37,595 nt of DNA from the NCBI GenBank assembly GCA_036002485.1, contig DASYTI010000243.1, positions 1-37,595 of the forward strand, written 5' to 3'. Origin of the DNA: Candidatus Methylomirabilota bacterium (GTDB taxonomy: Bacteria > Methylomirabilota > Methylomirabilia > Rokubacteriales > CSP1-6). Positions 1 through 37,595 of this stretch are shown here, one piece after another; within the stretch, counting starts at the first letter, position 1; the number at the start of each line of letters is the position of its first letter. Under the pieces are notes generated by a model, which was given only the letters and a program-made list of their open reading frames with translations, was not told the origin of the DNA and made no database searches. The position numbers and the translations under genes were made by a program.

Positions 1-411
1 CGCGTCCATGAGGCGCTGGAGCAGGAGATCGAGGCGCCCTTCCCAGTAGCCGCAGACGAGGCCGATGAGGGTGCCCGCGAACGTGCCGATGCCCACGGCG
101 AGCAGCCCCACCCAGAGCGAGATGCGGCTGCCGTAGATGACGCGGCTGAGAACATCGCGACCGATATCGTCGGTGCCGAATGGATGCGCCCAGCTGGGAG
201 GAGCCAGCCGGATCTCCGGCTGGGCCGCGAGGGGATCGTAGGGCGCCAGGACATCGGCGAAGATCGCCGTGAAGACGAGGAGGAGGATGAGGGCGGCCGA
301 GGCCATTCCCAGCGGCTTGCGCTTGACCACGATCCAGAGGGCTCGCCCCCGACGCAGCTCGATGGCGGCCAGCTCATCGTAGGTCCTTCCGGGCGCGGTG
401 GCGATGGCCAT
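1..411 (-). CDS. ABC transporter permease, DppC/OppC type (partial)
   Basis: Inner-membrane permease half of a dipeptide/oligopeptide/nickel-type ABC importer. I translated this directly: 137 codons from ATG at 411 run off the left edge of the window, so the C-terminal half, including the EAA loop, is missing. The visible part has a short cytosolic N-terminus, a first membrane helix (about residues 33-50), the DppC-typical 'HPFGTDDIGRDVLSR' segment and the following 'GSRISLWVGLL' start of the transporter core. A GGAG Shine-Dalgarno stretch sits between the upstream permease stop and this ATG. The 15-bp gap to dppB supports one operon. The peptide-binding protein and ATPases are not in this window, so the substrate cannot be named. 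Confidence 0.9.
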   Translation of the reverse strand, partial: MAIATAPGRTYDELAAIELRRGRALWIVVKRKPLGMASAALILLLVFTAIFADVLAPYDPLAAQPEIRLAPPSWAHPFGTDDIGRDVLSRVIYGSRISLWVGLLAVGIGTFAGTLIGLVCGYWEGRLDLLLQRLMDA

Positions 412-426
412 GCGCGCTTCAGCTCC

Positions 427-1377
427 TCACTGGTAGCGAATCCGCGGGTCGAGCCACGCGTAGGTCAGGTCGACCAGCAGGTTCAGCGTGACCAGGGTGA
501 TGGCCACCAGCATCACGTTGGTCTGCACGATCGGATAGTCGCGGAACAGGATGGCCTCGACGGTCAGGCGGCCCATGCCCGGCAAGGCGAAGATGATCTC
601 CACGACGAAGGTGCCGGCGAGCAGGGTGCCGAACTGGCCTCCCACGAGCGTGATGACGGGGATGAGGGCGTTCTTCAGGGCATGCTTGTAGATGATGATC
701 CGCTCGCCCAAGCCCTTGGCCCAGGCCGTGCGGACGTAGTCCTCGCGCAGCACCTCGAGCAGGGTCGAGCGGGTCATGCGCATGGTGGCCGCCGAGAGGC
801 GGAACCCGAGCACGGCCGCGGGCAGCAGGAATTGCTGGAGATTCTTCCACGGCGAGTCCCAGATGCTGGCATAGCCCAGAGGGGGCATCCAGCGAAACCA
901 GATGGCCGCGAACGTGATGATCAGCGTCCCGAGCCAGAATTCCGGCATCGACAGTCCGGAGATGGCGGCCACTCGCCCGACATAGTCCGAAGCCTTGTCC
1001 TGGCGGATGGCCGAGAGCACACCGACGGGAATCGCGATGCACAGTCCCAGGATCATGGCCAGGGCGGCCAGCTCCAGGGTGACGGGGATGGATTTCTTCA
1101 GGGCGACCGAGATGGGCTCGTTGGTGAAGATCGAGTAGCCTGGATTGAGGCTCACCATCTGCCAGGCCCAGATCAGGTACTGCTTGTAATAGGGCTGGTC
1201 GAGCCCCAGGTCCTTGCGGAGCTTCTCGAGCTCCTTGGGACCGACGTTTCCGGACTCTCCCATGAGGGCGGTGAGCGCATCGCCCGGCATCACCCGCATC
1301 AGCCCGAACACGATGAGCGAGGAGAGGAGGAGGACGGGGATCGAGAGCAGAAGCCGGCGGGCTATATATTTGTGCAT
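427..1377 (-). CDS. ABC transporter permease, DppB/OppB type
   Basis: 316-aa inner-membrane permease of the peptide/nickel ABC importer family, at the usual family length. The N-terminus 'YIARRLLLSIPVLLL' is the classic DppB first helix. It is followed by the periplasmic loop with 'MPGDALTALMGE', then five more hydrophobic segments. The EAA-type loop with 'DYVRTAWAKGLGE' (about residues 210-225) contacts the ATPase. The C-terminus 'YAWLDPRIRYQ' is standard for DppB. It lies directly upstream of the DppC-like gene and is co-directional with it. No binding protein gene precedes it: the next gene upstream is an unrelated secreted protein, so the system either has its binding protein elsewhere or downstream beyond the window edge. 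Confidence 0.93.
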   Translation of the reverse strand: MHKYIARRLLLSIPVLLLSSLIVFGLMRVMPGDALTALMGESGNVGPKELEKLRKDLGLDQPYYKQYLIWAWQMVSLNPGYSIFTNEPISVALKKSIPVTLELAALAMILGLCIAIPVGVLSAIRQDKASDYVGRVAAISGLSMPEFWLGTLIITFAAIWFRWMPPLGYASIWDSPWKNLQQFLLPAAVLGFRLSAATMRMTRSTLLEVLREDYVRTAWAKGLGERIIIYKHALKNALIPVITLVGGQFGTLLAGTFVVEIIFALPGMGRLTVEAILFRDYPIVQTNVMLVAITLVTLNLLVDLTYAWLDPRIRYQ

Positions 1378-1689
1378 GGGCGCTCCACGCCGAGCGCGAT
1401 CAGAGGACGCGCCCCGTGGCCGCTCCTCTGCGCTTCAGGAAGTCGCGTCACGAGACGCCGGACCGGCGTCGGGCGGGGGCCATCGGTTGACATCCTTGCT
1501 CTCCTCCCCGGGGGCCTGCGTGTTCAGCGAAGGAAAGAGGTCATGGCTTTGGCAGGCATAATAGTCGGGGCGCTGCCGCAGGTGGGGGGACGATGCCGCA
1601 GTGCTCCCGACAAAGTCAAGCGGAATTGCGCGCCGGACGACGAGGCCCGGTTCCTCGAGGCTGTCCGGCGCGCGCTTGCCGTGGGGAGG
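1378..1689. other. Intergenic region, no gene recognised
   Basis: About 310 bases between the dppB start and the end of the PEP-CTERM-like gene. Both flanking genes run on the minus strand, so this should hold the dppB promoter. I see no convincing -35/-10 pair, RNA gene or repeat. A plus-strand ATG frame from 1543 has a purine-rich stretch before it, but it runs into the antisense of the next gene and has no recognisable protein features. Confidence 0.5.
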
Positions 1690-2535
1690 TCAGGCCCGAC
1701 GCGCGCTCCGCGAGAGAAGTGCCGCCACCAGCGCGCCCAGGCCCACCAAGGTCAGGCCCGCCGCTTGTGGAATGGCACGAGGTTCTGAGAAGAGCAAATC
1801 GTCCAGCATCACCACGTCTATGTTCGAAGTCGGAAGATCATTCGGCCCCGGCGCCGTATTGCCGCTGGTGATGCGCACCCGCGCAATCCGGTCGGTCCCG
1901 AAGTCGACTCCGAGAAAGGATAGGCTGGCATCCGGCGTGCTCCCGGGCAGTACGTCAAAGACACCCAGCGAGTTCCCTTGGAGACCGAAGAACTCGAGAT
2001 GGGAGCTCGTGGCAAGGTCCACGTCGGCGAAGACGGCGCCGAAGGCGGTGACGGTGGCCGGGACCGCTCCGTTCGTGCCGGGAATGAAGAACGTCACGTC
2101 CGTGATGTTGCTTCCGATCGGGGTGAACAGGCGTTGGGGGCTGAAGGGGCCGAAGATCGTGCCGTAGGTCGCGTTGCCGAATTGGGTGGCCAAGCCGGAG
2201 GGAGGCGCCTGCACGAAGCCCGTGGCCGTCGCAGACCCGAAAAGCGCGCCACGAATATTCTGGAATCCGTTGAATGGGTTGGGGGAGACGGTGGTGGCCG
2301 CCCCTCCGCCGTCCCAGTTGATCTCCCGGCGCCCGCTGTTCAGGGGGCCGGGAGCGTTCGCGTTGTTCGGATTGCCGAGGTCGGTCCGAAACGCGTCCAC
2401 GGTGGCCTGAATGGAGCTGGCCTGGTTAGACCCCCCTACCTGGAACACGACTGGTACCGCGAGGGACGGAGCGCTCCACGCCGTTACGATCAGCACTGTC
2501 CATGCGAGGGACCAGCGAAGCTTCGAGAGAGTCAT
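1690..2535 (-). CDS. Secreted PEP-CTERM-like protein
   Basis: 281-aa exported protein of unknown function. It has an N-terminal signal peptide (about residues 1-26, ending 'APSLA'). A beta-rich, Gly/Asn/Thr-rich extracellular region includes 'SGRREINWDGGG' and 'RLFTPIGSNITDVTFF', which I recall from PEP-CTERM proteins of soil bacteria. The C-terminus is a short sorting tail: 'IPQAAGLTLVGLGALVAAL' plus a basic end 'SRSARRA'. The tail has the PEP-CTERM layout (motif, helix, Arg cluster), but the motif itself is PQA rather than PEP. Such tails are normally processed by exosortase EpsH/XrtA, which is not in this window. AAAGGAG precedes the ATG. The gene stands alone between intergenic gaps. Confidence 0.75.
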   Translation of the reverse strand: MTLSKLRWSLAWTVLIVTAWSAPSLAVPVVFQVGGSNQASSIQATVDAFRTDLGNPNNANAPGPLNSGRREINWDGGGAATTVSPNPFNGFQNIRGALFGSATATGFVQAPPSGLATQFGNATYGTIFGPFSPQRLFTPIGSNITDVTFFIPGTNGAVPATVTAFGAVFADVDLATSSHLEFFGLQGNSLGVFDVLPGSTPDASLSFLGVDFGTDRIARVRITSGNTAPGPNDLPTSNIDVVMLDDLLFSEPRAIPQAAGLTLVGLGALVAALLSRSARRA

Positions 2536-2694
2536 GACGTGCTCCTTTCAGCAGAGCCTCCGGGCCCTATCCACGGGGTGACGGGAAGGGCGGGTCGTCG
2601 AGTGTCCGTGGAGCCACTGAGCCCGCCGAGGCGTGCGCGTGATCCCGCGCTGTGGCCCCGATGATATCAGACGACGCAAGCCCCCGGAGTCCCG

Positions 2695-2724
2695 TTGACA
2701 GGGGTCGGAGGACTGCTTCTTAAT
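2695..2724 (+). promoter_or_regulatory. Candidate sigma-70 type promoter
   Basis: A perfect TTGACA box at 2695-2700 is followed after 18 bases by CTTAAT at 2719-2724, which matches TATAAT at four of six positions. It lies about 90 bases upstream of the ATG at 2817 of the papain-like protease gene and in the same orientation. Visual match only. Confidence 0.4.
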
Positions 2725-2816
2725 GGGCGCGCAACCGGCTCGTCACACGCGTGTGAACGGGGCTTCGCTTGCAGTGGCTTGCTTCCCGCCGGCTCGCGGG
2801 ACGAAAGGAGAGACCG

Positions 2817-3683
2817 ATGGCGACCAAGAAGAGACGGCAGGCGACGACGGCCAAGGCCGCGAAGACGGCGAAGAAGGCTCGGAAGAAGGGGAAGACCGAA
2901 ACGGTCAAGCGCATCTGCAACCTGGTGCCCTCGAAGGGGACGGAGAAGGATTGGAAATACGAAGACGCGGTGGCCGCGGGCGCCCTGGGGGCAGTGGCGG
3001 CCTTACCCCCCTCTGTCGATCTCCGCCAGCCCTGGTGGACGGTCGGCGATCAGGGCCAGACCGGCTCCTGCGTGGGCTGGGCCTCCGCGGACGGCGTCGT
3101 GCGCTATCACATGGTCGCCGCGGGCAAGCTCAAGAAATCCCAGCTCCTCTCGCCCCGATATGTCTGGATGGCCTCCAAGGAGACGGACGAGTACACACTG
3201 AGGCCGGAGAGCTTCGTCGAGGAAGCCGGCACCTCGCTCAAGGGCGCCATGGACGTGTGCCGCAAGTTCGGAGTGGCCACCCTCGCCATGCTCCCGTTCC
3301 GGATCACCACCTTGATGTACACGGGCGGCGAGAATGCCTTCTACGCCGCGGCCGCCCAGCTCCGAGTCGCCTCCTATTTCAATCTGCGCAAGAATCTCAA
3401 TCAGTGGCAGTCCTGGCTGGCCGCCCACGGGCCCATCCTGGCCGGGCTCAACGTGGACCAGACCTGGGACAACGCGACGAGCACGAAGGGGAATCTGGAC
3501 ACGTACCTGCCCAAGACGGCGCGGGGCGGTCATGCCATCGCCATCGTGGGGTACACGACGACGGGGCGGTTCATCGTCCGCAATAGCTGGGGCTCGGCCT
3601 GGGGAGACAACGGCTTCGCCTATGCATCGCCCGCCTATATCACGGGGGCATTCTTCGACGAGTCCTACGGCGTGACGATCTGA
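2817..3683 (+). CDS. Papain-like (C1 family) cysteine protease with lysine-rich N-terminus
   Basis: 288-aa predicted cysteine protease. The catalytic Cys85 is in 'GDQGQTGSCVGWASA', His239 in 'GGHAIAIVGY' and Asn256 in 'RNSWGSAWGDNGF', the normal C1 order. The oxyanion Gln79 is also present. The start is set at ATG 2817 because AAAGGAGA lies just upstream; the frame is open further upstream, but nothing supports it. There is no signal peptide. The first 32 residues contain 14 Lys/Arg in an Ala/Lys/Thr pattern that resembles bacterial histone-H1-like tails. No long inhibitory propeptide is visible: about 50 residues separate the basic tail from the catalytic domain. The gene is monocistronic, converging on the ABC operon to its right. 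Substrate and location are unknown; absence of a signal peptide suggests cytoplasm. Confidence 0.85.
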   Translation: MATKKRRQATTAKAAKTAKKARKKGKTETVKRICNLVPSKGTEKDWKYEDAVAAGALGAVAALPPSVDLRQPWWTVGDQGQTGSCVGWASADGVVRYHMVAAGKLKKSQLLSPRYVWMASKETDEYTLRPESFVEEAGTSLKGAMDVCRKFGVATLAMLPFRITTLMYTGGENAFYAAAAQLRVASYFNLRKNLNQWQSWLAAHGPILAGLNVDQTWDNATSTKGNLDTYLPKTARGGHAIAIVGYTTTGRFIVRNSWGSAWGDNGFAYASPAYITGAFFDESYGVTI

Positions 3684-3717
3684 CGGCCCGCGACCGGGCG
3701 GAGGGGGAGCGTTCTTC

Positions 3718-4800
3718 TCAGAGCCTGATCGTGGAGCAGCTGAGCACGGTCACGGCCACGGCTTCCCCGGGCCGGAATCGGCGGGTGATGGACCCGGCCA
3801 CGCGCAGGACGAGATCGCCGTCGTCGAGCTGCACCTGGTAGTCCACGGCATCGCCGAGATAGCTCGCGCGAAGCACGGTGGCGCGGAGCACGCTCTCCCC
3901 GGGGCTCGACGGCGCGGCCAGCGAGAAGGGGGCGAGGGTGATCTGATGGGGGCGGATGGAGAGCACCACGGGTCCCGGCGTGAGGTTGGCCTCGACCACG
4001 CGCAGGCGTAGCTTTCCGCGGACGAACGTGTCCGAGCGCTCGGCGATCCCCTCGATCAGGTTCGTCTTGCCGATGAACTCGGCGACGAAGCGCGTGCGGG
4101 GGCGCTCGAAGAGCTCCTCGGCGGTGCCGATCTGCGCAACGCGCCCCTCGTCGAGCACGGCCACCCGGTCCGAGATGACCATGGCCTCGCCCTGGTCATG
4201 CGTCACGTAGAGCGTGGTGATCCCGAAGGTCTCGTGGAGTCGCCGGATCTCGAAGCGCATCTCCTCGCGAAGGCTCGCGTCGAGATTGCTGAGGGGCTCG
4301 TCGAGCAGGAGAATCTCGGGCTCGACGACGAGGGCCCGCGCCACCGCCACACGCTGCTGCTGGCCGCCCGACAGCTCGCCGGGATAGCGCCCCTCGTAGC
4401 CCGCGAGCTGGACCACGCGAAGCATCTCCGTCACCTTGCCGTCGCGCTCGCCGCGCGCCACCCCCCGCCGTCCATCCTTGAGAAAGCGGAGCCCGTATCC
4501 CACGTTCTGGGCCACCGTCATGTGCGGCCACAGCGCGTAGCTCTGGAAGATCATGCCCATTCGCCGCCGCTCGGGGGGGATGACCGTGGCCGGGGAGGAA
4601 AGACAGCGGTCCCCCACCCAGACCTCGCCCGCGTCCGGCTTGAGAAAGCCGGCCACCACCCGGAGGGTGGTCGTCTTGCCGCATCCCGAGGGCCCGAGCA
4701 GGGCCACCAGCTCGCCAGGCTTCACGTCGAGGTCGAGACCATCGACGGCGGCGACATCGCCGTAGCGCTTGTGGAGCCCTCTGATCCGTATCCCGGGCAC
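3718..4800 (-). CDS. ABC transporter ATP-binding protein, FbpC/PotA type
   Basis: 360-aa ATPase energising the permease encoded just upstream. It shows Walker A 'GPSGCGKTTT', Q-loop 'FQSYALWPHM', signature 'LSGGQQQRVAVARAL', Walker B 'ILLLDEPLSNLDA' and switch histidine 'YVTHD'. The C-terminal ~110 residues form the TOBE-type regulatory domain typical of the Fe3+/spermidine/sulfate/phosphonate group. A longer open frame reaches 5016, but it overlaps the permease and is low-complexity. The natural start is GTG at 4800, seven bases after the permease stop, giving the usual beginning 'IRIRGLHKRYGDVAAVDG'. It is the last gene of a three-gene operon (binding protein, permease, ATPase). Confidence 0.93.
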   Translation of the reverse strand: MPGIRIRGLHKRYGDVAAVDGLDLDVKPGELVALLGPSGCGKTTTLRVVAGFLKPDAGEVWVGDRCLSSPATVIPPERRRMGMIFQSYALWPHMTVAQNVGYGLRFLKDGRRGVARGERDGKVTEMLRVVQLAGYEGRYPGELSGGQQQRVAVARALVVEPEILLLDEPLSNLDASLREEMRFEIRRLHETFGITTLYVTHDQGEAMVISDRVAVLDEGRVAQIGTAEELFERPRTRFVAEFIGKTNLIEGIAERSDTFVRGKLRLRVVEANLTPGPVVLSIRPHQITLAPFSLAAPSSPGESVLRATVLRASYLGDAVDYQVQLDDGDLVLRVAGSITRRFRPGEAVAVTVLSCSTIRL

Positions 4801-4807
4801 GACGCGG

Positions 4808-6535
4808 CTACCCCGCCCCGCCGGACGGCCGCGCGCCCAGCACATCGCGCCCGAGGACCGTCTGCATGAGGACGACGGTGACGAAGGTGACGGCGAGCAT
4901 GAAGAGACCGAGGACGGCGATGGCCCCGAACTGGCCCTCTTCTTTGAGGTCGAAGATGACCACGGACATGACCTTGGTGTTCGGCGTGAAGAGGAGGATG
5001 GAGGCCGACAGCTCACGGATCACCCCGATGAAGATGAAGCACCAGGTCGCGATGATGCCGCTTCGCGCGAGCGGCGCGGTGATCTCCCGGAGCACCCGGA
5101 GCCGCCCCGCTCCGAGAATGCGTCCCGCCTCTTCCAGCTCCGGGTGGATGCCGCGGAACGTCGCATCGGACTGCGAGTAGCCGACGGGCATCTCCTTGGT
5201 GAGATAGGCCAAGAAGAGGATCCACAGGGTGCCGTAGAGCAGGAAGGGAGGCCGCGTGTAGGCGATGAAGAGCCCGACGGCGAGCACCACGCCGGGGATG
5301 ACCACGGGTGCCAGGGCGAGGAAGCCCAGGACCTGGTGGCCCACGATGAGCTGGCGGTTGGTGATATAGGCGAGGAGCGCGGCCAGCCCCGCGCCCACGC
5401 AGGCCGTGAGGATGCCCAGCTCGAGCGTGTTGACGATGGCCGTCTGCGTCGAGATGGAGAGGAAGGTGAACGACCAGTTCCCCAGCGTGAGATTGTCCCA
5501 GGTCAGCGGCTGGGCCCACGCGCGGGAAAAGGCCGCCTTGGCCAGGATTCCGTAGGGCAGGAAGATCGCGCAGGCCATGACGGCGAGGCAGGCGAGGAGG
5601 GCGGGCTGACGCCAGAGGCCGAGAGGGATCTGGCGGCGCTGCGCCCCTTTGCCCCCCACCGCGGCATAGCCGCGCCGTCCGAGCAGCCGCTTCTGGAGAA
5701 AGAGCAGGAGGGCGGTGGCCAGAAGCAGGGGCACGGAGAACGCCGCGGCCATCTCGACCTTGGGCGGGTACTGAAAGAGCGCCCAGATCTGCGTGGTGAT
5801 CGTGTGAAAGCCCGCGGGCAGGGCGAGGATGGCGGGAGATCCGAAGAGGGCCAGTGCCTGGAGGACGGACAGGATGAAGCCGCTCAAGATGGCGGGGGCG
5901 ACCATGGGCAGCGTCACCGTCACGGCGACCCAGAGCCGGTTCGCGCCCAGGATGGACGCGGCCTCCTCGAGATCGGAGGCGATCAGCTCGAGCGTGTTGA
6001 CGATCATGATGTAGACATAGGGAAAGGTGTAGAGGGCGACCACGAAGATCAGCCCCGGCATGGAAAAGATATTGAGGAGCGGCTCCTCGGCGCCCGTGAG
6101 CCCGCGATAGAGCTTGTTGAGGTAGCCGGCATTGGGGCCCGCGAGCATGACCCAGGCGAAGGCGCCCAGGAAAGGCGGCGTCACGAAGGAGGCCAGGGTG
6201 AGGCCCCGGATGATGCGCTTGCCCGGGAGGTCTGTGCGCGCGGTGAGCCAGGCCATGGGCGCGCCGAGGGCGAGGGAGAGCAGCCCGGACCAGAAGGCCA
6301 GGACGACGGTATTCCACAGGGCCTTCTGGAAGCGGGGATCGGTGAAGACGCGGGCGTAGTGAGCGAGGGTGAAGCCGCGCTCGCCGCTCACGCTCAGATA
6401 GCCGAGCCAGGCGAGGGGGAGGAGCATCAGGAGGAGGAGCGCGGCCGCGGCCACGATCCATACCGGCGCGGCGCGGTCCAGCCCTTCGAGCCTCGAGGGC
6501 CGGGGCCGGAGGGGGGCCGTGAGCTCGCGCGGCAT
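4808..6535 (-). CDS. ABC transporter permease, fused two-domain FbpB type
   Basis: 575-aa inner-membrane permease with two homologous halves of about six membrane helices each, the layout of FbpB-like iron(III) and 2-aminoethylphosphonate permeases. Two EAA-type loops are visible: 'DLEEAASILGANRLW' in the first half and 'ELEEAGRILGAGRLRV' in the second. The gene begins 11 bases after the binding-protein stop and ends seven bases before the ATPase GTG. Length and two-fold repeat fit the family. The substrate is not fixed by sequence: iron(III), phosphonate and thiamine importers share this organisation. Confidence 0.93.
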   Translation of the reverse strand: MPRELTAPLRPRPSRLEGLDRAAPVWIVAAAALLLLMLLPLAWLGYLSVSGERGFTLAHYARVFTDPRFQKALWNTVVLAFWSGLLSLALGAPMAWLTARTDLPGKRIIRGLTLASFVTPPFLGAFAWVMLAGPNAGYLNKLYRGLTGAEEPLLNIFSMPGLIFVVALYTFPYVYIMIVNTLELIASDLEEAASILGANRLWVAVTVTLPMVAPAILSGFILSVLQALALFGSPAILALPAGFHTITTQIWALFQYPPKVEMAAAFSVPLLLATALLLFLQKRLLGRRGYAAVGGKGAQRRQIPLGLWRQPALLACLAVMACAIFLPYGILAKAAFSRAWAQPLTWDNLTLGNWSFTFLSISTQTAIVNTLELGILTACVGAGLAALLAYITNRQLIVGHQVLGFLALAPVVIPGVVLAVGLFIAYTRPPFLLYGTLWILFLAYLTKEMPVGYSQSDATFRGIHPELEEAGRILGAGRLRVLREITAPLARSGIIATWCFIFIGVIRELSASILLFTPNTKVMSVVIFDLKEEGQFGAIAVLGLFMLAVTFVTVVLMQTVLGRDVLGARPSGGAG

Positions 6536-6546
6536 AAGAGGGCGGA

Positions 6547-7584
6547 TCAGGCCCCGAAGAACTCCACGAAGCGCGTCTTGATCTCCTCGTTGCGCTTCTC
6601 CAGCTCCTCGGGATCGACGAGGAGGAGCTTGAGCTCGCTGAGCTTGGGCCGGTCGGCCGGGTACGTGACCTCGGGATGGCCGGTGTAGAGGCCTTCGGTG
6701 TCGGCGAGGACCTGCTGGACCTCGCGGCTGAAGATGAAGTCGGTGAAGAGCCGTGCCGCGTTCGGATGCGGCGCGAAGGTAGCGATGGCGGTGGGCGAGA
6801 TGACGAGGGGCACGCCTTCCTTGGGGAAGACGATCTCCACCGGGTTTCCCTTCTTCTTGATCTGGTAGAACGTGTAGTCGCCCCCGTTCACGGCCACCGT
6901 CCGCTCGCCGGAGGCGACCACGCCGGAGGGATCCACCGCCGACTGCACGAGCATGGGCTTGCTCTGAGCGAGCTGCTTGAAGTAGTCCCAGCCGTGGAGG
7001 TGCACGAGGGCGAGCACATGGGTGGCGATCACGCCGCTATAGCCCGGATGCGCCGTCACCAGCTTGCCTTTCCACTTCGGATCGAGCAGGTCCTTCCATG
7101 TCCGGGGCGCCTCCGCTGCCGACACGGCCTTCGTGTTGTACGCGATGACATTGACGGTGGCGCGCAGGCCGTAATGGTAGCCGTCCTTGTCCTTGAAGCT
7201 CGAGGCAAAGCGGTCGACGCCGGCCGGCGTGTATTTCATCAGGAGCTTCTTGTCCTTCAAGAAGACGTAGTGACCGGCGTCGGAGGTATGGATCACGTCG
7301 ACGTTTTTGATATTGGCCTGCAGCTCCTGCATCACCCGCTGGAGGATGCGCTGCGAGCCCGTGCGCTGCACCTCGACCTTGATCCCCGGATAGGCCGCCT
7401 CGAAGAGCTTGGCCACCTTCTCCGCGCTGGTGAGCGCGAGAGAGGTGTACCAGACCACCTTGCCCTCTTTCTTGGCGGCCTCCACCCGCGCGTCTTGGGC
7501 CGCGGCAGGAGCGGGAGCGGCGAGGACGGCCAGACAGAGCAGGATGGGCGCCACCGAGCGTTGCCGCAGACGAACCACGCGCAT
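6547..7584 (-). CDS. Extracellular solute-binding protein family 1 (FbpA/AfuA-like)
   Basis: 345-aa periplasmic binding protein of the importer encoded downstream. The start is ATG 7584, chosen for the GAGGAG before it and because it gives a clean signal peptide ending 'APAPAAAQ'. The mature start 'ARVEAAKKEGKVVWYTSL' is the characteristic opening of the FbpA/AfuA/PhnS binding-protein group. Typical later segments are 'WKDLLDPKWKGKLVTAHP' and 'HPNAARLFTDFIFSREVQ'. The usual iron-coordinating Tyr pair near the C-terminus is not evident to me, so iron is not certain. The left terminal CTAG of a MITE-like element abuts the ribosome-binding site, so any promoter must lie in or beyond that element. 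Confidence 0.9.
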   Translation of the reverse strand: MRVVRLRQRSVAPILLCLAVLAAPAPAAAQDARVEAAKKEGKVVWYTSLALTSAEKVAKLFEAAYPGIKVEVQRTGSQRILQRVMQELQANIKNVDVIHTSDAGHYVFLKDKKLLMKYTPAGVDRFASSFKDKDGYHYGLRATVNVIAYNTKAVSAAEAPRTWKDLLDPKWKGKLVTAHPGYSGVIATHVLALVHLHGWDYFKQLAQSKPMLVQSAVDPSGVVASGERTVAVNGGDYTFYQIKKKGNPVEIVFPKEGVPLVISPTAIATFAPHPNAARLFTDFIFSREVQQVLADTEGLYTGHPEVTYPADRPKLSELKLLLVDPEELEKRNEEIKTRFVEFFGA

Positions 7585-7594
7585 AGCGACTCCT

Positions 7595-7827
7595 CTAGGC
7601 CAGCCTATTCGTGAACAGGGTTCCGTTATCATACAGCCCCCTCACCAACTCAGCCCTCGCCTCGCGGCTTAGCCGTTCAGCTCAAACTGCGACCCTCTCC
7701 CCCGCGACGGGGGAGAGGGATGAGAAACACGCGTGTCACGCAGCATTGGTTTCTTTTGATCCCTCTCCCCCATTGGGGGAGAGGGTAGGGTGAGGGGGAA
7801 GGCGCGTTCGCGCACGATGCGAGCTAG
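7595..7827. mobile_element. MITE-like element, copy A (233 bp, CTAG duplications)
   Basis: Non-coding element bounded by CTAG at 7595-7598 and 7824-7827. The left end reads CTAGGCCAGCCTATTCGTGA, matching the left end of copy B at 15 of 20 positions. The right end is more diverged (about 12 of 20). Internally it holds two strong hairpins: CCCTCTCCCCC-GCGAC-GGGGGAGAGGG and CCCTCTCCCCC-ATT-GGGGGAGAGGG. It shares an 'ACTCAGCCCTCGCCT' to 'TTCAGCTC' stretch with copy B. The right CTAG contains the stop codon of the MmgE/PrpD gene. The left CTAG abuts the Shine-Dalgarno of the binding-protein gene at 7584. No transposase is encoded. The G-rich hairpins may also act as terminators. Confidence 0.65.
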
Positions 7828-9206
7828 GCGATGAGAGATTTCATCAGGGTGTCAATGCGCTCCAGCTTCTCGAAGCCGGCCACGGTCTCGATGATACGGG
7901 AAGCCCGCTCGTCGGAGAGGGCAAGCGTGGCATTGCCACGGAACTTCGCCTCGATCTCCTCCTGGCTCATGGGCAGGTCGGGGCCGCCGCGTGGGCGATC
8001 CTGTCGCTCTTCGAGCACCCGCCCGTCATGGAGGTGGATCGCGACGTGGCCGATGAACTGACGCGGGTAGTCGATGCTCGGATCGACTTCGTACGATACA
8101 CGTGACGCCACGCCGAGCACCGCTTCGTCTCCCGCCGCCTCGTCCGTGAACTCGGCCAGCCCCGCTCGGCCCTTGACGAGGATGACGCCGATCAAGTAGG
8201 GCAGGCTGAACTTCGCCGCATAGCCGTTTGGCGGTCTGTGCTTCGCGGCCAATGGCTCCCAGAGGCGAGGCAGCGGTCCCTCGGCGGTGCGGCAGCGGAT
8301 GTGGGCGATCTGCTCGGGCCGGATGTGGTGCTGCTGGCGCAACCGGAGCGCGCAGTCCATGTACGGTTGCGCGATGGACCCACAGGGGTAGGGTTTGAAG
8401 GTCAGCTCCTCGAGCTCCCAGGCGCGACCGAGGGTGCCGAGCAACTCCTCCAGACGCGCGTCGTCATGTCCACCCGCGAAGGCCTGGTAAAAGCCGTGCG
8501 TGCCCTCGAAGACCGTCTCCGGCCCCGTAAAGCCGGACTGCGCGAGCAGCGTGGCCACGACCCCAGCATGGGCGGCCCAGCCCGGATGAAGCCGCTTGGT
8601 CCATGAGCCATCCGCCAGGTATTCGATGATTCCGCCCGCCTGGCTTCCGCAGATCCCCAGAGCGGAGACGAGCTGGTCCTCCGTGAGGCCGCGCAGGCGG
8701 CCCGCGACGGCGGCCGCCGCGAAGCTTCCCGCGAGAGAGGTCGGATGATAGTGGCGGGCGTGAAAGCGGCCGGGCACGGCCAGCCCCACCCGGCACATCA
8801 CCTCGACCCCCGCGATGGCCGCCTCGAGAGTGGCGCGGCCGGAGGCTTTCTGCGCCTCGCCCACGGCCAGCGCCGTGGTCACGGCCACCGAGCCCGTGTG
8901 GACGATCGCATCCTCGCGCGTGTCGTCGAAGTCGAGGCCGTGGGCGAGGGTGCCATTGGCGAGCACGGCATGGGAAGCGCCCACCCGGGATCCGCCGCCC
9001 ATGAGCGTGCTCTCGGGTGGCCCGCCCAGACCCTCGGCGGCCCGGAGGACCGCGCGCCCGAACTCCTCGGGAGAAGAGGCCAGGCAGCTGCCGATGATGT
9101 CGAGGACGAGCTGCTTTGCCTTGGCGACGACCGGGGCGGGGACATCATCCAAGGCCAGGCCGAGGGTGAAGCGCGCGTAGCGTCGAGCGACGGATGAGTG
9201 CGGCAC
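7824..9206 (-). CDS. MmgE/PrpD family protein
   Basis: 460-aa protein of the 2-methylcitrate dehydratase / cis-aconitate decarboxylase superfamily, close to the usual length. Characteristic family stretches are 'VLANGTLAHGLDFDDTRE' near residue 85-100, 'HPTSLAGSFAAAAVAGRL' near 150-170, 'WTKRLHPGWAAHAGVVA' near 205 and 'FKPYPCGSIAQPYMDC' near 275. The family includes dehydratases and decarboxylases of small tricarboxylates, and many genomic paralogues have unknown substrates. No prpB or prpC neighbours are present, so I do not assign methylcitrate dehydratase. The start is GTG 9206 with weak ribosome-binding sequence. The TAG stop is part of the terminal CTAG of MITE copy A. Confidence 0.88.
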   Translation of the reverse strand: MPHSSVARRYARFTLGLALDDVPAPVVAKAKQLVLDIIGSCLASSPEEFGRAVLRAAEGLGGPPESTLMGGGSRVGASHAVLANGTLAHGLDFDDTREDAIVHTGSVAVTTALAVGEAQKASGRATLEAAIAGVEVMCRVGLAVPGRFHARHYHPTSLAGSFAAAAVAGRLRGLTEDQLVSALGICGSQAGGIIEYLADGSWTKRLHPGWAAHAGVVATLLAQSGFTGPETVFEGTHGFYQAFAGGHDDARLEELLGTLGRAWELEELTFKPYPCGSIAQPYMDCALRLRQQHHIRPEQIAHIRCRTAEGPLPRLWEPLAAKHRPPNGYAAKFSLPYLIGVILVKGRAGLAEFTDEAAGDEAVLGVASRVSYEVDPSIDYPRQFIGHVAIHLHDGRVLEERQDRPRGGPDLPMSQEEIEAKFRGNATLALSDERASRIIETVAGFEKLERIDTLMKSLIA

Positions 9207-9380
9207 GTGGGTTTGCCTGCCCCGGGGCGGGCGAGCCCTTTCTACTGAAGGCCCGCGAGCCTGTCAACGACAATCGACCCGGCGGATCGGGAGTGCCTCG
9301 GCTTGGGCTGGAGAGTTGTTCGGCTCATCTCGAGAATGGCCGGCCGGTCGCGAGTCACTTATGCGCGGCGCGCGCGATGC

Positions 9381-9872
9381 TCATTTCCTTTTGGTTCTAC
9401 TCGGATCGTCTTCCGGATTCACAAACTTGACGACAAACGGCGCGACGCCAAAGACCTCAATGACATTTCCAGCGCCGTGACGGCCAAAGTGTCGGACGCC
9501 CGCCGGGACCATTGAGTGGGCGCCCACCTTCAACTCGTGCAGCTTACTCGCATCGAACCGTTCGCCCTGGGCCATCCAGAAGGAACCCTCCAGTACCGTC
9601 ACGTGTTCGTCGGTCACATGCCAATGCGGTGGCACGACGACCTCTCCCTTGGCACGGATGCGAATTACGTACAGGCCGCCCTTCCTATCCGGGTCGCCGG
9701 AGACGACGGCCAACTCCACGCCGGGGATGAGTGGCTTCCAGGCCAGTTGATCTGGCGTGACGACCACGTGGCCGGCCGCCGGTTTCTTGCCGGCGGGCGT
9801 CGCGCCTTGCCCAGAACTGAGAGCAGGCATCAGCAAGATCGCAACAGACAAGAGCATGATCCTGACTCTCAT
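9381..9872 (-). CDS. Secreted cupin-domain protein
   Basis: 163-aa exported single-domain cupin. The start is ATG 9872, preceded by AAGGGG at good spacing; an upstream in-frame TTG is possible but less well placed. A signal peptide covers about residues 1-22. Cupin motif 1 appears as 'PPHWHVTDEHVTVLEG', giving two His and one Glu as potential metal ligands. Motif 2 appears as 'GAHSMVPAGVRHFGRH', giving the fourth His. The ligand set is complete, so a metal-binding cupin is expected. Its reaction is unknown. The C-terminus is short and basic. Confidence 0.8.
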   Translation of the reverse strand: MRVRIMLLSVAILLMPALSSGQGATPAGKKPAAGHVVVTPDQLAWKPLIPGVELAVVSGDPDRKGGLYVIRIRAKGEVVVPPHWHVTDEHVTVLEGSFWMAQGERFDASKLHELKVGAHSMVPAGVRHFGRHGAGNVIEVFGVAPFVVKFVNPEDDPSRTKRK

Positions 9873-10142
9873 GGCCAAGCCCCTTCCCCTGCATACCTTT
9901 CGCCACGGTCCTCTTCAGATCTTCTTCGTGCCCTCGTCGAGCGAGTCACTCAGCAAGTATGCCACGCGGGAAGCCGAGACGCCGACCGGCCCGGCGTCGA
10001 ACTGAGACACGACCGGCGGGTCGGGTTGTTTGACCGGACCTGACCCTTCTGTCATGCTCGGCCGGAGCTCTGAAACACGGATCGCGGAGACCCCACACCA
10101 CACGACACACTGGCCGAGACATCAATCAGGGGAGGGCACGGC

Positions 10143-11054
10143 ATGAGTATCGGCGCGCCACAAGAGCCAATGGTGTGTACGCCCAAGGCGCTGCCCCACG
10201 ACAAGTGGGTGGCGGCGGCCCGGACCGCGTCGGAGATCAATCCCGTCAATCATCCTCCCGTCGAGCGCCTGATGAGCGCCATGCCGGAGTTCGTGCCCAC
10301 CGCGGAGCGCATTGCCGTCTTGACCACGAAGTACTGGCACACCAAGGGCGTGCGGTTGACCGTCGGATTCCTCGACGATCCCTCGTCCGCCCTCCGCAAG
10401 CGAATCGTGACGCACATGAACGCCTGGGCGAAGAGCGCCAACGTCACGTTCGTGGAAGCGGCGAAGGATCCGCAGGTGCGTATCGCCCGCGCGGGAGGGC
10501 CAGAGGGCGGCTACTGGTCGTATCTCGGCACGGACGTCCTTCACATCGACCGGGACCTGCCCACCATGAACCTCGAAGGCTTCTCCATGGCCATGCCGGA
10601 GTCCGAGTTTCGTCGCGTCATCCGGCACGAGACGGGTCACACCCTGGGCTGCCCGCATGAGCACATGCGTCGCGAGCTGGTCAACCTGATCGATCCGGGG
10701 AAGGCTATCGCCTACTTCAGATCGACGCAGGGCTGGAGCGCCGAGGAGGTCCGTCACCAGGTGCTCACGCCGATCGAGGACTCCTCGCTGTGGGGAACCA
10801 CTCACGCCGACCCCAATTCGATCATGTGCTACCAGATTCCCGGCTCGATCACGAAGAACGGCAAGCCCATCATCGGGGGCGTGGACATCGACGCGTCGGA
10901 CTACGCGTTCCTCGCAAAGGTGTACCCCAAGGCCGCCAGACCGACCCCGAAGCCCAAACCGAAACGCAAGCCCAAGCGCAAGCCGAAGAGGAAGCCCAAG
11001 CGGAAGAGCAAGGTCAAGGCATCGCGACGGAAGCGCGCGAAGACCCGCCCGTGA
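10143..11054 (+). CDS. Astacin-like (M12A) zinc metalloprotease with polybasic C-terminal tail
   Basis: 303-aa predicted metzincin protease. The zinc site H162-E-T-G-H166-T-L-G-C-P-H172-E fits HExxHxxGxxHE of astacins, with Glu163 as catalytic base. A Met-turn is seen in 'NSIMCYQ' about 60 residues later. Upstream, 'VTFVEAAKDPQVRIA' resembles the beta strand before the active helix. No signal peptide or propeptide is recognisable at the N-terminus. Residues 268-303 form a Lys/Arg/Pro tail containing four KPKR repeats (272-287). GGGGAGGG upstream supports the ATG at 10143. The gene stands alone. Function is unknown; the tail suggests binding to a polyanion (inference). Confidence 0.85.
   Translation: MSIGAPQEPMVCTPKALPHDKWVAAARTASEINPVNHPPVERLMSAMPEFVPTAERIAVLTTKYWHTKGVRLTVGFLDDPSSALRKRIVTHMNAWAKSANVTFVEAAKDPQVRIARAGGPEGGYWSYLGTDVLHIDRDLPTMNLEGFSMAMPESEFRRVIRHETGHTLGCPHEHMRRELVNLIDPGKAIAYFRSTQGWSAEEVRHQVLTPIEDSSLWGTTHADPNSIMCYQIPGSITKNGKPIIGGVDIDASDYAFLAKVYPKAARPTPKPKPKRKPKRKPKRKPKRKSKVKASRRKRAKTRP
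10956..11003 (+). repeat. Short tandem repeat encoding (KPKR)4
   Basis: Four degenerate 12-base units of the type AAGCCCAAGCGC lie in frame at the 3' end of the metalloprotease gene. Each encodes Lys-Pro-Lys-Arg. Synonymous differences between units (CCC/CCG, CGC/AGG) indicate that the repeat is not a very recent expansion. Confidence 0.8.
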
Positions 11055-11184
11055 CGGCTTGCCGGCGCCTCGCAACTATCTGATTTGACTCCGGCCGACT
11101 GGCGGGTGCTGACGCTCTAGGCCTTGGTCGGGTGCGACCGTCGGAAGCTTGGCCGGCGGGGGCTCCGTGATATGGTGGAAATCT

Positions 11185-12120
11185 ATGTCTCACTCGCTCG
11201 ACCTCATCCGTAGACTCGAGGCCAATGTGAGCCGCGCCCTCGTGGGCAAGCCCGAGGCCGTGCGGCTGGCCGTGGTGGGTCTCCTCGCGCGCGGGCATCT
11301 CCTCATCGAGGATGTGCCCGGAGTGGGCAAGACCACACTGGCCGCGGCGCTCGCGCGCTCCATCGGAGCGGGCTTCCAGCGTATCCAGTTCACCTCCGAC
11401 ATGTTGCCCTCGGATGTCATCGGCGTCAGCATCTGGGAGCCGACCAAGAGCGAATTCGTCTTCAAGCCGGGACCGCTCTTCACCAATATCGTCCTGGCCG
11501 ACGAGATCAACCGCACGACCCCCAAAACGCAGTCGAGCCTGCTCGAAGCCATGAACGAAGCCCAGGTCTCGCTCGATCATTCGACCTACCCCCTGCCGCA
11601 GCCTTTCATGGTGCTGGCCACCCAGAATCCGCGCGAGCACGAGGGCACCTATCCCTTGCCCGAGTCGCAGCTCGATAGATTTCTCCTCCGGATCCGCATC
11701 GGCTATCCGGGCGCCCTCGACGAGAAGGCCGTGCTGCGCGGCGCCGGATCGCCCGGGCTCGAGACGCTCGTGCCCGTCCTGGACGGCCGCGAAGTGCTGG
11801 AGCTCCAGGAGGAGGCCGACAGCGTGCGGGCCGACGAGTCCGTGCTCGACTACCTCATGGCCCTCGTGGAGGCCACCCGTACCTCTCCGCTGCTCTCGCT
11901 GGGCGTGAGCCCGCGCGGATCGCTGGCTCTGCTGCGCGCGGCCCGCGCCCATGCCCTGGTCGACGGCCGCGACTACCTCGTGCCCGACGACGTGAAGCGC
12001 CTGGCCGTCGCCGCCCTCGCGCACCGTGTCCTCCTCAAAGGACGCACGGCCCAGGGCAGCGGCGTGGACGGCGAGGCGGTGCTGCGATCGATAGTCCAGG
12101 ACGTGCCCGTTCCGCGCTGA
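11185..12120 (+). CDS. MoxR-family AAA+ ATPase
   Basis: 311-aa AAA+ chaperone-like ATPase. It shows Walker A 'GVGKTT' with Lys49, Walker B 'IVLADEINRTTPKTQ', and sensor/arginine-finger region 'QNPREHEGTYPLPESQLDRF', all hallmarks of MoxR. The start is ATG 11185; the open frame extends upstream to 11149 but without ribosome-binding support. It is the first gene of the three-gene MoxR / DUF58 / transglutaminase cluster, an arrangement found across many phyla and thought to remodel or mature extracytoplasmic or membrane-bound protein complexes. Length and motifs are complete. Confidence 0.93.
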   Translation: MSHSLDLIRRLEANVSRALVGKPEAVRLAVVGLLARGHLLIEDVPGVGKTTLAAALARSIGAGFQRIQFTSDMLPSDVIGVSIWEPTKSEFVFKPGPLFTNIVLADEINRTTPKTQSSLLEAMNEAQVSLDHSTYPLPQPFMVLATQNPREHEGTYPLPESQLDRFLLRIRIGYPGALDEKAVLRGAGSPGLETLVPVLDGREVLELQEEADSVRADESVLDYLMALVEATRTSPLLSLGVSPRGSLALLRAARAHALVDGRDYLVPDDVKRLAVAALAHRVLLKGRTAQGSGVDGEAVLRSIVQDVPVPR

Positions 12121-12133
12121 ACCCGAGGCCACC

Positions 12134-13165
12134 ATGAGGTGGGTCCCGAAGCGGACCTGGAGAGACAGCGAGTGGTGGTGGCGGCCGTTCCGGCCCCGCC
12201 GGACCATCTGGCCCACGCGCGACGGCTGGTGGTGCCTGTTCGTCGTCATCGGCCTCGGGGTGGCCGCCATCAACACCGGCAACAATCTCCTGTATCTCCT
12301 GGTGTCGCTCCTCCTGAGCCTCATCGTCGTCTCCGGCGTGCTCTCGGAGCAGTCCATGCGCGGCCTGCAGCTGGAAGCCGAGATTCCCGAGGAGATCTAT
12401 GCCGGGGCTCCGACCCTCTTCGGAGCCCTCGTCCAGAACGGCAAGCGCTGGCTGACCTCGTATTCGGTGACCCTCGAGCTTCTCTCGCGCGGTAGCGGGG
12501 TGCGCTTCATCTACGTGCCACGGCTCGAAGCGGGCGCCGAGCGCTTCGTGACCTGGGAAGTCACGCTGTCCGCGCGCGGCCGCCAGCGACTGTCAGGCAT
12601 CCGGCTGACCACGCGCTTCCCCTTCGGCCTCTTCGTCAAGGCCAGCCGGGTCATGCTGGAGGCCGACGTGGTCGTCTTCCCGGCCGTCCGCCCCATCTCG
12701 GCCGAGGCCCTCCAGCGCCTGGTGGGCTCGGGCACCGCCTCGGCGCGCCGGCGCGGGCGTGGCCACGATCTCTACAATCTCCGCGCCTACCGGCCGGGGG
12801 ACGACCCGCGCCACATCCACTGGCGCTCGAGCGCGAAGACGGAGTCGCTCGTCGTGCGCGAGATGGAAGCCGAGACCACCGAAGACACGCGTATCGTCCT
12901 CACGGGCACGGGCGCGCATGATCCGGCGCGGCTCGAGGCGGCCCTGTCCGAGGCGGCCTCCGCTACCGTGCATCTGATCCGCGCCGGCTCGGGGGTGGAG
13001 CTGGTGGGTCGTGGGCTCGTGGTGCCGCTCGGCCGCGGGCTGGGTCAGTCACGGCGTATCCTGACCGCGCTCGCCCTCTATCAGCCGGGCCAGCCCCGCG
13101 CGGCGCCCGACACCCATGAGAAGGGCTGGCGCTCGCTTCGCGAGCTCCACGTCGAGCTCGACTGA
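12134..13165 (+). CDS. DUF58 domain protein of the MoxR cluster
   Basis: 343-aa membrane-anchored protein. Two adjacent hydrophobic helices at about residues 33-70 ('LFVVIGLGVAAINTGNNLLY' begins the first) are followed by a beta-rich region. The C-terminal DUF58 domain carries the signature 'YRPGDDPRHIHWRSSAKT' near residue 220. DUF58 has a von Willebrand A-like fold and is a regular partner of MoxR ATPases. The gene lies 13 bases after the MoxR gene and its TGA overlaps the ATG of the following transglutaminase, implying translational coupling. Molecular role unknown. Confidence 0.9.
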   Translation: MRWVPKRTWRDSEWWWRPFRPRRTIWPTRDGWWCLFVVIGLGVAAINTGNNLLYLLVSLLLSLIVVSGVLSEQSMRGLQLEAEIPEEIYAGAPTLFGALVQNGKRWLTSYSVTLELLSRGSGVRFIYVPRLEAGAERFVTWEVTLSARGRQRLSGIRLTTRFPFGLFVKASRVMLEADVVVFPAVRPISAEALQRLVGSGTASARRRGRGHDLYNLRAYRPGDDPRHIHWRSSAKTESLVVREMEAETTEDTRIVLTGTGAHDPARLEAALSEAASATVHLIRAGSGVELVGRGLVVPLGRGLGQSRRILTALALYQPGQPRAAPDTHEKGWRSLRELHVELD

Positions 13166-15228
13166 TGCGCGCCCTCCTGGCCTTGAGGCTCATCACCTAT
13201 CTGCTCGTCTGCGCGGGCGTGGGCGCCCTCGCCCTGGCCGGGCTGCTCGGGCCCCTCGGCACCGCCATCGTGGCCCTGGCCCTCCTCGGCAACTGGTGCA
13301 TCGACCAGGTGCGCGAGCGCATGCCCGTGCGCCCGGCCCTGGGCTGGGCCCTCATCGTGACCGCGGCCATGGCCATCGTCCTCGACCTCTTCTATCTCGC
13401 CCAGAGCATCCTGGACGGCATGGTCCACCTGCTCCTCTTTCTCATCCTGCTTCGGCTCTTCCGCCGCCGCTCGCTCAAGGACCTGCGGGACGCCGGCTTC
13501 CTCTCCTTCTTCATGCTCGTGGCCGCCTCCGCCGTCACCTTCAATGTCAGCTTCCTCTTCGTCTTCATCGCCTTCCTCACCCTGGGGACCTGGATGCTCA
13601 TCCTCCACCACCTAGTCTCCGAGGCTTCGCTCGCGGCCGTGGCCAGTCCCGACGTGGCGGCGGGCGGCATAGGCCCGCGCAGCCCGCTCTTTCGCGTCTC
13701 GCTCGTGGCGGCCGCGGGCACCTTCGCGCTGGCCGGGATGATGTTCTTCATCATCCCGCGCGTGGGGCAGGCCACCCTGCCCTTCCGCGCCGAGCTCGGG
13801 CGGCGGATCTCCGGGTTCACCGACCACGTGGAGTTGGGCGCCTATGGCGAGATCGAGACCGATACCACCGTGGTGATGCGCGTGCGCTTTCCCGACGACA
13901 TCAAGGACCCCGAGCGCCTGCCCAATCTCCGATGGCGGGGCCTCGCCTTCGATTCCTTCGACGGTCGGGTATGGACGGCGGGGCCGCGCCACCGTTTCCT
14001 GCTGCGACGCGAGGCCTCGGGCGAGTTTGTCGTGGCCAGCCCGCGGGGCACGGGACCCATCGTCCGCCAGGAGATCTTCCTCGACCCCATCGGCACCGAC
14101 GCGATCTTCGTGGCGCCGCGGGCGCTCCGCGTCGAGCTGCGCGGGGGGGCGCTGGGGCTCGACGACATGGGCAGCGTCACCGCGCCCACGCCTTCGGCCC
14201 GGCTCCAGTACATCGTCGACTCCGAGCTCGAGATGACGCCGCCCCGCGGCCTGCGCGAGGGCGGGCCGCCCGGCGGCGCGCCGGCGCCCGCGGCAGCCCG
14301 CTATCTGCAGCAGCCGCCGCTGCCCGCTCGCATCCCGGCCCTGGCGCGGGAGGTGACGGCGGGCAGCCGCAGCTCCTACGAGGCCGCCCTCAAGCTGAAC
14401 CACTACCTCTCGACCCAGTTCAAGTACACGCTGGTCATCAAGCAGCAGAGCCAGCTCGATCCCCTCGAGGAGTTCCTCTTCGTGCGCCGCTCGGGCAACT
14501 GCGAGTACTTTGCCGCCTCCCTGGCCGTGATGCTGCGCAGCCTGGGCATTCCCGCGCGAGTGGTCGGCGGCTTTCAGCGAGGGGAATGGAATCCCTACGG
14601 TCGCTATTTCATGGTCCGGCTGAAGGACGCCCACTCGTGGGTGGAAGCTTCCTTCGACGGCGCGGGCTGGGTCACCCTCGACCCCTCGCCTCGCGCCGAG
14701 CTCGAGAGCGCTCAGCTCGGACCGAATCCGTTCGCCCTCTACCTCGATGCCCTCCGCATGCGGTGGTATCGCTACGTGGTCAACTGGAGCCTGCGCGACC
14801 AGATCGGGGTGGCCGCCTCCGCGCAGCGCGAGGTGCTCCACTGGAGCGCGTGGCTCAAGGAGTCCCGCGAATCCCTGCGGAGCGTGCCCCGGGCCGTAGC
14901 CGCCGTCGCCGCGGTGGCCGTGCTCGCCCTCCTGGCCATCCTCTGGCGCGCGGGACCGAATGCGGCGCGACAGGCGCTCGGCGCGGGCAGCCCGCGGTTC
15001 TATGTCCAGGCCCTTCGCGCGCTGCGACGGCGCGGCTTCCGCCGCGGGGCGGCCGAGACCGCGCGCGAATTCCGCCAGCGCGTCGAGGCGGAGGCGCCCG
15101 TGTTCGCCGAGCCGCTCCAGCGTTTGACCGCCGTCTATGAAGGCTGCCGCTTCGGCGGGCGAGGGCTCAGCGCGGAAGAGGGGGCCGCGGTCGAGGCCGC
15201 GCTGGCGGAGCTCCGCCGCCGGCGCTGA
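13165..15228 (+). CDS. TgpA-type transmembrane transglutaminase-like protein
   Basis: 687-aa inner-membrane protein. The N-terminal ~210 residues are about six membrane helices (DUF3488/TgpA N-terminal region). A periplasmic part then contains the transglutaminase core with a complete Cys-His-Asp set: Cys446 in 'RRSGNCEYFAASLAVML', His490 in 'DAHSWVEASF' and Asp506 in 'WVTLDPSPR'. One more membrane helix near residue 575 is followed by a cytosolic C-terminal domain of DUF4129 type. TgpA of Pseudomonas aeruginosa has this layout and is essential there. The start overlaps the DUF58 stop (TGATG). Confidence 0.92.
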   Translation: MRALLALRLITYLLVCAGVGALALAGLLGPLGTAIVALALLGNWCIDQVRERMPVRPALGWALIVTAAMAIVLDLFYLAQSILDGMVHLLLFLILLRLFRRRSLKDLRDAGFLSFFMLVAASAVTFNVSFLFVFIAFLTLGTWMLILHHLVSEASLAAVASPDVAAGGIGPRSPLFRVSLVAAAGTFALAGMMFFIIPRVGQATLPFRAELGRRISGFTDHVELGAYGEIETDTTVVMRVRFPDDIKDPERLPNLRWRGLAFDSFDGRVWTAGPRHRFLLRREASGEFVVASPRGTGPIVRQEIFLDPIGTDAIFVAPRALRVELRGGALGLDDMGSVTAPTPSARLQYIVDSELEMTPPRGLREGGPPGGAPAPAAARYLQQPPLPARIPALAREVTAGSRSSYEAALKLNHYLSTQFKYTLVIKQQSQLDPLEEFLFVRRSGNCEYFAASLAVMLRSLGIPARVVGGFQRGEWNPYGRYFMVRLKDAHSWVEASFDGAGWVTLDPSPRAELESAQLGPNPFALYLDALRMRWYRYVVNWSLRDQIGVAASAQREVLHWSAWLKESRESLRSVPRAVAAVAAVAVLALLAILWRAGPNAARQALGAGSPRFYVQALRALRRRGFRRGAAETAREFRQRVEAEAPVFAEPLQRLTAVYEGCRFGGRGLSAEEGAAVEAALAELRRRR

Positions 15229-15248
15229 GTAGTCGCCCGCACGGCGTC

Positions 15249-15794
15249 ATGGTGCCCCCTACACCCATCCTCATCCTCCCCGGCTACGGAGACTCCGGGC
15301 CTGATCACTGGCAGAGCCTGTGGGAAGCGGAGGTTTCCGCCTGTCGCCGCGTCGTCCAGCGCGATTGGATGCTTCCGAGGCTCGAGGAGTGGCTCGACAC
15401 GCTCGCGCGACATGTCGGCGACTGCGAAGCGCCTCCCGTCCTGGTCGCGCACAGCCTGGCCTGCTCGCTGGTGGCCCACTGGGTGGCGCGATCCGGTGTC
15501 CGCGCCAGGGGCGCCCTGCTCGTGGCGCCCGCCGACGTGGACTCGCCCACCCACACGCCCGACGAGGTGCGCGGCTTCAGCCCCATGCCCCTCGCGCGCT
15601 TCCCATTTCCGAGTATCGTGGTGGCGAGCACCGACGACCCATTCTCGGCACTTTCTCGCGGCAAGCTCTTCGCGCGGTCCTGGGGCAGCCGTTTGGTCGT
15701 TCTGCCCGGGGCCGGGCACATCAATGGCGACACGGGATTCGGCAAATGGCCGCAGGGCCGCGCGCTCTTGGGTGAGCTGGTCAGCGGCTCCTGA
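15249..15794 (+). CDS. RBBP9/YdeN family serine hydrolase
   Basis: 181-aa small alpha/beta hydrolase, at the usual family length. The opening 'ILILPGYGDSGPDHWQSLWE' is diagnostic for the RBBP9/YdeN group. The nucleophile Ser is in 'VAHSLACSL', the acid Asp in 'ASTDDPFSA' and the His in 'PGAGHINGDTGFG', so the triad is complete. It lies 20 bases after the transglutaminase gene in the same direction and may be read through from it. Substrate unknown. Confidence 0.88.
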   Translation: MVPPTPILILPGYGDSGPDHWQSLWEAEVSACRRVVQRDWMLPRLEEWLDTLARHVGDCEAPPVLVAHSLACSLVAHWVARSGVRARGALLVAPADVDSPTHTPDEVRGFSPMPLARFPFPSIVVASTDDPFSALSRGKLFARSWGSRLVVLPGAGHINGDTGFGKWPQGRALLGELVSGS

Positions 15795-15823
15795 GGCTCG
15801 TATCGTCATCGAGGAGGCAAACC

Positions 15824-15973
15824 ATGATCCGCAAGCTTCCCTCCGGACAGTATCGACTCTATTCCCGGAAGAAGGATCCGCGCACGGGCAGAAGACGGAA
15901 TCTGGGCACCTTCGGAACGCGCCAAGCTGCCCTCAAGCACGAGCGCGCCATTCAGTTCTTCAAGCGGCACTGA
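15824..15973 (+). CDS. 49-aa basic protein resembling an Arm/AP2-type integrase DNA-binding domain
   Basis: Small gene of 49 codons with a strong GAGGAGG ribosome-binding site at 15811-15817 and ATG at 15824. The protein is very basic. 'SGQYRLYSRKKDPRTGRRR' followed by 'NLGTFGTRQAALKHERA' has the pattern of the Arm DNA-binding (AP2-like) domain found at the N-terminus of tyrosine recombinases (GxYR.Y...D..TGKRR...F.T...A). No recombinase catalytic domain follows: the frame stops cleanly at TGA 15971. I recall similar stand-alone short proteins in other bacteria. It follows the RBBP9-like hydrolase by 29 bases. It could be a free-standing nucleic-acid-binding protein; function is not established. 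Confidence 0.7.
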   Translation: MIRKLPSGQYRLYSRKKDPRTGRRRNLGTFGTRQAALKHERAIQFFKRH

Positions 15974-16012
15974 GCTCGCCGCCGTTCGCTGACCGCCCTC
16001 GGCTTCAGGTCA

Positions 16013-16575
16013 CTACTTGATCACTTGATCGGCCCGCCGCAGCGGCGACGGCGGGATCGTCAGGCCGAGCGACTTGGCGGTTTTGAGGTTGATGACGAAC
16101 TCGATCTTGGTCGGCTGCTCTATGGGCAGGTTGGCCGGATTTGCACCCTTGAGGATTTTGTCGACATAGCTCGCCGCTCGTCTCTGGACGGCATAGAGGT
16201 CGGCAGAGTAACTCATGAGGCCCCCGGCCTGCGCCCAGTAGGTCAGGGTGAAGATCGAGGGCAGCCGCTGGGCGTTGACGATCTCCACGATCCGAATCCG
16301 CAAGTCGTCGAGCGCCGGGTTGCCGCGAGCCCTCGAAGCTGATCGCGTTTCCCCGACGCGTAGCGAAGCTCGAAGTGTATGTTCTGGCCTTCGTGCCAGC
16401 CTAGATCGCCCAGCCCCTCGCGGACGGCGGCAACGCTGCGGCTGTCGAGTTCTGGCGTGAAGAGGCCGAGCAACCCAAGCCGGGCGACCCTTCCCGCCTG
16501 CTGCGCCTCGGCCGCGAGCGGCGCGGCGAGGAGACTCACGCTCACGGTGCGGAGAAACCGACGGCGGTTCAACAT
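16013..16575 (-). pseudogene. PF04392-type ABC substrate-binding protein, internal deletion and frameshift
   Basis: Remnant of a periplasmic binding protein of the ABC_sub_bind (PF04392) family. The 5' part begins at ATG 16575 with a Tat-like/Sec signal ('NRRRFLRTVSVSLLAAPL' and 'EAQQAG') and the family opening 'ARLGLLGLFTPELDSRSV', continuing to 'SGKRDQLRGLAA'. The 3' part is in another frame: 'LRIRIVEIVNAQRLPSIF' to the usual C-terminus 'LGLTIPPSPLRRADQVIK'. The join is at about 16318-16328. The remnant is 563 bases against roughly 970 for a full gene, so around 140 codons plus a frame are gone. Both ends are well preserved, which indicates a single recent deletion or an assembly join. Confidence 0.85.
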
Positions 16576-16691
16576 GGCGAGTCCGATGATAGCAACGGTC
16601 GAATGGGTACGTCGTCCGGCTTGACGAGGCACGCCGAGAGGTGCAACGTATTGCCGCTGAAACAGGTCACCACTCTCTGAGAGGAGCCCAC

Positions 16692-17567
16692 ATGACCGCG
16701 AGCGCCCCCGGGATCTATGAGATCGACGTCCAGGACATCGAGTATCTCCGCCACGGAGACAAGCCGCTGCTCGCGCGGCTCTTCAAGCCGCGGGGCACCG
16801 GGCCTTTCCCGCTCATGGTCGAATTGCACGGGGGCGCCTGGTGCCGTGGCGACCGCCTCGGCGACACCGCCATCAACGAGCCCCTGGCGAAGAGCGGCGT
16901 GGTGGTGGCGGCCCTGGATTTCCGGATGCCGCCGGACGCGGCATACCCTGGATCGTTCGCCGACATCAACTACGCCATCCGCTGGCTCAAGACCAAGGCT
17001 ACGGGGTTGGGCAGTCGCCCCGACATGGTCGGCGCCATGGGCAACTCGAGTGGCGCCCACCAGGCCATGCTCGGCGGAATGCGGCCGCGTGACCCTCGCT
17101 ATGCGGCCCTGCCGCTGCCCGCCGGCTCGCCCGCCGTCGACGCCACCGTCCGCTGCGTCATCATGTGCTCGTCCGTCATCGATCCGCTCGCGCGGTACCA
17201 CTACGCCAAGAAGCTGAAGGCGGGCGGCCCGCCGTACCCGGACATCGTCGATCGCGTGCTGCCCAGCCACGATCAGTACTGGCAGACCGAGAATGCCATG
17301 GCCGAGGGCAACCCCGTGCTCGCTCTCGAGCGCGGGGAGAAGGTCGAGCTGCCTCCCGTGCTCTATCTGCAAGGCACCAACGATGCCGCCCATCCGCGCG
17401 TCGACCTCGACCGCTTCGTCATGCACTACCGCAAGGCGGGCGGCCAGCTCGAGCTGGAGCTCTTCGAGGGCGAGACGGAGGGGTTCATCGTACGAAAGGC
17501 GGGCTCACCCGCTTCAACGAAGGCGATCGAGCGGATCATCGAGTTCGTCCACAAGCAGGTCGGATAA
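16692..17567 (+). CDS. Alpha/beta hydrolase, HSL-like (HGGAW motif)
   Basis: 291-aa predicted esterase/lipase-type hydrolase. The start is ATG 16692, supported by GAGGAG. The oxyanion motif 'MVELHGGAWCRGDR' lies near residue 40 and the nucleophile is Ser119 in 'MGNSSGAHQ'. The acid is probably Asp231 in 'GTNDAAHP'. At the position where this family carries the catalytic His ('PHGF') the sequence reads 'GETEGFIV', with Glu263. The enzyme may therefore be inactive, use another His (His234 is nearby), or represent a subgroup with a different triad. No signal peptide. Substrate unknown. Confidence 0.82.
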   Translation: MTASAPGIYEIDVQDIEYLRHGDKPLLARLFKPRGTGPFPLMVELHGGAWCRGDRLGDTAINEPLAKSGVVVAALDFRMPPDAAYPGSFADINYAIRWLKTKATGLGSRPDMVGAMGNSSGAHQAMLGGMRPRDPRYAALPLPAGSPAVDATVRCVIMCSSVIDPLARYHYAKKLKAGGPPYPDIVDRVLPSHDQYWQTENAMAEGNPVLALERGEKVELPPVLYLQGTNDAAHPRVDLDRFVMHYRKAGGQLELELFEGETEGFIVRKAGSPASTKAIERIIEFVHKQVG

Positions 17568-17603
17568 GCTCGGCGCGTTCTCCCGTGGAGCGCGGGTCCG
17601 CGA

Positions 17604-18662
17604 ATGAACCGGGGCAGGGATCTTGCCGCGGCGCTCCTAGACTACCTGCGCGCGCGGCTCGATGAGCGCGGCCTCGAGCTCTCCGAGCCCCTGACCCCGG
17701 TCTCCGGAGGATTCGACACCCGGATCTTCGCCTTCCGCCTGAGAGGCGCGGCGCCGCCGTTCGCGGGACCCTTGATCCTGCGACTGCTCGGCCCGCAGCA
17801 CGATCCCGCCCGCGTGCTGCGGGAGCGCGTGACCCAGAATACCCTCGCCGGCCTCGCCTATCCTGCGCCCCGCGTTCTCCTCGCGAGCCCCGACCCCGCT
17901 CCGCTTGGCGGAGGGTGGCTCATCATGGAGCGCTTGCCGGGGAAGCCCTTGCTCCAGGCCCGCTACCTCAACCTGAGCCGGGTTCTCGCCGACACGCAGC
18001 TGCGACTGCACGCGCTCGACGCGGAAGCGTTGTTGCGGGCCATGGACGAAGAGGGCCGGGATTCACGCGTGGCCGGCGGTCCGGCCATCAGCCGCGAGAT
18101 GATCACCATCGAGGGCCACCTCGCCCAGCTCGAAGCTCGCATCGCCCGCGGCTCTCTCGACGGGCTTCAGCCGGCCATGGCCTGGCTCGTCGAGCGCCGA
18201 CCTGGGGAGCAGTCCCCCCGGGTCATCTGCCACGGCGACTTTCACCCGCACAACATCCTCTACTCCGGAAGCTCGGTCACCGGAGTGATCGACTGGCCGA
18301 ACGTCGTGGTCGCCGAGCCCGCCTATGATGTCGCCACCACGCGCATCATCTTGCGCTTCGCGCCGATCGAGCTCTCGGCCCTGCCGGTGCCGCTGCACTG
18401 GCTGGTGGCGAACGCGCGGCTCGTCATGGTCAAGCGCTACCTCGCCGGCTACCGGCGCCGCCGATCGATCGACCCGCGCTCCCTCGCCTACTACGAGGCG
18501 CTCAGCGCGATGCGGGCCCTCGTCCGGGCCGCCGAATCGCGACGGGGCCAGGGGGCGGCCGCCTCGAATCCCCTCGACGCCTCTCGATTCGCCGAGACGC
18601 TCGCCGCCCACTTCTCGGCCATCAGCGGGATCACGCCCATCTTGCCGCCCCGGAGGCCATGA
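17604..18662 (+). CDS. Aminoglycoside phosphotransferase-fold kinase (APH family)
   Basis: 352-aa small-molecule kinase-like protein. The catalytic loop 'HGDFHPHNIL' (His210, Asp212) and the metal-binding segment 'GVIDWPNVVVAEPAYDVA' are intact. A nucleotide-lobe stretch 'LILRLLGPQHDPARVLRE' precedes them. This fold includes choline, homoserine and aminoglycoside kinases as well as many uncharacterised members, and nothing here points to antibiotic resistance in particular. It lies 36 bases after the hydrolase gene and upstream of the amino-acid importer, in the same direction, with 145 bases between it and the importer. Confidence 0.87.
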   Translation: MNRGRDLAAALLDYLRARLDERGLELSEPLTPVSGGFDTRIFAFRLRGAAPPFAGPLILRLLGPQHDPARVLRERVTQNTLAGLAYPAPRVLLASPDPAPLGGGWLIMERLPGKPLLQARYLNLSRVLADTQLRLHALDAEALLRAMDEEGRDSRVAGGPAISREMITIEGHLAQLEARIARGSLDGLQPAMAWLVERRPGEQSPRVICHGDFHPHNILYSGSSVTGVIDWPNVVVAEPAYDVATTRIILRFAPIELSALPVPLHWLVANARLVMVKRYLAGYRRRRSIDPRSLAYYEALSAMRALVRAAESRRGQGAAASNPLDASRFAETLAAHFSAISGITPILPPRRP

Positions 18663-18807
18663 GCATCGCCGAGGGCGCCCCCGCAAGGGTTGCGTTACCG
18701 TCGATTCGTGGTAGTTAAGTGGGGCCCTCTGACGCGCCAGCGCCGTCGTCGTCCTGCCGGGCTGGACACATTGAGCAGCCACCCCACGTCCTTCAGGAGG
18801 GACGCCG

Positions 18808-19668
18808 ATGAAAATCTCCGGACGGCGCTTGGTTTCTGTTTTCTTCGTCCTGACCGCGCTGCTGACGCCCGCGGCCACCGCCCAGGCCCAGGCCGGGAAG
18901 TATCCGACAGCGCCCACGGTGACGCCGCCCGCCGTGGTACGGCCCGGCAAGCTCGTGGTGGCGACCAACGCGACCTTGCCTCCCGTGCAGTTCATCGACG
19001 AGAAGGGCAATCTCCAGGGCATGCGCATCGAGCTCGGAAACGAGATCGCGAAGCGACTGGGGCTCGAGATCAACTGGGTCAACGTGCAGTTCGAGGCGCA
19101 CATCCCGGGCCTGCAGGGCGGGCGTTGGGACCTGATCGTCACCGTCCTCTTCTTCACGCCGGAGCGCGCCAAGCTCATGTACCTCATCCCGTACGAGCTC
19201 CAGGCCATCAGTATCTCCGTGCCCAAGGGCAATCCGAAGAAGCTCGCGCAGCCCACGGACCTCGCGGGGCGCCCGGTAGCCGTGGAGATCGGTGGCTACG
19301 AGGAGCGTCAGATCCGCCGCATCAACGAGGAGCAGACCAAGGCGGGCGCCAAGCCGATGGACATCCGGACCTTCAACACGTTCGCGGATTCCTATCAGGC
19401 CCTCCGCGCGGGACAGGTCGAGGCCGTGGTCAGCGTGGACGCCGTGGCCAAGTTCTACCAGGACAAGGGCGAGTTCGAGCGCGCCATGTCGGGCATCGCC
19501 GGCTCGCCCGCCACCATCGCGGCCAAGTCCAAGGACCTGGCCCAGGCCGTGCTCAAGGTGATGAACGACATGAAGGCCGACGGCACCTACGATGCGCTCT
19601 TCGACCGATACGGCGTCTCGAAGATGACGGGCAAGACGCTCGAGCTCAAGGGGCCCGATCTTCCGTAG
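18808..19668 (+). CDS. Amino-acid ABC transporter substrate-binding protein (family 3)
   Basis: 286-aa periplasmic binding protein of the polar amino-acid type. The signal peptide ends about 'ATAQAQA'. The mature part has family-3 features: 'LVVATNATLPPVQFIDEKG' near the start, 'GMRIELGNEIAKRLGLEIN', 'RWDLIVTVLFFTPERAKLM' and 'ADSYQALRAGQVEAVVS'. AGGAGG precedes ATG 18808. It is the first gene of a four-gene run (binding protein, permease, ATPase, dehydrogenase). Exact ligand unknown. Confidence 0.92.
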   Translation: MKISGRRLVSVFFVLTALLTPAATAQAQAGKYPTAPTVTPPAVVRPGKLVVATNATLPPVQFIDEKGNLQGMRIELGNEIAKRLGLEINWVNVQFEAHIPGLQGGRWDLIVTVLFFTPERAKLMYLIPYELQAISISVPKGNPKKLAQPTDLAGRPVAVEIGGYEERQIRRINEEQTKAGAKPMDIRTFNTFADSYQALRAGQVEAVVSVDAVAKFYQDKGEFERAMSGIAGSPATIAAKSKDLAQAVLKVMNDMKADGTYDALFDRYGVSKMTGKTLELKGPDLP

Positions 19669-19683
19669 GGGCCCGGCGCGCTG

Positions 19684-20412
19684 ATGTCGGGCTGGGACTG
19701 GGGGGCGTTCCGCAAGTACCTGTTCAACTTTTATCTACTCGACGGTGCGTGGACCACGGTGTGGCTATCCGTGGCCGTCATGGCCATAGGGCTCGCCCTG
19801 GGGCTCGGCGCCGCCCTCATGCGGATGTCGAGCCACCGGGTGCCGCGTGATCTCGCGCGCTTCTACATCTGGCTCATGCGGGGGACGCCGCTCCTCGTCC
19901 AGCTCATCATCATCTATACGGGGCTGCCCCAGCTCGGTATACGCCTGACGGTGATCCAGTCCGCCCTCCTGGGGCTGGGACTCAACGAGGGCGCCTATCT
20001 GGCCGAGATCATCCGCGCGGGGATCCTCTCGGTGCCGCGCGGCCAGTTCGACGCGGCGCGGGCCGTGGGCATGCCCTACTGGACCATGCTGCGCGTGGTC
20101 ATCTTGCCCCAGGCGGCGCGCGTGATCCTGCCGCCGCTCGGCAACAACTTCAACGGACTGTTGAAGACGACGTCCCTCGCCTCCGTGATCTCGCTCGAGG
20201 AGCTGCTGCGGCGCTCGCAGATGCTGATCCAGCTCGAGTTCAAGGTGCTCGAGATCTTCGTGGTGGCCGCTTGCTATTACCTCGTGATGACGAGCCTGTG
20301 GGGCATGGTCCAGCGGCGCCTCGAGGCCCACTTCGGCCGACCCTACGGCTCCTCCGGAGAGCCGCCGCGCCGGGTCATCGACCGCACTCTGCTCGAGCAG
20401 GACGCGCGCTGA
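19684..20412 (+). CDS. Amino-acid ABC transporter permease (HisM/GlnP type)
   Basis: 242-aa inner-membrane permease with about five membrane helices. Family marks are 'FYIWLMRGTPLLVQLIIIYTG' (given from about residue 60; the conserved core is RGTPLLVQL), 'EGAYLAEIIRAGILSVPRGQ' and the EAA loop 'FDAARAVGMPYWTMLRVVIL'. Its TGA overlaps the ATG of the ATPase. It begins 15 bases after the binding-protein stop. Confidence 0.93.
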   Translation: MSGWDWGAFRKYLFNFYLLDGAWTTVWLSVAVMAIGLALGLGAALMRMSSHRVPRDLARFYIWLMRGTPLLVQLIIIYTGLPQLGIRLTVIQSALLGLGLNEGAYLAEIIRAGILSVPRGQFDAARAVGMPYWTMLRVVILPQAARVILPPLGNNFNGLLKTTSLASVISLEELLRRSQMLIQLEFKVLEIFVVAACYYLVMTSLWGMVQRRLEAHFGRPYGSSGEPPRRVIDRTLLEQDAR

Positions 20413-21185
20413 TGCCGCCCGCCGAGCCCGCCGTCCAGGCGCAGGGCGTGCACAAGTTCTACGGCTCCCTGCACGTCTTGCGCGGTATCGACCTCGAGGT
20501 GCGCCGCGGCCAGGTCATCGTCGTCCTCGGGCCCAGTGGATCGGGCAAGAGCACGTTCCTGCGCTGCTTGAACCACCTGGAGGCCATCGAGCGGGGATCG
20601 ATCCGCATCTGCGGTGAGCTCATCGGCTATCGAGAGACGCCGGCCGGCCTCGCGGAGCTGCGCGACGCGGAGGTGGCGCGCCACCGTCGGCGGATCGGCA
20701 TGGTCTTCCAGCAATTCAATCTCTTTCCGCATCTGACCGCCCTCCGGAACATCATGGCCGGCCCCCTGCACGTCCTCCGCGAGAGCCGCGAGGCCGCGGA
20801 AGCCGAGGCGCGGCGGCTGCTCTCGCTCGTCGGCCTGCCCGAGAAGGCGGAGACCTATCCCGGGCAGCTCTCGGGAGGGCAGCAGCAGCGCGTGGCCATC
20901 GCGCGGGCGCTGGCCATGCGGCCCGAGGTCATGCTCTTCGACGAGCCCACCTCGGCCCTCGATCCCGAGATGATCAGCGAGGTGCTGGAGGTCATGACCG
21001 CGCTCTCCAGGCAGGGCATGACCATGATCGTGGTCACCCATGAAATGGGGTTCGCCCGGGCCGTGGCCAACCGCGTGGTCCTCGTGGACGAGGGCCGCGT
21101 GGTCGAGGACGCCGCCCCCGGCGAATTTTTCACGAATCCGCAGAACGAGCGCACGCGTGCCTTTCTCGACAAGATCCTCCATTAA
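20412..21185 (+). CDS. Amino-acid ABC transporter ATP-binding protein (GlnQ/HisP type)
   Basis: 257-aa ATPase. It shows Walker A 'GPSGSGKST', Q-loop 'FQQFNLFPHLT', signature 'LSGGQQQRVAIARAL', Walker B 'VMLFDEPTSALDPE' and switch 'VTHEMGFAR'. The start is the ATG overlapping the permease stop at 20410-20414, although the frame is open further upstream inside the permease gene. It forms a complete importer with the two preceding genes. Confidence 0.94.
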   Translation: MPPAEPAVQAQGVHKFYGSLHVLRGIDLEVRRGQVIVVLGPSGSGKSTFLRCLNHLEAIERGSIRICGELIGYRETPAGLAELRDAEVARHRRRIGMVFQQFNLFPHLTALRNIMAGPLHVLRESREAAEAEARRLLSLVGLPEKAETYPGQLSGGQQQRVAIARALAMRPEVMLFDEPTSALDPEMISEVLEVMTALSRQGMTMIVVTHEMGFARAVANRVVLVDEGRVVEDAAPGEFFTNPQNERTRAFLDKILH

Positions 21186-21197
21186 GGAGCGTCGACG

Positions 21198-22256
21198 GTG
21201 AAAGACGGCACGATCGGATTCGGCCTCGTGGGCACCGGCATGGCCGGGCTGTTTCACGCCAAGGAGCTGCGACAGGTCAGGGGCGCCCGGCTCGCCGCCG
21301 TCTGCTCTCGCGATCCCGGGCGGCTCCAGGCCTTCGCAAGGGAGTGGGAAGTGCCTCGCGCCTACGCTCATTTCAGCGAGCTCTGCCTGGATCCCGACGT
21401 GGACGTGGTGTGCGTCCTCACGCCGACGGGGACCCATCTCGAGGTGGCGCGGGCCGCGTCCGAAGCGGGCAAGCACATTCTCGTCGAGAAGCCCCTCGAC
21501 GTCAGCCTCGCGCGCGCCGATGAGATGATCCGCCTCTGCCGGAGGAATCGGACCAAGCTGGGCGTGATCTTTCAGATGCGGTTCGGCACGGTGGCGGCCC
21601 GTATGAAGGAAGCCGTCCAATCCGGCGCCCTCGGGCGGGTCTTTCTCGCCGATGCCGTGGACAAGTCGAGCCGGACGGCCGCCTATTACAACTCGGCGGA
21701 GTGGCGGGGGACCAAGACCCTCGAGGGCGGAGGCTGTCTCATGACCCAGTCCATCCACATCGTGGACCTGCTCCAGCACGTGGTGGGTCCGGTACGCTCT
21801 GTGATCGGCCGCGTGGCCACCGCGCAGCACGCCATCGAGGTCGAGGACACGGCCACCGCGCTGGTGTCTTTCGAGAGCGGGGCCATGGGCGTCATCGAGA
21901 GCACGTCGTCGATCAAGCCTGCTCTCAAGTCGCGGCTCGAGCTCCACGGGGACCATGGCACCATCGTCGCCAATGCCCAGTACGATCAGATCCTCTTCTG
22001 GAACGTGGGCGGGAAGACCGTGCCTGACGTGGAGAAGAGCTTCGCCATCGGCGACATCGATGACCCGTGGGCCTACCCGCAGGTTCGCCACCGAGTCCAG
22101 CTTCAAGACATGGTGGACGCCATCCGCGAGGATCGGGAGCCCGTGCTCACCGGCGAGGACGCGCGCGTCTCGCTCGCCATCGTCATGGCCATCTACGAAT
22201 CGTCGCGGACCGGCCGGGAAGTTCTTCTCAGAGACCTAGGCTCGACGAACCAGTGA
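21198..22256 (+). CDS. Gfo/Idh/MocA family oxidoreductase
   Basis: 352-aa NAD(P)-dependent dehydrogenase. The N-terminal Rossmann fold has 'IGFGLVGTGMAGLFHAKEL'. The family motif 'EKPLD' (about residue 97) supplies the usual catalytic-region Lys. The C-terminal alpha/beta domain begins near residue 120 and includes 'GGGCLMTQSIHIVDLL', with the His/Asp pair typical of the family. GTG start at 21198, eight bases after AAGGAG. Only 12 bases separate it from the amino-acid ATPase gene, so it belongs to the importer operon and may act on the imported compound or its precursor (inference). The substrate cannot be read from the sequence. Confidence 0.9.
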   Translation: MKDGTIGFGLVGTGMAGLFHAKELRQVRGARLAAVCSRDPGRLQAFAREWEVPRAYAHFSELCLDPDVDVVCVLTPTGTHLEVARAASEAGKHILVEKPLDVSLARADEMIRLCRRNRTKLGVIFQMRFGTVAARMKEAVQSGALGRVFLADAVDKSSRTAAYYNSAEWRGTKTLEGGGCLMTQSIHIVDLLQHVVGPVRSVIGRVATAQHAIEVEDTATALVSFESGAMGVIESTSSIKPALKSRLELHGDHGTIVANAQYDQILFWNVGGKTVPDVEKSFAIGDIDDPWAYPQVRHRVQLQDMVDAIREDREPVLTGEDARVSLAIVMAIYESSRTGREVLLRDLGSTNQ

Positions 22257-22374
22257 TCCGACCGTGGGTTTCCGCAACCGTGGTGCTGGGCCTCATCGAG
22301 GGTGATCGCCTCGCTCACGACCACCGACCGGGATCGGAGTGGACGCGCGCCCCCGATGAGGCCCGGCCGGCGGT

Positions 22375-22764
22375 TCACATCGTGGGCCGACGGGTCTCCA
22401 CGGTCGTGGTCGAGCTTTTCCGCGACATGGCCACCATGGCCATGATGATGACGATGAAGAGCACGGCTCCGATGATCGCAGCCACCGTCGGGTCCATGCC
22501 GAGGAACTTGTTCCGCTCTGTCTCCACGATGCGCTCAGATCTCGTGTCGGACCGATAGTCCGTCCGGGTATCGGACTGCTTCGACTCCGACCCGGGCGCG
22601 ACCTGCGGCTGAGCCGGCTGCCCCTGCTGGCTCTGGCCCTGCTGAGACGTCGAGTCCTTCGTGGTATCGGGGCTGCTCGACTGGGCGCCGGCGGTGCCGG
22701 CCACCAGCGCGCCCGTTAGCAACATGCTTCCGAAAATGGCGGTCAGGCGTTTCGCATTTGGCAT
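22375..22764 (-). CDS. Small exported Q/S-rich protein with C-terminal membrane helix
   Basis: 129-aa protein not recognised as a known family. ATG 22764 is preceded by GGAGG. A signal peptide covers about residues 1-28 ('TGALVAGTAGAQ'). A low-complexity linker of Ser, Gln, Pro, Asp and Thr follows (about 29-85). After a charged stretch with 'RSERIVETERNKFLGMDPT' comes one C-terminal membrane helix ('VAAIIGAVLFIVIIMAMVAM') and a short tail 'SRKSSTTTVETRRPTM'. The likely topology is a periplasmic flexible linker with a tail facing the cytoplasm. It has its own upstream gap of about 240 bases and no operon partner. Confidence 0.65.
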   Translation of the reverse strand: MPNAKRLTAIFGSMLLTGALVAGTAGAQSSSPDTTKDSTSQQGQSQQGQPAQPQVAPGSESKQSDTRTDYRSDTRSERIVETERNKFLGMDPTVAAIIGAVLFIVIIMAMVAMSRKSSTTTVETRRPTM

Positions 22765-23003
22765 CACGTATCCTCCGTGTATTGCTCGTTGCCAGAGGCC
22801 ATAAGGGTCGTCCACTCGTGCACAAGCAGAGCAACGGACGTGCCAAGAGCAGAATGGCGACCTTTTTTCTCGCTGATCCTCGCGTCTATGGTGTTCGCCC
22901 CGTGTAGGCGAAGGAATTCGCGGGCCGCGTCGAGGGCGGTCGTGCACCGAAAGGACGTGACGGGCGGAAGCTACTCGGTCGTACCTACCGGCTCGGGATA
23001 AGA

Positions 23004-23834
23004 CTAGCTGCCGAACAAGCGCCGTTCGATGCGGGCAGGCACGAGCGGATGGACGAGCATCCACGCGATGGTGAGGCATCTGGCTCCCCGGAGCTCCTCG
23101 AGCCCGATCCGCATGTTCACGTGGCCCGCTTCCGGCTGATCCCGATAGGTGCCGAAAAGCCGGTCCCACCACGGAAAGATGCTGCCGAAGTTGCTATCAG
23201 TCTCCGGCACGAGGACAGAGTGGTGGACGCGGTGGAGGTCCGGCGTGACGATGACTCGACGAAGCGTGCCCTCGAGCCCGGACGGCAGACCCACGTTGGC
23301 GTGGGCGAAGACCGACACCAGGACGAATCCAAGCTCGTGGAGCAAGACCGCGGCCACGGGGGCACCGGTCAGGGCAATGGTGCCAAGGCCGGCCATTACG
23401 CCGACGGCGGTCTCGAGGGGATGGAAGCGGAAGCCCAGGGTGAAGTCATAGTCAGGATCGGCATGGTGTACGCGGTGGAAGCGCCAGAGCAAGGGCAGGC
23501 GGTGGAAGAGCCGGTGCTGCAGATAGCCCGCCAGATCCAGCAAGAGCACCGACGCCCCGATGGCGAGCCAGGCCGGCGCCTTCACCACGTTGAACAGCCC
23601 CCACCCGCGCTCCCCTACGATAAGAGCGAAGGCGATGCCGGTGACGGGAAAGGCCAGACGCGTGAGGAGCATGCTCAGTCCCCAGATCGCGAGATTGTGG
23701 AGCCAGCGCGTGCGGAGCGATGCCGTCAACCGGCGACGCGGGGCCGCGCCTTCCCACACCGCCACCAGCGCGATGGCCAGGAAGAGGGCGCAGAAGTGAA
23801 GCGTGGGCTCGTGAGTGAGGAGCAGGGTTTCCAT
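23004..23834 (-). CDS. Sterol desaturase / fatty acid hydroxylase family protein
   Basis: 276-aa integral membrane di-iron oxygenase of the fatty-acid hydroxylase superfamily. Histidine boxes are visible: 'HRLFHRLPLLWRFHRVHH' (HxxxH and HxxHH) near residue 110-125, the intervening 'RFHPLE', and 'DLHRVHHS' near residue 195. Four to five hydrophobic segments surround them. These clusters bind the two irons. Substrates in this superfamily are sterols, hopanoid or fatty-acyl chains and carotenoids; nothing here decides between them. The gene is separate from its neighbours by gaps on both sides. Confidence 0.88.
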   Translation of the reverse strand: METLLLTHEPTLHFCALFLAIALVAVWEGAAPRRRLTASLRTRWLHNLAIWGLSMLLTRLAFPVTGIAFALIVGERGWGLFNVVKAPAWLAIGASVLLLDLAGYLQHRLFHRLPLLWRFHRVHHADPDYDFTLGFRFHPLETAVGVMAGLGTIALTGAPVAAVLLHELGFVLVSVFAHANVGLPSGLEGTLRRVIVTPDLHRVHHSVLVPETDSNFGSIFPWWDRLFGTYRDQPEAGHVNMRIGLEELRGARCLTIAWMLVHPLVPARIERRLFGS

Positions 23835-23877
23835 GGTCGAGACAATGCCTACGGCGGGAGGGAAATCCTCCCTGGAG

Positions 23878-24075
23878 CTACCGCCTGCGGATCCAGCGCA
23901 CCGCGATGGCCGCGGCCGCCGCGCCCACGGACAGCAGGGCGAGCGTGCTCGGACCCGGCACTCTTATCGGCGGAGCCGTGTTGGTAGCAAGCGCAAGTGA
24001 GGCCGTGACCAGAAGGGCCGCCGCGACGGCCAGCAGGAACAGGGCCTTGACGAGAAGGGAAGGCAAGGTCTTCAA
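23878..24075 (-). CDS. 65-aa miniprotein: signal peptide plus PEP-CTERM-like sorting tail
   Basis: Tiny exported protein. The best start is TTG at 24075: AAAGGAGG lies eight bases upstream at ideal spacing, and translation then begins directly with a signal peptide ('KTLPSLLVKALFLLAVAAA', cleavage near 'SLALA'). An ATG-like frame to 24174 exists but has no such support. After only about eight to ten residues ('TNTAPPIR') comes the tail 'VPGPSTLALLSVGAAAAAI', then 'AVRWIRRR': motif, hydrophobic helix, Arg cluster. This is the layout of exosortase-type sorting signals with VPGPSTL in place of VPEPATL. Virtually no mature domain remains, so it may be a small surface peptide, a carrier for modification, or the stub of a larger protein. 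Confidence 0.6.
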   Translation of the reverse strand: MKTLPSLLVKALFLLAVAAALLVTASLALATNTAPPIRVPGPSTLALLSVGAAAAAIAVRWIRRR

Positions 24076-24309
24076 GATTGGGCCTCCTTTGGAAATGGAT
24101 TTCCGGTGGAACCAGCAGGGCCCGTGCCAGACCGGGGAGGGCAGTCGCGGCCTGCATTTACGGTCCCGCGTCACGGTCGCCCTGCCCCGGCTGTCAAGCG
24201 CTCCGACACCCTGTCGCCGAGCCAGCCCGCCCTCTCTACTCGCGGGGGCCTATGCTCGATCCTGGACGAGGGTGGACAATGGGGGCGGCGCCGGGAAGGG
24301 AGGGCCGTG

Positions 24310-25008
24310 ATGAATGTACGGGTCGGGACCAGCGGCTTCGCCTACAAGGAATGGAAGGGCAGGTTCTATCCGGAGGACATCAAGGCGAAGGACATGCTGC
24401 GCTACTACGGGACACAGTTCCAGAGTGTGGAGATCAACAACACGTTCTATCGCATGCCGAGCGAAACCGTGCTCCGGGAATGGGCCGAGCAGGTTCCGGA
24501 CGCATTCACGTTCGTGCTGAAGGCGCCCCAGCTCATCACGCACCGGAAGAGGCTGAAAGAGGTCGAGTCACCAGCCTCGCTCTTCTTCGAGAGGGCGGGG
24601 GCGCTGGGCCCGCGACTTGGTCCTCTGCTCTTCCAGCTCCCGCCCAACCTGAAGAAGGACATGGCGCGGCTCACCACGTTCTTGGCCCTCGTCCCCGAGG
24701 ATCGGCGAGTCGCCCTCGAGGTGCGGCACGCGTCGTGGTACGACGGCGAGGTCTATGATGCCTTGCGCGCGCGCGACGTCGCGCTCTGCATCACGGATGC
24801 CGAGGACGTGCAGACGCCGTTCCAGGCGACGGCCGACTGGGGCTACCTGCGGCTGCGACGCGTGGGCTACACGGACACCGCCCTGCCGCAGTGGCGCGCG
24901 CGCATCACCTCCCAGGAGTGGCGCGATGCGTTCGTGTTCTTCAAGCACGAGGACGAAGCAACGGGTCCGCAGCTCGCGCGGCAGTTCATCACGTTGCTGG
25001 AAAGCTGA
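24310..25008 (+). CDS. DUF72 family protein (YecE-like)
   Basis: 232-aa TIM-barrel-like DUF72 protein. The opening 'VRVGTSGFAYKEWKGRFYP' and the following 'YYGTQFQSVEINNTFYRMP' are the family signature. Later segments are 'PLLFQLPPNLKKDM', 'VALEVRHASWYDGEVY', 'WGYLRLRRVGY' and 'FVFFKHEDEATGPQLA'. The start is ATG 24310 after GGGAGGG; the frame is open upstream to 24106 without family similarity. The biochemical role of DUF72 is unknown to me. It converges with the CoA-binding protein gene on the other strand. Confidence 0.9.
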   Translation: MNVRVGTSGFAYKEWKGRFYPEDIKAKDMLRYYGTQFQSVEINNTFYRMPSETVLREWAEQVPDAFTFVLKAPQLITHRKRLKEVESPASLFFERAGALGPRLGPLLFQLPPNLKKDMARLTTFLALVPEDRRVALEVRHASWYDGEVYDALRARDVALCITDAEDVQTPFQATADWGYLRLRRVGYTDTALPQWRARITSQEWRDAFVFFKHEDEATGPQLARQFITLLES

Positions 25009-25033
25009 GGGCCCCCCGCCGCGAGCTCGGCGT

Positions 25034-25053
25034 CACCGGCAGAGCTGCCGGTG
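25034..25053 (-). promoter_or_regulatory. Hairpin downstream of in-frame UGA: candidate bacterial SECIS
   Basis: Perfect 8-bp stem CACCGGCA / TGCCGGTG with apical loop GCTC on the minus strand. The loop begins 20 bases after the TGA at 25068-25066 of the CoA-binding protein gene. A short stem-loop with G in the first two loop positions and a UGA-to-loop distance of about 16-37 bases is the published consensus for bacterial SECIS elements. No T-run follows on either strand, which argues against a classic intrinsic terminator. A terminator without a U-tract between two convergent genes is the main alternative. Confidence 0.35.
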
Positions 25054-25065
25054 GTCGACCATGAG

Positions 25066-25476
25066 TCAGCGATCCTGGACGACCTTGATGCCGGCGCGCG
25101 CGAGCGTTTCGGCCACCTCGTCATGCCTGATGCCGAGCTGCATCCAGACGGATTTCGGCTTGGCGGCCAGGATGTCGGAGAGGTGGGGCGGGATGTCTCG
25201 CGAGCGACGGAAGACATTGACCATGTCGACCGGCTCCGGAATCTCCGCGAGCGTGCGGTAGACGGGCTCTCCGAGAATCTCCGTCACCTCCGGGTAGTAG
25301 ACGGGCACGGGGACGATCTCGTAGCCGGCCTCCGCCATGTATTCCGGAACGTAGAAGGCCGGCTGACCGCTCTGCGTCTCCGTCTTGATGCCCAGCACGG
25401 CGATGCGGCGCGTGTCCTTCAAGATCGCCGCCATGCCCTCGCGTGAATCCACCAGGTTCTCCCGCCAGTCGGCCAT
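25066..25476 (-). CDS. YccU-type CoA-binding protein, UGA at the conserved Cys codon (candidate selenoprotein)
   Basis: 136 residues to the first TGA. It is a stand-alone Rossmann-like CoA-binding domain: 'TRRIAVLGIKTETQSGQP' near the start, 'EIVPVPVYYPEVTEILGE', 'VDMVNVFRRSRDIPPHL' and 'KSVWMQLGIRHDEVAE'. Family members end with a conserved 'VV.DRC...E..RL' tail. Here the codon after 'KVVQDR' is TGA, where Cys is expected. The frame continues for ten more codons, reading 'LMVDHRQLCR', with a TGA at 25035-25033. That continuation looks like the normal family tail, so the UGA is either read as selenocysteine or is a recent TGC-to-TGA nonsense change that removes about 11 residues. ATG 25476 is the start. 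If read through, the CDS is 25033-25476. Confidence 0.85.
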   Translation of the reverse strand: MADWRENLVDSREGMAAILKDTRRIAVLGIKTETQSGQPAFYVPEYMAEAGYEIVPVPVYYPEVTEILGEPVYRTLAEIPEPVDMVNVFRRSRDIPPHLSDILAAKPKSVWMQLGIRHDEVAETLARAGIKVVQDR

Positions 25477-25524
25477 GACCCCAGTGTATCAATGTGCTAG
25501 CCTCCTCGCAGGAGGGCCGTGGAC

Positions 25525-26136
25525 ATGCCTATTCGTCTCACCCGCATCTACACCCGCACCGGCGACAAGGGCGACACGGGACTCGTCGGGGGACGCCGCG
25601 TGGCCAAGGACTCGCCGCGCATCGAGGCCTACGGCACCGTCGATGAGCTCAACTCCATCATCGGCCTCGCGCGCGTCTTCAATGTGGAGCGCCTCAAGAA
25701 GGGCAAGGCGCACCGGTGGCTCGACGGGATCTTCCGTCAGATTCAGAACGAGCTCTTCGACCTGGGCAGCGAGCTGGCCACGCCCGAGGACGCGGTCTAC
25801 GAGGGCATGCATCGGGTCGGGGAAGCTCAGGTCAAAGCCCTCGAGACGCTCATGGACCATTGCCAGAAGGATCTCCAGCCCCTCAAGTCCTTCATCCTCC
25901 CCGGCGGCGGCCGCGTGGGCGGCTTCCTTCATCAGGCGCGCACCGTCTGTCGTCGCGCCGAGCGTCAGGTGCTCGCCCTCTCGCGCGTGGAGCCGATCAG
26001 CCCGTGGACCATTGCCTACGTCAACCGGCTCAGCGATTTCCTCTTCGTCCTCTCGCGCTGGGTCGCCCGCAAGGGCGGGGAGACGGAGTACCTCTGGGAG
26101 CGCGGTCTCGCCTCGCACGCGCGCAAGAGGACATGA
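25525..26136 (+). CDS. Cob(I)yrinic acid a,c-diamide adenosyltransferase, PduO type
   Basis: 203-aa ATP:corrinoid adenosyltransferase, which makes adenosylcobalamin from cob(I)alamin and ATP. The N-terminal ATP-binding motif 'TRTGDKGDTGLVGGRRVAK' is complete, followed by 'RIEAYGTVDELNSIIGLAR'. The C-terminal half has 'FILPGGGRVGGFLHQARTV' and 'VNRLSDFLFVLSRW', all diagnostic of the PduO/MMAB class. ATG 25525 is preferred to GTG 25519 because GGAGGG at 25511 is then at proper distance. The stop overlaps the start of the GNAT gene (ATGA). No adenosylcobalamin-dependent enzyme is in the window. Confidence 0.93.
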   Translation: MPIRLTRIYTRTGDKGDTGLVGGRRVAKDSPRIEAYGTVDELNSIIGLARVFNVERLKKGKAHRWLDGIFRQIQNELFDLGSELATPEDAVYEGMHRVGEAQVKALETLMDHCQKDLQPLKSFILPGGGRVGGFLHQARTVCRRAERQVLALSRVEPISPWTIAYVNRLSDFLFVLSRWVARKGGETEYLWERGLASHARKRT

Positions 26137-26603
26137 GCGGGGCCTTCACCATGCGCCGCGCCCGCCCGGAGGACGCGGCGGCGGTCAGGCGCGAGCTGGC
26201 CGCGTACCTCGACTCCATCGGCGACACGCTGGATGCCGAAGGGCTCGACCACGACATCGCCCACTGGGAGGACGAATACGGGGGCGACGCTGGCGTGTTG
26301 CTCCTGGTGGTGGACCCGGCGGGTGAGGTGGTGGGCACGGCGGCCGTGCGTGTCCTCGAGCCCGGAGTGGCCGAGCTCAAGCGCATGTGGCTTCGCCCGG
26401 TCGCCCGCGGCCAGGGGCTGGCCCAGGAGCTGCTCGACAAATGTCTCGATGAAGGTCGGCGGCTTGGCTGCCAGACGATGCGCCTCGACAGCCAGGCCAA
26501 GCTCGCCGCCGCCGTCAAGCTCTACCGGAGCAATGGCTTTCGCGAGATCCCCTTCTACAACGACAATCCTCGCGCGGACATCTGGATGGAGCGCACGCTG
26601 TGA
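26133..26603 (+). CDS. GNAT family N-acetyltransferase
   Basis: 156-aa GCN5-related acetyltransferase. The core strand 'AELKRMWLRPVARGQGLAQ' contains the acetyl-CoA pyrophosphate loop (R/Q-x-x-G-x-G/A type: 'RGQGLA'). It is followed by 'LLDKCLDEGRRLGCQTMRL' and the C-terminal 'AVKLYRSNGFREIPFYND'. Start and stop overlap the flanking genes by four bases each (ATGA with the adenosyltransferase, GTGA with the esterase remnant), so the three formed one transcription unit. Acceptor substrate unknown. Confidence 0.9.
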   Translation: MSGAFTMRRARPEDAAAVRRELAAYLDSIGDTLDAEGLDHDIAHWEDEYGGDAGVLLLVVDPAGEVVGTAAVRVLEPGVAELKRMWLRPVARGQGLAQELLDKCLDEGRRLGCQTMRLDSQAKLAAAVKLYRSNGFREIPFYNDNPRADIWMERTL

Positions 26604-27209
26604 GACGGGGCGCGCTCCTGGCTCTCGCGGTGGCCCTGCTCTTTCCGGCGCGCCCGGCCGCCGGGCTGGAGCCGGGCAATCATCGCGTCTCGATCCAGCA
26701 CGGCGGCCGCCCGCGCTCCTACATCGTCCACGTGCCGCCTGCCGCCCGCGACGGCCAGTCGCTGCCTGTCGTGCTGAGCTTCCATGGCGGCGGCGGGAAT
26801 GCGGAGAATCAGCAGAAGTACTCACGGATGGATCCGGTGGCCGACGTCGAAGGATTTCGCGCCGTCGAGGCCTCCGACCGCGTGGCGGTCATCGCTCTCG
26901 TGGCCGGGGCCAAGGTATTGAAGGTGGGGCAGCCGGGGCGCCCCGTCTCGGTCATGCACTTCCACAGCGTCGACGACCCGCGCGCCCTCTACGAAGGAGG
27001 CGCGGCACACGGCCACGCGCTATGTCTGGGGACCGTGTCGCGACGGCGGCGAGGTCGTGCTGTGGAAGCTCGCGGGCGCCGGTCATGTCTGGCCCGGCGG
27101 CCTCCAGGACTACCTCCCGCGTCTCCTCGGTCCCTTCACCGTCCTTGTCGACGCCAACGTCGAGATGTGGCGCTTCTTCCAGCGCTTCACGTTGCCTCTC
27201 ACGCGATAG
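26600..27209 (+). pseudogene. LpqC/PHB-depolymerase-type esterase, two internal deletions
   Basis: Remnant of a secreted esterase of the poly(3-hydroxybutyrate) depolymerase / LpqC family. GTG 26600 starts a signal peptide and the family opening 'RSYIVHVPPAARDGQSLP', 'VVLSFHGGGGNAENQQKYS'. At about 26856-26866 the sequence jumps from 'VADVEGF' to 'EASDRVAVIALVAGA', so the region with the GxSxG nucleophile is missing. At about 27000-27012 a second join changes frame, and the true C-terminus continues as 'TATRYVWGPCRDGGEVVLWK', then 'LAGAGHVWPGG' and on to TAG at 27207. The remnant is 610 bases against roughly 950 expected. Nucleophile lost, so the product would be inactive. Confidence 0.82.
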
Positions 27210-27226
27210 CTCCCACAGGAGAGTCC

Positions 27227-27378
27227 ATGGCGTATCAGATCTACGCCCTCAAGTATGGCGAGCGGGAGACGAAGGAGAGCCAGTTCTTCTTCCGCGAGGC
27301 GTCGTGGTGGTCGGCCATGATCCGGAGGTGGCCACCAGGTTCGACCAAGTAGAGCCGGGAATCATCAAGATCGCCTAG
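27227..27378 (+). pseudogene. N-acyl homoserine lactonase-like metallo-beta-lactamase, large internal deletion
   Basis: Only both ends remain. The 5' end starts at ATG 27227 with a good 'CAGGAGAG' upstream: 'MAYQIYALKYGERETKESQF' then 'FFREAS', the usual opening of the AttM/AiiA-like MBL hydrolases. At about 27299-27310 the frame changes and the text continues as 'VVVGHDPEVATRFDQVEPGI' and 'IKIA', which matches the family C-terminus with its last metal-binding His (GHD). The HxHxDH core is gone. 152 bases remain of roughly 800. The TAG stop begins a perfect CTAG...CTAG hairpin. Confidence 0.8.
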
Positions 27379-27399
27379 CAGGCGGCAGCCTGCTAGTTT
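27375..27399 (+). terminator. Hairpin CTAGCAGGC-GGCA-GCCTGCTAG followed by TTT
   Basis: Perfect 9-bp inverted repeat with a 4-base loop at 27375-27396, followed by TTTG. It starts within the stop codon of the lactonase remnant, so it is well placed as the transcription terminator of the adenosyltransferase-to-lactonase unit. The T-run is short. Confidence 0.5.
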
Positions 27400-27424
27400 G
27401 TCGGTTCTCAATAGGGTCGTGGTG

Positions 27425-27625
27425 GCTAGCCTGGACTATTCGCGAGACAGCGCCACGCTAGTCTACTCAGCCCTCGCCTCAGGGCTTCGCCCTTCAGCTC
27501 GAACTGCGGCCCTCTCCCTCTCCGAGGGAGAGGGATTCATTTTGATCCCTCGCCCCGGAGGGGGCGAGGGCGGGTGAGGGGGAGGCCAGGATGCGGTACG
27601 CGAGCTGGTGAATAGTTCGGGCTAG
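27425..27625. mobile_element. MITE-like element, copy B (201 bp, CTAG duplications)
   Basis: Bounded by CTAG at 27425-27428 and 27622-27625. The ends are inverted repeats: left CTAGCCTGGACTATTCGCGA against right (complement) CTAGCCCGAACTATTCACCA, 16 of 20 identical. Inside lie CCCTCTCCCTC-TCC-GAGGGAGAGGG and a second CCCTCGCCCC...GGGGGCGAGGG hairpin, as in copies A and C. The right CTAG supplies the TAG stop codon of the DedA gene on the minus strand. No coding capacity. Confidence 0.75.
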
Positions 27626-28257
27626 GTTCGCTGCTTGGCGGCCTTTCGTCGCTCGCGGTAGATCTCGACGGCGATGGGGACGCAGGACAGCACGATGATC
27701 ACGATGACGAGGACGTGCATGTGTCGCGAGATGTTCGGCACGGTGCGGCCGAGGAGATAGCCGGCCCAGCTCATGGAGACGACCCACCCGATGCCTCCCG
27801 CCACGTTGTAGAAGAGGAAGCGCCGGTACTGCATGGTGCCCACCCCGGCCAGCACGGGCGCGAAGGTGCGGATGATGGGCACGAAGCGCGCGATGACGAT
27901 GGTCTTGGGTCCGTACTTCTCGTAGAAGAGGCGAGTGCGCTCGACGTGCTTCGGATTGAAGAGGAGCGATTTCGGGCGCGTGAAGATGCGCGGCCCCAGG
28001 CGCACGCCGATGGCGTAGCCCACGCTGTCTCCGACGATGGCCGCGGCGATCAGGAGCCCATTCAGCCACCAGATATTGAGATGACCCGCCGCGGCCAGCA
28101 GACCCGCGGTGATGAGCAGGGAGTCGCCGGGGAGAAAGCAGCCGATGAGCAGGCCCGTCTCGGCGAAGACGATGGCCGCGAGGAGCGCGTAGCCGCCCCA
28201 CTGGATGAGCGCGTCGAGAGAGTACCGGCCCGTGAGGACATCGACGAGGAAGTCCAC
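27622..28257 (-). CDS. DedA family membrane protein
   Basis: 211-aa inner-membrane protein of the DedA/SNARE-associated (VTT domain) family, at normal length. Marks are 'YALLAAIVFAETGLLIGCFL' then 'PGDSLLITAG', 'GDSVGYAIGVRLGPRIF', and the signature 'ARFVPIIRTFAPVLAGVG' with its conserved Arg. About five hydrophobic stretches. DedA proteins include undecaprenyl-phosphate and phospholipid translocases and support membrane proton-motive-force homeostasis. The TAG stop lies within the terminal CTAG of MITE copy B, which leaves the coding sequence intact. Confidence 0.92.
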   Translation of the reverse strand: MDFLVDVLTGRYSLDALIQWGGYALLAAIVFAETGLLIGCFLPGDSLLITAGLLAAAGHLNIWWLNGLLIAAAIVGDSVGYAIGVRLGPRIFTRPKSLLFNPKHVERTRLFYEKYGPKTIVIARFVPIIRTFAPVLAGVGTMQYRRFLFYNVAGGIGWVVSMSWAGYLLGRTVPNISRHMHVLVIVIIVLSCVPIAVEIYRERRKAAKQRT

Positions 28258-28290
28258 GCGGGCGCACCTTAGCGGATCGTGACGGGACTG

Positions 28291-29319
28291 TCAACGACGA
28301 GTGGTGAGCTCGCGGCGAACGAGGGCGGCCCCCGCGCCCAGGGCGTGGAGCTTGGCGCGGGCGAGCTCCCGGTCGAGGGGAACCATGCCGCAGTTGGTGC
28401 ACGGGAAGAGCCGCGACGGCGCCACGTGCCTCAGACCCTCGCGGAGGACGGCGGCGACCTGCTCGGGCGTCTCCACCTCCTCGTTCGCCACGTCGATGGC
28501 GCCCACGTGCACGTCCTTGTCTCCGAGGAGGCCGATGAGGGAGATGGGCACGCGCGAGTTGGCGCACTCGAGGGAAACGCCGCCGATCCGGCTTCCCGCC
28601 AGCCGGGGGAAGGTCTGCTCGTACTGCCGCCATTCGCCGCCCAGGGTCTTTTTCCAGTCCGTGTTGGCCTTGATCCCGTAGCCGTAACAGATGTGCACGA
28701 CCGTCCGGCAGGCGAGCCCTTCCACCGCTCGATCTAGCGCGTCGATGCCCCACTCGCGCACCTCGTCCATGTAGACGTTGAAGGCGGGCTCGTCGAGCTG
28801 GATCATGTCCACTCCGAGAGCGGCGAGCTCGTGCGCTTCCTCGTTGAGGAGGGAGGCGACGGCGAGGCCGAGCTTGGCCCGGCTGCCGTAGTACGCGTCG
28901 TGGATGGTGTCCACCACCGTCATGGGGCCGGGCATGGTGAACTTGATCTGGCTCCGGGTCGCCGCGCGAAGAAAGCGCGCCTCGTCACCATGAATGTTGC
29001 CGCGGCGACGGAGCGGCCCCGTCACCGTGGGCACATCGGCCTTGTAGCGGTCGGCGCGGATGCCGATGGTGACCATCTTCGAGAAGTCCACGCCTTCGAG
29101 CTGCTCGACGAAGCCCCACACGAAATGGCGGCGCGTCTGCTCGCCGTCGGTGACGATGTCGATGCCCGCCGCCTCCTGATCGCGGAGAGCCAGGCGCACC
29201 GCGTCGCGCTTGCCCTCCTCGAGCGCGGTGCCCTCGAGCCGCCACGGCGCCCAGAGCGTCCGGGGCGCGGCCAGCCAGGCTGGCTTGGGCAGGCTGCCGG
29301 CGATGGTGGTCAGGAGCAT
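28291..29319 (-). CDS. MetE-like cobalamin-independent methionine synthase family protein (C-terminal domain only)
   Basis: 342-aa stand-alone catalytic half of the MetE type; full MetE is about 750 aa with an N-terminal duplicate. Zinc ligands are all in place: His209 and Cys211 in 'VHICYGYG', Glu251 in 'SLECANS' and Cys310 in 'CTNCGM'. The opening 'LLTTIAGSLPKPAWL' and 'IDIVTDGEQTRRHFVWGF' match the family. Such short archaeal-type enzymes methylate homocysteine from a corrinoid protein or other methyl donor, or act on other thiols. The true donor is unknown. It is divergent from the lipoprotein gene with only 26 bases between starts. Confidence 0.88.
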   Translation of the reverse strand: MLLTTIAGSLPKPAWLAAPRTLWAPWRLEGTALEEGKRDAVRLALRDQEAAGIDIVTDGEQTRRHFVWGFVEQLEGVDFSKMVTIGIRADRYKADVPTVTGPLRRRGNIHGDEARFLRAATRSQIKFTMPGPMTVVDTIHDAYYGSRAKLGLAVASLLNEEAHELAALGVDMIQLDEPAFNVYMDEVREWGIDALDRAVEGLACRTVVHICYGYGIKANTDWKKTLGGEWRQYEQTFPRLAGSRIGGVSLECANSRVPISLIGLLGDKDVHVGAIDVANEEVETPEQVAAVLREGLRHVAPSRLFPCTNCGMVPLDRELARAKLHALGAGAALVRRELTTRR

Positions 29320-29345
29320 TCCGGCGGCATGGTATCATCTGCCGC

Positions 29346-29612
29346 ATGAAATATTTGTTCCTTCTCGCGCTCGTGATCATCCTCATCGCCTCCGCCTGCG
29401 GGCCGGCCACGGACAAGCAGTGGTACAAGCCGAACGCCGACTACACGGCGGCCGAGTTCGAGCGCGATCGCGTCGCCTGCTCACCGAAGAAGAACAACGT
29501 CCTCGACGAGACCTGCATGAAGGAGCGAGGCTGGCTGCCCCTCTCGGGCGATACCGGACCGGCCGTCAAGGCGCCGTCCCTCCCCCCTCGCCAGAAGGGC
29601 GGCAAGTACTAA
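29346..29612 (+). CDS. Small lipoprotein
   Basis: 88-aa predicted lipoprotein. A hydrophobic signal (residues 2-17) ends in the lipobox 'IASAC', so Cys18 would be lipidated. The mature part is short and hydrophilic with two further Cys (in 'VACSPKK' and 'ETCMKE'), possibly a disulfide. 'YTAAEFERDRVACS' resembles small uncharacterised bacterial lipoproteins. Immediately followed by the HAD hydrolase gene. Confidence 0.75.
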   Translation: MKYLFLLALVIILIASACGPATDKQWYKPNADYTAAEFERDRVACSPKKNNVLDETCMKERGWLPLSGDTGPAVKAPSLPPRQKGGKY

Positions 29613-29613
29613 T

Positions 29614-30228
29614 CTGCGCGGCATCATCTTCGACTTCGGGGGTGTCCTCTGGGACATGCGCTGGGACGTGGCCCGCGAGCTCGACCAGGCTCACGGGCTT
29701 CCGCGCTCGTCCGTGTTCGACACGTTGTACCGCAGCGAGACCTGGCGAGACATCGAGCGCGGCCGGGGCGACCGCCAGGCCTGGCTCGAGGAAGCGCACC
29801 GGACGCTCGAGGAGCGTGCCGGTCGCCCACTCCCGCGTCTGCACGATGAGTGGCGCCGCGCGCAGGGTCCCATCGCGGCCAACCTGGCTCTCGTCCGTGA
29901 GCTGCGCGTCTCGTACAAGCTGGGGGTGCTCAGCAATGCCGATGGCTCTCTCCGAAACCGCCTCGAGCGGGACATGGGCATTCACGATCTTTTTCACGAC
30001 ATCGTCTGCTCCGCCGAGGTCGGCATGGCCAAGCCCGAGCCGGCCGTCTACATGATGGCCTCCGAGCGGCTCGGCCTCCCGCCCCGCGACTGCGTCTTCG
30101 TGGACGACCTCGATAGCAATGTCGAGGCGGCGCGGCAGGTGGGCATGTCGGGCATTCTCTTCCGGCTGGACAAGGGTGACGACCTCCGCGCCCAGTTGGC
30201 CGCCCTCGGCATCACCCCCCGCGGCTGA
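29614..30228 (+). CDS. HAD-IA family hydrolase, probable CTG start
   Basis: 204-aa haloacid-dehalogenase-like phosphatase. Motif I 'IIFDFGGVLWD' carries the nucleophile Asp7. Motif II is 'LSNAD', motif III Lys is in 'GMAKPEPAVY', and motif IV is 'CVFVDDLDSNVEAARQ'. The first ATG (29656) lies after motif I and would drop the nucleophile. Upstream in this frame, back to a stop at 29518, there is no ATG, GTG or TTG. CTG at 29614, two bases after the lipoprotein stop, is therefore the most likely start, probably by coupled translation. As in several HAD-IA enzymes, the second motif I Asp is Gly. Substrate unknown. Confidence 0.82.
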   Translation: MRGIIFDFGGVLWDMRWDVARELDQAHGLPRSSVFDTLYRSETWRDIERGRGDRQAWLEEAHRTLEERAGRPLPRLHDEWRRAQGPIAANLALVRELRVSYKLGVLSNADGSLRNRLERDMGIHDLFHDIVCSAEVGMAKPEPAVYMMASERLGLPPRDCVFVDDLDSNVEAARQVGMSGILFRLDKGDDLRAQLAALGITPRG

Positions 30229-30231
30229 GCA

Positions 30232-31194
30232 ATGGCCCGCACCGCCGTCTTTCTCTCTCCCGGCGCCGATCTCGCGGCCTCCGTGGACTGCGCGCGGCGC
30301 GCGGATGCGCTCGGCTATGACAGCGTGTGGGTGACGCATGGTCTCGGCCGCGACGCGCTTCTCGTCCTCTCGGCCTACGCGCGGGTGGCCCCGCGGGTGG
30401 GTCTGGGCACGGGCGTCATTCCCATCTACCCGCGGCACCCCGTGCTCATGGCGCAAGAGGCGCAGACGCTCCAGGAGACGACGGGGGGACGGCTCCGCCT
30501 CGGCATCGGCGTGAGTCATCGTCCGATGATGGAGGGCGCGCTCGGTCTCGACATGGGTCGCCCCCTCGAGGTGATGCGCGAGTACGTCGCCGTGCTTCGC
30601 CAGGCGCTCGGGGGCCGCGTCCAGCATGCGGGCCCACGCTATCGAGTGGCGTGGCAGAGCGGGGTCCCGCGCCTGCCCTCGCCGCCCCCGATCTATCTGG
30701 CCGGGCTCGGGCCCGCCATGCTCGAGCTGGCCGGCGAGATCGCCGATGGCGCCGTCCTCTGGCTCTGCGCGCCCGCCTACGTGCGCGACCACGCGCTGCC
30801 CGCCATCCGACGCGGACGCGAGCGCGCCGGCCAGAAGATGGAGGGCTTCGAGATCATCGCCTCGGTGCCGGCCGCGCTCACGGGGGACAGGGCCGCGGGC
30901 ATGGCGGCCTTCAAGGCGGAGCTGGCCCGCTATCTGGCCCTGCCCTTCTACCGCGCCATGCTCGAGAAGAGCGGCTTTGGGGCCGAGATCGCGGCATGGG
31001 ACCGCGCTCCCCGCCCCGAGGCCATGGCCGATCGTCTGGCCCAGGGGCTGGGCGCCGTCGGGGACCTCCGGACTATCGAGACTCTGGTGGCCGAATATCG
31101 GGCGGCGGGGCTCACTTTGCCGGCCATCCGCCCCATCGGCTTCGCCGACGCCCCGCATTACCTGCCCACGCTGGAGGCCTGCTCGGCTCTCTGA
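30232..31194 (+). CDS. LLM-class (luciferase-like) oxidoreductase, probably F420-dependent
   Basis: 320-aa TIM-barrel flavin/F420 enzyme of the bacterial luciferase family. Characteristic text: 'CARRADALGYDSVWVTHG', 'VGLGTGVIPIYPRHPVLMAQ', 'EAQTLQETTGGRLRLGIGVS' and 'PPIYLAGLGPAMLELAGEIA' followed by 'DGAVLWL'. The last of these is strongest for F420-dependent members. It starts three bases after the HAD stop, so the lipoprotein, HAD and LLM genes form one unit. F420 use is an inference from the subgroup; FMN cannot be excluded. Confidence 0.88.
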   Translation: MARTAVFLSPGADLAASVDCARRADALGYDSVWVTHGLGRDALLVLSAYARVAPRVGLGTGVIPIYPRHPVLMAQEAQTLQETTGGRLRLGIGVSHRPMMEGALGLDMGRPLEVMREYVAVLRQALGGRVQHAGPRYRVAWQSGVPRLPSPPPIYLAGLGPAMLELAGEIADGAVLWLCAPAYVRDHALPAIRRGRERAGQKMEGFEIIASVPAALTGDRAAGMAAFKAELARYLALPFYRAMLEKSGFGAEIAAWDRAPRPEAMADRLAQGLGAVGDLRTIETLVAEYRAAGLTLPAIRPIGFADAPHYLPTLEACSAL

Positions 31195-31216
31195 AGTGCT
31201 GTGCTAGGGTGGATTC

Positions 31217-32266
31217 ATGGAAGCTGTCGCCACTCCCACCGCTCTGCCCAGCCCGTTCCGGCTCGGCAAGATGTTCGTCAATCCGCTATTCGACTATCTG
31301 CTCATCGGCGGGCTCCTGAGCTGGATCGGCGGGGCCATCGTGTATAGCGCCGGCATCCGGTATAACGAAGCCGACCTCTTCTGGGTCCTCCTCGTCTCCA
31401 ACTGGGCGCATTTCGCCGCCTCCACCGTGCGTCTGTACACCAAGCCCGATGCCGTCCGGACCTGGCCCTTCCTCACCCTCGCCTTCCCCGTCGTCACCAT
31501 CGTCGTGGTGAGCGCCGTGGTCGCGCTCGGGGAGCCCGCGGGGCGCTACTTCTTCGCGCTCTATTTCCTCTGGTCACCGTTTCACTACTCGGCCCAGGCC
31601 TATGGCCTCAGCGTCATGTATGCCTATCGCTCCGGCGCCACCCTCGAGCCGCTGGACCGCACGCTGATTCGCTGGACGTGCTTGCTGCCATTCTTCTGGA
31701 CGCTGCTGCAGCCGCAGGGCGGGCTCGGCCTTGTCCTCCCCGCGGGGTTCTTCTCGGGCTTCCCGCTGCGCACGGCCTTGAGCCAGACGCTGACCGTGCT
31801 CTCCCTCGCCGCTCCCGTGGCCGCCTTCCTCTGGCTGAGGCGCCGGCGCGGCCTCGTGCTGCCGGCCATCAGCCTCGCCGTGATCTTCTCCAATGCCATC
31901 TGGTGGACGGCCTTTAACTGGTTCGACGCCTTCATCTGGGCCACCGTCTTCCACGGGCTGCAGTACCTGGCCATTGTGCTGGTGTTCCACATCAAGGATC
32001 AGGAGCGGCTCGGGGTCAGCACCCACGGCCGGCTCTACCACGCGGCGTGCTTCTACGGCACCTGCCTCGTCCTGGGTTTCGTGCTCTTCCAGAACTGGCC
32101 GCAGCTCTACTGGCTGGCGGGCTACGACATCGGGCGGGCCACCTTGCTGGTGGTCGCCGTCATCAACATCCACCACTTCATCGTGGATGCCTTCATCTGG
32201 AAGCTGCGGCGCGATCCCAACTACAAGAACGTGGTAGAGGCGCGGGCTCCCGCGGTCGCCGTCTAG
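31217..32266 (+). CDS. Polytopic membrane protein with conserved-looking histidines, unknown function
   Basis: 349-aa protein with about eight hydrophobic segments. No family recognised. Histidines sit at helix edges: 'SNWAHFAAST', 'FHYSAQAYG', 'VFHGLQYLAIVLVFHIKD', 'STHGRLYH' and 'NIHHFIVDAFIWKLRRDP'. The spaced His pairs within membrane segments resemble metal- or haem-binding membrane enzymes rather than transporters, but the pattern matches no oxidase I know. It follows the LLM gene by 22 bases. The TAG stop falls inside the left CTAG of MITE copy C. Confidence 0.75.
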   Translation: MEAVATPTALPSPFRLGKMFVNPLFDYLLIGGLLSWIGGAIVYSAGIRYNEADLFWVLLVSNWAHFAASTVRLYTKPDAVRTWPFLTLAFPVVTIVVVSAVVALGEPAGRYFFALYFLWSPFHYSAQAYGLSVMYAYRSGATLEPLDRTLIRWTCLLPFFWTLLQPQGGLGLVLPAGFFSGFPLRTALSQTLTVLSLAAPVAAFLWLRRRRGLVLPAISLAVIFSNAIWWTAFNWFDAFIWATVFHGLQYLAIVLVFHIKDQERLGVSTHGRLYHAACFYGTCLVLGFVLFQNWPQLYWLAGYDIGRATLLVVAVINIHHFIVDAFIWKLRRDPNYKNVVEARAPAVAV

Positions 32267-32420
32267 CCCGGATTATTGACGAGACAACGCCACCCTCACC
32301 CTGCCCTCTCCCTCTCCGAGGGAGAGGGATTCATATTGATCCCTCGCCCCCGAAGGGGGAGAGGGCAGGGTGAGGGGAGGCTAGGATGCGATACCCGCGT
32401 TCGTCAATAGTTCTGGCTAG
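32263..32420. mobile_element. MITE-like element, copy C (158 bp, CTAG duplications)
   Basis: Bounded by CTAG at 32263-32266 and 32417-32420. Ends: left CTAGCCCGGATTATTGACGA, right (complement) CTAGCCAGAACTATTGACGA, 17 of 20 identical, the best-preserved pair. The interior is a nested palindrome: CCCTCACCCTGCCCTCTCCC near the left pairs with GGGAGAGGGCAGGGTGAGGG on the right, around two small hairpins. The left CTAG provides the TAG stop of the upstream membrane-protein gene. Shortest copy; no coding capacity. Confidence 0.78.
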
Positions 32421-32446
32421 GCGAACACGCCTGCCCGCTCACGCTG

Positions 32447-32878
32447 TCACTGGCCGAGGTACTTCGCGAGATAGGTGAGAATGCGCTCCCGCTCGCCAGG
32501 CTGCACCGGCATGCCGTAGGTGATCATGCGATCGACGATGACGGCCCATTCGTCGCGCGTCTGTCGCTGCTGAGCGATCATCTCGAGACTGTGGCAGATG
32601 ATGCATCGCCCGGTCACCATCTGCTGGTCACGATCTCGGGGCAGCGGGTTCGCGTCCTGCGCCGAAAGAGCGGGAGGGCCGGCTCGAACCCCCGTGCTCG
32701 ACGTCCAGCTCCATCCCCAACCCAGCGCGACGCCAACGACGAGCGCGGTCACTGAAAGCAAAAGGCCGCTAGGAGGCTGTCCAGGTAGTTGCCCTGCCCT
32801 CCCGAGCGAGAATGTTCCGCGCCGGGGGGAGGCTTCGGAAGGGGGGCGGAGCCCCCCTCCGAGCTGTCTACGCCGCAT
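32447..32878 (-). CDS. Small c-type cytochrome, probable electron acceptor of the sulfite dehydrogenase
   Basis: Up to 143 aa. One haem c site 'GRCIICHSLEMIAQQRQTRD' (CxxCH) is followed by a short helical domain with 'ITYGMPVQPGERERILTYL' supplying the likely axial Met. A hydrophobic export/anchor segment is 'LLLSVTALVVGVALGWGW'. The frame opens at ATG 32878, overlapping the molybdoenzyme stop by 11 bases, but the first ~38 residues cover a strong GC hairpin and look non-coding. TTG 32761 or GTG 32752, just before the hydrophobic segment, are possible true starts, although neither has a good ribosome-binding site. Pairing with the molybdoenzyme resembles SorAB. Confidence 0.78.
   Translation of the reverse strand: MRRRQLGGGLRPPSEASPRRGTFSLGRAGQLPGQPPSGLLLSVTALVVGVALGWGWSWTSSTGVRAGPPALSAQDANPLPRDRDQQMVTGRCIICHSLEMIAQQRQTRDEWAVIVDRMITYGMPVQPGERERILTYLAKYLGQ
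32841..32857 (-). terminator. GC hairpin GGGGGGC-TCC-GCCCCCC after the molybdoenzyme gene
   Basis: Perfect 7-bp stem with a 3-base loop, about 10 bases downstream of the molybdoenzyme stop codon. There is no U-tract. It may be an attenuator or mRNA-stabilising hairpin between the molybdoenzyme and cytochrome genes, setting their ratio. Confidence 0.4.
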
Positions 32879-34007
32879 CGACCCGAACGGCGTGGATCAC
32901 GTTCCAGCGATAGCCTTGGGGATCGCGTGATTTGCTGCCCGGCTGCATCCGGCCGAGCGAATCCGTGGCGCGCGCCATGATGACGTGCGCGCCCGCGGCG
33001 GCCGGCCACGGAAACTCCCACCGGCGCCAGGCGTACCGATGCTCCTTGCCCACCAGCGCGGCGGGCGCCCACGTCTTGCCGCCGTCGAGGGAGACGTCCA
33101 CGCCGGTCACGAAGCCTTCACCCGCCCACGCGTAGCCCGCGACCGTCTGCGCCCCCGCGGCCAGCTTGGCGCCGTCGAGCGGGCTCATGATCAGGGACTT
33201 GCATTCCAGGGATTGCAGCGAGTAGGTGTGCTTCGGATCCTCGGCGCGCGGGGAGCGGTAGCTCCGCTGCATGAAGGGGCCGTCCCACTCCTTGTCGGCA
33301 AGCGTGAGCTGGACCAGCCACTTGATCGACGCCGAGCCGATCCAGCCCGGGACGATCAAGCGCGCCGGCCCGCCGTGCAGATGAGGCACGGGCCGCCCAT
33401 TCATCTCGATGGCGACCATGGTATGCGGCTCTATGGCCTTCCAGATCGGATGGCTCCGGATGAAGTCCGGCGCCTGAGGTGTGGGCGGCGTGTCATTCCC
33501 ATCGGGCACGACATGCGAGGCGGTGGGGCGGGGCCGGGCCAGGCGCAGGATATCGGCCAGCCGGACCCCTTTCCACACCGCGGTGCCCACGGCGCCGTTC
33601 TCCCACTGGAGACCGGGCGCTTTCGGAGAGTAGAAGCTGCGTCCGTTGCCCGCGCATTCGAGCGTGATGGTCTGGGTGACCTGCTCCATCTTTCTGAGAT
33701 CGTCCAGGCGCAGGGTCAGCGGATTCTCCACCTGGCCGTCCACCTTGAGCACGTACTGGGCAGGGTCCATCTCCGGGCCGTCGTAGTTGTTCCGGACGAA
33801 GAAGAGATCCGTTGGCGTGATCTCCGCGCCGAGCTGTCCGAACGGAGTCTCGAGGTTGATGGGGCGGGGGCTCCGCACGATGAGCTTTTCCTTGCCGGCC
33901 ACCGGCGCCGGCGCGGTCTGTGCCGGCGCGGGAACAGCGCCTCCGAGAAGCGCGGCCGCGGTGCCCATGTGGATCACGAAAGCGCGACGCGTGACGCCAT
34001 TGTCCAT
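32868..34007 (-). CDS. Sulfite oxidase/dehydrogenase-type molybdenum enzyme (SorA/SoxC-like)
   Basis: 379-aa exported molybdopterin enzyme. The start is ATG 34007 with GGGAGG upstream; it gives a twin-arginine type signal 'TRRAFVIHMGTAAALLGG'. The Mo-ligand Cys118 sits in 'TLECAGNGRSF', the standard sulfite oxidase motif. Cofactor-binding text follows: 'VGTAVWKGVRLADIL', 'RPVPHLHGGPARLIVPGW' and 'GSASIKWLVQL'. The C-terminal dimerisation domain starts near residue 260 ('VAGYAWAGEGFVTGVDVSL'). The enzyme likely oxidises sulfite (or a similar oxyanion) in the periplasm and passes electrons to the cytochrome encoded next. Confidence 0.88.
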   Translation of the reverse strand: MDNGVTRRAFVIHMGTAAALLGGAVPAPAQTAPAPVAGKEKLIVRSPRPINLETPFGQLGAEITPTDLFFVRNNYDGPEMDPAQYVLKVDGQVENPLTLRLDDLRKMEQVTQTITLECAGNGRSFYSPKAPGLQWENGAVGTAVWKGVRLADILRLARPRPTASHVVPDGNDTPPTPQAPDFIRSHPIWKAIEPHTMVAIEMNGRPVPHLHGGPARLIVPGWIGSASIKWLVQLTLADKEWDGPFMQRSYRSPRAEDPKHTYSLQSLECKSLIMSPLDGAKLAAGAQTVAGYAWAGEGFVTGVDVSLDGGKTWAPAALVGKEHRYAWRRWEFPWPAAAGAHVIMARATDSLGRMQPGSKSRDPQGYRWNVIHAVRVDAA

Positions 34008-34145
34008 GATGTTGCCCTCCCGAAGTTCGGCTGCTTCGACGCGCGGGATCGTCACGACGCGAACGGTCACCTTTGACTGCCCGCTGCCGCGATCGGCGCG
34101 ATTGTACAAGCGGGCCCACCCGCGAACAAGCGGCGCCGGCGCCTG

Positions 34146-35441
34146 CTAGGACGGAGAAGTGGGCCGGCGGCTGCCTCCGGCAAGCCAAAGGACCCCCGCT
34201 ATTCCGAGGACAAGGAGCGGCACGCCCAGCCAGAAGCGCTGGCGCTCGCGGGCGTGGGCGCGCAGGGTGCGCAACACGAAGCGGTCGCCCGCGCTGATCT
34301 CGCCGCGCGAGGCGAGAAACTGGCGCAGTCGCTCCTGCTGATCCTCCGTGAGCCTGGCCCGCCCCCACTGCACGTCCTCTTGCAACGTCTTCAGCCGGCG
34401 GACTTCCGCCTGCGCTCGCGCCAGCGCCTCCTGGCTGTCGCGCCAGGTCTGGCGCTCGCCGCGAGTGAGAAACGCGTGCTCGATGGACGGCACGGCCTCC
34501 TCGAGCCAGTTCAGCCAGTGGTGATCCATGCGCGGGACAGCGGCCAGCAGCAGCCCCGCCAACGCGACGGCGCCCCCCGCGGCGAGGCCGACGCCGCGCA
34601 GCGCTTCCCAGCCCCGCTCGCGCACTCCGCGAGCAAGCGCGAGCATGCCGAGCCCGAGGGCGACCGCCGCGATCAGCGCCCCGAAAGTCGCCACGACGGC
34701 CGCCCCGGTGGGGAGATCCCATGAGAAGGAAGCCCAGAGCCCGAGCACGCTGACGACGAAGCCGAGGGCCCACCCTGTCACGAGCCTCCCGGCCACCGAG
34801 CCGGCGAGAAGCGCGGCCACGGCGGCCGGCACGATGAGATAGGAGAAGACGAGGAGCACGCCGGCCATCCGCACGCTGCTCGTCACCACCACGCCGAAGG
34901 TGACGTAGAAGCAGAAATCCCACCCACGGATGGCCCGGCCGTGCCTCCGGGCCCCCTCGGGGTCGAAGGAGATCTCGAGGAGCGGCCGCCGGATGAGAAC
35001 GTGCAGCGCCCCGATCAATCCGTACAGAACGGCCAGCCGCGCCACCTCCGCTGGAGTGACGGTCAGGATGCTCCCGACGAGAAGCTGCTTGATGTGCTCG
35101 CTCCCCTGGGGCGCCCGGTCCACCGCGAGCACGGTGATGGCGGCCGAGACGGCGTAGACGATGCCGATGATGGCCTCCTGAGGAATCACCGCGCGGCGCA
35201 TGCGCGTCAGCGAGAAGAGCGCGGCGCCCCCCACCGTGAAGACCAGGGCATACCAGTACGCCGCCTCGCTCTGGATCGGATGCCCGGCCAGGAAGGCGAC
35301 GGTGATGCCGAGGGCGGCGACCTGGGCCAGGGCGAGATCCACGAAGATCACGCCCCGGGCCAGCACGTGGAGCCCCAGGTAGACATGGATGCCCGTCAGG
35401 ACGAGGCAGGCGAGGAAGGGCAGCCAGAGGAGCTCCAGCAT
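34146..35441 (-). CDS. Zn/Mn-type ABC permease (ZnuB/family 9) with long C-terminal extension
   Basis: 431-aa inner-membrane protein; ordinary ZnuB permeases are about 260-290 aa. The core (residues ~1-265) is typical: 'LVLTGIHVYLGLHVLARGV', 'FVDLALAQVAALGITVAFL', 'IGIVYAVSAAITVLAVDR' and 'VLLVFSYLIVPAAVAALL'. A further helix, then an extracytoplasmic stretch with 'MDHHWLNWLEEAVPSIEHAF', a charged predicted coiled coil (about 330-395) and a final membrane helix 'WLGVPLLVLGIAGVLWLAGG' form the extension. The start ATG overlaps the binding-protein stop (TGATG). No ABC ATPase gene is adjacent. Confidence 0.85.
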   Translation of the reverse strand: MLELLWLPFLACLVLTGIHVYLGLHVLARGVIFVDLALAQVAALGITVAFLAGHPIQSEAAYWYALVFTVGGAALFSLTRMRRAVIPQEAIIGIVYAVSAAITVLAVDRAPQGSEHIKQLLVGSILTVTPAEVARLAVLYGLIGALHVLIRRPLLEISFDPEGARRHGRAIRGWDFCFYVTFGVVVTSSVRMAGVLLVFSYLIVPAAVAALLAGSVAGRLVTGWALGFVVSVLGLWASFSWDLPTGAAVVATFGALIAAVALGLGMLALARGVRERGWEALRGVGLAAGGAVALAGLLLAAVPRMDHHWLNWLEEAVPSIEHAFLTRGERQTWRDSQEALARAQAEVRRLKTLQEDVQWGRARLTEDQQERLRQFLASRGEISAGDRFVLRTLRAHARERQRFWLGVPLLVLGIAGVLWLAGGSRRPTSPS

Positions 35442-36367
35442 CAGCGTGCCGTGAGGGCCTCGAGGAGCCGCTTGACGTCGAGGTCGAAGAGCCCGATATA
35501 GTCGCGCGCCTCCGGATCTGCGCCCACCGACGGCGCCAGGCGGGCGATCCGCGCCCCGCTCCGCGCGGCCACCTGCTCGACGAGCGAGGCGCTGGCATAG
35601 GGTTCGGCGATGAGCACGCGCACCTGCGCCTGCTTCATCTGGCCGATGAGGGAGGCCAGATGCGCGGGCGAGGCCGGCACGCCGGGGGTCGGCTCGACGG
35701 CCGCCACGATCTGAAGACCAAAGCGCTTGGCGAAGTACGGCCAGCTCTCGTGGACGACCACGATCTTGGCGCCGCGGTGGGGAGCGAGGGCGGCGCGCCA
35801 GCGCGCGAGGCCGGCGTCGAGACGCTTGAGGAACTCGGCGCGACGGGCCTCGAAGCCGGCCCGGTCCTCCGGGGCCAGTCGCCCGAGCGCCGCGACCATG
35901 GCCGCAGTGATGGGCCGCGCATTCTCCGGATCCAGCCAGTAGTGCGTGTTGCCGAATCCGTGGACGTGCTCGCCCCGCTCGGGGCGGACGCGCGCGGTCT
36001 CGGTCTGGAGGAGCGCGATGCCCTTGGAGCAGTCGAGGTCCGCGGGCGGCACGCGGCGGTTGCGAAGAGTTCGCAGGGCGGGGGCAAGCCACGGCTCGTG
36101 GTCGAGGCCGACCCGCACGACGAGCGCCGCACCTTGAAGAGCGGCCAGCCGTCCCGGCGTCACCTCGACGGTATGAGGGTCCTGGCCGGGCGAAGCCAGC
36201 GCCTCCACCCGTACACGGTCGCCGCCCACTTCCTCGAGGAGCGCCTTGAGGTCCGTGGAGGTGGCCACGACGGCAAGCGCGCCGCCGCCCCACGCGGGAG
36301 TGGCGGTCCACCACGTGGCCGCGGCGGCCCAGAAAACGAGCGCGGCGCCGAGGAGCGCCCGCTGCAC
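35441..36367 (-). CDS. Zn/Mn-type ABC transporter solute-binding protein (ZnuA-like, cluster 9)
   Basis: 308-aa periplasmic metal-binding protein. The start is GTG 36367, directly before a signal peptide ('RALLGAALVFWAAAATWW'), six bases after the acetamidase-like stop. Metal-site residues: His in 'GQDPHTVEVTP', His in 'NTHYWLDPENA' and His in 'VVVHESWPYFAKRFGLQ', with an acidic residue in 'LIAEPYASASL' as the possible fourth. The long His-rich loop of ZnuA is missing; only 'EHVHGFGNTH' is present. Zn or Mn cannot be separated by eye. Coupled to the extended permease. Confidence 0.88.
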   Translation of the reverse strand: MQRALLGAALVFWAAAATWWTATPAWGGGALAVVATSTDLKALLEEVGGDRVRVEALASPGQDPHTVEVTPGRLAALQGAALVVRVGLDHEPWLAPALRTLRNRRVPPADLDCSKGIALLQTETARVRPERGEHVHGFGNTHYWLDPENARPITAAMVAALGRLAPEDRAGFEARRAEFLKRLDAGLARWRAALAPHRGAKIVVVHESWPYFAKRFGLQIVAAVEPTPGVPASPAHLASLIGQMKQAQVRVLIAEPYASASLVEQVAARSGARIARLAPSVGADPEARDYIGLFDLDVKRLLEALTAR

Positions 36368-36372
36368 TGAAG

Positions 36373-37503
36373 CTACTTCTTGGCGGTGAAGATCGATTTC
36401 GGAATCATGCAGTGCACGCCCTTGCGGACGTTCACCACCTGGGTTACCACGCAGTTCGTCGTTATGGACGCCAACGAGTAAGCCTCGTAACGGTCGAGGG
36501 TGACCAGCTTCTGCTTCAACAGGAAGTCGACCATCTCGCGCGCGGCGGCAACCATCGCCTTGTTCAGGTCCTCGTCGTACCCCATGAGGATCCAATGGGT
36601 CTTGGTCTCGAGCCGGGGCCATTCCAGCTTCATGTCCTTGCGGACGATGAGCTGCATGACGATCTCCCGGTATGCGCACTCAAGCGCGGTCAGATTCAGT
36701 TCGGTACCTTGCCGGCAGTGCGCATCACCCACCCAGACAAGCCCTCCTTTGAGGAAGATGGGGACGAAGAGGGTGGTCCCTTCCTGAAGCTCGTTGATGT
36801 CCATGTTGGATGCGTTCTTCCACGGCCTGAGCGTGGAGACCGGAGCCATCGGGTCTGTCGAGCCGCCCTTGCGCGGAGAAGGATCCGTGGGATCGATGCC
36901 GACGGCGAGCGTGCCGGGGAACGGCTGGAGATCGATCATGACGCCCGGCTTGAACTCGGCTTGACGTTTTTCCCAGTCGAGGTAGAAGTACTTCACAAAT
37001 CCGTCAGGGAACTCGGGCGCCAGCGCGCCGATGGTCGGGAATTCCTTGCCCGGCAGGTTGAAGTTGAAGCCGAAGGCCTTGGGTATGATTTTGAGGATTC
37101 GAATTTCCATCACGTCGCCCGGCTCGGCCCCATTCACGTAGATGGGACCGGTCACGGAGTGCGGGCCGCCACCGGGATTGGCCTTCCGGAGCGCGACGAT
37201 CTCCTCGATGGTCGTGCCGGGCTGGATCTTGTTGTGGGAGTGCATCATGGTCTCGACGGCCACCGTATCGCCGGACTTGACGACGAGCTTGGGCGGCTCC
37301 TTGGGATCGAGCCAGCCCCATTGCGTGGTCTCGAGGGTGGCGGCGAGCACGTGATACTTGCCGCCGCCCATGGAGACGGCGCGATCGCGCTTGGCCTCCT
37401 CCATCGGTTGCTGCGCGACGGCGTAGAGGCCGGCGCCGAAGAGGAGGGCGAGGGCGGCCAGGCCGCTGAAGAGAGCCTTGCGGGTGCGGAGCTTCATCAT
37501 CAT
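36373..37503 (-). CDS. Exported acetamidase/formamidase-family protein
   Basis: 376-aa protein. AAAGGAGG precedes three consecutive ATGs; 37503 is taken. A signal peptide is evident ('FSGLAALALLFGAGLYAVA'), unusual because known formamidases/acetamidases are cytoplasmic. Family text is clear: 'VKSGDTVAVETMMHSHNKI', 'GPHSVTGPIYVNGAEPGDVM', 'GTLAVGIDPTDPSPRKGG', 'NMDINELQEGTTLFVPIF' and 'GLVWVGDAHCRQGTEL', the last with the catalytic-region Glu/His/Cys environment of FmdA. It would hydrolyse a small amide outside the cytoplasm. It precedes the metal-binding protein gene by five bases, forming one operon with the ZnuA-like and permease genes. Confidence 0.85.
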   Translation of the reverse strand: MMMKLRTRKALFSGLAALALLFGAGLYAVAQQPMEEAKRDRAVSMGGGKYHVLAATLETTQWGWLDPKEPPKLVVKSGDTVAVETMMHSHNKIQPGTTIEEIVALRKANPGGGPHSVTGPIYVNGAEPGDVMEIRILKIIPKAFGFNFNLPGKEFPTIGALAPEFPDGFVKYFYLDWEKRQAEFKPGVMIDLQPFPGTLAVGIDPTDPSPRKGGSTDPMAPVSTLRPWKNASNMDINELQEGTTLFVPIFLKGGLVWVGDAHCRQGTELNLTALECAYREIVMQLIVRKDMKLEWPRLETKTHWILMGYDEDLNKAMVAAAREMVDFLLKQKLVTLDRYEAYSLASITTNCVVTQVVNVRKGVHCMIPKSIFTAKK

Positions 37504-37595
37504 GGGGGCCTCCTTTGGTGTGAGCGGGTCGAACCGTGACGAACTCCACGCCCGGACACCGTCGGCCGGACCGGCGCGCATTCTAGCGCGTTTCT

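Follow-up and report, generated by a model that had tools for sequence, protein, structure and literature searches.

The locus described here raises the question of whether an in-frame UGA close to the 3′ end of a bacterial gene for a CoA-binding protein terminates translation or is decoded as selenocysteine (Sec). The gene lies on the minus strand of a 37,595-nucleotide stretch of Methylomirabilota DNA, referred to below as the window. Its open reading frame begins at position 25476 and ends after 136 codons with TGA (25068–25066); read past this triplet, the frame goes on through ten further codons (25065–25036, LMVDHRQLCR) to a second TGA at 25035–25033. The 147-residue read-through product (25033–25476), in which the UGA is codon 137 (Sec137), matches the YccU-type family CoA_binding_2 (PF13380) over residues 23–142 with an E-value of 2.4e-35 and 121.9 bits, above the curated Pfam cut-off of 22.8, and the homologues of the family continue through the position of the UGA. 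None of the NCBIfam models matches the read-through protein. A sequence-only reading of this DNA had placed the TGA directly after VVQDR and recognised the family tail LMVDHRQL behind it; both points hold, and the coordinates that it gave for the gene are exact.

We are highly confident that the gene encodes a genuine, previously unlisted selenoprotein, a YccU-type CoA-binding protein in which Sec takes the place of the conserved Cys137. The exchange of UGA for Cys codons at this site is directly observed, while the incorporation of Sec itself, for which there are no expression or mass-spectrometry data, is inferred, as is the function of the protein. According to the mechanism that we propose, the mRNA hairpin found directly past the UGA would serve as a bacterial SECIS element and would recruit SelB with Sec-tRNA (the binding of SelB being likewise an inference); the ribosomes would then decode the UGA as Sec, add ten residues and terminate at the next stop codon.

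The state of codon 137 (25066–25068) in the relatives is the first line of evidence. A genome search yielded five genomes of the genus, G000 (the window's own assembly) to G004, at least two of the relatives (G003 and G004) being metagenome assemblies. The codon is TGA in four of them (G000, G001, G003 and G004) and TGC in G002, a near sister of G001, so that the proposal of the sequence-only reading to look for UGA at this codon in other genomes was answered positively in three of them, their proteins sharing 93% (G004), 84–85% (G001) and 71% (G003) identity with that of the window. Among 126 homologous loci, some of them duplicated between collections, we counted 93 TGC, 24 TGT and nine TGA triplets at this position and no other codon, and C137 is invariant in an alignment of 46 sequences. 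The expectation that homologues carry Cys at the site of the UGA is also borne out by the solved structures, since the Klebsiella YccU relative (2duw) reads VVMDRC and the Thermus relative (1iuk) reads VVADRCLMVEHKRL. Outside the genus no TGA at codon 137 was found in the 95 genomes of the phylum that were searched, and the known UGA sequences are thus only four, all from one genus. The protein tree requires two to three changes of the codon-137 state and does not settle their order; the shared hairpin and tail favour a single origin of the UGA in the genus followed by a reversion to Cys in G002.

The sequence behind the UGA is the second line of evidence. Between members of the genus, 26 to 30 of the 30 nucleotides that follow the UGA are identical (87–100%), and this conservation collapses beyond the second stop, where only 12 to 26 of 60 nucleotides agree (20–43%); the second stop itself (25033–25035) is TGA in G000 and G004 and TAA in G001, G002 and G003. 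A conserved tail with loss of conservation past the next stop is the pattern predicted by translation through the UGA and not by a pseudogene. Three of the criteria for a selenoprotein gene are met in this way: the coding sequence is conserved beyond the UGA, the UGA is in frame and aligned with the conserved Cys of the homologues, and UGA-containing homologues exist in other Sec-using organisms (G001 and G004, which have the machinery, and G003, in which SelA, SelB and tRNA-Sec were not seen). A search along the full window for further UGA codons with conserved read-through turned up no second convincing case; the other matches, which are between close genomes, look out of frame or appear to span gene junctions.

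A variant of this explanation, which does not exclude it, is that both forms of the protein are made, mainly the truncated one of 136 residues, with Sec read-through occurring when selenium is available, the UGA thus acting as a selenium-dependent switch. The recoding of UGA competes with termination, and the location of this UGA near the 3′ end means that termination yields a nearly full-length protein. Recoding of 30–40% is reported (PMC4513850). In the AlphaFold2 model of the read-through protein (mean pLDDT 96.6), however, residue 137 is located directly before the last helix (residues 138–146), which is formed by the post-UGA residues, and a stop at the UGA would remove the invariant Cys or Sec together with the whole of this helix, making a useful truncated form unlikely. 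We keep the switch as a minor possibility.

The third line of evidence is the hairpin (CACCGGCA-GCUC-UGCCGGUG, 25053–25034, minus strand), which consists of eight Watson–Crick pairs and begins 12 nt past the UGA. Its apical loop GCUC (25045–25042), with G as its first base, starts 20 nt past the UGA, and no T-run lies behind it, as the sequence-only reading had described. The 3′ arm extends into the actual stop codon. That reading had also judged the hairpin to fit the bacterial SECIS consensus, and we agree: the published model prescribes an apical loop of 3–9 nt, a stem of 4–16 bp, a G as the first or second base of the loop, a distance of 16–37 nt from the UGA and a folding energy no higher than −7.5 kcal/mol (PMC13188914), and we observe a loop of 4 nt, a stem of 7–8 bp, GCUC at 20 nt and energies of −17.6 to −20.5 kcal/mol (over the 42 nt that follow this codon in the four UGA genes). 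No SECIS model in Rfam matches the hairpin, which is expected because bacterial SECIS elements are variable.

In all four UGA genes the hairpin stands in the same register, with a Watson–Crick stem of 7–8 bp, the loop GCUC and an offset of exactly 20 nt. Two stem pairs change on both sides among these genes, from G–C to C–G and from A–U to G–C, whereas the UGC gene of G002 has a C–C mismatch, the only mismatch within the core seven pairs. The covariation is destroyed when the partner strand is slid by one to three columns, but as high a value is reached in 64 of 500 column shuffles; with only four distinct UGA sequences from one genus the signal rests on two pairs, and the covariance analysis suggested at the outset has produced compensatory changes in the same register without beating the shuffles. 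We regard the covariation inferred from these alignments as suggestive and not statistically conclusive. Nor is the hairpin strong evidence when taken alone: in the GC-rich window 7 of the 910 TGA triplets (both strands) precede an 8-bp hairpin with a G in the loop within SECIS distance, which makes such a structure only moderately unusual. It is the conservation of the UGA, the tail and the hairpin across species that goes beyond chance.

The competing explanation named by the sequence-only reading was a recent nonsense mutation, or in our wording also an assembly error, that truncates the protein by 11 residues and is followed by a hairpin resembling a U-less terminator where two genes converge. 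The arrangement of the locus gives it some support, in that the hairpin overlaps the stop codon and that the neighbouring gene, for a DUF72 protein (PF01904; 24106–25008, plus strand, translation start uncertain), is convergent. Stray stops do occur in this family: two Acidobacteria assemblies (L076 and L096) have an isolated stop near residue 49 of the CoA-binding gene, but these stops are unconserved, in contrast to the UGA studied here, and are probably assembly errors or pseudogenes. A single accident, however, does not fit the same TGA in four genomes from separate assemblies at 71–93% protein identity, nor the conservation of the tail up to the next stop codon and not beyond, and a stem of at least 7 bp is present at the same place in just one of 110 distinct Cys homologues. 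This explanation is in our view very improbable. The one exceptional Cys homologue (L141, Gemmatimonadota bin1440) has a 9-bp stem with the loop GCCUGC 19 nt past its TGC, which may represent a terminator or else a relic.

Decoding of the UGA as Sec presupposes the corresponding machinery, and its absence from the genome had been named in advance as an observation that would refute the selenoprotein. We found tRNA-Sec with the anticodon UCA (68–71 bits), SelA (584 bits) and SelB (338–380 bits) in G001, G002 and G004, the three genes being clustered in G001 and G002 and split over two contigs in G004. They were not found in the window's own assembly, which is 95.7% complete, and were not seen in G003 (78% complete). 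The two best SelB matches in G000 proved to be IF2 and LepA, and the below-cut-off tRNA-Sec candidates with scanned loci were ordinary tRNAs. For these three components the refuting observation is literally made; however, the assembly breaks at the site that the cluster occupies in sister genomes. Contig C193 of G000 begins about 2.2 kb beyond selC and aligns from there outward to the sel contig of G001, and for the rest of the roughly 12-kb sel stretch of G001 there is nothing in G000 beyond short stray matches. A further, short DNA match to the sel region, on contig C84, falls in a tatA-like gene with other neighbours and shows no synteny. We read the lack of selC, selA and selB as a gap in the assembly, on the strength of synteny on one side only; that they were truly deleted cannot be ruled out formally.

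The fourth component is present and itself contains the signal in question, as SelD genes with an in-frame UGA occur in all five genomes of the genus. In the SelD gene of G000 the UGA occupies the known Sec position and is followed, at a distance of 21 nt to the loop GAUC, by a perfect 8-bp hairpin; such a gene is meaningful only in an organism that inserts Sec. The SelD and CoA-binding hairpins are alike in their 8 bp, their four-base loop of the form G...C and their distance of 20–21 nt from the UGA. G000 has two SelD-like genes, the UGA-containing one (L149, C51:43396–44334) and an uninterrupted one (C54:11480–12397), the latter in a long open frame of 799 aa, where it may be fused to a further domain; the pair recurs in G004. 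A different mode of read-through, such as insertion of Cys by an unusual tRNA or leaky decoding as Trp, is scarcely credible, for although the position is always Cys elsewhere and the window's own assembly has no tRNA-Sec, three sister genomes have a complete selC–selA–selB set, the SECIS-like hairpin stands at the right distance and SelD of the same genome uses UGA with a similar hairpin.

Formate dehydrogenase is a common selenoprotein. In this genus the formate dehydrogenase-like protein (L185 on contig C103 of G000 and L194 on C21 of G001) has Cys (DHCTRLCHSP) and not Sec, as read from the sequence regions because the Molydop_binding family search is blind to this position; apparently, then, it is not formate dehydrogenase that keeps the Sec trait there.

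With Sec at codon 137 as the preferred reading, the protein appears to be new to the selenoproteome of prokaryotes. Among the 119 families and subfamilies of prokaryotic selenoproteins catalogued in 2026 (PMC13188914, Table 1) there is no CoA-binding PF13380 protein, in line with the statement of the sequence-only reading that the family was not known to be listed, and no PF13380 selenoprotein was met in the other literature searched, although a prior listing, for instance in a supplementary table to Deng et al. 2026, is not excluded. As cited in PMC13188914, this groundwater genome survey reports a Methylomirabilota metagenome-assembled genome with 63 predicted selenoprotein genes and unnamed novel candidates, which makes further unlisted selenoproteins in the phylum likely. 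We read the present case as a new family decoded by the ordinary bacterial Sec route and known to date from a single genus of Rokubacteria (Methylomirabilota), uncultured bacteria of soil and groundwater. The selenoproteome of prokaryotes gains a family by it, and gene prediction that takes UGA for a stop would cut this CoA-binding protein short.

Sec is nearly always a catalytic redox residue, and its presence at the Cys of the YccU/PF13380 proteins points to an active-site role for this Cys. We are inclined to think, with some reservation, that the new family, in which a CoA-binding domain standing alone has Sec in place of its invariant Cys, implies that this Cys is more than structural and reacts chemically, as a redox or nucleophilic residue, with the thiols of coenzyme A. 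YccU/PF13380 is a widespread family of unknown function, and the Sec substitution gives a direct test of the role of the Cys. The binding of CoA by the window protein is itself assumed from the family name and the fold, without an assay. The gene for a cobalamin adenosyltransferase (PF01923; 25519–26136, plus strand) lies divergently across a gap at 25477–25518, and the sequences of relatives suggest the same neighbour in G004, G001, G003 and G013; it may be a hint of a link to B12-dependent acyl-CoA metabolism.

Comparison with known systems places the protein closest to the YccU/TT1466/PH1109 CoA-binding proteins (PF13380; 1iuk, 1iul, 2duw, 2d59, 2d5a), which have the same full-length fold, the C-terminal DRC motif and the tail, but with Cys in the known members where the window protein has UGA. 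The best structural matches to the model are 1iuk and 1iul (Z 23), with an rmsd of 1.3 over 135 residues, a Z-score of 23.4 and 42% identity for 1iuk. The CoA-binding domain of the succinyl-CoA synthetase alpha subunit (E. coli SucD) is related in fold (Z 12–13; 1jkj_A, Z 12.7), the window protein consisting of this domain only, without the phosphohistidine or ligase domains. MAFFT and pairwise alignments put residue 137 on SucD Cys124 (Cys123 in mature numbering); they are weak beyond the last strand, and no significant alignment resulted when the profiles of the two were compared, so the equivalence of the Cys residues rests on the fold and a short motif; the site appears, on this limited basis, to correspond to Cys123-alpha. 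The SucD Cys is mutated in structures 2nu6 to 2nua, and crystals of such mutants were reportedly obtained by Hidber and co-workers in 2007. We take Cys123-alpha to lie close to the bound CoA and its thiol, in which position Sec would be expected to be the more reactive nucleophile or redox group. Our hypothesis, the function being untested, is that Sec137 performs a redox or nucleophilic step toward a CoA, acyl-CoA or CoA-disulfide ligand. Among selenoproteins, SelD of the same genome shares with the CoA-binding gene the UGA in place of Cys and the kind of hairpin, but belongs to a long-known selenoprotein family and has its UGA near the N terminus instead of the C terminus. CoA-disulfide reductase (PMC13188914, Table 1) is likewise a predicted selenoprotein acting on coenzyme A, but belongs to an unrelated family of FAD-dependent oxidoreductases with a UGxP motif.
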